Shown here in pieces: positions 1 through 38,097 of a stretch of 38,097 nt of DNA (positions within the stretch are counted from its first letter, which is position 1; every line of letters begins with the position of its first letter). The stretch spans positions 1 to 38,097 of the forward strand of contig JAFTKC010000005.1 in the NCBI GenBank assembly GCA_017456055.1, given 5' to 3'. The DNA is from Clostridia bacterium (GTDB lineage Bacteria; Bacillota; Clostridia; Christensenellales; Borkfalkiaceae). A program made the translations under genes and the position numbers. The notes under the pieces are model-generated. The model was not told the origin of the DNA, made no database searches, and saw only the letters and a list, made by a program, of their open reading frames with translations.

Positions 1-912
1 AACGTAGTTATGTACGATAAGGTTTGGGAAAACACCGAAGAATCTAGACAAGATATGGTTTACTTCTTCTCTTCTTATTATGGTGCATCTACGCAAAAAG
101 ATGCAGTTTCTACCTTAACTGGTGCATACGCTTTAGCAGAAGACCTAGTTGCTTGCAACGTTGAGTTAAATTCGAATTATACGTTTGCAGAAACCTTCCA
201 TAGTAAAAATGCTTATGCAAACACCTTCTCAGGCACGTTTGACGGACGTGGACACACTATGTCTAACTTTGGTATGTATGGCGATGGCGGTATGTTCGGT
301 TTAATTGGTAGCAATGCAACCATTAAGAACGTAGCGATTGTTAACCCATTACCATATCAAGGTAGTACGTATGGTTTCTCAATATTTAAGCAAACATATA
401 CTTATACAACCACGCTTCTCTTCTACAGCACAGTAGCAAACACTGGCTTAACCAACATCAATATTAGCGACGTTTATATTGAAATTAATTCAGGTTATGC
501 AGGAAGCGAAAAGACATATGTTGTTTCTAAAATGAATAACGTTATTTCAGGTGACAACCAAGTGGCTTTCAATAACTTCATCGTTAATAAGATATACTAT
601 GAAAACGATGGCACGCCTGCTACGTGGGTGGATGAGAACGGCGACGGCATACACGACACTATTAGTAATCCACTTTGGGACGACTGGAGTCCATCAGCAT
701 TTGGCGCTAACGTGACCGTAGAAAATTCTTACCTAATCACTATGGGTAGAACTAACGGCGGTCGTGGCGTTCACCTTGCTAACTTTAATAGATATAACGA
801 TTACGCAGCATTCAATACTGCAGCATCTACTTTGGACTTAACTTCATTTGCTAATAGCAACTGGACTGTAGTTGAAAATAGTGCTCCAACTTGGGCAGGC
901 TTAGCAGACTAA
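1..912 (+). CDS. Secreted beta-helix/GLUG-like surface protein, C-terminal part
   Basis: The frame is open at base 1 with no start or ribosome binding site, so this is the last ~304 residues of a longer gene that begins before the window. The sequence is rich in Asn, Thr, Ser, Tyr and Gly and has almost no Cys. An FSGTFDGRGHTMSNFGMYG segment followed by GGMFGLIGSNATIKNVAIVN is typical of GLUG/right-handed beta-helix repeats in large secreted adhesins or carbohydrate-binding proteins of gut Firmicutes. No catalytic motif, sortase signal or membrane anchor is seen at the C-terminus, which ends in APTWAGLAD. A terminator follows directly. Surface location is inferred from composition; the ligand is unknown. 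Confidence 0.6.
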   Translation, partial: NVVMYDKVWENTEESRQDMVYFFSSYYGASTQKDAVSTLTGAYALAEDLVACNVELNSNYTFAETFHSKNAYANTFSGTFDGRGHTMSNFGMYGDGGMFGLIGSNATIKNVAIVNPLPYQGSTYGFSIFKQTYTYTTTLLFYSTVANTGLTNINISDVYIEINSGYAGSEKTYVVSKMNNVISGDNQVAFNNFIVNKIYYENDGTPATWVDENGDGIHDTISNPLWDDWSPSAFGANVTVENSYLITMGRTNGGRGVHLANFNRYNDYAAFNTAASTLDLTSFANSNWTVVENSAPTWAGLAD

Positions 913-943
913 TCACTAGTTTACCTAAGTTAAAAACTAAATT

Positions 944-980
944 AAAAGCGTAGCGAATTTTCGCTACGCTTTTCTTTTTT
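944..980 (+). terminator. Rho-independent terminator of the beta-helix gene
   Basis: A 13-bp perfect stem (AAAAGCGTAGCGA / TCGCTACGCTTTT) with an ATTT loop is followed by a T-rich run. It lies 31 bases after the stop codon. Confidence 0.9.
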
Positions 981-1018
981 TAAATTTCATTGAGTTGTCC
1001 TCAATTTGTAGACAACTG

Positions 1019-1108
1019 AAATTAACTGCCAAAGACGGCAAAAAATATTTAACCGACGTTATTGACGAAGAAGGCTTAAACTTGCTTGTCACTAAAAACT
1101 CCCCTTAA
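1019..1108 (+). pseudogene. Possible 3' remnant of a gene
   Basis: The stretch reads as about 29 residues with ordinary codon use (KLTAKDGKKYLTDV, then IDEEGLNLLVTKNSP) and stops at TAA inside the following terminator, as true gene ends do here. It has no start codon or ribosome binding site and sits just after another gene's terminator. An imperfect inverted repeat (AGTTGTC / GACAACT, 993-1017) precedes it. I do not recognise the family. It could be the tail left after a deletion, or chance. Confidence 0.25.
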
Positions 1109-1126
1109 TTAAAAAGGGGAGTTTTT
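1095..1126. terminator. Bidirectional terminator
   Basis: Stem AAAACTCCCCTT / AAGGGGAGTTTT with an A/T-rich loop and T runs on both strands. It terminates the lipid kinase gene on the minus strand and any plus-strand transcript from upstream. Confidence 0.85.
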
Positions 1127-2007
1127 TATCTATATATCTTTAATTTGTTTTTTACTATTTCCACTTCAAACGGAATATTTTCGTATAGTTCTCCGTCTAC
1201 GTTTACCGTATATGGTTGTGGCACGGATACTTTTATTTTCTCCGCCTTTTCGTGTGTCGTTTGTTTTATCTTAAATACTTTGCCTGACTTAAGTTTTATA
1301 AATGCCCCTATGATTTTTAGTTTTTTCATTTCTTTAACCGTTATCATATCTAGGCTATTATCCGTTGCGTCTGCAATAGGGCAAATGGGTATTCCACCAC
1401 CAAACCTACTGCCGTTGCAAGCGCACACTATAAACGAGCGAGTTATTTCTTTTTTGCCGTTTACTTCTAGTTCAAAATCGCCGTATTCAAAGTTAAGTAG
1501 GGTTCTAATTAGGCAAGAAGTATATCCAAACTTGGTTTTTCTTTTTAGTGCGTTATATCTTTTAAGAACGTCTACGTCTATTCCCATTCCTATTACGTTT
1601 AAGCCCCTAACCGTCGGCATTTGCATAAAGTCGGTATATTTTGCCTCTCCGTCTATTATCAAATCTAACGCTTTAATTGGGTCTTTCGGCAAGCCTATCG
1701 CCGTGGCAAAGTCGTTGCCCGTTCCACACGGAATTATGCCCATGTTCACTTTGTCAAAATCGGTTATTCCGTTTAGTACTTGGTGTAAAGTTCCGTCCCC
1801 ACCAACTGCCACGATATTAGTCGCCCCGCTTTTTATTAGGTTTTCCGTTTTCTCTTTCGAGCCGTTATGCTCGCCTAACACGTGTATTTTATATTCAATT
1901 TTTCTCTCGTTTAACCTTTCTTTGAGTTTTGCTAAAACTCGTTTCATTTTTTTGCCGTTTCTTCCTCCGGCTATGGGGTTAACGATTAAATCTAATATTT
2001 TTTCCAT
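1126..2007 (-). CDS. YegS/DgkB-type diacylglycerol or lipid kinase
   Basis: A 293-residue protein of the diacylglycerol kinase catalytic-domain family, which phosphorylates diacylglycerol or a related lipid at the inner membrane face to recycle it into phospholipid or teichoic-acid metabolism. Family marks are the start LIVNPIAGG (8-15), the nucleotide-binding GGDGTLHQVLNG (69-80) and CGTGNDFA (94-101). A C-terminal beta domain follows, with a FGGGIPICPIADATD segment and a VNVDGELYE end typical of DgkB/YegS. Length is normal. It is divergent from the CCA-adding enzyme gene. There is no clear Shine-Dalgarno; a TATAGT box on the minus strand ends 14 bases before the ATG, so the 5' leader would be only about 7 bases. 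Exact lipid substrate is not determined. Confidence 0.85.
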   Translation of the reverse strand: MEKILDLIVNPIAGGRNGKKMKRVLAKLKERLNERKIEYKIHVLGEHNGSKEKTENLIKSGATNIVAVGGDGTLHQVLNGITDFDKVNMGIIPCGTGNDFATAIGLPKDPIKALDLIIDGEAKYTDFMQMPTVRGLNVIGMGIDVDVLKRYNALKRKTKFGYTSCLIRTLLNFEYGDFELEVNGKKEITRSFIVCACNGSRFGGGIPICPIADATDNSLDMITVKEMKKLKIIGAFIKLKSGKVFKIKQTTHEKAEKIKVSVPQPYTVNVDGELYENIPFEVEIVKNKLKIYR

Positions 2008-2054
2008 ATATTAACAATTTTACTATAAAAATCTTAAAATTTCAAGTCATTTCG

Positions 2055-2069
2055 TGTTATAATTACTCT
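2055..2069 (+). promoter_or_regulatory. Extended -10 promoter giving a near-leaderless cca transcript
   Basis: TGT-TATAAT (extended -10, hexamer 2058-2063) ends 6 bases before the ATG at 2070. Transcription would start at or next to the start codon. No AGGAGG-like site lies between. Confidence 0.55.
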
Positions 2070-3419
2070 ATGAAAAAATTTTTAAGCGACAAGTTAATAT
2101 CTTTAGCAGATTCCTTATTCGCCCCTTTATACATAGTGGGTGGCGCTTGCCGTGACTTTGTTTTAGGCGACTCGCTCTCAAAGGATATCGACCTTGCTTC
2201 GCCAACTCCCATTAGCGAACTTTTACCAATCGCTAAAAGTTTTGGCTTTTCCGTTCTAGCAGAATACCCTAGAACTTCTACTTTAGTTCTTTTCGACGGG
2301 CAAAGAAAATACGAATACACCTGTTTTAGAAGGGAAGTTTACGCAAACGGTGGGGAACACACTCCAATTTCCACCGAGTTCACGGATAGCGTTTTAGAAG
2401 ACGCTTGTCGCCGTGATTTTAAGTGCAACGCTCTCTATTACGATATTAAACAAGATAAGTTTGTAGACCCGTTAAACGCAATGGGGGACATAAAAAACAA
2501 GGTTATTTCTACTACCATATCTCCAAGCGAAGTCTTTTCTCACGACGGGTTAAGACTACTTCGCCTTGCAAGGTTTTCTGCTGAACTTAATTTTAAGATA
2601 GACGAAAAAACCCTTTTAGGCGCAAAAGAAAACGCCGATAAAATAAAAGACATATCGGTGGAACGAATTTTTGAAGAACTTAAAAAGATTCTCGTTGCCG
2701 ACTCCAAGCACTCTTTTAGCGATAAAAGGGGGCACTATAACGGCTTAAAGGTTTTGGATAAAATTGGCGTTCTAGATATAATTTTGCCCGAACTAACTCT
2801 CGGGAGAAATCTTGTGCAACCTAAAAAATATCACGATCACGACGTTCTAGAACACTCTCTTCGTGCCGTTTTGTATTCTCCCGCAGAAACTAGACTTTGC
2901 GCGCTCTTACACGACGTGGGCAAGCCTTACTGCTATCATAAGCATGGCAACTATTATTTTCACGCAGATAGGGGAGAAAAGATTGCTAGAACTATTCTTA
3001 ATAGGCTTAAAGCCCCAAAACTTGAGATTGATAAAATTTGTTTTTCAATTAAACACCACATGCTAGACTTTTCTTGCGTGAGAGAAGTCAAAATTCGCCG
3101 TCTAATCGCCGGCAACCTTGATTTTATACAAGACCTTATCTCGCTTAAAAACGCCGACGCTAAGGCTTGTCGCGACCTTGAAATTAACTTTTTAGGCTAC
3201 GATAGGTTTGTTTCTATCTTTAATCAAATGAAGACGGACGGAACGCCCTTTTCTTTAGGAGACCTTAAGATTTCGTCTCGTGAACTTATGGAACTAGGCT
3301 ACGAGGGGAAAGAACTTGGCGCTATTAGAAAAAAACTTAGAGACAGGTGCGTGGATAACCCAACTCTAAATTCGCGTGAAATTCTTATTAAAATGGCTAA
3401 AAGCGTAAAAAATAATTGA
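2070..3419 (+). CDS. cca: CCA tRNA nucleotidyltransferase with HD domain
   Basis: Adds or repairs the 3' CCA of tRNAs from CTP and ATP without a template. The N-terminal class II nucleotidyltransferase head shows IVGGACRDFVLG (22-33) and KDIDLASP with the metal-binding pair Asp39 and Asp41. RRDFKCNALYYD (motif C region) and GLRLLRLARFSAEL (tRNA/NTP binding) follow. The second half has an HD phosphohydrolase motif, LLHDVGK, and is followed by an RLIAG/NADAKA helical tail. The 449-residue length fits bacterial CCA-adding enzymes with an HD domain. The ATG at 2070 is the only good start and has no Shine-Dalgarno site. The rpsF -35 box overlaps its last codons. Confidence 0.9.
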   Translation: MKKFLSDKLISLADSLFAPLYIVGGACRDFVLGDSLSKDIDLASPTPISELLPIAKSFGFSVLAEYPRTSTLVLFDGQRKYEYTCFRREVYANGGEHTPISTEFTDSVLEDACRRDFKCNALYYDIKQDKFVDPLNAMGDIKNKVISTTISPSEVFSHDGLRLLRLARFSAELNFKIDEKTLLGAKENADKIKDISVERIFEELKKILVADSKHSFSDKRGHYNGLKVLDKIGVLDIILPELTLGRNLVQPKKYHDHDVLEHSLRAVLYSPAETRLCALLHDVGKPYCYHKHGNYYFHADRGEKIARTILNRLKAPKLEIDKICFSIKHHMLDFSCVREVKIRRLIAGNLDFIQDLISLKNADAKACRDLEINFLGYDRFVSIFNQMKTDGTPFSLGDLKISSRELMELGYEGKELGAIRKKLRDRCVDNPTLNSREILIKMAKSVKNN

Positions 3420-3444
3420 CAAATAATATAAAAATTGTTATTAT
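3416..3444 (+). promoter_or_regulatory. rpsF operon promoter
   Basis: TTGACA (3416-3421), 17-bp spacer, TATTAT (3439-3444). The -35 box overlaps the stop codon of cca. Confidence 0.85.
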
Positions 3445-3488
3445 ATACTCGATTTATTGCGTGGCGTAATGCGCAATATCATTAACCT

Positions 3489-3533
3489 TGCTTGATTGAC
3501 GATCATAAATCAAGCCGAATAAGTCCGGGAGGT
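3489..3533 (+). promoter_or_regulatory. S6:S18-type ribosomal protein leader
   Basis: In the rpsF 5' leader, a hairpin CTTGATT / AATCAAG (3491-3497, 3508-3514) is followed at once by CCG and then by AAGTCCGGGAGG, which holds the Shine-Dalgarno. A CCG next to a stem just ahead of rpsF is the known mark of the S6:S18-binding autoregulatory leader found in many bacteria. I infer feedback repression by the S6-S18 complex. Confidence 0.65.
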
Positions 3534-3541
3534 AAATTATT

Positions 3542-3823
3542 ATGACGAAATACGAGATGCTTTATATTATCGACGCATCTTTGGCTGACGAGGCTAAAGA
3601 GGCTTTGGTTAAAAAATTCGAAGATTTAGTTGTTGATAACGGCGGTGTGGTTGAAAAAATCGACCGTTGGGGTTTGAAAAAATTACAATACCCTATCAAC
3701 TATAAGTCTGAAGGCTACTACGTTTTAATGTCTTTTGAAGCAGAAAAAACGCTCGTAGTTGAAATTAAGCGTATCGTCGGTATAACCGATGGCATAATCA
3801 GAAGATTGATTACCAAAAGATAA
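3542..3823 (+). CDS. rpsF: 30S ribosomal protein S6
   Basis: A 93-residue protein starting MTKYEMLYIIDASL, with the S6 signature KIDRWGLKKLQYPI and GYYVLMSF, and ending ITDGIIRRLITKR. It binds 16S rRNA with S18 on the 30S platform. GGGAGG lies 8 bases before the ATG. It is first in the rpsF-ssb-rpsR operon, 11 bases before ssb, with its own promoter and a likely S6:S18 feedback leader. Confidence 0.97.
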   Translation: MTKYEMLYIIDASLADEAKEALVKKFEDLVVDNGGVVEKIDRWGLKKLQYPINYKSEGYYVLMSFEAEKTLVVEIKRIVGITDGIIRRLITKR

Positions 3824-3834
3824 GGAGAAAATTT

Positions 3835-4248
3835 ATGAATAAAGTTATCCTAGTTGGAAATTTAACCCGTGATCCTGAACTCACGGAAACACCCAACGGA
3901 ATAGCAGTGTGCAGATTTGCTATTGCTGTCACCAGAGATTACGCTAACAGCGAAGGCAATCGTGAAACTGATTTCTTCAACATTACCGTTTGGAACAAAC
4001 AAGCAGAAAACTGCGGTAAGTATTTGAAGAAAGGTAATAAGGTCGGCATTGTTGCTAGACTTCAAAATCGTTCTTACGAAGATAAAGATGGCATCAAGAG
4101 ATACGTGACCGACATTATTGCTAATGAAGTTGAATTTTTAACGCCTAAGAGCGCTCAGGGCGATCAAGAAACCGAAGAATATACTTCTTCAGTTAAAAGA
4201 GAACGTCCTAAATTGGAAGAAATGGATGATAACCAACTTCCTTTCTAG
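3835..4248 (+). CDS. ssb: Single-stranded DNA-binding protein
   Basis: A 137-residue protein with an N-terminal OB fold (MNKVILVGNLTRDPELTETP, then FAIAVTR, FFNITVWNKQAENC, GNKVGIVARL) and a short acidic linker. It ends in the conserved tip MDDNQLPF, which binds replication and repair partners. It coats single-stranded DNA during replication, repair and recombination. AAGGAG sits 7 bases before the ATG. The position between rpsF and rpsR is the standard Firmicutes arrangement. Confidence 0.97.
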   Translation: MNKVILVGNLTRDPELTETPNGIAVCRFAIAVTRDYANSEGNRETDFFNITVWNKQAENCGKYLKKGNKVGIVARLQNRSYEDKDGIKRYVTDIIANEVEFLTPKSAQGDQETEEYTSSVKRERPKLEEMDDNQLPF

Positions 4249-4269
4249 TAAATTGTTAAGGAGATTAAA

Positions 4270-4563
4270 ATGGAAGAAATTACCAATGTAGTTCCTGCTG
4301 AAACCACTGAAGCACCCGTTGCTAAAGAAGCAGGCAAGAAATTTGTTAAAAGAATTCCTCGTAAAAAGGTTTGCGCTTTCTGTCAAGCAAAAGTTGACGC
4401 TATTGATTATAAAGATATCAATACTCTTAAAAAATACGTTGCTGAAGGTGGTAAAATCTTACCTCGCCGTATGACTGGTACTTGCGCTAAACACCAAAGA
4501 GTTTTAGCAAAGGCTATCAAACGCGCTAGGTTAGTTGACCTTTTACCTTTTAAGGGTGAATAA
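4270..4563 (+). CDS. rpsR: 30S ribosomal protein S18
   Basis: A 97-residue protein. The S18 core is residues ~24-97: [22 protein letters not shown], with the middle [21 protein letters not shown] and the rRNA-binding end [19 protein letters not shown]. The first ~22 residues are an acidic, Ala/Pro-rich extension absent from the shortest homologues. It keeps the CxxC pair plus a later Cys and His (C..KH), as in zinc-binding versions of S18. It ends the operon and a strong terminator follows. Confidence 0.96.
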
Positions 4564-4570
4564 GAAAAAC

Positions 4571-4598
4571 GCCTTGTCTTTTTGACAAGGCTTTTACT
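4571..4598 (+). terminator. Terminator of the rpsF operon
   Basis: Stem GCCTTGTC / GACAAGGC with a T5 loop, followed by TTTTA. Confidence 0.9.
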
Positions 4599-4643
4599 TT
4601 GCCTTTTTTCCCTTTTTTTTATCTACAAAAAATGGGAAAAGTA

Positions 4644-4672
4644 TTGACTTATCTTGCTATTTCAAATATAAT
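4644..4672 (+). promoter_or_regulatory. Promoter of the sugar isomerase/dehydrogenase operon
   Basis: TTGACT (4644-4649), 17-bp spacer, TATAAT (4667-4672). The ~65-base leader up to 4744 is A/T-rich; no clear operator palindrome was seen in it. AAGGGG precedes the first ATG. Confidence 0.8.
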
Positions 4673-4743
4673 TGAAATTGAAGATTTTATAATCGGTATT
4701 TATTGATTTTTTCAAGTGATATTTTATAAAAAAGGGGTTATTT

Positions 4744-5604
4744 ATGATATTTTTATCGGCCTTTGCCGACGAGGCTGGCGCTTCACTTGCTGAGCAAATT
4801 TCGGCGCTCAAGAAAAACCAAATTAGTTATATTGAAATTCGCTCGATTGACGACGTTAACGTTGCAGATTTTACCTTGGAAAAGGCAAAAGAATATGCTA
4901 AAACGCTACTCGATAACGGCATTTACGTTTATTCTATCGGCTCGCCTATAGGCAAGGTGGATATCGATTGTGATTTTAAGGAATATCTAGTTAAGTTTAA
5001 TCACGTTCTTGACCTTTGCGACGTTTTTTCTTGCAAGAGAATTAGAATGTTCAGTTTCTTTAATAGTTTAGAAAAGCCCGATAAGGTTGTCGATTACTTA
5101 AAAAGGTTAGTAAAAATCGCTACCGAACGTGGTATTAAACTTTGCCACGAGAACGAAAAGGGAATCTTTGGCGACACTATTGAGAGAGTTAAATATCTAA
5201 TGGAAAACGTAGAGGGCTTAGGCTTTGTGTACGACCCTGCTAACTATCTTCAAGTTGGGGAAAAGGCAGAAGATACTTTGAGAGAGTTTTTCGATAAAAC
5301 CGAGTACTTCCACATTAAAGACGTTATTGCTGAAACGGAAGAAATCGTTCCTGCAGGATACGGCGACGGGCAAATTGAAAAGATTATTTCTTTAATTTCT
5401 AAAGACACTATTTGCACCTTAGAGCCACACCTAAAGGAATTCGGTGGGTATAAAGATATCGACGATACCGAACTAAAAAACAAGTTCACCTTTAACTCAA
5501 ATGCTGAAAGTTTTGATTTTGCAGTAAAATCAATGGAAAAAATATTAGAAAATCAAGGTTATAAAAAAACAACCAGAAACGGCGTTTTCGGTTGGGAAAA
5601 ATAG
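4744..5604 (+). CDS. Sugar isomerase/epimerase-like TIM-barrel protein (first of two)
   Basis: A 286-residue member of the xylose isomerase-like/AP endonuclease 2 TIM-barrel family, which includes IolE, IolI and sugar epimerases such as YcjR. Likely metal ligands are Glu136 (LCHENE), Asp164 (VYDPANY), His190 (YFHIKD) and Glu227 (TLEPHL); YGDG (206-209) is the usual loop near the active site. No signal peptide. It is first in a four-gene operon, 9 bases before a second TIM-barrel gene and followed by two Gfo/Idh dehydrogenases. This company suggests work on an oxidised (keto) sugar or glycoside rather than a phosphosugar. The substrate cannot be read from the sequence. Confidence 0.75.
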   Translation: MIFLSAFADEAGASLAEQISALKKNQISYIEIRSIDDVNVADFTLEKAKEYAKTLLDNGIYVYSIGSPIGKVDIDCDFKEYLVKFNHVLDLCDVFSCKRIRMFSFFNSLEKPDKVVDYLKRLVKIATERGIKLCHENEKGIFGDTIERVKYLMENVEGLGFVYDPANYLQVGEKAEDTLREFFDKTEYFHIKDVIAETEEIVPAGYGDGQIEKIISLISKDTICTLEPHLKEFGGYKDIDDTELKNKFTFNSNAESFDFAVKSMEKILENQGYKKTTRNGVFGWEK

Positions 5605-5613
5605 GGGGATATT

Positions 5614-6384
5614 ATGGAATTTGGATTGAATTTATATTCGCTTGGCGGTCAAATTCAAACGGAAGAAGGGTTTTTAGACACCCTAATCAAACTAAAAAAT
5701 ATGGGCTATTCGTTCGTACAACTTTCGGGTAGACCACTTGACGCTGATATGGCGAAAAGAGTTTCGGAAAAAGCAGGTATGCCTATCGTGTTAACCCACT
5801 CTCCAATCGCTAGAATTAGTGGCGATACCAAAAATTTAGTGCTAGACCACTTTAAGTTCGGTTGCAAAAACGTTGGGCTTGGCTTTAAGGACTATAGAGA
5901 TATGCCTGAAGAAGACGTTTTGGCGTTCATTGAAGAGTTAAAGGGCTATGCTGAAAAAATAGAGAGTGAGGGTGGAAAATTCTTCTACCACAACCACCAC
6001 TACGAATTTATGAAACTTAGCGACGGCTTGACTATTTACGACCATATCTTAAGAGATGCGCCTAAGGTAAACTTAACTATGGATACTTATTGGCTACAAA
6101 CGGGTGGCGTAAATATTTTAGAATACATAGAAAAGGCAAAGGGCAGAATAGAGTGCGTGCACTTAAAAGACTACCGTGTCACCTTCAATAAAGAAAAAGG
6201 CAATATTTTCGAGGCAAAATACGCGCCTATCGGTGAAGGGAACATTAACTTTAAGGAAGTTATCCCTGCGTTTATCAAGGCAGGCGCTAAATACTTATTA
6301 GTTGAGCAAGACGATGCGACTATTTACGAAGACCCGTTCGGTCAAGTAGAGAGAAGCATTAAATATCTTAAGGAAAATTTTTAA
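5614..6384 (+). CDS. Sugar isomerase/epimerase-like TIM-barrel protein (second of two)
   Basis: A 256-residue protein of the same superfamily but clearly divergent from its upstream neighbour. Motifs are FYHNHHYEF (124-132, with Glu131), MDTYW (Asp157), VHLKDY (His183, Asp186), PIGEGNINF (205-213) and LLVEQDD (Glu231). HNHxxEF followed by D, H and E is the divalent-metal site of IolE/YcjR-like isomerases and of keto-sugar epimerases or lyases. GGGG lies just before the ATG. Having two different barrels in one operon suggests sequential steps, for example epimerisation and cleavage or isomerisation of the product of the neighbouring dehydrogenases. Confidence 0.75.
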   Translation: MEFGLNLYSLGGQIQTEEGFLDTLIKLKNMGYSFVQLSGRPLDADMAKRVSEKAGMPIVLTHSPIARISGDTKNLVLDHFKFGCKNVGLGFKDYRDMPEEDVLAFIEELKGYAEKIESEGGKFFYHNHHYEFMKLSDGLTIYDHILRDAPKVNLTMDTYWLQTGGVNILEYIEKAKGRIECVHLKDYRVTFNKEKGNIFEAKYAPIGEGNINFKEVIPAFIKAGAKYLLVEQDDATIYEDPFGQVERSIKYLKENF

Positions 6385-6397
6385 GGGAGAATAAAAA

Positions 6398-7582
6398 ATG
6401 GAACAAGTTAGATACGGTATAGTAGGTATAGGTAATCAAGGAACGGCTTACGCAAACGAGTTTTTTATCAAAAAACAAGTAGACAATGCAGTTTTAACTG
6501 CAATTTGCGATATCGACCAAAGAAAAATTGATTTATTCAAAGAGAAAAACGTGGAAGGCGTTGAATATTTCACCGATTATAAAGAGATGATTGACAGTGG
6601 TAAAATAGACGCTGTTTTAGTTGAAACTCCTCACTATTTGCACCCTGAAATTTCAATTTACGCGCTAACTCACGGCGTACACGCTCTCTGCGATAAGCCT
6701 GCAGGCGTTTACACCAAGCAAGTTAGAGAAATGAACGAGGCTGCTAAAAAATCAGATAGATTATTCGGCATGATGTTCAACCAAAGAGCAAACTGCTTAT
6801 ATAGAAAGATGCGCGAAATTATCGTTTCGGGACAAATCGGCAAGATTTTTAGAGTAAACTGGATAATCACTAACTGGTTTAGAACCCAAAAATACTACGA
6901 TAGTGGTAGTTGGAGAGCAACTTGGAAAGGTGAAGGTGGTGGCGTTTTAATTAACCAATGCCCACACCAATTAGACCTCGTTTCTTACGTGACGGGTATG
7001 CAACCAAAAACGGTTAACGCTTTCGTAAAATACGGCAGATTCCACAAGATTGAAGTTGAAGACGAAGTGACCGCTTACTTTGAATATGAAAACGGCGCTA
7101 CGGGCGTGTTTATTACCACTACGGGCGAAGCACCTGGAACTAACAGATTTGAAGTTTCGGGAACTAAGGGTAAAGTTCTTTGTGAAAACAACAAACTTTA
7201 CTTAACTACTAACGATGAAGACCTAGAAGACTTTACGGCAAATAGCGATAAGTTCTTCGGTTCGCCTAAGGCTACCACCGTTGAAGTGGAAACTGACGGA
7301 ATCAACCTTCAACACATTGCTATCGTTAGAAACTTCACTAACGCTATTTTAGGCAAAGAAGAACTCTTCGTTTCGGGTGAAGAGGGCATTAAGGGCGTTG
7401 AACTTATGAACGCTATAGAACTTTCAGGCTGGAAAAACGGTAAGTCCGTTTCTATTCCGGTAGACGAAAAAGAATATCTTAAAAAACTTAAAAAACTTTG
7501 CAAAAAATCTGTTCTTAAGGAAGTAGGCGAAGTTGCAGTTGCAGATACTACGGGAACTTACGGGAGTAAAATAACTAAATGA
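6398..7582 (+). CDS. Gfo/Idh/MocA family oxidoreductase (first of two)
   Basis: A 394-residue NAD(P)-dependent dehydrogenase. The N-terminal Rossmann fold has GIVGIGNQG (7-15) and an acidic ICDID turn (Asp38), which favours NAD. The family (E/D)KP motif is DKPA at 99-102 with catalytic Lys100. The GGGVLINQCPHQLDL segment supplies His190 and Asp193. A C-terminal alpha/beta substrate domain follows. Such enzymes oxidise a sugar hydroxyl, for example at C3 of glucosides or at inositol or uronate carbons. GGGAGA precedes the ATG. It overlaps the next gene by ATGA, so the two dehydrogenases are translationally coupled. Confidence 0.85.
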   Translation: MEQVRYGIVGIGNQGTAYANEFFIKKQVDNAVLTAICDIDQRKIDLFKEKNVEGVEYFTDYKEMIDSGKIDAVLVETPHYLHPEISIYALTHGVHALCDKPAGVYTKQVREMNEAAKKSDRLFGMMFNQRANCLYRKMREIIVSGQIGKIFRVNWIITNWFRTQKYYDSGSWRATWKGEGGGVLINQCPHQLDLVSYVTGMQPKTVNAFVKYGRFHKIEVEDEVTAYFEYENGATGVFITTTGEAPGTNRFEVSGTKGKVLCENNKLYLTTNDEDLEDFTANSDKFFGSPKATTVEVETDGINLQHIAIVRNFTNAILGKEELFVSGEEGIKGVELMNAIELSGWKNGKSVSIPVDEKEYLKKLKKLCKKSVLKEVGEVAVADTTGTYGSKITK

Positions 7583-8556
7583 CCTCGGCAATAATTGGGC
7601 TTGGAAACATTGCAACCGTTCACGCATCCGTTCTAAATAAACTTGGAATTGAAGTAGTGGAAGTTTGCGACGTTGATTTAGAAAAAGCCAAGTCCTTTAT
7701 AAATGAATACAACTTAAAAGCCAATATTTATCTCGACTATAAAGAACTTATTAAAAACACTAAGGCAGACGTTATTCATATAACTACTCCACATTATCTT
7801 CACAAAGATATGATAGTGGAGTGCTTAAAGCAAAATAAAAACGTACTTTGCGAAAAGCCTATGTGTATTTCTAAAAAGGAAATTGAAGAGATTAAGGCAA
7901 CCTTAAAAACTTCTAAGGGTAAACTTGGAATTTGTCATCAAAACAGATACAATCATGCAAGCCAAGTTTTAAAAAAGTTTTTAGAGGATAAAAAGGTTAA
8001 ATACGCAACGGCTTCGCTTGAGTGGGGCAGGGGCGAAAAGTATTACCTTAACTCTAATTGGCGTGGAAAAAAGAAAACTGAGGGTGGAAGTTTGCTTATA
8101 AATCAAGCGTACCACACTCTAGACCTTTTGCAATGGCTTAACGGCTTTCCACAATCTTTAGTTGGAAGAGTGGAAAATTTAACCCACAAAGGTATAATTA
8201 ACACCGAAGATATCGCCATGATTAAGTTCTTTGGAGACGTAGACTTTGGGTTTAGTGGCTCTAATATGGGTGCGTACGATTTTCCGTTTAGCATATCCAT
8301 TTTGTTAGATGATAAAAAAGTCGTTAGAATGATTGGAAACTCCCTTTTCATTGACGGCGAGCAAGTAGAGCTAAGCGAAAATTCCATTTGCTACGGAAAA
8401 CCTTGCTACGGAAGTGGACACGAGAGTTTAATAGCCGATTTTTATTCTTGCGTAAAGGAAAATAAGAACTTTTCTATCGACGTTTTCGAGGGTGAAAAGG
8501 TGCTAAAAATGATTTTAGCAACCTACAAAAGTAAAGGCAAAAAAGTTAGAATATAA
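7579..8556 (+). CDS. Gfo/Idh/MocA family oxidoreductase (second of two)
   Basis: A 325-residue dehydrogenase, shorter than its neighbour. GLGNIA (7-12) is the nucleotide loop, CDVD (30-33) the acidic end of beta-2, CEKP (91-94) holds the catalytic Lys93, and GGSLLINQAYHTLDL gives His179 and Asp182. The ATGA overlap and the lack of its own close Shine-Dalgarno point to translational coupling with the upstream dehydrogenase. Two members in one operon are expected where one enzyme oxidises a sugar and another reduces the rearranged product, giving a redox-neutral conversion; that is inference. A weak hairpin follows. Confidence 0.85.
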   Translation: MTSAIIGLGNIATVHASVLNKLGIEVVEVCDVDLEKAKSFINEYNLKANIYLDYKELIKNTKADVIHITTPHYLHKDMIVECLKQNKNVLCEKPMCISKKEIEEIKATLKTSKGKLGICHQNRYNHASQVLKKFLEDKKVKYATASLEWGRGEKYYLNSNWRGKKKTEGGSLLINQAYHTLDLLQWLNGFPQSLVGRVENLTHKGIINTEDIAMIKFFGDVDFGFSGSNMGAYDFPFSISILLDDKKVVRMIGNSLFIDGEQVELSENSICYGKPCYGSGHESLIADFYSCVKENKNFSIDVFEGEKVLKMILATYKSKGKKVRI

Positions 8557-8563
8557 ACCTAAG

Positions 8564-8590
8564 AGTGCGTGCAAAAACACGCACTTTGAT
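8564..8590 (+). terminator. Hairpin after the sugar operon
   Basis: Stem AGTGCGTG / CACGCACT with a CAAAAA loop and a poor T tract (TTGATTATT). Read-through into the next gene is possible, as no separate promoter was seen for that gene. Confidence 0.6.
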
Positions 8591-8604
8591 TATTAAAGGA
8601 AACT

Positions 8605-9789
8605 ATGGCAAGTAGTAATTATAAAAAAAAGAAAAAGCCGATAAAATCGACTTCTAAACTAAGTAAATACACTCCTAAGAAGAGAAGTAAAAAGGCTAAA
8701 GCAAAAAAGAGAAAACTAATTATAATAGTTAGTATAGTTTTGGCTATTATCTTAGCGCTAAGCGTTATTTTGATTGTAAATAACTGCTCTAAAGGGGTAA
8801 AATTTGATAGAGAAGGACACTTTGAGTCGGGCGCAAAGATTGCGCACGAATTAACTATTAAAGAAGAGTTTGAGGATAAAATTCTTAAGTCATGTAAGTG
8901 TGGATACGAAAAGTGGGATTTAAAGGGCAGTAGAAATTATTCTATATACGACGGCAACGGAATTTACGGCAAAACCGAACTTGCAAAAGAGAAAAACGGA
9001 AGTAAATTAGTTGCTCTTTACGACGAGTTTTATATTGAGAGTAATAAATACTTAAAAAGTAAGGTTGACCTTGAGTTTAGTCCTATTCAAAATAAAAACA
9101 ACTTGACGGCGGACGAGATTAGATTAGTGTTCTCAGTATTTATCTATGAAAATCCAACCTTTTACTTTTTAGAAAATTCTTGGCTATCAACTACTGAATC
9201 GGGAAAAACTAATCCGTCAACCATAACTCTAACGGCTTGCGCCGAATACGACACGGTGGAAGAAAGGGTGGTAGTTGAGATTGCTCTTCAACAAAAACTA
9301 GACGAGGTTTATTCGCTAGTTAAGGGTAAAAATTTGCCACTTGACAAGGCAAAAGCAATCCACGATTATTTACTTGACAACCTAACTTACGCCGACGAGG
9401 CGGCAAAAACGGGGCTATTTAGTTGTAATTCAAGCAAAAAGAACAATTGGGCGTTTTGTCTTGACGGACTAGCAACTAAAAACAGGGCAGTATGCGAAGG
9501 CTACGCAAAATCGTTCTTGTACTTTAGTAATATTTTCGGCGTTGAGACAACCATTTGTACGGGTGAGGGAAAGACTAATTCTGGAAGCGAGCCACACGCT
9601 TGGAACTTAATTAAAATTAACGGAAGTTGGTACGGGGTAGACGCCACTTGGGACGATTCTTTTGCAGAGTCTAAAGATGCTAAAACTGATTATACTTTCT
9701 TTGGAAAGGGAACGAGTTTTTCTGCTGATCACGTTAGCGATAGTTTTTATAAAAAAGCGTTTACGCTTGCAAATATCAATTTAATTTAA
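8605..9789 (+). CDS. Membrane-anchored transglutaminase-like protein
   Basis: A 394-residue protein. Residues 1-37 are very Lys-rich, 38-58 form one transmembrane helix (LIIIVSIVLAIILALSVILI), and the rest should be extracellular. The C-terminal transglutaminase-like cysteine protease fold shows the catalytic triad: Cys297 in NRAVCEGYAKSF, His331 in EPHAWNLIKI and Asp346 in WYGVDATWDD. Such domains act as peptidases or cross-linking enzymes at the cell surface. The region between the anchor and the catalytic domain is unassigned. AAAGGA is 5 bases before the ATG. Its position between two sugar operons may be incidental. Confidence 0.85.
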   Translation: MASSNYKKKKKPIKSTSKLSKYTPKKRSKKAKAKKRKLIIIVSIVLAIILALSVILIVNNCSKGVKFDREGHFESGAKIAHELTIKEEFEDKILKSCKCGYEKWDLKGSRNYSIYDGNGIYGKTELAKEKNGSKLVALYDEFYIESNKYLKSKVDLEFSPIQNKNNLTADEIRLVFSVFIYENPTFYFLENSWLSTTESGKTNPSTITLTACAEYDTVEERVVVEIALQQKLDEVYSLVKGKNLPLDKAKAIHDYLLDNLTYADEAAKTGLFSCNSSKKNNWAFCLDGLATKNRAVCEGYAKSFLYFSNIFGVETTICTGEGKTNSGSEPHAWNLIKINGSWYGVDATWDDSFAESKDAKTDYTFFGKGTSFSADHVSDSFYKKAFTLANINLI

Positions 9790-9801
9790 TAAAAGATAAA
9801 G

Positions 9802-9834
9802 AAAAAGGCTTGTCTACTGACAAGCCTTTTTACG
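9802..9834. terminator. Bidirectional terminator
   Basis: Stem AAAAAGGCTTGTC / GACAAGCCTTTTT with a TACT loop. It serves the convergent transglutaminase-like gene and the uxuA-uxuB operon. Confidence 0.92.
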
Positions 9835-9846
9835 TTTAGAAATATT

Positions 9847-10692
9847 TTATACACCCGAGTATGCTGAGAAACCTGCGTCGATAGGAAGAACTACGCCCGT
9901 TATAGCAGATGCCGACTTGTCGTCGCAAAGGAATAGAGTTGCGCCGATAAGTTCTTCTGCGTCAACGAATCTATTGGTTGGGGTATTGTTTAGAATTTTA
10001 TTTGAACGAGGGGTAGGAGTGCCGTCCTCGTTAAATAAAAGCGATCTATTTTGAGCCGAAACCAAAAATCCCGGTGCAATTGCGTTGCAACGAATACCCG
10101 TGCCTGCAAAGTGAGTAGCAAGCCATTGAGTAAAGTTAGAAATACCTGCTTTTGCTGCAGAATATGCAGGTATTTTAGTTAATGGGGTGTATGCGTTCAT
10201 TGAAGAAATGTTTAGAATTGCACCACCTTTTTTATTAACCATATCTTTTGCAAATTCTTGGGTAGGAAGTAGCGTTCCTTGGAAGTTGAGTTTGAAAACG
10301 AAATCTACGCCGTCGGGAGAAAGGTCGAAAAATGATTTTCCACCCTCTTTTGCTTCGTGTTGATATTCGTTATCGGTGGTTGCTCTAGGGTTGTTTCCAC
10401 CAGCGCCGTTTACTAAAATATCGCAAGGACCTAAATCTTTTAGAACTTGTTCGTGAACGGCTTTGAGTGATTCAGGGTCTAATACGTTAGCCGAATATCC
10501 TTCGCAAATAAATCCATCTTTTTTAAGTTCGTTTGCAACTTCTTTGGCTTTTTCAAGGTTAAGGTCAAGCGCGGCAACTTTTGCTCCACAAGTAGCGAAA
10601 GCCTTTGCCATAGCACCGCAGATAAGTCCGCCTGCGCCAGTTATTACTACAACTTTTCCAGTATAATCTATTTTTAATGGTAAATTTATCAT
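9847..10692 (-). CDS. uxuB: D-mannonate oxidoreductase (fructuronate reductase), SDR type
   Basis: A 281-residue short-chain dehydrogenase. TGAGGLICG is the nucleotide loop near residue 18, LVNGAGGNNP is the conserved NAG region, and ISSMNAY plus YSAAK supply the Ser-Tyr-Lys triad. It reduces D-fructuronate to D-mannonate with NADH, by analogy with the SDR-type UxuB of Bacillus subtilis. It lies 12 bases after uxuA on the same strand, which is the main reason for the specific call; as an isolated sequence it would only be an SDR. The transcript ends at the bidirectional terminator at 9802. Confidence 0.8.
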   Translation of the reverse strand: MINLPLKIDYTGKVVVITGAGGLICGAMAKAFATCGAKVAALDLNLEKAKEVANELKKDGFICEGYSANVLDPESLKAVHEQVLKDLGPCDILVNGAGGNNPRATTDNEYQHEAKEGGKSFFDLSPDGVDFVFKLNFQGTLLPTQEFAKDMVNKKGGAILNISSMNAYTPLTKIPAYSAAKAGISNFTQWLATHFAGTGIRCNAIAPGFLVSAQNRSLLFNEDGTPTPRSNKILNNTPTNRFVDAEELIGATLFLCDDKSASAITGVVLPIDAGFSAYSGV

Positions 10693-10704
10693 GATTTTCT
10701 CTCC

Positions 10705-11793
10705 TTATTTGTTTTCTAGTTTATCAAGCATATCCCAAACGCCTAACATATACATAATGCCTAGCGCTCTATCGTACAAGCCGTAGCCTGGTCTAACAGT
10801 GCCAGGACCTTCGCCCCAAAGGTGTCTTCCGTGGTCGGGACGGATATAACCTGTAAATCCACAATCATGGTATGCTTTTAATATGTCAAGAATTCTCGTA
10901 TCGCCGTCGCAATCACGGTGACTTGCTTCGCTAAAATCTCCGTTAGGGAAGTGCTTAACGTTTCTAATGTGAGCAAAAGCAATTCTATCACAATGTTTTC
11001 TAACGATTTTCGCTACGTCGTTTTCAGGGTTTGCGTTGAGAGAGCCGGAACATAACGTTAAAGCGTTATATGGGTTATCTACCATCTTAAGAAACCTATC
11101 GATATTTTCTTCGTTAACTAAAAGTCTTGGAAGTCCAAAGATATCCCAAGGTGGATCGTCCATGTGAATAGCCATTTTAATATCGCACTCTTCACAAGTA
11201 GGCATAAGCGCTTCTAAGAAATATTTTAGGTTTGCCCACAATTTTTCCTTATCAACGTCTGCGTACGCCTTAAATAGTTCGTCTAGTTTAGCCATTCTTT
11301 CAGGTTCCCAACCTGGGAAAGACATGTGATACTTTTCGGTGAAGTCAAGAATATATTTTGCCATGGCGTTATAGTCATCTTGAATCATATTCTTTTCATA
11401 GAAAAGCGCCGTCGACCCGTCCCCAACTTCGTGGAAGAGATTACTTCTCGTCCAGTCGAATATAGGCATAAAGTTATAGCAGATAACTTTTACGCCGAAC
11501 TTACTTAAGTTGAGAATAGTTTGTTTGTAGTTTTCAATATATTTGTCACGAGTGGGAAGACCGATTTTAATATCGTCGTGTACGTTTACTGATTCTACTA
11601 CGTCCATATTAAATCCGTAAGGCTCTAGTTGGTCTTTTACCTTTTGAATTTCTTCAATTTCCCAAATTTCACCAGGCATTTTATCGTGAAGAGCCCAAAC
11701 GATGCTAGTCACACCTGGAATTTGCTTAATGTCTGACAATTTGATTTTGTCGTTGCCTTCGCCATACCAACGAAAGCCCATTTGCATTGCCAT
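10705..11793 (-). CDS. uxuA: Mannonate dehydratase
   Basis: A 362-residue UxuA: start MGFRWYGEGND, GVTSIVWALHD, KVICYNFMPIFDWTR, MAIHMDDPPWDIFGLPR, LCSGSLNANPEND, and the end FTGYIRPDHGRHLWGE. It dehydrates D-mannonate to 2-keto-3-deoxy-D-gluconate in hexuronate breakdown and uses Mn2+; the Cys, His and Asp of those segments are its metal ligands. AAGGAG lies 8 bases before the ATG at 11793; a second in-frame ATG four codons in is also possible. It has its own promoter inside the gap after the GH2 gene. Confidence 0.95.
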   Translation of the reverse strand: MAMQMGFRWYGEGNDKIKLSDIKQIPGVTSIVWALHDKMPGEIWEIEEIQKVKDQLEPYGFNMDVVESVNVHDDIKIGLPTRDKYIENYKQTILNLSKFGVKVICYNFMPIFDWTRSNLFHEVGDGSTALFYEKNMIQDDYNAMAKYILDFTEKYHMSFPGWEPERMAKLDELFKAYADVDKEKLWANLKYFLEALMPTCEECDIKMAIHMDDPPWDIFGLPRLLVNEENIDRFLKMVDNPYNALTLCSGSLNANPENDVAKIVRKHCDRIAFAHIRNVKHFPNGDFSEASHRDCDGDTRILDILKAYHDCGFTGYIRPDHGRHLWGEGPGTVRPGYGLYDRALGIMYMLGVWDMLDKLENK

Positions 11794-11829
11794 TTTCTAT
11801 TCTCCTTATCTTTTTTAAATAACACATAT

Positions 11830-11858
11830 AGTATATTATAAATTAGGGCACTTTGCAA
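11830..11858 (-). promoter_or_regulatory. Internal promoter for uxuA-uxuB
   Basis: On the minus strand: TTGCAA (11858-11853), 17-bp spacer, TATACT (11835-11830). The -35 box lies inside the hairpin that follows the GH2 gene, so the hairpin and promoter share bases. Confidence 0.6.
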
Positions 11859-11878
11859 GGTTTTTTAGCAAAGTGCCC
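11846..11878 (-). terminator. Hairpin between the GH2 gene and uxuA
   Basis: An 11-bp perfect stem GGGCACTTTGC / GCAAAGTGCCC with an 11-base loop. The following minus-strand run is TAATTTATAAT, a weak T tract, so this is either an inefficient terminator or an mRNA-processing/stability hairpin that lowers uxuAB relative to the upstream genes. Confidence 0.5.
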
Positions 11879-11887
11879 GATAATTTT

Positions 11888-14137
11888 TTACCTTCTAGGC
11901 TTTTTAATTCTGTTGAGTTGCTTGTTCATTTTAAGGAGTTCTTCTTTTGAAAAACTTATATTCATCATACTAATTAAACTCGTTAATCTTAGTACGGTAA
12001 ATCCACCCATCATTTGCATCATGTCTTCGCTTAGTTCAAAGCCCATAGCCGAAACTTTCTTGTCTTTTTTCTTTGATTTGTCGGCGTTTTTACTCATTTT
12101 CTTCTTTATTTTTAAGCCGATTTTTGCAAACCAAAGTTTTCCTCTAAAGCAAGATAGAATATCCGAAATCTTATCGTTTAGAGAGAATCTTCCCTCAGGC
12201 GTTTTAACGTCAAACCAGTTAAGAACTGCGCCCTTTTCCTTTAAGATATAGTCTTGATTCATCTCTTCAACCTTTCTAATGGTTGACTTGTCGGTATATT
12301 CGCCTGCCTTTGCAACGATTTCCGTTTCGCCCTTGTTTTCTACTTCAAAATAGAAGAAGTGGTCGGGTGCAGATTTTTTACCAACGCTAACTCCGTTAGC
12401 AAATAATTCAACTTCAGGTAGGTTAGAGTAAACGGTGATTTTGGTCACTGGTTCAACTCTATCAACGTATCTCTTTGAACATACGTGAACGAAAGGTTCG
12501 CTTGAGAGCCAAGCCTTGTATGCGTAGAAAGCGTCTTTTTTGTACTTTCTATCAAAGGTGATTAAACCCTTGTGGTTTTGTCCGTTTTCACCACCCTCTG
12601 CTCTTGCGTCTGCGCCGAAGTCGAACATGTTCCAAACGTGAGTAGCCCACAAATATTTACGGCTAAAGAGTTGTTTTATTAACTCTTCGTGATAATACGC
12701 TTGATATTCTTCGGTATAGTCGCCTTGAACAGGGTTAGAGGTGTGCCAATTTAACGCCTCGCAACCATATTCACTAACGCCGATAGGCTTATTTGGATAG
12801 GTTGCGTGGAACTTGTCAAACCAAGGTCCGTTCATAGAAGTATTTCCACCGTACCAACCGAAGTAGTGGTTGTATGAAACTACGTCGGAAATGTGAATAT
12901 ACGGATCGTCGATCTTTGCCATAGAAACGGCTGCAATAGTGGTTAAACGAGTTTTGTCCATTTGGTGAACCATATCGTTTAGAACGTTATGGTTATCGAT
13001 TAAATCAGCGTCCGAGCCGTTCATAGAGATTTCGTTAGAAAGTCCCCAAACGACGATTGACGGGTGATTGTAGTTTTGAACGATTAACTCTTTCATTTGA
13101 GAAATGGTGTTTTCTTTACCGCCAGGCAAATGCTTAGAAATATAAGGAATTTCCGCCCAGATAACTAAGCCGTTCTTGTCGCATAAATCGTAGAAGTATT
13201 GGTCGTGTTGATAGTGCGCTAAACGAATAGTCGTTGCGCCCACTTCCATAATCAAAGAAATGTCTTCTTCGTGATGGCAGGGAAGAAGCGCGTTGCCGAT
13301 TCCCCATCTATCTTGGTGACGAGATACGCCACGCAACGGATATTCTTCGCCGTTAAGGATAAAGCCTAGTTCTGGGTCTATTCTAAAACTACGGCAACCG
13401 AAGTTGGTTTCAACAAGGTCGATTTCTTCTTCGCCTTTAAGGATAGAAACTCTTGCTTGATAAAGGTGTGGGTCTTTTCTTGCTTGCCACAAGTGCACGT
13501 CTTTAATTAAGTGAGTTGCTTTCTTGTCGCTAGATAGGTTAGAGAAGATAACCTTTCCATCGTCGATAATTTCATATTTAAATAAATAATCAGCAGTGGT
13601 ATTGGCGAAAACTTCTATTTCTACGTTTGCGTCTTTGCCGTCTATAGTTGGGGTGACCATAATGCCCTTTCCACCATAATAATCAAGGTCAAAGTGAACG
13701 TCTTCAACCGAAACGATATTTACGTTTCTGTATAGGCCACCGTAGAAAGTGAAGTCTGCCATTTGTGGATAAACTCTCTCGTTTGGCGAGTTGTCTACTA
13801 CGATTTCTAAAAGATTTTCTTCTTTTAACTTTTCGGTTAGATTAACTCTCCAAGTGGAATATCCACCGTCGTGAGAGGCGATTTCCTCTCCGTTAAGGTA
13901 AACCTTAGCCGAAGAGTTTGCGCCACAAATTTCTAAATAGTGTTGTTTGCCTTTTTCTAAATTAGGCAAAACTTTTTTATAGGTAGCGTAGCCCCTGTAG
14001 TAGTCGTTTCCACCGTCTTGTCCGTCAACGGCGTTCCAAGTGTGTGGAAGATTAACTTGTTCTACTTGTGGGTTTTCTGTCGTTCTGTCTCCCTTAAAGA
14101 AAGACCAGTTTTCATTTATGTTTTGAATAGTTCTCAT
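11888..14137 (-). CDS. Glycoside hydrolase family 2 enzyme, probable beta-glucuronidase
   Basis: A 749-residue cytosolic GH2 enzyme. It has the sugar-binding jelly roll (NLPHTWNAVDGQDGG, RGYATYKK), an immunoglobulin-like domain, and the TIM barrel from RGVSRHQDRWGIGNAL on. The acid/base Glu is in VVWGLSNEISMNG and the nucleophile Glu in GVSEYGCEAL. A later QNHKGLITFDRK carries an N-x-K signature that contacts the carboxylate in beta-glucuronidases, which fits the uxuA-uxuB and GPH transporter context; N-x-K-like strings also occur in beta-galactosidases, so the substrate is not proven. The last ~110 residues are unusual: a Lys-rich linker, then a Met-rich FELSEDMMQMMGGF segment and KEELLKMNKQLNRIKKPRR. 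No signal peptide. Confidence 0.85.
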   Translation of the reverse strand: MRTIQNINENWSFFKGDRTTENPQVEQVNLPHTWNAVDGQDGGNDYYRGYATYKKVLPNLEKGKQHYLEICGANSSAKVYLNGEEIASHDGGYSTWRVNLTEKLKEENLLEIVVDNSPNERVYPQMADFTFYGGLYRNVNIVSVEDVHFDLDYYGGKGIMVTPTIDGKDANVEIEVFANTTADYLFKYEIIDDGKVIFSNLSSDKKATHLIKDVHLWQARKDPHLYQARVSILKGEEEIDLVETNFGCRSFRIDPELGFILNGEEYPLRGVSRHQDRWGIGNALLPCHHEEDISLIMEVGATTIRLAHYQHDQYFYDLCDKNGLVIWAEIPYISKHLPGGKENTISQMKELIVQNYNHPSIVVWGLSNEISMNGSDADLIDNHNVLNDMVHQMDKTRLTTIAAVSMAKIDDPYIHISDVVSYNHYFGWYGGNTSMNGPWFDKFHATYPNKPIGVSEYGCEALNWHTSNPVQGDYTEEYQAYYHEELIKQLFSRKYLWATHVWNMFDFGADARAEGGENGQNHKGLITFDRKYKKDAFYAYKAWLSSEPFVHVCSKRYVDRVEPVTKITVYSNLPEVELFANGVSVGKKSAPDHFFYFEVENKGETEIVAKAGEYTDKSTIRKVEEMNQDYILKEKGAVLNWFDVKTPEGRFSLNDKISDILSCFRGKLWFAKIGLKIKKKMSKNADKSKKKDKKVSAMGFELSEDMMQMMGGFTVLRLTSLISMMNISFSKEELLKMNKQLNRIKKPRR

Positions 14138-14160
14138 AAAATTCTCCGTAATACTAGATA

Positions 14161-15591
14161 TTATTCTTCTTCGCTAACAGTTTCAGCATCGCGTTTTTCT
14201 TTTAAGATAGCAACGTTTTGGTCAACTCTCTTCTTGTGTAGTGGATACCAGAACCAAAGAACTAGCGCTAAGGCAACGAAGCCTACCGCAGGAACTAAGG
14301 TAGAGATATTAAAAATGCCTTCTTTAACTGCCAAAGTTTGTCCAAGACCTGCTTGAGCGCTTTCACTGCTATAGCCAATCCAAGTGAGTAGCCAGCCAGA
14401 AAGACCTGCTGCGAGTGCTTGACCGAGTTTACGAGCGAACGAGTACATTGCGTAAACAGAGCCGTCTTCACGGATTCCGTTTTTGATTTCAGCATCGTCG
14501 ATAACGTCGGTGATAAGCGCCCAAGAAACCATACTAAATACGCCGAGACCTAACCAGCATAGAACTTGAAGTCCAATGTAAACGTAAACGTTTTGTGGAC
14601 GGATTATAAACATTGCTAGACAAACGACACCTGCAAAGATATTAGACACTGCAGAAACTTCTGCTTTACCAAATTTCTTAGCGAGAGGCTTAGCAACAAC
14701 TGCCGCAACTAACATACCAACCATCATCATAGCGGTAGAAATACTTGCCGCGCTTGCGTTGTTGTAGTAATCAGGGAATACGTAGTTAGCCATATTTTGC
14801 ATGGTGAGTTGAGCGAGTAGCATAACCACTGATGCAACTATAATTGAAAGGAGTGAACGGCTGGTGAGCGCGTTTTTAAGCATGTTTCCAATAGAGTTTT
14901 TCTTGAAAGCGTCCTCTTCAATTTGTGGGCGAACACGTTCGGTTGTTAAAGCATAGCAGAGAAGATATGCGCCGATTGCAAGAACGGAGAATACGCCTGC
15001 AATTAATGTCACCTTAGGTCCAACTAAAACTTCGATACCAAGAGAGTTCTTTTCGTAAGCAACGATAGGAAGAAGTATGCCGATAATCATACCTGCGAAC
15101 ATTCCACCCATAGTACGGAAGGTAGAAAGTGATTGTCTATCCGATGGGTCTGCAGAGATTGCGGAAGCCATAGAGCCGTAAGGAATATTAACTGAAGTAT
15201 AAAATACCGAGCCCCATAGTAAGTAGGTGATAGCAAGCCAAGCAATTCTAACGCCTAGAGAAGCGCTTGCTAGTCCACTTTGATACATTAGAAAAGATGC
15301 AATGGCAACAGGACCGCACATTCTTAAAATCCAAGGTTTGAATTTACCTGCTTTAGTGCCTTTACTTCTATCGCAAATACGTCCCATTCCAACGTCTGTG
15401 ATAGCGTCAACGAAACGCGCAAGCATCATAATCGTACCTACGATTGCCGCAGAAACACCCATAACGTCCGTATAGAACTTAGTGAGTAGCATGGTGGAGA
15501 GAATAAACGTGAAGTCGTTTCCAAAGTCGCCAAAAAGATAACCAAACTTATCTCTCATACCAAAAGGTCTAATAGATTTAACTTTTGACAT
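14161..15591 (-). CDS. GPH-family sugar:cation symporter
   Basis: A 476-residue, 12-helix membrane protein of the glycoside-pentoside-hexuronide:cation symporter family (MFS). Marks are the start MRDKFGYLFGDFGNDF, the motif DVGMGRICDRSKGTKAGKFKPW in the first cytoplasmic loop, and DAEIKNGIREDGSVYAMYSFARKLGQAL in the second half, all typical of UidB/MelB/XynB relatives. It would bring in a glucuronide or oligosaccharide with Na+ or H+. It is first in the minus-strand operon, 23 bases before the GH2 gene, and faces an AraC-type regulator gene across a shared control region. Confidence 0.92.
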   Translation of the reverse strand: MSKVKSIRPFGMRDKFGYLFGDFGNDFTFILSTMLLTKFYTDVMGVSAAIVGTIMMLARFVDAITDVGMGRICDRSKGTKAGKFKPWILRMCGPVAIASFLMYQSGLASASLGVRIAWLAITYLLWGSVFYTSVNIPYGSMASAISADPSDRQSLSTFRTMGGMFAGMIIGILLPIVAYEKNSLGIEVLVGPKVTLIAGVFSVLAIGAYLLCYALTTERVRPQIEEDAFKKNSIGNMLKNALTSRSLLSIIVASVVMLLAQLTMQNMANYVFPDYYNNASAASISTAMMMVGMLVAAVVAKPLAKKFGKAEVSAVSNIFAGVVCLAMFIIRPQNVYVYIGLQVLCWLGLGVFSMVSWALITDVIDDAEIKNGIREDGSVYAMYSFARKLGQALAAGLSGWLLTWIGYSSESAQAGLGQTLAVKEGIFNISTLVPAVGFVALALVLWFWYPLHKKRVDQNVAILKEKRDAETVSEEE

Positions 15592-15634
15592 AATACTTTC
15601 TCCTTTTATTTATTATGTATTGATTTTTCGCAAA

Positions 15635-15673
15635 GAAAACTTCGAAAATTGTAGTTTTTTTTCGAATATTTTC
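15635..15673. promoter_or_regulatory. Two-part operator between the GPH transporter and araC-type genes
   Basis: GAAAACTTCGAAAA (15635-15648) and its near-mirror TTTTCGAATATTTTC (15659-15673) form an inverted repeat. The two TTCGAA cores are exactly 20 bp apart, two helical turns. It lies between the divergent starts, on the transporter side, and is the best candidate binding site for the adjacent AraC-family regulator. Confidence 0.55.
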
Positions 15674-15703
15674 TTTAAATAAATTTTAACATATATAAAG
15701 GGG

Positions 15704-15732
15704 TTGCAAAATGAACAAATCTTTGTTAAAAT
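15704..15732 (+). promoter_or_regulatory. Promoter of the AraC-family gene
   Basis: TTGCAA (15704-15709), 17-bp spacer, TAAAAT (15727-15732). TTGCAA is self-complementary; on the other strand it precedes a second TAAAAT after 15 bp, so the divergent promoters may share this element. Confidence 0.6.
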
Positions 15733-15782
15733 AGAATAAATCTCAGTTTTTTGTAAAAATTTGGCAAGTAGGGGGAGGTAGT

Positions 15783-16982
15783 ATGAATTTTTCGCTAATT
15801 AAAGAAGTTGTTGCTTGCGTTGGGAAACTAGAAGTACAAAAAGTAAAAAGACAAGAAGTAGAACTTCTTGACTTCTTAAATCAAAAAAGCGCGGGGCTTT
15901 TTGGCGACGTTTTTAAAGATAGCCACGATTTAGAAAGACTTTTCAATATGGAAGAAAATTGCATTTACGAGTGTAAGTGGTTTTTTGATTCCAGTATAAC
16001 CTTTTTCTACCATAAAAAGACGGATGAAGTATACGCGATAGGCCCGCAGAGAAACGAGCCTTTTTTAGAAGTGAAATTTGCAGATAGATTAAAGAGTATG
16101 AATTTAACAAAGGAAAGGCAAAAAGAACTACTTTACTATGGCTCCATTATTCCCGTGGTTAGTTTAGAGAGTACTTATAGACTTTGTTTGTTGCTTATGA
16201 GAAAAATGCTTAAGATTAAGGGCAATATTTCTCACCAAGCCATTACTCCCGCTCAAGAAGTGAAAAAATATCAAGAAAAAGAAGAGGTTTTGCCCACAAC
16301 TTCTAGTATGCGTAGCATAGAAGATAGATATGAAATGAGCGTGGCAATAACCGAAGCCGTTAAGGAAGGAAATTATTCGCTTGCTATGACTATTCTAGGA
16401 GATTCTGCTAAATTTGAAGGCGTTTCAAAAAGAAGCAGTTCGCCTTTAAGAAACTTGCAAAATTACGCAATAGTTATTAACACTCAGTTAAGACACTCTT
16501 TAGAAGGGCAAATTCATCCTTATCAACTAGATAAGATTTCCGACCAAATTGGTCGAGAAATCGAAGGGTTAACTTCTATAAAAGAGGGGTACGAGTTCTT
16601 TTCGGAAATTATCAAAAGATATTGCACTCTAGTTAGAGAAAGCGCTTATCCAAATCTTAAACCTTTAGTGCATTTAGCAGTCACCTATATAAAAGAACGG
16701 CTAAATCAAGAACTTTCGGTAAAAGAAGTTGCTAAGCAGTTAACCGTAAACGCAAATTATTTGTCTTCAGCTTTCAAAAAAGAAATGAAGATGAGTTTTA
16801 TAGACTTCGTTAATAGCCAAAGGATAAAGCAGGCGGAAAATCTTATTAAGTTTACCAATATGCAAATTCAACAAATTGCTTATTTAGTGGGGTATAACAA
16901 CACGAATTACTTTGCAAAGACGTTTTATAAGTTCACTAGTCAAACGCCCACCGAGTACCGACGCGGGGTAAAAAAGAGATAG
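15783..16982 (+). CDS. AraC-family transcriptional regulator
   Basis: A 399-residue protein. The C-terminal ~100 residues are a double helix-turn-helix of the AraC/XylS type: YIKERLNQELSVKEVAKQL, then NANYLSSAFKKEMKMSFIDF for the first HTH, and QIAYLVGYNNTNYFAKTFYK with PTEYRR for the second. The N-terminal ~280 residues do not match a sensor I recognise and have no cupin signature or membrane helices. GGGGGAGG lies 5 bases before the ATG. Divergent from the GPH/GH2/uxuAB operon, it is probably that operon's inducer-dependent regulator. Confidence 0.88.
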   Translation: MNFSLIKEVVACVGKLEVQKVKRQEVELLDFLNQKSAGLFGDVFKDSHDLERLFNMEENCIYECKWFFDSSITFFYHKKTDEVYAIGPQRNEPFLEVKFADRLKSMNLTKERQKELLYYGSIIPVVSLESTYRLCLLLMRKMLKIKGNISHQAITPAQEVKKYQEKEEVLPTTSSMRSIEDRYEMSVAITEAVKEGNYSLAMTILGDSAKFEGVSKRSSSPLRNLQNYAIVINTQLRHSLEGQIHPYQLDKISDQIGREIEGLTSIKEGYEFFSEIIKRYCTLVRESAYPNLKPLVHLAVTYIKERLNQELSVKEVAKQLTVNANYLSSAFKKEMKMSFIDFVNSQRIKQAENLIKFTNMQIQQIAYLVGYNNTNYFAKTFYKFTSQTPTEYRRGVKKR

Positions 16983-17037
16983 TTTAATGCAACGAAGTTG
17001 TCATAATTTAAGCGAAGCGAGTTATAATTTTTAATCA

Positions 17038-17075
17038 CTGGTCGGACGCATCTCCGTTTCACTACGATGGCAAAG
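17038..17075 (-). other. Decayed tRNA-Leu-like relic with the middle deleted
   Basis: Bases 17038-17047 (CTGGTCGGAC) match the 3' acceptor/T-arm end of the nearby tRNA-Leu gene. After six other bases, 17054-17075 closely match its 5' half (CCGTTTCACTACGATGGCAAAG against CCAGTTTCACCACAGCGGCAAAG). The anticodon and variable arms are missing. It lies on the same strand as the intact tRNA, about 170 bp away. A GC-rich stretch without a clear gene (17076-17158) follows. Confidence 0.5.
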
Positions 17076-17161
17076 CCGGACGGCATTGGACTGTCTTTCT
17101 TGATGGGCAAGTCCTCGGTAGCGTAGCGAACGAGCACCTTCGGTTCTCGTCCTCCCAAACA

Positions 17162-17198
17162 AAAAACAAAACAAAAAGGAGCACTATTGTGCTCCTTT
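17162..17198 (-). terminator. Terminator of tRNA-Leu
   Basis: On the minus strand: stem AAAGGAGCAC / GTGCTCCTTT followed by TTGTTTTGTTTTTTG. It begins 5 bases after the CCA end of the tRNA. Confidence 0.85.
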
Positions 17199-17203
17199 AG
17201 TTT

Positions 17204-17291
17204 TGGTGCCGCTGGTCGGACTCGAACCGACACGGAGTATTAGTCCACTGGATTTTGAGTCCAGCGCGTCTGCCAGTTTCACCACAGCGGC
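17204..17291 (-). tRNA. tRNA-Leu (anticodon CAA)
   Basis: On the minus strand: acceptor GCCGCTG pairs with CAGCGGC, followed by A and an encoded CCA. The anticodon loop is CTCAAAA (anticodon CAA, codon TTG). The long variable arm (ACTAATACTCCGTG region) is the class II form expected of tRNA-Leu, and the T arm reads GGTTCGAGTCC. Confidence 0.95.
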
Positions 17292-17328
17292 AAAGTTTAT
17301 TAAAAACTATTGCAAATTTACTTAACTT

Positions 17329-17358
17329 TTGATAGAATATTTGTATACTTGCTATAAG
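17329..17358 (+). promoter_or_regulatory. Probable polA promoter
   Basis: TTGATA (17329-17334), 18-bp spacer, TATAAG (17353-17358), with TATAAGATAAT offering an alternative -10. It is the best match in the tRNA-Leu/polA gap. Confidence 0.4.
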
Positions 17359-17405
17359 ATAATAGCATAATTTTTAAGGAAATGCAAGCGTATAAAAAGG
17401 GTTTT

Positions 17406-19961
17406 ATGGAAAAATTAGTTCTAATTGACGGAAACAGTTTAATAAACAGAGCGTTTTACGCTATGCCTCCGCTTTCTAATAAAGACGGAGTGCCTACCAA
17501 CGCCGTTTACGGCTTTATGAATATGTTTTTTAAGATGCTCTCTGACCTTGAGCCTGAATACGTTGCCGTTGCTTTCGACTTAAAAGCGCCTACTTTTAGG
17601 CATAAAATGTATGCTGACTATAAAGGCACTAGAAAGCCTATGCCAGATGGTCTCCGCCCACAAATTCCACTTTTAAAAGAAGTGCTTGTTTCTATGGGCG
17701 TTAAAATCTTTGAAAAAGAAGGCTACGAGGCGGACGATATTATCGGCACGATTGCAAAAGCCACCGATTTAACCACCATGATTTTCACGGGAGACAAAGA
17801 CTCTTTTCAACTTGTTGACGAGCAAACGGAAGTTCACTTTACCCGTCGTGGAATTACCGACGTAGAGATATTTGACCACAAAAATTTTACCGAAAAAACG
17901 GGGTTAATTCCATCTCAAATTATAGAATTAAAGGCGCTTATGGGGGACTCTTCGGACAATATTCCCGGCATTAGCGGAGTGGGCGAAAAGACGGCTTTGG
18001 GGCTACTTAAAGATTATTTTGACCTTGACGGAGTTTATCAAAACGTAGATAAATTAAAAGGCAAGTTAAAAGAAAAAATAGAAAACGGAAAGGAAAGCGC
18101 TTATCTATCTAAAACCTTAGCAACTATTGACGTTAACGCACCTATCGACTGCGACCTAAGCAAGATGAAAATGCCTAAAAAGTTTCCGTACCTAGCAAAG
18201 AAAAAGTTTATGGAACTTGAGTTTAAGGCGCTTTCATCTAAGGATGTTTTTTTAGAGCCAATAGGTGAAGAAGTCGAGATAGAAAAACCTAAAAAAGAGT
18301 GCAAGGTAATTAAGGTTAGCGACCTAAACGAGATAGAAAATCTAGATAAAGATTTAGCCTTTTATTTAGGTAAAAACGCCTTTTATATTTCAAATGGGGA
18401 GCAAGAATATCAAGTAAAATATAGGCTTTCATTATTGGACGATGGTTTTTCCGTCGTTGAAATAATAAACAAAATTAAAGAAATATTTAACTCTAAAAAC
18501 ACGCTTATAACGTATAATGGAAAAGAGTTAAGGCATTTTCTAAAAGATAATGCTAATTTAGAATTAAAAACTAAAGTAGAAGACCTTTCTATTCTAAAAT
18601 ATTTGGTTGATTATTCTGGGGGAGGGGAAACGCCCGAACAAGTTATAGAAAACTATGGGGAAAGTTTAGAAACCCCTGCTTTTGCCATATATAATATTTA
18701 TATAGGCTTAAGGGAAAAACTATATTCTATGCAAGCCGAAAAATTATATTACGACTTAGAACTTCCACTCTCAACCGTATTATATGAAATGGAAGTTTCG
18801 GGCTTTAAGGTAGAAAAGGAAAAACTTTTTGAGGCTGGGGAAGAATTTAAAAAGGAACTTGCTCTTTTAGAGTCTAGAATAAAGGAACTTGCAGGCATTA
18901 GTGATATAAACATCAATTCGCCTATTCAACTTGGCGAACTCTTGTTTGAAAAACTTAAAATCGGCAAGGGAAAAAAGACCAAAAGGGGGTATTCGACTTC
19001 GGCAGACGTTCTAGAAGCGCTTGAAGACGCGCACCCAATAGTAAAACTTATTCTAGAATATAGGCGTATTCAAAAATTAAACTCTACTTACGTAGAGGGG
19101 CTAAAGCCACTTATAGATAATGCAACGGGGCTTATTAAGACGTCGTTTAATCAAACGGTCACGTCTACTGGTAGGCTTTCGAGCAAAGAGCCAAACTTAC
19201 AAAATATTCCTGTTAAAGACGATTTAGGTAAAGAGTTAAGAAAGGTTTTTGTGCCAAAGAGTCAAGATAGAATTTTAATTTCTGCCGACTATTCGCAAAT
19301 AGAACTAAGGCTTTTAGCGGCTTTTTCTAACTGCAAGGCGCTAGTTGACGGATATAAGATGGGTAAGGACGTTCATAGAATAACGGCTAGCAAGGTGTTT
19401 AAAACTCCACTTGACCAGGTGACGGACAAGCAAAGAAGTAGCGCAAAGGCAGTTAATTTTGGCATAATTTACGGAATAAGTGAGTACGGACTTGCTAAAA
19501 ACATTAAGGTTTCGCCTTTTGAAGCAAGAGAGTATATAAACGCATATTTTACTGAATACCCTGAAGTTAAAAAGTATATGGACGAGAACGTCGCTTTCGC
19601 TAAAAAGGAAGGATATGCGAAAACTATTCTAGGTAGAAGAAGATATATTAAAGAGTTAAATTCTTCTAACTTCAATCTTCGTCAGTTTGGGGAAAGGGCG
19701 GCTATGAATATGCCACTTCAAGGAAGTAGCGCAGATATTATTAAACTCGCTATGCTAGGCGTTAGTAGAAGATTAAAAGAAGAAAATCTAAAGTCTGAGT
19801 TAATACTTCAAGTTCACGACGAACTTATTATAGACGCTTTCGTTTCGGAAAAAGAACAGGTTAGAAAAATTCTTGTAGAAGAAATGGAAGGGGCTGTTAG
19901 TTTAAGCGTGGATTTAACCGTTAGCGTGGGCGAGGGAAAAACTTGGTTTGATACTAAATAA
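17406..19961 (+). CDS. polA: DNA polymerase I
   Basis: An 851-residue PolA from the chosen start. N-terminal 5'-3' exonuclease: LVLIDGNSLINRAFYAMP, GYEADDIIGT, FTGDKDSFQLV and ALMGDSSDNIPG. The middle 3'-5' exonuclease fold is present, but the DTET metal site is replaced by a LAFYLGK strand, so proofreading is probably lost, as in several Firmicutes PolA. Polymerase motifs: A DYSQIELRLLAAFS, B RSSAKAVNFGIIYGISEYG and C LQVHDELI. I chose ATG 17406 because AAAAAGG is 5 bases upstream and the protein then begins like its family; an ATG at 17382 has AAGG only 2 bases away. It acts in Okazaki fragment maturation and repair. coaE follows after one base. Confidence 0.95.
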   Translation: MEKLVLIDGNSLINRAFYAMPPLSNKDGVPTNAVYGFMNMFFKMLSDLEPEYVAVAFDLKAPTFRHKMYADYKGTRKPMPDGLRPQIPLLKEVLVSMGVKIFEKEGYEADDIIGTIAKATDLTTMIFTGDKDSFQLVDEQTEVHFTRRGITDVEIFDHKNFTEKTGLIPSQIIELKALMGDSSDNIPGISGVGEKTALGLLKDYFDLDGVYQNVDKLKGKLKEKIENGKESAYLSKTLATIDVNAPIDCDLSKMKMPKKFPYLAKKKFMELEFKALSSKDVFLEPIGEEVEIEKPKKECKVIKVSDLNEIENLDKDLAFYLGKNAFYISNGEQEYQVKYRLSLLDDGFSVVEIINKIKEIFNSKNTLITYNGKELRHFLKDNANLELKTKVEDLSILKYLVDYSGGGETPEQVIENYGESLETPAFAIYNIYIGLREKLYSMQAEKLYYDLELPLSTVLYEMEVSGFKVEKEKLFEAGEEFKKELALLESRIKELAGISDININSPIQLGELLFEKLKIGKGKKTKRGYSTSADVLEALEDAHPIVKLILEYRRIQKLNSTYVEGLKPLIDNATGLIKTSFNQTVTSTGRLSSKEPNLQNIPVKDDLGKELRKVFVPKSQDRILISADYSQIELRLLAAFSNCKALVDGYKMGKDVHRITASKVFKTPLDQVTDKQRSSAKAVNFGIIYGISEYGLAKNIKVSPFEAREYINAYFTEYPEVKKYMDENVAFAKKEGYAKTILGRRRYIKELNSSNFNLRQFGERAAMNMPLQGSSADIIKLAMLGVSRRLKEENLKSELILQVHDELIIDAFVSEKEQVRKILVEEMEGAVSLSVDLTVSVGEGKTWFDTK

Positions 19962-19962
19962 T

Positions 19963-20550
19963 ATGAAAAACGTTAAAATAGCAATTACGGGTGGAATAGG
20001 AAGTGGAAAAACCGCCCTAGTAAACTTAATAAAAGAAATGGGCTATCCCGTTTTCTCTTGCGACGAGATTTGCCGAGAACTCTATAAAAAAAGAAAGGTG
20101 CTAAAAAAGATAAAATCCCTTTTTCCTACGGCTATAAAAGGAAAAATTTTTCTAAAAGCCGACAAAAAAGAGATTTCAAGGCTAACTTTTGAAGATAAAG
20201 AAAACAACGAAAAATTAAAAAAGTTGCTCCACCCATTAATTATGGAAAACCTTATAAAAAGTATGGGCAAAGGCGTGGGACTAATCTTTGCAGAAGTTCC
20301 ACTACTATTTGAGGGTGGTTTTGAAAAGGATTTCGACAAGGTTATAGTCGTAAAAAGAGAAAAGGAAAAAAGGTTTGACGGCGTTAACAAAAGGTCTAAG
20401 TTAACTAGAGAGCAAACGGAAAAAATAATGCTATCGCAAGTAGATTACGATAACCTAGATTTGTCGCCCTATATCGTTGTGGAAAACGACGGCAGTTTAG
20501 AAGACTTAAAAGAAAAAGCAATTAACATAATAAAAGAAATATTAAAATAA
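19963..20550 (+). CDS. coaE: Dephospho-CoA kinase
   Basis: Phosphorylates dephospho-CoA at the 3' ribose hydroxyl, the last step of coenzyme A synthesis. It is 195 residues long. The P-loop GGIGSGKT is at ~9-16, the substrate Asp is in FSCDEICREL, the LID-like segment is EVPLLFEGGFEKDFDKVIVV, and LTREQTEKIMLSQ follows, all standard CoaE. The ATG is one base after the polA stop with no separate Shine-Dalgarno, so it is translated by coupling. The polA-coaE pair is common in Firmicutes. Confidence 0.93.
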   Translation: MKNVKIAITGGIGSGKTALVNLIKEMGYPVFSCDEICRELYKKRKVLKKIKSLFPTAIKGKIFLKADKKEISRLTFEDKENNEKLKKLLHPLIMENLIKSMGKGVGLIFAEVPLLFEGGFEKDFDKVIVVKREKEKRFDGVNKRSKLTREQTEKIMLSQVDYDNLDLSPYIVVENDGSLEDLKEKAINIIKEILK

Positions 20551-20551
20551 A

Positions 20552-20580
20552 AAAAGTAGTTCATTTGAACTACTTTTATT
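20552..20580. terminator. Bidirectional terminator
   Basis: Stem AAAAGTAGTTC / GAACTACTTTT with an ATTT loop. A near-copy, differing only in the loop, is at 21241-21266 on the other side of the repressor pair. Confidence 0.9.
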
Positions 20581-20582
20581 TT

Positions 20583-20954
20583 TTATATTGAAGAAGACGT
20601 GCTACGATAACTCAACGCTTTATTGAGTTTGTTGATTTCAGCAGTAAGTTTGCAAACTTCTAATTGCTTAGCAGATTTTTCTTGTGAGCATTGATACCAT
20701 TTGTATCCGCCGTAAATTCCACCGATTATAGTCCAACAAAATAAAATGGTCAAAGCGGCATAGCCAATGATGGGCCACTTATAACTTTCTATTTCTGTGT
20801 TTAATCGGGTTCTTTTGAGTTCAAATTCTTGTTTTCTGCAAACGGGGCAAAGTCCACTATGTCCACTATAAGACGAGCAACTAGCGCACATTGCCTTTCC
20901 ACATTTTTTACAAACTGCTACAGCCTCTTGGTTTCCGTGAATAAAACATTTCAT
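20583..20954 (-). CDS. Zinc-ribbon/B-box protein with one membrane helix
   Basis: A 123-residue protein. The N-terminal zinc-binding module MKCFIHGNQEAVAVCKKCG, then CASCSSYSGHSGLCPVC, has paired Cys/His ligands like B-box zinc fingers in bacterial membrane proteins. One transmembrane helix (WPIIGYAALTILFCWTIIGGIYGG) is followed by a Cys-containing, Lys-rich helical tail ending in Ser residues. The start at 20954 is set by AAAGGAG 7 bases upstream. A consensus sigma-A promoter lies upstream, overlapped by TGTACA boxes, so the divergent XRE protein probably represses it. Function unknown. Confidence 0.75.
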   Translation of the reverse strand: MKCFIHGNQEAVAVCKKCGKAMCASCSSYSGHSGLCPVCRKQEFELKRTRLNTEIESYKWPIIGYAALTILFCWTIIGGIYGGYKWYQCSQEKSAKQLEVCKLTAEINKLNKALSYRSTSSSI

Positions 20955-20972
20955 AAAATTTCTCCTTTGAAT

Positions 20973-21020
20973 TGTACATAAAATGTACATTTTAGAACAT
21001 TATAGTACAAAAAATGTACA
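20973..21020. promoter_or_regulatory. Four TGTACA-type repressor boxes
   Basis: TGTACA at 20973, 20984 and 21015 and AGTACA at 21004. Box starts are 11, 20 and 11 bp apart, giving two equal pairs. Each pair reads TGTACA-N5-TGTACA (A for the first T in one copy). They cover the promoter of the zinc-ribbon gene and its start point. Confidence 0.7.
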
Positions 21021-21027
21021 ATGTCAA
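20999..21027 (-). promoter_or_regulatory. Consensus promoter of the zinc-ribbon gene
   Basis: On the minus strand: TTGACA (21027-21022), 17-bp spacer, TATAAT (21004-20999), both hexamers perfect. The spacer holds two of the TGTACA-type boxes. Confidence 0.85.
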
Positions 21028-21044
21028 GTGAAAGGGGATATAAA

Positions 21045-21239
21045 ATGATAGGAAAAAAATTAAGAGAACTTAGGCAAGCAGAAGGACTTACTCAACAAGA
21101 GTTGTCGAAAAGAATTGGAGTGAGTAGAGTGAATTATACTAGGTATGAGACGGATGCCTCTAGACCAGACTACGAAACACTTATTAAAATAGCCGATTTT
21201 TATGACGTTTCGCTAGATGAAATTTTTGATAGAAAATAA
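21045..21239 (+). CDS. Small XRE-family repressor
   Basis: A 64-residue protein that is almost entirely one Cro/C1-type helix-turn-helix: MIGKKLRELRQAEGLTQQEL, SKRIGVSRVNYTRYETDASRP, and the dimer helix YETLIKIADFYDVSLDEIF. AAAGGGGA 6 bases before the ATG fixes the start at 21045; an upstream in-frame ATG at 21021 would fall in the operator. It is divergent from the zinc-ribbon membrane gene and very likely binds the TGTACA boxes between them, repressing that gene and perhaps itself. Confidence 0.88.
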   Translation: MIGKKLRELRQAEGLTQQELSKRIGVSRVNYTRYETDASRPDYETLIKIADFYDVSLDEIFDRK

Positions 21240-21240
21240 A

Positions 21241-21272
21241 AAAAGTAGTTCGTTTGAACTACTTTTATTTTT
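21241..21272. terminator. Bidirectional terminator
   Basis: Stem AAAAGTAGTTC / GAACTACTTTT with a GTTT loop, overlapping the stop codon of veg. It serves the convergent XRE and veg genes. Confidence 0.88.
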
Positions 21273-21504
21273 CTACGAGTTTTACTTTTCCGCACATATA
21301 CTCTGAGTATGAGTAGGTGGTTTTGCCCCTAAAATTTTTGTCCGTAGGGCTTACGGTGAACAGGGCGGGGTAGACTCCAACGAGTTTTCCCGAAAAACTC
21401 ACGTACTTGTTTCTGCCGAGATTAACCCTAACGTCTACTTCCTTTTCTCGCATTTTTTCTATAGTGGCTTTTACTTGACTTAAACTGCAATTATTTTTTA
21501 TCAT
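21265..21504 (-). CDS. veg: Veg-like protein
   Basis: A 79-residue protein of the Veg family (DUF1021): LSQVKATIEKMREKEVDVRV, then NLGRNKYVSFSGKLVGVYPALFTV and TTYSYSEYMCGKVKLV. Veg is a small SH3-like protein conserved in Firmicutes and linked in Bacillus to biofilm control and spore outgrowth. It lies 36 bases downstream of the acidic zinc-ribbon gene. No Shine-Dalgarno precedes the ATG; a TAATAAT box ends 6 bases upstream, so a leaderless transcript is possible, or translation depends on the upstream gene. Confidence 0.85.
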   Translation of the reverse strand: MIKNNCSLSQVKATIEKMREKEVDVRVNLGRNKYVSFSGKLVGVYPALFTVSPTDKNFRGKTTYSYSEYMCGKVKLVEK

Positions 21505-21540
21505 GCATTGATTATTACCGTAAAAGTGAAATTTATACCA

Positions 21541-22038
21541 CTAAAACTCTTCTTCGTCGTCCTCTTCGTCTTCTTCCTCTTCCTCGTCGTCCTCTTCAAA
21601 GTCTGCTTGGTCAACTTCCGGAATATCAAAATCGTCTTCTTCCTCTTCTTCGTGGATAAACTCTTCCTCCTCTTCCTCGTCGTCAAAGAGTTCGTCTCCC
21701 TCTTCTTCGATAAGTTTAGAGAGAGATAACAATTCTTCTGAATCTTCTTCCTCTTCTTCGTCGTCCATATATTCTTTCCACTTGTCGTCTGATTCTTCTT
21801 GTTCTTTTTCTTCTAACTCTAACGCTTTAAGGCAACGTTCACAATATTTTTCGCCTGGCTTAACGTAATTTTGATTACATCTTGGGCACAAATCAAAGTT
21901 TTCTTCCACCTCTTCTTCGTCCACTGCGAAAATTAGTTGAGGACCTTTTTTTAGTTCTGCCTTACAAACGTCGCAGTATTCTTCGCCTTCTAGAATATAA
22001 TTTAGTTCGCATCTAGGGCATAAAACGTATTTTGGCAT
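21541..22038 (-). CDS. Double zinc-ribbon protein with a very acidic C-terminal tail
   Basis: A 165-residue protein I cannot assign to a named family. Two zinc ribbons occupy residues ~1-72: LCPRCELNYILEGEEYCDVC and LCPRCNQNYVKPGEKYCERC, repeats of the pattern CPRCxxNY-x8-YCxxC. The rest is almost all Glu and Asp in long runs, with a few short hydrophobic islands (LLSLSKLIEEEG, FDIPEVDQADF) that could be docking motifs. The tail recalls the acidic region of the RNA polymerase delta subunit, but only in charge. It is first in the minus-strand pair with veg and has its own promoter. A role in nucleic-acid or RNA polymerase binding is only a guess. Confidence 0.7.
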   Translation of the reverse strand: MPKYVLCPRCELNYILEGEEYCDVCKAELKKGPQLIFAVDEEEVEENFDLCPRCNQNYVKPGEKYCERCLKALELEEKEQEESDDKWKEYMDDEEEEEDSEELLSLSKLIEEEGDELFDDEEEEEEFIHEEEEEDDFDIPEVDQADFEEDDEEEEEDEEDDEEEF

Positions 22039-22105
22039 ATATAAACTCCATAAATATAATTACTTTATCTTAGGCGAGATTTTATTTTTCTCTCGCTTGG
22101 TGTAT

Positions 22106-22134
22106 ATTATATCTATATGAAGATGTTTTGTAAA
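22106..22134 (-). promoter_or_regulatory. Promoter of the acidic zinc-ribbon gene
   Basis: On the minus strand: TTTACA (22134-22129), 17-bp spacer, TATAAT (22111-22106). The leader of about 60 bases can form a hairpin GCGAGA / TCTCGC (22074-22096). Confidence 0.75.
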
Positions 22135-22182
22135 CTGTTTTTATGTCTTTTTTTATAAATTTTTTACTTTTTTTTGCCTTTT

Positions 22183-22941
22183 TTACACTTTTTCTAAAAG
22201 CATCTTGTCGGCGACGAGCGCTATAAATTCGCCGTTGGTGGGTTTGTCTTGCCCAACGTACGCGCGAACTCCTAGAATATTATTGATGCTTTCTATTCTG
22301 CCTCTATTCCAAGCGACTTCTATTGCGTGGCGAATAGCCCTTTCCACCTTGCTTGCAGTGGTTTGGTATTTTTGTCCTATCATTGGATAAAGTTTTTTAG
22401 TTATGTTGTTTATAATCTCAGGATCTTCTACTGCTAGTCGAACGCCCTCTCTTAAAAAAGAATAGCCTTTGATGTGCGGTGGTATTCCCACGTTGATAAA
22501 AATCTTGCTTATTTTTTCCTCTAAAGACATATCTCTAACTCCTGAAACGTAGGGAAGTGCCTTTTCGCTCTTTTGTTCTTCTAGCGCTTTCATCCTTTCT
22601 TTTAGGATAGAAAACTTATAAGGTTTTGCTAAAAAGTAAGACGCGCCGAGAGAAACGGCTTTGCTTACCACTTCTTCTCTAGTTAAAGCGCTAAGTACGA
22701 TAATTTTGGTTTTAAGGTTTAACTCTCTTAGTTTTTCAATAACTCTAAGTCCGTCGTATCCTAAAAGAACTAATCCGGTAATTAGAAAATCAGGCTTTCT
22801 TTCGGCGAGTGGAGTTAAAGCGGAGATGCCGTCGGTAGACGAACCGATTACTTCGTACTCTCCGTCTTCATTAAACTTTTTCGTTAGTTCGTCAACAGAT
22901 TCTTTGGTGTCTTGTAAAATAAACACAGTCTTTTTTAGCAT
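22183..22941 (-). CDS. spo0A: Spo0A-like response regulator with a degenerate receiver
   Basis: A 252-residue protein. The C-terminal DNA-binding domain is clearly Spo0A: GIPPHIKGYSFLREGVRLAV, KYQTTASKVERAIRHAIEVA, then NRGRIESI and KPTNGEFIALVADKMLLE. The N-terminal receiver keeps the fold and the conserved Lys in SYFLAKPY and Ser in IIVLSAL, but the phosphoacceptor site reads KPDFLITGLVLLGYDGL: Gly56 stands where Spo0A has Asp56. The acidic pair that binds Mg2+ is reduced to Gln10-Asp11. Phosphorelay activation is therefore unlikely. AGGAGA sits 6 bases before the ATG. It is divergent from a CofE-like gene across a 334-base control region. Confidence 0.9.
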   Translation of the reverse strand: MLKKTVFILQDTKESVDELTKKFNEDGEYEVIGSSTDGISALTPLAERKPDFLITGLVLLGYDGLRVIEKLRELNLKTKIIVLSALTREEVVSKAVSLGASYFLAKPYKFSILKERMKALEEQKSEKALPYVSGVRDMSLEEKISKIFINVGIPPHIKGYSFLREGVRLAVEDPEIINNITKKLYPMIGQKYQTTASKVERAIRHAIEVAWNRGRIESINNILGVRAYVGQDKPTNGEFIALVADKMLLEKV

Positions 22942-23275
22942 AGCAATCTCCTAAAATTATTTCGTTTTCTTTTATTTTACTACAAAAAACCCCACGTTTA
23001 CAAGTAAAAATAGGGTAATAGAGCACGAAATTTAAATATAAATGTTCAAATATAGGGAAAAATGTCGAAACTGTGTTCAAAACTCAATTTTACGGGGTGA
23101 AAAACGTTCAAATATAAAATATTTTTTAGAAAATTTGGCGTCTAGGACAAAACGTATAAACCACTTGGTATATAGGTATAATAAAAATATATATAATATA
23201 GGTTAAAAAAGTTGTTGACAACAACAAAAAAAAAGTATAAAATTCTAATGTAAAAAAATTATAGAGGATAATATT
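22942..23275. promoter_or_regulatory. spo0A / CofE-like divergent control region with phased repeats
   Basis: No gene lies in this A/T-rich gap. GTTCAAA occurs at 23044, 23075 and 23106, exactly 31 bp apart each time; the outer two extend to GTTCAAATATA. A Spo0A-box-like TGTCGAA is at 23063-23069, between the first two. On the minus strand the repeats read TTTGAAC, resembling -35 elements of spo0A promoters, but no single convincing -10 could be fixed. Confidence 0.55.
23211..23243 (+). promoter_or_regulatory. Promoter of the CofE-like gene with a palindrome at -35
   Basis: TTGACA (23215-23220), 17-bp spacer, TAAAAT (23238-23243). The -35 box lies in a 15-bp palindrome GTTGTTG-A-CAACAAC (23211-23225), a possible operator. 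Confidence 0.65.
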
Positions 23276-24448
23276 ATGGATTATCAAGGAACAATATCAA
23301 GAGGTGTTAGAGCGCCGATAATAAAAAAGGGTGACGACCTTGTTAAAATTACTGCCGATTGCGTTGTAAACGCATCGAAAGAAGGTGGTTTTCCATTAAA
23401 TGATAAGGACGTTGTTGCCGTGACCGAAGCCGTTTTAGCACGTTCTCAAGGAAACTACGCTACTATCGACCAAATTGCTGAAGACGTTAAAGAGAAGTTT
23501 GGCGACGAGACGGTGGGCTTGGTTTTCCCGATTTTATCCAGAAACCGTTTTTCTAAAATTTTGCAGGGAATTTCTAGGGGGGTTAAAAAGTTAATCGTTC
23601 AACTCTCTTATCCTGGCGACGAAGTGGGGAATAAATTTATTTCCGAAGAGCAAATTATGGAAAAGGGTATAAATCCTTATACCGACGTATTTACGGGCAA
23701 AGAATTCCACGAAGTATTTGGGGACGTTAGACACACCTTTACCGGTGTTGACTACATTGAGTTTTATGAAAAGACGGGTAATTGCGAAGTTATTTTAGCA
23801 AACAACCCTTGCGAGATTTTAAAGCACACTAAATTCGTTATAAACGCTGATATTCACACTAGAAAAATGACCAAGAGAAGACTATTCAACGGCGGTGCAG
23901 AAAAGGTTGTTTCTCTAGACGAGATATTGAACAAGAGTGTAAACGGATCGGGCTACAACGCAGAATACGGCGTTTTAGGTAGCAACCTTGCAACTAACGA
24001 TAGCGTTAAACTCTTCCCAAGAGACGCAAAAAAATTCGTTGAAGATTTGCAAAAGGAACTCTTTAATAGGACGGGCAAAACCATTGAGTGTATGGTTTAC
24101 GGCGACGGTGCGTTTAAGGACCCCGTTGGTGGTATTTGGGAACTTGCAGACCCTGTTGCTTCACCTGCTTTCACCGACGGACTTAAGGGAAAGCCAAATG
24201 AAATTAAATTAAAGTATCTCGCTGATAACGATTTGGCGTCACTTTCTGGCGAAGACGCAGTTAACGCGATGAAAGAGATGATAAAAAATAAAGAGGCTGA
24301 CCTAGTTAACAACGATAAGAGTTTGGGAACTACGCCAAGACAATTAACCGACCTTCTCGCATCACTTGCCGATTTAACGAGTGGTAGTGGGGATAAGGGA
24401 ACGCCTATTATTCTAATTCAAAATTACTTTAAGAACTTTGCAATGTAA
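23276..24448 (+). CDS. CofE-like protein (coenzyme F420-0:L-glutamate ligase family)
   Basis: A 390-residue cytosolic protein resembling the CofE fold: RAPIIKKGDDLVKITADCV at the start, then KDVVAVTEAVLARSQGNYAT, and DPVGGIWELADPVASPAF later. In F420 producers CofE adds glutamate to F420-0 using GTP. No other F420 gene is in the window, and Clostridia with this homologue generally lack the cofactor, so a different amide-forming role is likely. GAGGA lies 8 bases before the ATG. It stands alone between its promoter and a strong terminator. It is longer than the ~250-residue archaeal enzyme. Confidence 0.7.
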   Translation: MDYQGTISRGVRAPIIKKGDDLVKITADCVVNASKEGGFPLNDKDVVAVTEAVLARSQGNYATIDQIAEDVKEKFGDETVGLVFPILSRNRFSKILQGISRGVKKLIVQLSYPGDEVGNKFISEEQIMEKGINPYTDVFTGKEFHEVFGDVRHTFTGVDYIEFYEKTGNCEVILANNPCEILKHTKFVINADIHTRKMTKRRLFNGGAEKVVSLDEILNKSVNGSGYNAEYGVLGSNLATNDSVKLFPRDAKKFVEDLQKELFNRTGKTIECMVYGDGAFKDPVGGIWELADPVASPAFTDGLKGKPNEIKLKYLADNDLASLSGEDAVNAMKEMIKNKEADLVNNDKSLGTTPRQLTDLLASLADLTSGSGDKGTPIILIQNYFKNFAM

Positions 24449-24461
24449 AAAAATACAAACT

Positions 24462-24491
24462 AAAAACGCTACGTAAACGTAGCGTTTTTTT
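24462..24491 (+). terminator. Terminator of the CofE-like gene
   Basis: Stem AAAAACGCTACG / CGTAGCGTTTTT with a TAAA loop and a T7 run. The symmetric stem could also act on the convergent lipoprotein transcript. Confidence 0.92.
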
Positions 24492-24506
24492 GCGTGTTTA
24501 TATTTT

Positions 24507-25457
24507 TTAAGCAACCGTGATAGTCATTTCTCTTTTTAGGTTTGCAGACCCCGTCCCTTTATGTGGAGTTGATTCTCCCTCACGCATATTAGTCCAAGTA
24601 TCCCAAGTAATATCAAACCATTTTCCATAGACGGTCACTTTGGTAGTGCCTGCTTTTAAGCCCTTAAGAGCCATTTCTTCTTTATCATAAGTGACGATGC
24701 TCTCGTCTTCAATAACTACTGAGTCGATTACAGGTTCGTAGTAGATTAGATTTGGTCCGTATTGAACTCTAATGTTTTCAAAGTTTACTTGTCCGTTTAG
24801 TGGAACGGTGTACACCGTGTAGAAGTTAGTGTTTGCGTAGAAAGATTCGGTGTCGTAATTGGTTGGTTCACCAGGCATAAAGTAAAAACCTAAGTGGTTA
24901 TTCCAGTGTTCGAAATAAAAAAGCATTTCTTCCGATTTAACTTCTTCAATGCCGTTAGTATAAACTGCCTTAAACCTATAAACGCAACCTCTTGCTACAA
25001 AGTGTAGGTCAAAGCCTCTGCCTGAAGATCGTAGCGAAACCTCAACTTCTTTTTGGTGGCTTGCCTCGTACGTTAAATACCATCCGTCAAGTTTAGGAAC
25101 TTTAACTTCAACGAAGATTGTGTCGCCTATATTAAATGCTTTTACGCCATTTAAGTTAGAACACCAAACTTCCATAACGGGCTTTGCCTTAGCGTAAAGG
25201 TTAAGGTCTCCTTCAAGGGCTATGGTATCAATTGGATTTCCGTTTTCATCAACCCAACTTTCAAACTCTAAAAGTTCTTCATTAAACTCGTAGGTTGGAG
25301 TGAAGGTTTCGCTGCCTTTTACTTGTTCGGAATATAATAGTTTATCGCCAAGATAATAGTTAACCGTATATTCTTTTGCGCAGCCTGAAAAGATAGGTGC
25401 AACTAGCATAAACGCTAAAATCAAGCAAGATATACGTCTTATAAAAGTTTTTTTCAT
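24507..25457 (-). CDS. Lipoprotein, tandem paralogue 3 (last in the operon)
   Basis: A 316-residue predicted lipoprotein: signal peptide MKKTFIRRISCLILAFMLVA, lipobox FSGC with Cys26. Residues ~29-95 look like a Listeria-Bacteroides (Flg_new/InlB B-type) repeat, with VNYYLGDKLLYSEQVKG, then FESWVDENGNPI and DLNLYAKAKP. The middle domain is unassigned and contains HLGFYFMPGEPTNYD. The C-terminal VVIEDESIVTYDKEEMALKG plus LKAGTTKVTVYGKW is a Big2-like immunoglobulin fold. It is nearly the same as the next upstream copy in the signal peptide and C-terminal parts and differs most in the middle. Probably surface-exposed; ligand unknown. Confidence 0.8.
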   Translation of the reverse strand: MKKTFIRRISCLILAFMLVAPIFSGCAKEYTVNYYLGDKLLYSEQVKGSETFTPTYEFNEELLEFESWVDENGNPIDTIALEGDLNLYAKAKPVMEVWCSNLNGVKAFNIGDTIFVEVKVPKLDGWYLTYEASHQKEVEVSLRSSGRGFDLHFVARGCVYRFKAVYTNGIEEVKSEEMLFYFEHWNNHLGFYFMPGEPTNYDTESFYANTNFYTVYTVPLNGQVNFENIRVQYGPNLIYYEPVIDSVVIEDESIVTYDKEEMALKGLKAGTTKVTVYGKWFDITWDTWTNMREGESTPHKGTGSANLKREMTITVA

Positions 25458-25473
25458 ATTTTCCCCTTAAGTA

Positions 25474-26430
25474 TCATTTAACCGTAATGGTCATTTCTCT
25501 TTTTAGATTAGCAGAACCCGTTCCGTCCTTTACCATTGGTGGTTGTTCGTATTCTCGAACGTTGGTCCACGTATCCCATCTAATATCAAACCACTTTCCG
25601 TAGACGGTCACTTTGGTAGTTCCCGCTTTTAAGCCCTTTAGAGCCATTTCTTCTTTATCATAGGTGACTATACTTTCGTCCTCAATAACTACCGTTTCAA
25701 TTTCAGGATCGTAGTATATTAGGCTTGGACCAAATTGGATTCTAAGATTCTCAAATTTTACTTGTCCGTTTAGTGGAACGGTATATTCCTTGTAGTAGTT
25801 AGTATTTGCATAGAAAGCAGTGGTATCGTAATTGGTCGGTTCGCCAGGCATAAAGTAAAAGCCTAGGTGCTTATTCCAATGCTCAAAGTAGATTATCATT
25901 TCCTCGGATTTTACCACTTCAATGCCGTTAGTATAAACTGCCTTAAATCTATAAGTGCATCCTTCGGACGTAAGATAAAGGTCAAAACCCTTGCCAGACG
26001 CCCTTTGAGTGACTTGAACTTTGTCTGGAAAGTTTGCTTCGTACGTCAAATACCATCCGTCAATTTTTGGAACTTTAACTTCAACGAAGACGGTGTCGCC
26101 CGTATCAAAAGACTTCACGTGGTCTCCGTTTGAGCACCAAACTTCTACAACGGGTTTTGCCTCAGCGTAAACGTTAAGGTCGCCGTTAAGAGTTATATTT
26201 TCAATAGGATTTCCGTTTTGGTCTACCCAGCCTCTGAACTCGTAAAGTTCTTCACTAAACTCGTAGGTTGGAGTGAATGCTTCGCTATTTTTTACTTGCT
26301 CGGAATATAATAGTTTGTCGCCTAAATAATAGTTAACCGTATATTCTTTTGCGCAGCCTGAAAAGATAGGTGCAACTAGCGTAAACGCTAAAATCAAGCA
26401 AGATATACGTCTTATGAAAGTTTTTTTCAT
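25474..26430 (-). CDS. Lipoprotein, tandem paralogue 2
   Basis: A 318-residue lipoprotein with the same architecture: signal peptide with Cys26 in FSGC, InlB-type repeat (FRGWVDQNGNPI), middle domain with HLGFYFMPGEPTNYD, and Big2-like end. The first ~44 residues match the downstream copy almost exactly at protein and DNA level, with only a few changes, as do ~40 residues around VVIEDESIVTYDKEEMALKG. Residues ~100-150 (PKIDGWYLTYEANFPDKVQV and after) vary. The 16-base gaps on either side are nearly identical, showing a recent tandem duplication. Confidence 0.8.
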   Translation of the reverse strand: MKKTFIRRISCLILAFTLVAPIFSGCAKEYTVNYYLGDKLLYSEQVKNSEAFTPTYEFSEELYEFRGWVDQNGNPIENITLNGDLNVYAEAKPVVEVWCSNGDHVKSFDTGDTVFVEVKVPKIDGWYLTYEANFPDKVQVTQRASGKGFDLYLTSEGCTYRFKAVYTNGIEVVKSEEMIIYFEHWNKHLGFYFMPGEPTNYDTTAFYANTNYYKEYTVPLNGQVKFENLRIQFGPSLIYYDPEIETVVIEDESIVTYDKEEMALKGLKAGTTKVTVYGKWFDIRWDTWTNVREYEQPPMVKDGTGSANLKREMTITVK

Positions 26431-26446
26431 ATTTTCCCCTTAAGTA

Positions 26447-27415
26447 TCATTTAACCGTAATGGTCATTTCTCTAGTTAATCCCTCAGAGCCCGAGCCTTT
26501 CTTTGGTGAACTTGGGTCGTTCCAAGGTAAATTATCGTAAGATGCTTCTCCGCCGGTGATGGTTTTGCCGTGGAAACTATACCATCTTCCGTATACGGTC
26601 ACTTTAGTAGTTCCCGCCTTTAAGCCCACGAAGGCTTGCGCCTCTTTATCGTATGCCAAAATGCTTTCGTCCTCGATTTTAACTGCTTCAACGTAGGCGT
26701 CTCTAAATATTAGATTGCCCTTTCTCATTCTAACGTCTTCAAAAGCAACTCTGCCGTTTAGTGGAACGGTGTATTCTCTATAAATATCGGTCATAGCGTA
26801 GTGTGCGTTATCGTCGTAAACGGTAGGCTCACCAGGCATAAAATAGAAAGACATGTGCGCGTCCCAATGATAACACTCAAAGCGTTGCGTGGCAGTAATA
26901 GATTCAAAGCCGTTTGAGTAGGTGACGGTGACTAAATTATTGGTGTGACCAATAAAGTAGAACTCAACACCCCTTTTAACTTCCGTGCCGATAAGGTCTT
27001 CAGGTTTATCTGATTCCCAAGAAATGCTCCATCCTTCAAGTTCTGGTTTTTTAATTTCCATTAAAACTCTAACGCCCGTATCACCGACGTAGTTTTTGCC
27101 TTGAATTCCGTTAACTAGTAAAATTAGTTGCGGAGTAGCGCTTGCGTAAACGTTAACGTCTTCTTTTGGAGTAATGGTTGTAAGGGGAAGACCTAATTCA
27201 TCCGTCCAACCATTAAAGGTGAAGTATTCTTCAGTAAATTCATAAGAAGAAAGGTCGTACTCTTCGCCCTTTTTTACTTCTGCAATGTATAGAATTTTGT
27301 CGTTTAAATAGTAGTTTACCTTAACGGTGTTTGAACAGCCGACAAAGGAAAAAATTGAACATAGCGAGATGATTGCTAAAGTTAAACTGATAATTTTTTT
27401 AATGTGTTTTCTCAT
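26447..27415 (-). CDS. Lipoprotein, tandem paralogue 1 (divergent copy)
   Basis: A 322-residue lipoprotein, signal peptide with lipobox FVGC (Cys27). It shares the layout of the next two genes (VNYYLNDKILYIAEVKKG, FNGWTDELGLPL, MSFYFMPGEPTVYD, VKIEDESILAYDKEAQAFVG, TREMTITVK) but is much more diverged, so it is the older member. The conserved FYFMPGEPT(N/V)YD and the REMTITV end define a small family I cannot name. It follows hpt after 19 bases and may be cotranscribed with tilS and hpt. Confidence 0.8.
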   Translation of the reverse strand: MRKHIKKIISLTLAIISLCSIFSFVGCSNTVKVNYYLNDKILYIAEVKKGEEYDLSSYEFTEEYFTFNGWTDELGLPLTTITPKEDVNVYASATPQLILLVNGIQGKNYVGDTGVRVLMEIKKPELEGWSISWESDKPEDLIGTEVKRGVEFYFIGHTNNLVTVTYSNGFESITATQRFECYHWDAHMSFYFMPGEPTVYDDNAHYAMTDIYREYTVPLNGRVAFEDVRMRKGNLIFRDAYVEAVKIEDESILAYDKEAQAFVGLKAGTTKVTVYGRWYSFHGKTITGGEASYDNLPWNDPSSPKKGSGSEGLTREMTITVK

Positions 27416-27434
27416 AATTTTGCGCCTTGTTTAA

Positions 27435-27965
27435 TTAAAGTTTACTAGGGTCAATGATTTCAGCAAGAAAAGGGAATTCTCTATATCTTTCGGCATAATC
27501 TAAGCCGTAGCCGATAACGAATCCACAAGGAATATCAAAGCCTACGTAGTCTGCTTCTATTTCTACTTGTCTTCTCTCTTTTTTGTCTAAGAAAGTACAA
27601 ATTTTGATAGATTTAGGTTGTTTTTCTTGTAAAAGTTTTACAAAGTAAGAAAGAGTTTTTCCACTATCAACGATATCTTCAACGATTAGAATATCTTTAT
27701 CCTTAATCTCAGTAGTGATATTCGAGATAAGTTCCATTTCGCCACCAGTAGTGCCGTTTCTATAACTGGATAATCTTGCAAAATCAAAGGTTATTGGGAG
27801 TTTAATGTGTCTAGTTAAATCTGCAAAGAAATATATTGCGCCTTTAAGCATACAAATAATCACGGGTGGATTATCTTTATAGTCTAAAGTGATTTGCTCG
27901 CCAAGTTCTTTGATCCTTTCTTGAATTTGTTCTTCTGATAATAAAATGCGGTAATTCTCTTTCAT
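27435..27965 (-). CDS. hpt: Hypoxanthine phosphoribosyltransferase
   Basis: A 176-residue purine salvage enzyme that makes IMP or GMP from hypoxanthine or guanine and PRPP. It has VIICMLKGAIYFFADL near residue 35, the PRPP motif ILIVEDIVDSGKTL at ~92-105, and the purine-contact FDIPCGFVIGYGLDYAERYR near the end. It is 15 bases downstream of tilS, a classic Firmicutes pair. The usual ftsH does not follow; the lipoprotein genes do. Confidence 0.95.
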   Translation of the reverse strand: MKENYRILLSEEQIQERIKELGEQITLDYKDNPPVIICMLKGAIYFFADLTRHIKLPITFDFARLSSYRNGTTGGEMELISNITTEIKDKDILIVEDIVDSGKTLSYFVKLLQEKQPKSIKICTFLDKKERRQVEIEADYVGFDIPCGFVIGYGLDYAERYREFPFLAEIIDPSKL

Positions 27966-27980
27966 ATCTTTATCCTAAGT

Positions 27981-29279
27981 TTAATATATTTTTAATGATA
28001 TCATATTTATAGTATTATTGTCAACTTTTACGTCGCTTGAAATTTCTATTCCAAATACTGCCAAAACCTTGTTTTTATCGGCTATTATTGGGATAGAATT
28101 TCTATCTTTTAAAGGAACTTTTTTGTCGGTTAGATAGTCGCCTAGGGATTTTGTTCCTCCACCGAATTTGGTAAACGAGTCGCCATCACTTTTTAGTCTT
28201 ATCACGGCGTTTTTACTTACCTTGTCTAGGTCTAAGTAAAGCCCCGTTTTAAGATTGATTTTGCTTTTATCAGTCACCTTCTCAATCGAGTAGGTTTTGC
28301 CGTTCAATGTAAACTTGCCAAGCGTAAAGGGAAAAGGTGACAGGACGGCTGAATTTTCTTTATAAACAACGATTTTATCATATTCTTTTACGGCAAAAAG
28401 TTCTTTAGGAAGCGTTATAATCTTGCCGTTTTCTTTTTCAACTAAAGATAATACGTCGTCTACGTGAACTTTTTCCCAATCTTTTTTAAGCCCTAGTTTT
28501 TTTAACGAGTAGACGATTGCTCTTCTTAAGATTGCGCTGTGGCAGGGAAGTGGAATTTCCACTCCGTTGTCAATGTCTTTTACGTGCTTAAGAGTTTCTT
28601 GCTCTAAAAAGTCGTTTTCTTCTCTTGCTATAAGAGAGAATCTATAAATGCTTTTTTCCGCATCGGGAAAGCGTTCTAAAATTTCGGGCAAAACTTGGTG
28701 ACGAATATAGTTTCTAGAATATTTTTCGTCTAGGTTAGTTTTGTCTAGCACAAAGGAAAGTTTGTTTTTATCAATATATTCGTCAATTTCTTCCTTGCTA
28801 ACTTCTAATAGGGGGCGAATAATCTTATTCTCCATTTGATTTATGCCCGTTAGACCTTTAAGCCCACTTCCACGGAAAAGGTTAAATAAAACCGTTTCGG
28901 CGTTGTCTTTTAGGTGGTGGGCGGTGGCAATAACCGAGAAAAACCCTTTTTCCAAGGCGTCAAAAAAACACTCGTAGCGAAGTTCTCTTGCGCTCTCTTC
29001 AATAGAGAGTTTTTGTTCTTTTGAGTGCCCGATTGCGTCCACTTTGTAAAAAGCAAGTGGAATATCAAGTCTTTCGCAAAGTTCTCGCACGAAATTAGAA
29101 TCGGCAATCGAGTCTTTTCCACGAATACCGTGTTCAATGTTTATGGCTTTAACCACGTAGTTAAAGGTTTTTTGGTTTTCAATTAAATAATGCAATAGGG
29201 CAATAGAGTCGCTTCCACCAGATAGAGCAACCCCAACCACCTTGTTTGCAAGATTAAATTTAGATAAATCAATAAACAT
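27981..29279 (-). CDS. tilS: tRNA(Ile)-lysidine synthase
   Basis: A 432-residue enzyme that converts C34 of the tRNA-Ile(CAU) anticodon to lysidine with ATP and lysine, so the tRNA reads AUA. The N-type ATP pyrophosphatase motif is VVGVALSGGSDSIALLHYL near residue 14. HHLKDNAETVLFNLFRGSGLKGL and the core NYIRHQVLPEI follow, and a C-terminal TilS domain (IRLKSDGDSFTKFGGGTKSL) is present. Length is normal. It heads the operon tilS-hpt-lipoproteins. Confidence 0.95.
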   Translation of the reverse strand: MFIDLSKFNLANKVVGVALSGGSDSIALLHYLIENQKTFNYVVKAINIEHGIRGKDSIADSNFVRELCERLDIPLAFYKVDAIGHSKEQKLSIEESARELRYECFFDALEKGFFSVIATAHHLKDNAETVLFNLFRGSGLKGLTGINQMENKIIRPLLEVSKEEIDEYIDKNKLSFVLDKTNLDEKYSRNYIRHQVLPEILERFPDAEKSIYRFSLIAREENDFLEQETLKHVKDIDNGVEIPLPCHSAILRRAIVYSLKKLGLKKDWEKVHVDDVLSLVEKENGKIITLPKELFAVKEYDKIVVYKENSAVLSPFPFTLGKFTLNGKTYSIEKVTDKSKINLKTGLYLDLDKVSKNAVIRLKSDGDSFTKFGGGTKSLGDYLTDKKVPLKDRNSIPIIADKNKVLAVFGIEISSDVKVDNNTINMISLKIY

Positions 29280-29347
29280 AACTATATTTTAGCAAATTAT
29301 AGCCTAAAATTCAAGTCTATACGCTCATTAGTTGAATCTTAGTAAAT

Positions 29348-29387
29348 AAAAAAGAACTAAAACTATTTCTAGTATTAGTTCTTTTTT
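29348..29387. terminator. Terminator of the M20 gene (bidirectional stem)
   Basis: Stem AAAAAAGAACTAA / TTAGTTCTTTTTT with a 14-base loop, immediately after the M20 stop codon on the minus strand. Confidence 0.85.
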
Positions 29388-29391
29388 ATTT

Positions 29392-30726
29392 TTATAGTTT
29401 TACGATTGCTTTTCCGTCTTGATATTCAATTCGGTCGCCACTAGAGAAAAACTGCTCGCAATAGGCAAAATACTCTTCTTTACTCTTGAATAAAGGTTTG
29501 TGTTCTGCAATAATTTTTTTAGCAAGTTTGCCATCGTCTTTTAAGAGTAGGTAGAGCATGTAAAGTTGCCATTTGGCACTGTCAACGCATGCTTTTTCGG
29601 GATCTGTAATATAGTAGTCGTTTCCGTGACCTTTCCCCGTAGCGCCACAAGCGTATGGGTGAACGACGGGCATTATTGTTGAAAGGTCACCCATATCAGT
29701 ACTTCCTGAAGAGTAGACGTTTTTTTCCTCAAAAGGTTTGTCGGGGAAAAGTTCCCTATATGTCTTTACTGCTAATGCTATCATGTTTTCGTCGTTTTTA
29801 TGAGGCGCGTAGCCCGGTTTATCTATGATTTCAACGTTGTTTCCAAGGGATAGAGCAGCGCCACAAAGTGCTTGGTTTAATCTATTGTTCGCTGTTTGGA
29901 TAGCTTCAAACGACATGCCTCTAACGTAGCTTTCTATTTCAGCCTTTTCGGGGATCGCATTTACCATTGCACCTCCTTGAGTAATTATTGGGTGAAAACG
30001 TATAACGTCTTCTTCCTTAAACGTTTCTCTTAAGGCGTTGCAAGCGTTAATTCCACAGGTAGCCGCATAAAGAGCGTTTTTGCCTGCCCAAGGACTTCCT
30101 CCTGCGTGTGAGGCAACTCCCTTATAAACCACGCGCTTTGCAACACAACCCACCGAGCCTAATTGTGTTATACAGCAGTCGTTGGTTGTGGTGTGCACCA
30201 TAAACGCTATGTCTACGCCGTCAAAATATCCACGAGATAAGTATTCGGGTTTACCACCAAAGTATTTTATTTTTCCTTCTTCCATAAGTTTGGTGCGATA
30301 TTCTATTTCTAAAAGTTCTTCTGCAGGAACGGCGCAAAGCCTAATTTTTCCACAAAACTTATCTAAAATACCAGGTTCTTTTAGGGCATACGCTATGCCT
30401 AAAAGAGCGGCGCATTGTGCGTTATGTCCACAAGAGTGAACTGCGCCAGTTTGAACGTCGGCTTCGGGGTGTGATGGGCAAATTATAGAGTCAAGTTCAC
30501 CCAAAATTAGAACTTCAGGACCATGTCTTCCCGTGTCGAGAATGGTGTAAAAGCCAGTTATATCGTCGGGCTTAACAACGTCATAGCCAAGGGCAAGAAA
30601 TTTTTCATAAAGGTACGCCGTCGTCTTAAATTCTTTGTATCCTGTTTCGGGGTTTTTCCAAATGTAGCGCTCGGCATCTAATATTGCTTGTCTGTTTTTA
30701 TCAATTGCTTTAATTAAATCTTGCAT
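29392..30726 (-). CDS. M20-family amidohydrolase (AbgB-like)
   Basis: A 444-residue zinc-dependent hydrolase of the M20/AbgB-like amidohydrolase group, which cleaves amide bonds in N-acyl amino acids or p-aminobenzoyl-glutamate-like compounds. ILGELDSIICPSHPEAD and VHSCGHNAQCAALLGIAYAL give the metal-binding Asp and His residues. AEELLEIE supplies the catalytic Glu pair. The dimerisation domain begins near SHAGGSPWAGKNAL. The final metal site is in SSGSTDMGDLSTIMPVVHPY with GKGHGNDYY. No signal peptide, so cytosolic. It stands alone, with its terminator, next to tRNA-fMet. Substrate not determined. Confidence 0.88.
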   Translation of the reverse strand: MQDLIKAIDKNRQAILDAERYIWKNPETGYKEFKTTAYLYEKFLALGYDVVKPDDITGFYTILDTGRHGPEVLILGELDSIICPSHPEADVQTGAVHSCGHNAQCAALLGIAYALKEPGILDKFCGKIRLCAVPAEELLEIEYRTKLMEEGKIKYFGGKPEYLSRGYFDGVDIAFMVHTTTNDCCITQLGSVGCVAKRVVYKGVASHAGGSPWAGKNALYAATCGINACNALRETFKEEDVIRFHPIITQGGAMVNAIPEKAEIESYVRGMSFEAIQTANNRLNQALCGAALSLGNNVEIIDKPGYAPHKNDENMIALAVKTYRELFPDKPFEEKNVYSSGSTDMGDLSTIMPVVHPYACGATGKGHGNDYYITDPEKACVDSAKWQLYMLYLLLKDDGKLAKKIIAEHKPLFKSKEEYFAYCEQFFSSGDRIEYQDGKAIVKL

Positions 30727-30837
30727 TTTTTTACTCCCTTTTTGTTAGTGGAATTGATATTGCAATAATTGTAGCAAATAAAGACAATATTTTCAATAGA
30801 ATAAATAAAAAACTGAAAATTTTTTTGCTAAATATGG

Positions 30838-30866
30838 TTGACAAAAGAAAAATAATAGTATATTAT
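30838..30866 (+). promoter_or_regulatory. Promoter of tRNA-fMet
   Basis: TTGACA (30838-30843), 17-bp spacer, TATTAT (30861-30866). Transcription would start about 16 bases before the tRNA. Confidence 0.85.
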
Positions 30867-30888
30867 TATAGGGCTTAAGAGAGCATAT

Positions 30889-30967
30889 CGCGGGGTAGAG
30901 CAGTCCGGTCAGCTCGTCGGGCTCATAACCCGGAGGTCGTGAGGTTCAAATCCCACCCCCGCAACCA
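30889..30967 (+). tRNA. Initiator tRNA-fMet (anticodon CAT)
   Basis: Acceptor arm CGCGGGG / CCCCGCA has the C1:A72 mismatch that marks bacterial initiators. The anticodon stem has three consecutive G:C pairs (GGG-CTCATAA-CCC), the second initiator mark. The T arm is GAGGTTCAAATCC and CCA is encoded. Confidence 0.97.
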
Positions 30968-30973
30968 AGTGAG

Positions 30974-31011
30974 ACACTGTTGAACCTCATCAGGTTCAAC
31001 GGTGTTTTTTA
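30974..31011 (+). terminator. Terminator of tRNA-fMet
   Basis: A 14-bp stem ACACTGTTGAACCT / AGGTTCAACGGTGT with one G.T pair, a CATC loop and T6. Confidence 0.93.
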
Positions 31012-31039
31012 TTAGGAAAATACTGACGATTTTAAGGTT

Positions 31040-32569
31040 CTAAAAGTGATGAAAAACATCAAATTTTTCTTCCGTAAAATTGGTCTTTTTTATATAAACG
31101 TTCTTAACAACTCTTGTTTTGTTGTAAAAAATTGTATTTTGATAAAAGAGAAAGCCCTGACTTGTTTCGTCAGGACTTTTTGTTTTTTGATACTTATAAA
31201 AGATTTCTATTTTGTTTTCATATAAAATAATTTTTTCAACAAGTAAATTTATTAGCCTTTTTGCTTCTTTTTTAAGAGCAGATTTAATGTAAGCGATAAT
31301 ATCTTCTTTTGAAAGAGATACTTTTGTTTGTGCTTCTTCGTGCAAGATTTGTTCTTTTATCAACGATAGTTGACCTTCTAATTCGTCAAGCCTGCTTTTT
31401 GTCATATCAGAGAAGATGCCACGCTCCATTGCTAATATTAGATTATTTATAGATTTCTCTATATCGGCTTTTTGATTGGTTAATAGTGTAAGTCGTGTAT
31501 TTGTTCTAAACTTTTCTTTGTTTAGTTCTACAATTTTGTCAACAAGTTTATTTAAGTCATTTTTATTAAAAGCATCAATAATAGAATTTACAACAGTTTC
31601 TTCTATTATTTCTTTTTTAACAGAGCCTTTTTTGCATTTATGAGTAGTTTTTTTTCTAGAGCATTTGTAATATCTAAAAACATCACCAGAACGGGCAGTT
31701 CCTGCATCTGCACTCATTGTTTTACCACAATATCCACAAAATAATTTGTTTTTTAATATGTAAGTAACGTCTGCATTATGCGTGCCGTATTTGTTTTTAT
31801 ACTTTTTTTCTTGAACTGTTAAAAATGTTTCTTTTGATATTATAGCTGGAAAAATATTGTCAACTATTTCACCGTTACATTCAAAACTACCTGTGTATTT
31901 CTCGTTTTCAAGCATATGATGGATAGTGTTTACGGCAAAAGGCTTACCCCTATGATATATTCCTTTTGCGGTTAAATTTTCAATGATGGTTTTAATATAT
32001 GTTCCGTGCAAATATTCGTCGTAAATATATTTAACGATATTGGCTTTTTCTTCGTCAAGAACAACTTTTTTTCCGTCTTTTTTATAACCAAAAAGCAAAT
32101 ATCCACCCATATAGTTTCCTTTGGTGCGTAATTCTCTCATTCCACGTTTAACTTTTTGGGATAGTTCGGCAGAATAGTATTCAGCCATACCTTCAAGCAA
32201 TGATTCTAAAATAATGCCTTCAGGTGTTTCGGGAATATTTTCCATTGCGGATAAAAGTTTTATGCCATTATCTCGCAGGGTTTTCTTGTGCATAGCAGTT
32301 TCATATTTGTTACGGGAGAAACGGTCAAGTTTATAAACAAGAACGTAATCCCACGCCTGTTTTGCACTATCTTTGAGCATACGTTGAAAATCTTTACGAT
32401 TGTCATTTGTTCCCGTCATAGCACGGTCAATATAAGTATCGACAATAACTATATCGTTACGGGCTGCAAATTCGTTACAAACGTGAATTTGACCTTCAAT
32501 AGACTGCTCTGTTTGTCGTTCGCTAGAATATCTAGCATAAATTACAGCAGTTTTTTTGTCTTTCTTCAT
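31040..32569 (-). CDS. Large serine recombinase (integrase)
   Basis: A 509-residue site-specific recombinase. The N-terminal resolvase-type catalytic domain begins AVIYARYSSERQTEQSIEGQ with nucleophile Ser15, then DRAMTGTNDNRKDFQRML and YKLDRFSRNKYETA. The recombinase domain follows (KGIYHRGKPFAVNTIHHML), then a zinc ribbon with FCGYCGKTM and KCSRKKTTHKC. A coiled-coil region (~350-420) and a short C-terminal tail complete it. Such enzymes integrate and excise elements by double-strand cleavage at att sites and need a directionality factor for excision. AAAGGAG is 7 bases before the ATG. The start overlaps a small upstream gene by 38 bases. Confidence 0.95.
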   Translation of the reverse strand: MKKDKKTAVIYARYSSERQTEQSIEGQIHVCNEFAARNDIVIVDTYIDRAMTGTNDNRKDFQRMLKDSAKQAWDYVLVYKLDRFSRNKYETAMHKKTLRDNGIKLLSAMENIPETPEGIILESLLEGMAEYYSAELSQKVKRGMRELRTKGNYMGGYLLFGYKKDGKKVVLDEEKANIVKYIYDEYLHGTYIKTIIENLTAKGIYHRGKPFAVNTIHHMLENEKYTGSFECNGEIVDNIFPAIISKETFLTVQEKKYKNKYGTHNADVTYILKNKLFCGYCGKTMSADAGTARSGDVFRYYKCSRKKTTHKCKKGSVKKEIIEETVVNSIIDAFNKNDLNKLVDKIVELNKEKFRTNTRLTLLTNQKADIEKSINNLILAMERGIFSDMTKSRLDELEGQLSLIKEQILHEEAQTKVSLSKEDIIAYIKSALKKEAKRLINLLVEKIILYENKIEIFYKYQKTKSPDETSQGFLFYQNTIFYNKTRVVKNVYIKKTNFTEEKFDVFHHF

Positions 32570-32720
32570 TTTTATTCTCCTTTAAGTCAGTTTCTTTTTC
32601 TTCTAAAATATGTTTTAGTAGGTTTTTGTAGAAAACTTCTAAATCCGATAAAGGAATATCGTCAAAAGTCGGTTTTCCAATGTTAATAACTTTTAATTTT
32701 CTTTTTTTAGTTGCTTTCAT
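32532..32720 (-). CDS. Small protein encoded upstream of and overlapping the recombinase
   Basis: A 62-residue protein with a Lys-rich start (MKATKKRKLKVINIGKPTFD) and an amphipathic helix (LSDLEVFYKNLLKHILEEKE) ending in NCCNLC. AAGGAG sits 5 bases before the ATG, and the gene runs into the recombinase gene in another frame, so the two are cotranscribed. I do not recognise the family. By position it could be a recombination directionality factor or an accessory protein, but the sequence alone does not show this. Confidence 0.6.
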   Translation of the reverse strand: MKATKKRKLKVINIGKPTFDDIPLSDLEVFYKNLLKHILEEKETDLKENKNEERQKNCCNLC

Positions 32721-32938
32721 ATTTCTCCTTATAGAGAGAAAAAGAGCGCACTACGTCCGAAGTAGGAACGTATTACGCCCAGAAAATGCAACTATAAATT
32801 TTCAGATTGTCATTTTTGCTATACGCCAATTTTCTCAAATTTAATTTTCTTGAATAGATTGTTTCATAAAAACAAACAAGAGTGTTAGCAATCAACTTGC
32901 ACTTTTAATCAGCGTTTTTGCAAAAAACCTAAATATTT

Positions 32939-32966
32939 TTGACATTTTTTGCACTAGTTTTAATAT
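32939..32966 (+). promoter_or_regulatory. Promoter upstream of the nested-repeat leader
   Basis: TTGACA (32939-32944), 16-bp spacer, TAATAT (32961-32966). Predicted start near 32973, giving a leader of about 157 bases before the tiny frame at 33130. Confidence 0.6.
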
Positions 32967-33037
32967 TGATTTGAGCCTTTTTAACTTATTTATATAAATT
33001 GTCTTTCGCAATTAACGAAAATCATAAGACCTTCCCG

Positions 33038-33112
33038 CTGTCAAACCAAAGGAAAAAAGATTGTTTTGTAATCAATATATAATAGGTCAATCTTTTAGAC
33101 GACGTTTGACAG
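33038..33112 (+). repeat. Nested inverted repeats (large stem-loop)
   Basis: The outer arms CTGTCAAAC (33038-33046) and GTTTGACAG (33104-33112) are perfect, 9 bp. The inner arms AAAAGATTG (33055-33063) and CAATCTTTT (33088-33096) are also perfect, 9 bp. The arms are separated by 8 and 7 bases and the terminal loop is 24 bases. The structure lies just before a strong ribosome binding site at 33117-33125. Confidence 0.75.
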
Positions 33113-33129
33113 TTAAAAGGGGAGGGATT

Positions 33130-33192
33130 ATGATACGAAAAAACCACTACCAAGAAAGGCAATTTATTTTTCGTTTTTATAAAAAAGGTTAA
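33130..33192 (+). CDS. Tiny reading frame (20 residues) with a strong ribosome binding site
   Basis: AGGGGAGGG lies 4 bases before the ATG. The product MIRKNHYQERQFIFRFYKKG is short, basic and aromatic. It follows the nested stem-loop and is followed by a TATGAC-N7-GTCATA palindrome. It may be a leader peptide or a real small protein; nothing similar is known to me. Confidence 0.4.
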   Translation: MIRKNHYQERQFIFRFYKKG

Positions 33193-33205
33193 ATTATTTT
33201 TTTAA

Positions 33206-33224
33206 TATGACAGTAGTTGTCATA
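33206..33224. promoter_or_regulatory. Operator-like palindrome TATGAC-N7-GTCATA, copy 1
   Basis: TATGAC (33206-33211), seven bases, GTCATA (33219-33224). Preceded by TTTAA, as in copy 2. TTGTCA inside it could be a -35 box. Confidence 0.55.
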
Positions 33225-33350
33225 ATTAGTGTGTTAGAGTATGTGTGCGAAAAGGTTATATGGCGTAGTGGCAAGATTTGTGTGTTTTTGGCTTGTCAAG
33301 TCTTTATGACATATTTCGACAAAATAAATTTATAAAAATTTTTGTGTCAG

Positions 33351-33392
33351 CTCCCTAATAGCGTTGACTTAAAATGCCATAGGGAGTATAAT
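33351..33392 (+). promoter_or_regulatory. Promoter of the zinc-ribbon gene pair, flanked by an inverted repeat
   Basis: TTGACT (33364-33369), 17-bp spacer, TATAAT (33387-33392). CTCCCTA (33351-33357) and TAGGGAG (33380-33386) form a perfect inverted repeat around the -35 box, the right arm touching the -10 box. Confidence 0.75.
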
Positions 33393-33464
33393 TTTAACTA
33401 CAAATACGAACAAATGTTTGTTTTTGTAAAAAATAAGGGTTGCACACAAAAAAAGGAGGAGATT

Positions 33465-33677
33465 ATGGAGCAGACTAAATATTGTATCTATTGTTCTAGC
33501 GAATTAAAAATGAATTTTGGCTTTCTATATAAAGAAATGCTGTGCCCCCATTGTAGTGCGATACTAAAATATAGGAAGAATTTATTCGGTCATCAAATTA
33601 TTGAAGCAAGATATGCTGGTGATACAGAATATGAACGAATAATTATAAAAAGAGGAGGTGCTAGAAGAAATGGATAA
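33465..33677 (+). CDS. Small zinc-ribbon protein
   Basis: A 70-residue protein with two CxxC knuckles: YCIYCSSELKMNFGFLYKE and MLCPHCSAILKYRK. It ends in a basic tail. AAGGAGG lies 7 bases before the ATG at 33465, which decides the start; the in-frame open stretch upstream overlaps the promoter. Its stop codon overlaps the start of a second zinc-ribbon gene. Function unknown; such proteins often bind nucleic acid or a partner. Confidence 0.6.
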   Translation: MEQTKYCIYCSSELKMNFGFLYKEMLCPHCSAILKYRKNLFGHQIIEARYAGDTEYERIIIKRGGARRNG

Positions 33678-33855
33678 ATTTGATGTGACTTGTCCTAATT
33701 GTAAAACAATAAATAAAGATTTATATCTTTGGGAAACAGAGGGTAGATTTGTATGTGAACATTGTGGTAAAGAAACGCAAATTAAACGTTTTGAAAGACC
33801 AAATCGCATACCGTTATATTCAAGTGAAGAAATTTTAACAAAAGTATTCGTTTGA
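33670..33855 (+). CDS. Small zinc-ribbon protein, second of a pair
   Basis: A 61-residue protein with CPNCKTINKDLYLWETEG and FVCEHCGKETQIKRF, one complete four-Cys ribbon. The ATG at 33670 overlaps the end of the upstream gene by 8 bases, with AGAGGAGG 12 bases before it; a GTG at 33658 would have the same site too close. Coupled translation with its neighbour is likely. Function unknown. Confidence 0.6.
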   Translation: MDKFDVTCPNCKTINKDLYLWETEGRFVCEHCGKETQIKRFERPNRIPLYSSEEILTKVFV

Positions 33856-34111
33856 TAAAGGTAGCTTAACCCTGCTATCAAACATTATATAAATAGGAAC
33901 AAAGTCGGTATTATGCTTTCGTGATGGAATTCCCGACCACACAATGATAGTTTAATAAATTCAAACCGTTTTGTTTATGGGAAGAAGGAGGGTAGATATG
34001 TATGTATTTAGCATTATATTTTAATGTGGACTTTATGGCGTTTTTCATTGACTGACAGGCTATACTTTGTGGTGTTTGTATAGCGGTTTGGTTTTTCATA
34101 GCATCCTTTGG
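33856..34111 (+). ncRNA. Transcribed leader-like region with hairpins and two tiny overlapping frames
   Basis: Between the zinc-ribbon pair and a strong terminator there is no normal gene. Stems seen: GTTTGATA / TATCAAAC starting at the stop codon of the previous gene, and GTCGG / CCGAC (about 33904-33935). AAGGAGGG then precedes an ATG at 33998 for the eight-residue MYVFSIIF, whose TAA overlaps the ATG (TAATG) of a 19-residue hydrophobic frame MWTLWRFSLTDRLYFVVFV (34024-34083). This could be a coupled leader peptide, a small membrane peptide, or a small RNA. Low certainty. Confidence 0.35.
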
Positions 34112-34151
34112 AAATAGTGTAACAAGTTTTACTTGCTACACTATTTTTCTT
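34112..34151 (+). terminator. Strong terminator
   Basis: Stem AAATAGTGTA-a-CAAG / CTTG-c-TACACTATTT with one A.C mismatch, a TTTTA loop, and a T-rich end. It ends the transcript carrying the tiny frames. Confidence 0.85.
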
Positions 34152-34154
34152 TAA

Positions 34155-34173
34155 TATGACTAAAATTGTCATA
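34155..34173. promoter_or_regulatory. Operator-like palindrome TATGAC-N7-GTCATA, copy 2
   Basis: TATGAC (34155-34160), seven bases, GTCATA (34168-34173), with the same length and same preceding TTTAA as the copy at 33206. It lies upstream of the gene at 34223. Confidence 0.55.
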
Positions 34174-34222
34174 TATGTGGTGTTATTATTTAGTTGTAAA
34201 ATGTTTATTGACAGGAGGAAAT

Positions 34223-34633
34223 ATGTCTGATTTTTGGAAGAATAGTGGTTTTCCAGATTATAATTTTGATGGCAGAGTTGATTATTTTGACGTTATGATA
34301 GCTGAAGATGCGGCTAATTCAATAGGACCGGTTACCTTTTCTAGAAGGAAAGCTAAAAATAAAGAATTAGAAAATGAACCTTTAGATGCTAAACCCGTAG
34401 AAATGTTTTTCTTTTGCATTTTGTTTTTTTTAATTTGCACGGGGATGTTTTTCGCTTTAGGACTAATTTTTTGGATAATCTTTTTTATTGGTATAGGTGT
34501 TGAAGATGCGGCAGGCATAGTGATGATTTCTTCGGCAATTTCAGGTAGTATTATTTCTTTAATCGTAACTATATGTTGGGCTAAAAGAAATAAAAAACTT
34601 TTATTAGAAAAAAAGAAAAAGGACCACAAGTAA
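34223..34633 (+). CDS. Membrane protein with an N-terminal EF-hand/dockerin-like loop
   Basis: A 136-residue protein. Residues ~10-25 read PDYNFDGRVDYFDVMIAED, a calcium-loop pattern (DxNxDGxVDxxD) like a dockerin or EF-hand repeat. Two hydrophobic helices follow (MFFFCILFFLICTGMFFALG with FWIIFFIGIGV; then IVMISSAISGSIISLIVTIC). The tail is very Lys-rich. ACAGGAGG is 5 bases before the ATG; the frame upstream of it is not used. It has its own terminator. Similar small membrane proteins occur in mobile elements of gut Firmicutes; function unknown. Confidence 0.65.
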   Translation: MSDFWKNSGFPDYNFDGRVDYFDVMIAEDAANSIGPVTFSRRKAKNKELENEPLDAKPVEMFFFCILFFLICTGMFFALGLIFWIIFFIGIGVEDAAGIVMISSAISGSIISLIVTICWAKRNKKLLLEKKKKDHK

Positions 34634-34645
34634 GTGGCCCTTTAT
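34618..34645 (+). terminator. Terminator overlapping the end of the membrane protein gene
   Basis: Stem AAAGG-a-CCAC / GTGG-c-CCTTT with an AAGTAA loop. Confidence 0.75.
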
Positions 34646-34704
34646 AATGTTTTCGACAATATATGACAAAACAAGACAAAGATAGACATTGTTTTCACTA
34701 AAAT

Positions 34705-34729
34705 AGGTGGTTAAATGGTTTAGCCATCT
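34705..34729. promoter_or_regulatory. 25-bp operator A, downstream of the XRE gene
   Basis: AGGTGGTTA-N7-TAGCCATCT, an imperfect palindrome. It matches operator B (35283-35307) at most positions, including GGTT in the spacer. Confidence 0.65.
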
Positions 34730-34747
34730 AAAAATTTTTGGTATAAT
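34719..34747 (+). promoter_or_regulatory. Promoter pointing antisense into the XRE gene
   Basis: TTTAGC (34719-34724), 17-bp spacer, extended -10 TGG-TATAAT (34742-34747). The start would be near the XRE stop codon and read the opposite strand of that gene. The -35 box is inside operator A. Confidence 0.5.
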
Positions 34748-34751
34748 ATAG

Positions 34752-35201
34752 TTAATCTTTATCTTCTGTTCTTCCTAAAAGGTAATCAGGGGAAACGTTG
34801 AAGTAGTCGCAAAGCAATTCTAATATTTCAAGTTCGGGTAGGAAGCCTTTACTAATCCATCTAGAGATATTACTTTTGTCAAAAAGGCAATCAGCAGCTA
34901 CTTTGTAATGCGTAACTTCTTTTTCGGAGCATAAACTTTCAAAGCGGGATAGAAAGCTAGCAGGAGAAGAACTTTTATAAAAGTCTTCGATATCCGTCTT
35001 GCCTAAAAGAAAGTTTATGGATATATCAAAGAAGTCTGCGATTTTTATCAACGTTTTAGTGCTAGGGATAATACCATATGTTAAAGCATTTGATAACGTG
35101 CTTTGGCTTAAAGGGATTAGTTTGGCTATTTCACTACGTGAATAGTCAGATTCTTCTAGTAATGACTTAAATCTTTTTTGAAACGATAGAGATATTGACA
35201 A
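34752..35201 (-). CDS. XRE-family repressor with two helix-turn-helix domains
   Basis: A 149-residue protein holding two Cro/C1-type HTH units: FKSLLEESDYSRSEIAKLI plus PLSQSTLSNALTYG (with FFDISINFLLGKTD), and FESLCSEKEVTHYKVAADCL plus FDKSNISRWISKG (with YFNVSPDYLLGRTE). The start is TTG at 35201, set by AGGAG 7 bases upstream. It is divergent from the DUF4085-type gene. Three 25-bp AGGTGG-type palindromes flank it and are its probable binding sites, which suits a protein with an internal HTH duplication. Confidence 0.85.
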   Translation of the reverse strand: MSISLSFQKRFKSLLEESDYSRSEIAKLIPLSQSTLSNALTYGIIPSTKTLIKIADFFDISINFLLGKTDIEDFYKSSSPASFLSRFESLCSEKEVTHYKVAADCLFDKSNISRWISKGFLPELEILELLCDYFNVSPDYLLGRTEDKD

Positions 35202-35223
35202 TTATTTACTCCTAAATTTATTT

Positions 35224-35248
35224 AGGTGGCGAATAAGATAAATCACCT
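35224..35248. promoter_or_regulatory. 25-bp operator C, at the XRE gene start
   Basis: AGGTGGCGA-N7-AAATCACCT, a 25-bp imperfect palindrome of the same size and ends as operators A and B. It overlaps the next palindrome by four bases. Confidence 0.55.
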
Positions 35249-35265
35249 ATACATTAAGTATAGGT
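35245..35265. promoter_or_regulatory. Second palindrome type in the XRE/DUF4085 gap
   Basis: ACCTATAC-ATTAA-GTATAGGT, a perfect 8-bp inverted repeat between operators C and B. On the minus strand a TTGACA (35277-35272) lies just upstream of it, so it may cover the XRE promoter. Confidence 0.5.
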
Positions 35266-35282
35266 ATTATTTGTCAAATATT

Positions 35283-35307
35283 AGGTGGTTATTTGGTTAA
35301 ACCACTT
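35283..35307. promoter_or_regulatory. 25-bp operator B, upstream of the DUF4085-type gene
   Basis: AGGTGGTTA-N7-AAACCACTT, 19 bases before the start codon at 35326. Confidence 0.65.
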
Positions 35308-35325
35308 GAAAACGGAGGTATATTT

Positions 35326-36063
35326 ATGAAAATTTTGACGAAAGAATGGAGAGAACAATACGAACAAGTAAGAGTCATAAATTGGCTTAAAGAAGTTGAT
35401 ACACAAAAGAAAACCTACGAAGAAATACTAAAGGATAGCAGGGAAATATTTTATAAAGAGATACACGGTGATTTAGAATTAGCTGAACTTGCATTTAAGG
35501 ATAATTTAGCAGAAAAATTATATAATGCACACATTGATAGAGACAGGAAAACATTGTTGTCCTTGCCTACAGAAGTGTATAGTAAGATAAAAGATATTAA
35601 GACTGTTATTTTAGGGTTTGCTTGTAAAGAAGATAAAGAAATGTTAATGGAATATGCAAGTAGTCTTCGCAAAGAACTTGAAAAAAGTGCAGATGAGGCT
35701 GGTGCTATTACGGAAGAAGCGATAGATTGTCTTCCAGAAGAAATTGATTTAGATTCTGTAATGGGTGAACTAGTGTATGAAGTAGAACCAAAAGGAAAAG
35801 ATTATTTCATAAACGTTGATGGTTATATAATTTGTGTTGAAAATTACGAAATTATAGAACAAGAAGAATTTGAGTTAAAAATAATGGACTTTGACGACCC
35901 TGTGTCAGAGTTTACAAGTTTAGATGCTGCCGAATTACATTTTGTAAGCGATAATTGCTTTGAACTTCATTTGTTGTTTGCAATAGCAGATAAATTTGAG
36001 AATATGACTTATAAGTATTTAACTTTAAGGGGAACAAATGTTAAGTTTATGAATGAGGACTAA
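35326..36063 (+). CDS. DUF4085-type protein
   Basis: A 245-residue protein recognised by its start MKILTKEWREQYEQVRVINW and by LLSLPTEVYSKIKDIKTVILG, GKDYFINVDGYIICVENYEI and the end TYKYLTLRGTNVKF. It is acidic and helical in the first half, with a beta-rich C-terminal half. No signal peptide. Members are common on clostridial chromosomes and mobile elements; no function is known to me. The start is fixed by GGAGG 7 bases upstream. It is divergent from the double-XRE repressor and has operator B in its 5' region, so it is probably under that repressor. Confidence 0.75.
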   Translation: MKILTKEWREQYEQVRVINWLKEVDTQKKTYEEILKDSREIFYKEIHGDLELAELAFKDNLAEKLYNAHIDRDRKTLLSLPTEVYSKIKDIKTVILGFACKEDKEMLMEYASSLRKELEKSADEAGAITEEAIDCLPEEIDLDSVMGELVYEVEPKGKDYFINVDGYIICVENYEIIEQEEFELKIMDFDDPVSEFTSLDAAELHFVSDNCFELHLLFAIADKFENMTYKYLTLRGTNVKFMNED

Positions 36064-36065
36064 TA

Positions 36066-36098
36066 AAAAAAGCCGAGCTGTAAAGCCCGGCTTTTAAT
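36066..36098. terminator. Bidirectional terminator
   Basis: Stem AAAAGCCGAGC / GCCCGGCTTTT with one mismatch and a TGTAAA loop, between convergent genes. Confidence 0.88.
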
Positions 36099-36109
36099 TT
36101 GTTATTAAA

Positions 36110-36391
36110 TTATGCTAACGTGTATGATTTTTCGCCAACAATTATTCTATTTCCACTCTTTATAGGTTCTCCGTGACATTCGGCACGTAGAATAATTTTA
36201 TTTGTTTGTTCGGTGACTTTTGGAATATCACCATCATTAAATTTGTCTTGATTACCAACGGCTATAATGGAAAATCCTTTATCTACAAGCATAGAACTAA
36301 ATTGCCATAGTGCTTCATAAGCGCCGTAGGAATCCATAATAATTGAGTAGTTTTGTTCTTTGTTATAAGCTGTAATTCTAAAATAATTCAT
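36110..36391 (-). CDS. Conserved hypothetical small protein of mobile elements
   Basis: A 93-residue soluble protein: MNYFRITAYNKEQNYSIIMD, then SYGAYEALWQFSSMLVDKGF and KIILRAECHGEPI. This pattern is familiar from accessory regions of clostridial conjugative elements, with no known function. AAAGGAGA is 6 bases before the ATG. Its start lies 12 bases after the stop of a broken gene on the same strand, so it was the second gene of an operon whose first gene is now truncated. Confidence 0.65.
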   Translation of the reverse strand: MNYFRITAYNKEQNYSIIMDSYGAYEALWQFSSMLVDKGFSIIAVGNQDKFNDGDIPKVTEQTNKIILRAECHGEPIKSGNRIIVGEKSYTLA

Positions 36392-36403
36392 AGTTTATCT
36401 CCT

Positions 36404-36528
36404 TTATGCTGCAATTTGTTTTAATTGTTCGTTTGCGTATGGAAGCCATTTTTTGTTTACAAAGTCTAAAACTTCCATAGCAGGTCTTGAGTCACTTTTT
36501 CCGTAACACTGTAATATTTGTTTTTTGT
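36404..36528 (-). pseudogene. 3' remnant of a gene cut off at a deletion junction
   Basis: About 40 residues ending QILQCYGKSDSRP, AMEVLDFVNKKWLPYANEQL and KQIAA look like the true C-terminus of a protein: good codon use and a stop 12 bases before the next gene's start. Upstream of about 36528 the frame continues only as the opposite strand of another gene. The 5' part is missing. Family not recognised. Confidence 0.5.
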
Positions 36529-36863
36529 CTAATGAATATACCCATGATTTTAAGGAATGTAGTTGTAAGAGCTGTTTTGTTGATGGCGGGCACGAATATT
36601 TGCGACGTGGTTTTACTGAACAAGGGTGCTTTGAAGAATTATCTATAGTAATAAGTGAAGAAGAAAAAATAAAGTGTCCGCAGTGTAAAAGAGAATTAAA
36701 AATAGAGTGCACGTCAACTTTGAAAGTTGATTTACACGGAAATAAGAAAAAAGAAATCATTGGTTCTTGTGAGCATTGTTTGGCAGATTATTTTTGGATA
36801 GAAATTATAGACAAGTCGGGCAATAAAAAGATAGAAGAATTTAGACGTCATTTTTGTGGCTAA
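36529..36863 (+). pseudogene. Zinc-ribbon-type protein gene lacking its 5' end
   Basis: The frame gives EYTHDFKECSCKSCFVDGGH, YLRRGF, then IKCPQCKRELKIEC and SCEHCLADYFWIEI. The HDFxxCSCxxCxVDGGxxYLRR core is known from small proteins of the DUF7695 type, which normally have a preceding CxxCGDxIxSKHR ribbon; here that part is absent. There is no Shine-Dalgarno or ATG at the beginning, only a TTG. It meets the minus-strand remnant head to head. A C-terminal two-knuckle extension (from residue ~48) is intact. Confidence 0.5.
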
Positions 36864-36875
36864 TAGGTGATTGAA

Positions 36876-37238
36876 ATGAGTTGTTATATAACGATTAAGA
36901 AAAAGGGCGTTACGCTTTGCTGCTATAATAGGAATACAGAATTTTATAAAGCATTGTCAGGTCGCCCAGAAGAAAGATGGACTGAAATAAGAATTGAAGA
37001 TTTAGATACTGCTTTGAGCAATCTTAAAGATGATATGAAAGGTTATGAAAAGGCGATTAGTCGTTATGAGAAATCTTTGGAGTTTTTGAGAGATGCAGAA
37101 GCTGTTCACGAAACGTTGAGTTCAATAGAAAGTTTAGAAGAAACGCTTGAAGAAAAAAAGGAAGCCTTTTATTACATTAAATTTTTGATTGATATTTGGT
37201 ATCAAGATGAAGGACAAATGGAATGGCAAATAGGATAA
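36876..37238 (+). CDS. Hypothetical coiled-coil protein
   Basis: A 120-residue protein: MSCYITIKKKGVTLCCYNRN, then a long heptad-like helix (LDTALSNLKDDMKGYEKAIS, SLEETLEEKKEAFYYIKFLI). No membrane segment. AGGTGA lies 6 bases before the ATG at 36876; an in-frame GTG three codons earlier has no space for a site. It follows the broken zinc-ribbon gene by 12 bases and precedes the next gene by 15. Function unknown. Confidence 0.55.
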   Translation: MSCYITIKKKGVTLCCYNRNTEFYKALSGRPEERWTEIRIEDLDTALSNLKDDMKGYEKAISRYEKSLEFLRDAEAVHETLSSIESLEETLEEKKEAFYYIKFLIDIWYQDEGQMEWQIG

Positions 37239-37253
37239 AAGGGAAATAGATTT

Positions 37254-37550
37254 ATGGCACAGATTATTGAAGAATTGTATGGCGAAATTATATCCATTGA
37301 AAGCACAGGAAGAAAAAGCAATGCTGAATGGGAATGGCGAAAATCTTATATTGGGTTTCGTGGTCGCATTATTATTTGTATGGATGAAATAAAACCAGAT
37401 AAGCGTTTTTTGTATGTAGAAGATAAAGATAAATATTTAATCACAAGTTTGGGTGATATAAAAGAAGAAGAAGGAATCATTACGTTGGCAACGAAAAATT
37501 CAATCTATAAAATATGCGTAAACAAAAAGAAAAGAGTGATGATGAACTAA
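37254..37550 (+). CDS. Hypothetical small protein
   Basis: A 98-residue soluble, beta-rich protein (MAQIIEELYGEIISIESTGR, GFRGRIIICMDEIKPDKRFL, IYKICVNKKKRVMMN). I do not recognise a family. AAAGGGAAA lies about 8 bases before the ATG. It ends the run of short genes; a tiny hairpin ACCG / CGGT (37550-37563) follows its stop. Confidence 0.5.
   Translation: MAQIIEELYGEIISIESTGRKSNAEWEWRKSYIGFRGRIIICMDEIKPDKRFLYVEDKDKYLITSLGDIKEEEGIITLATKNSIYKICVNKKKRVMMN
37485..37513 (+). promoter_or_regulatory. Possible promoter of the structured RNA
   Basis: TTGGCA (37485-37490), 17-bp spacer, TAAAAT (37508-37513), inside the end of the preceding coding region. Confidence 0.35.
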
Positions 37551-37581
37551 ACCGTTTTTACGGTAAAAAATTAAAAAAATA

Positions 37582-37671
37582 AAGGGTGGCAAACTAACCT
37601 TTTTGATTGCCAAAAACATTAGATAATATCTAACGAAAATGGCAATGCGGTTCGGCTGGTTCACCACCCTT
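37582..37671 (+). ncRNA. Candidate structured RNA with three nested stems
   Basis: A gene-free stretch folds by eye into P1 AAGGGTGG / CCACCCTT (37582-37589, 37664-37671), P2 ATTGCCA / TGGCAAT (37606-37612, 37640-37646) and P3 TTAGAT / ATCTAA (37619-37624, 37628-37633), with further AACC / GGTT pairing possible. A terminator follows 11 bases later. I cannot match it to a known riboswitch or small RNA class. Confidence 0.5.
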
Positions 37672-37682
37672 GCAACCACAAG

Positions 37683-37735
37683 CCGTCTAATTTGAACCAC
37701 AAAAAAGTGGCAAAAGTTAGACGGTTTTTATTTTA
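37683..37735 (+). terminator. Terminator of the structured RNA
   Basis: Outer stem CCGTCTAA / TTAGACGG (37683-37690, 37717-37724), inner CCAC / GTGG, followed by TTTTTATTTT. Confidence 0.85.
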
Positions 37736-37741
37736 AAAAAC

Positions 37742-37792
37742 TTGACAAAAACAAATACAAATGATATCATTATATCTAGATATAATGATATC
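37742..37792 (+). promoter_or_regulatory. Promoter of the ribbon-helix-helix gene with a perfect 30-bp palindrome
   Basis: TTGACA (37742-37747), 17-bp spacer, TATCAT (37765-37770). From 37763 to 37792 the DNA is a perfect palindrome: arm GATATCATTATATCT, centre between 37777 and 37778. It covers the -10 box and the predicted start point, a classic autorepression layout. Confidence 0.85.
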
Positions 37793-37810
37793 GCAAAAAG
37801 GAGGATTGTT

Positions 37811-37990
37811 TTGCGTAAAACATCAAAAAACGAACGCACAAAACAAGTGCAATTTCGCATGTCGGAAAAACTTCATCTTGAATTAAGAAAGGTATTACTT
37901 GATAATGGTATGAGTATGGCTGACTTGTTCAATGATACAGCAAAAAAATATATCGAAATGCAATATCAAAACAGGGGAGAAAAAAAGTGA
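37811..37990 (+). CDS. Small ribbon-helix-helix (CopG/Arc-like) protein
   Basis: A 59-residue protein starting at TTG (AAGGAGG 6 bases upstream): RKTSKNERTKQVQFRMSEKL, then HLELRKVLLDNGMSMADLFN and DTAKKYIEMQ. The strand KQVQFRMS followed by two helices is the MetJ/Arc-type ribbon-helix-helix DNA-binding fold seen in plasmid copy control, antitoxins and mobilisation accessory proteins. It probably represses its own promoter through the 30-bp palindrome. GTGA overlap with the next gene indicates coupled expression. Confidence 0.75.
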   Translation: MRKTSKNERTKQVQFRMSEKLHLELRKVLLDNGMSMADLFNDTAKKYIEMQYQNRGEKK

Positions 37991-38097
37991 GTAAAACAAT
38001 TCAACTTAGCTTTTTTGACAATAAGCCAACTAAAATCACAATTCAAAGCAATTGTCGTGATATGACCAAAGTTTCAATGGAAGAATTATTCGCTTAT
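37987..38097 (+). CDS. Start of an unidentified gene, cut by the window end
   Basis: Thirty-seven residues from a GTG start overlapping the previous stop (GTGA), with AGGGGAG 6 bases upstream: SKTIQLSFFDNKPTKITIQS, then NCRDMTKVSMEELFAY. The frame is open to the last base. The position after a ribbon-helix-helix gene in a mobile element suggests a replication, mobilisation or toxin function, but too little is visible to name it. Confidence 0.6.
   Translation, partial: MSKTIQLSFFDNKPTKITIQSNCRDMTKVSMEELFAY

Follow-up and report, generated by a model that had tools for sequence, protein, structure and literature searches.

The window, by which we mean the whole 38,097-nucleotide stretch of DNA analysed here, carries a spo0A gene on its reverse strand, at exactly the coordinates that the original prediction had assigned to it (Table 1). 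The encoded protein matches the Spo0A equivalog profile TIGR02875 over its whole length with 244.1 bits (cut-off 200), and its C-terminal half matches 1fc3 and 1lq1, with the recognition helix conserved. Across 27 sequences this DNA-binding half is near-invariant, with most columns fixed, which together with the TIGR02875 and PF08769 scores bears out its earlier description as that of a strongly conserved Spo0A. The genome to which the window belongs (G000) is a 1.385 Mb draft in 26 contigs, estimated to be 93.7% complete. A genome search returned a single full Spo0A match, and neither that search nor a census of response regulators found a second, intact Spo0A in this genome.

Table 1. Features of the spo0A region of the window (feature; positions; strand; evidence or remark).
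spo0A CDS, sole Spo0A found in genome	22183..22941	-	252 aa, ATG start
receiver (pseudo-receiver) domain, residues 6-117	22591..22926	-	Pfam Response_reg, 60.4 bits
Spo0A_C DNA-binding domain, residues 144-246	22204..22512	-	Pfam PF08769, 128.4 bits
codon 56, GGA (Gly), place of the phosphoacceptor	22774..22776	-	alignment with a solved Spo0A receiver and with family and order receivers
codons 10-11, Gln-Asp, place of the Mg-binding acidic pair	22909..22914	-	receiver alignment
putative sigma-A-type spo0A promoter (TTGTAA, 18 nt, TAAAAT)	22974..23003	-	9/12 consensus matches, weak alone
perfect 0A box TTCGACA (opposite strand TGTCGAA), putative autoregulatory site	23063..23069	-	128 bp upstream of ATG
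zinc-ribbon protein with acidic tail, conserved downstream neighbour of spo0A	21541..22038	-	cluster of 52 ORFs, 11 in genus
Veg, conserved downstream neighbour of spo0A	21265..21504	-	Pfam VEG, 49.1 bits

The gene order spo0A, zinc-ribbon/acidic-tail protein, veg (window 21265-22941; for example loci L132-L138) recurs in several genera, the zinc-ribbon assignment of the middle frame coming from double zinc ribbon matches that are weak and do not reach the cut-off. In relatives, veg is often followed by a large protein that appears SipL-like (DUF3794-LysM) by eye; the window has no such frame after veg. Divergent from spo0A lies a frame for a 390-residue F420-0:gamma-glutamyl ligase-like protein (23276-24448; Pfam score 177 bits, profile of 218 positions), and beyond it are three adjacent ORFs of 316-322 aa (24507-27415), two of which have a weak, sub-cut-off match to the Listeria-Bacteroides repeat. 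A large serine recombinase (31040-32569) near a tRNA-Met gene points to a possible mobile element.

The receiver was aligned by phmmer to 9phz_E, a solved Spo0A receiver that we take from its letters to be that of B. subtilis. The alignment contains a single gap over residues 4-113, after residue 78, and pairs G56 with the phosphoacceptor aspartate and Q10-D11 with the Asp-Asp pair, as had been proposed for both sites from the sequence. The pocket of the window protein therefore reads Q10 D11 G56 S84 K106; the residue set of a phosphorylatable response regulator is incomplete, and the domain, recognised by its Response_reg match and carrying Gly at 56, is an aspartate-less receiver. A slip of register that would make D51 (in 'KPD') or D63 (in 'YDG') the phosphoacceptor was considered and rejected: both are also Asp at the aligned places of canonical Spo0A, which rules out each of them as a phosphoacceptor that has shifted position. 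The sequence thus supports a protein that keeps its fold and DNA-binding half and has no Asp at residue 56 to phosphorylate. The accompanying claim that the conserved Lys and the switch Ser/Thr remain holds for the genus, where both are present in 13/13 rows, but not for the family as a whole, in which Lys is found in 104/113 receivers and Ser/Thr in 74/113.

To place the window protein among its relatives, Spo0A loci were retrieved and aligned from a family sample of 121 genomes in 18 genera, drawn from a larger group. The sample gave 117 receiver rows, four of which were dropped because the receiver was too short, leaving 113; these come from 111 genomes, two of which (G047 and G060) contribute two rows each. 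The four rows L033 to L036 were excluded from the family and sister-family counts; L034 stems from the same genome as G006, and L035 from the same genome as G211. In-frame stops were kept as a star; they occur in L007 (G081, a member of the genus), where a TAA lies between the two Spo0A domains and reflects decay or error, and near the C-terminus of the single G211 gene represented by both L035 and L171, reflecting decay or sequencing error. Several genomes also have, beside their full Spo0A, ORFs that match only its DNA-binding half, many of them about 130 aa long (for example in L129 and L130).

Residue 56 is Asp in only 29 of the 113 family receivers and Glu in 18, the remainder being mostly Gly, Ser or Asn; the acidic pair is intact in six, and a complete pocket (two acids, Asp, Ser/Thr and Lys) is present in two. 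The 70 Spo0As read from sister families of the order have Asp in 64 cases and Glu in six, with a complete pocket in 55. Omitting rows with an in-frame stop gives Asp56 in 29/112 of the family and 63/69 of the sister families. Within the genus of the window, 22 genomes divide into 12 with Glu, eight with Gly and two with Asp (Gly 6, Glu 6 and Asp 1 in the first 13 genomes; Glu 6, Gly 2 and Asp 1 in a further nine), and loss of the aspartate is therefore a property of a clade rather than of one genome, the question that the original prediction had put to related genomes. Asp56 is retained in g2 (10/10 rows), g17 (6/6), g7 (9/11), and in g15 and g18, each represented by one row. The type of pocket splits the family, one half having mostly Gln-Asp/Glu and the other mostly Glu-Ser/Asn/Gly. 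Outside the family, Glu56 was read in 6/6 genomes of genus g45 and in 4/4 of genus g36, from a third family; two additional g36 genomes of the sample have no full Spo0A among the matches listed. A phosphomimetic Glu was rejected as the general answer, as only 18 of the 84 Asp-less family receivers carry it.

In a tree of 151 Spo0A sequences from which the pocket columns had been removed, the 113 family rows form one clade (SH-aLRT 92). Over this tree, sister families included, 13 changes between Asp and not-Asp are counted, by a method blind to gain versus loss and on a topology with 48 of its 148 inner branches open and some long branches. As for the order of events, we infer that the pocket decayed first and that the Asp was lost repeatedly afterwards.

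The remaining response regulators of these genomes have kept their aspartate. Three response regulators were found in the window genome, Spo0A included. The 22 genus loci contain 18 rows of other receivers, representing 17 genes (L002 and L150 are the same gene), and Asp is present in all 18, with the full pocket visible in 17; in the eighteenth, L167, the first acid falls outside the aligned piece. A lineage-wide loss of Asp from response regulators was rejected on these rows, which, as far as alignment can tell, make the loss specific to Spo0A.

Kinases were chosen by frame length and position alone (in the genus, 34 of 93 HATPase_c rows were taken). Judged in this way, two of the six HATPase_c matches in the window genome are histidine kinases, each lying less than 4 kb from one of the two other response regulators, and no orphan kinase was found among the six, which answers the earlier call to check the genome for one. 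Cross-talk from the two paired kinases to Spo0A is possible. Among 14 genus genomes, three kinase-like frames have no nearby regulator (G121, 374 aa, under cut-off; G122, 200 aa; G129, 396 aa). The genus member G123 (85% complete, Glu56) has five HATPase_c matches, no kinase-like frame and Spo0A as its only response regulator. Spo0A, again with Glu56, is likewise the only response regulator of G199 (genus g45; 0.9 Mb, 99% complete), whose four HATPase_c matches correspond in size to GyrB, ParE, an anti-sigma factor and MutL, with no histidine kinase recognised.

Loss of kinases and loss of Asp do not, however, follow each other as a strict rule. The sister-family genomes G204, G162 and G141 have a complete pocket and no unpaired frame of ordinary kinase size (G162 does possess hybrid kinases), and G217 keeps a full pocket with Asp and has no kinase among the matches listed (three of four HATPase_c); absence of an orphan kinase alone is therefore no predictor of Asp loss. 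G199 (L232) and G217 (L221) are near-complete genomes of 0.9-1.1 Mb from family f28 in which, with no histidine kinase among the matches listed and Spo0A as sole response regulator, SpoIIAB-sized, SigF-type and SpoVA genes are present. In a separate observation, the Asp-keeping spo0A of L072 (G007:C20) has immediately upstream of it, at about 17899-19885, a hybrid histidine kinase in which one receiver is clear and a second one weak; G025, which also keeps Asp, has no hybrid kinase at this place, so the G007 case is not used as an argument.

The DNA targets of Spo0A can be followed upstream of its own gene. The putative promoter motif GTAAAAT is exact in nine of 13 aligned genus upstream regions and has one mismatch in the other four, and a perfect 0A box occurs less than 330 bp upstream of spo0A in 11 of 13 genus genes. 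Family-wide, the 0A 7-mer lies less than 250 bp upstream of spo0A in 72 of 111 cases, against 4.1 expected from dinucleotide shuffles, with three rows skipped whose start was not located, which had fewer than 200 bases upstream, or which contained N. The excess is seen both where the Asp is gone (51/82, 2.7 expected) and where it is kept (21/29, 1.4 expected), as well as in other families (35/69, 2.1 expected); the same box precedes 21 of 414 mechanically listed other ORFs in these loci. The boxes kept in Asp-less genes suggest that binding specificity, and probably autoregulation, outlive the phosphoacceptor. Since they also occur where Asp is kept, they are evidence of conserved targets, not of a new mechanism. 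At other expected targets the signal is sparse. Upstream of spoIIG in 11 genomes, a perfect 0A box within 260 bp was seen in G052 only, at -251, and the one-mismatch TTCTACA near spoIIG in G000, G024, G039, G072 and G199 is suggestive only. No perfect 0A box was found at spoIIA, where the three starts examined have one-mismatch sites only; two of the five starts chosen, in G024 and G123, were not spoIIAA by translation. Candidate 0A boxes were also noted in sigma loci of G199, G115, G204 and G128.

The receiver itself looks to be under purifying selection after loss of the Asp, rather than drifting freely. The two closest Asp-less pairs give receiver dN/dS ratios of 0.080 (L018/L019) and 0.073 (L071/L075), and the other listed Asp-less pairs remain below 0.6, each higher than its DNA-binding half, with many dS values near saturation. 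Close Asp-keeping pairs have lower receiver ratios (0.03-0.06), so some relaxation of the Asp-less receivers is likely. Where the DNA-binding halves are 0.75-0.85 identical, the receivers of Asp-less proteins have an identity of 0.349, those of family members with Asp 0.377 and those of sister families with Asp 0.375.

With no phosphoacceptor in Spo0A and no spare kinase found in the window genome, the regulator must be switched by other means. The reading we prefer, with a probability of roughly 55%, is that the window gene encodes a true Spo0A with a pseudo-receiver, independent of phosphorylation, whose activity is most likely set by its own amount. Dedicated kinases would have vanished in small genomes, after which the Asp would have been lost many times, being replaced by a phosphomimetic Glu in some lineages and by Gly in the species of the window. 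Spo0A would then dimerise and bind 0A boxes without phosphate, and its amount, governed by a promoter that bears its own binding site, would become the signal, so that entry into sporulation would depend on a dose threshold replacing the kinase signal. Two published points constrain this scheme: excerpts of PMC4395418 report that Asp-to-Glu alone is insufficient for constitutive activity of Spo0A, which calls for a contribution from other changes, and the portions of PMC12090719 on which we draw model binding of B. subtilis Spo0A to the spo0A boxes as mainly repressive. The original prediction had left control by level, by a ligand or by protein contact side by side; the 0A boxes upstream of spo0A favour level, but a ligand or partner could equally set activity.

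The main competing explanation is that the pseudo-receiver senses a small ligand or a partner protein that switches Spo0A on or off, and we regard it as a serious, though distinctly less probable, option. It would account for a receiver that remains selected after Asp loss, and for a receiver core (P50, D63, G64, G99, K106 and P107) that shows no variation across 27 sequences; excerpts of the review PMC12632262 describe pseudo-receivers controlled by ligands or partners, and the zinc-ribbon/acidic protein and Veg, encoded downstream of spo0A in several genera, could be candidate partners. On the other hand, no conserved new pocket was recognised, residue 56 varies between Gly, Glu and Asp within one genus, unlike a specific binding site, and these neighbours are missing from the layouts shown for g3, g7, g9 and g10.

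It is also conceivable, if rather unlikely, that sporulation is being given up and that Spo0A persists as a relic or as regulator of a minor regulon. The sporulation gene set speaks to this directly. SpoIVA was found in 116 of the 121 family genomes and exceeds its cut-off in 101, including the window genome (620 bits). In that genome SigE scores over its cut-offs, SigG, SigK and SpoIIGA have best matches under the equivalog cut-offs (SigK is over a subfamily cut-off), and SpoVAC/EB has one match; this last was found in eight of nine family genomes in the order sample and in 117 of 151 genomes overall. A SigF-type frame, none over the curated cut-off of TIGR02885, was present in 10 of 12 genus genomes searched, the exceptions, among the matches listed, being G000 and G006; in G024 it adjoins a SpoIIAB that is over cut-off. 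No SpoIIAB-sized frame was found in G000, where all six HATPase_c matches were inspected, or in G006 among the matches listed (three of seven weak HATPase_c), and SpoVAC/EB was not found in G006 among the matches listed. In G109, G115 and G089 the sigF-type frame lies about 2 kb or less from a contig end, so an assembly gap could explain a missing SigF. None of the 121 family genomes gave a match to alpha/beta SASPs (PF00269); of the 151 genomes of the order sample, 40 did; genomes with a complete Spo0A pocket, such as those of f3, lack them too, so SASP loss is not tied to Spo0A. There is thus a large group of genomes that have spore genes (SpoVAC/EB in 117/151) without the usual DNA-protecting proteins of spores.

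The missing SigF and SpoIIAB of G000 and G006, the missing SpoVAC/EB of G006 and the absence of SASPs across the family would fit decay, as would the in-frame TAA of G081, the nine of 121 family genomes with no full- or half-length Spo0A or with fragments only (among the matches listed, with the window protein as query), and a receiver identity slightly below that of sister families (0.349 vs 0.375). Against decay stand receiver dN/dS ratios well below 1, the near-invariant DNA-binding half, the kept 0A boxes, the wide occurrence of SpoIVA, SigF-type frames and SpoVA, and the SASP-less sister genomes with complete pockets. The original suggestion of a lineage that had lost or rewired sporulation is answered in part: loss is not supported for the genus as a whole, with genes of SigE, SigG, SigK, SpoIIGA, SpoIVA and SpoVA type in the window genome, and rewiring fits better. 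Of the sigma factors that were to be looked for, SigE is over cut-off in the window genome, SigG and SigK are best matches under their equivalog cut-offs, and SigF was not found in it, with SigF-type frames present in relatives. Judging from the gene content, spore formation by this lineage is plausible and, if spores form, their DNA-protecting proteins must differ from SASPs.

Another residue of Spo0A, such as D11 or one of the Ser/Thr side chains, might take the phosphate from one of the paired kinases or from a Ser/Thr kinase, but this seems very improbable. The window protein does have D11 and S84, and its genome two paired kinases; in some members of the genus, however, Pro, Gly, Ala or Asn stands in place of D11, and the second acid is gone from whole genera. 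A sequencing or assembly error at codon 56 of this 26-contig draft can be dismissed almost entirely, as independent genus genomes also have Gly or Glu there, encoded by diverse codons (GGA, GGG, GGT and GAA, with GAC for Asp).

Aspartate-less receivers and Spo0A are each well known already. With the canonical Spo0A of B. subtilis, Clostridium acetobutylicum and Clostridioides difficile the window protein shares its two domains, a TIGR02875 score and the DNA-recognition helix, along with a 0A box before its own gene and genes of SigE, SigG and SigK type in its genome; it differs in having no phosphoacceptor Asp, a broken acidic pair and no orphan kinase that we could find. In the part of Davidson et al. 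consulted (PMC6136694), 47 of 48 spore formers had at least one orphan kinase. With the pseudo-receivers ChxR, HP1043, FrzS, RitR and JadR1 it shares a receiver recognised by sequence, loss of the phosphoacceptor or the acidic pair, and a DNA-binding output. Such receivers often carry Glu at the place of Asp (excerpts of PMC4395418 and PMC12632262) and act phosphate-free or via ligands or partners (excerpts of PMC12632262). Reading the window protein by eye, we found no Cys, and a redox switch of the RitR type is therefore out. Unlike in the known pseudo-receivers, the loss here strikes the master regulator of sporulation, repeatedly and in most genera of a family, with Asp persisting in some. 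The excerpted text of PMC4395418 mentions Spo0A only for laboratory Asp-to-Glu changes, a word count of PMC12632262 gave no occurrence of Spo0A, and our literature search, covering parts of open-licence PMC texts, found no report of a natural Spo0A without a phosphoacceptor. A recent review (PMC11210211) describes Spo0A as the entry point to sporulation in every endospore former, and phosphorylation of a conserved Asp as the step that activates it.

Epulopiscium sp. type B, for which we draw on excerpts of one study (PMC3416734), offers the best comparison for sporulation that has been remodelled. It shares with the lineage described here a retained core of sporulation genes from whose late set some are absent, and it is reported there to lack homologues of the Spo0A kinases known from clostridia. 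Its Spo0A, in contrast, keeps the phosphorylation site that the window protein has lost; and it has SASP genes and one of nine DPA genes, whereas the present lineage retains SpoVA and gave no SASP match.

Taken beyond the window protein, a phosphorylation-independent Spo0A controlled by its amount leads to a broader proposal, to which we give a little less than even odds: several small-genome lineages of Clostridia may have discarded the kinase input, and the dose of a phosphate-independent Spo0A may start an otherwise-kept, SASP-free sporulation, even in genomes without any histidine kinase. Spo0A would have become phosphate-independent by way of Glu in some cases and by going straight to neutral residues in others. 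The graded series that the receivers provide, from Asp in a broken pocket through Glu to Gly, Ser or Asn, offers material for studying how response regulators become independent of phosphate. Kinase control of sporulation cannot be deduced from finding spo0A in a metagenome bin. A family that has Spo0A and its DNA target along with the majority of the tested spore genes, with hardly any free kinase in the genomes checked, but in which the phosphoacceptor is gone from most genera, is a natural experiment on what phosphorylation of Spo0A is for.
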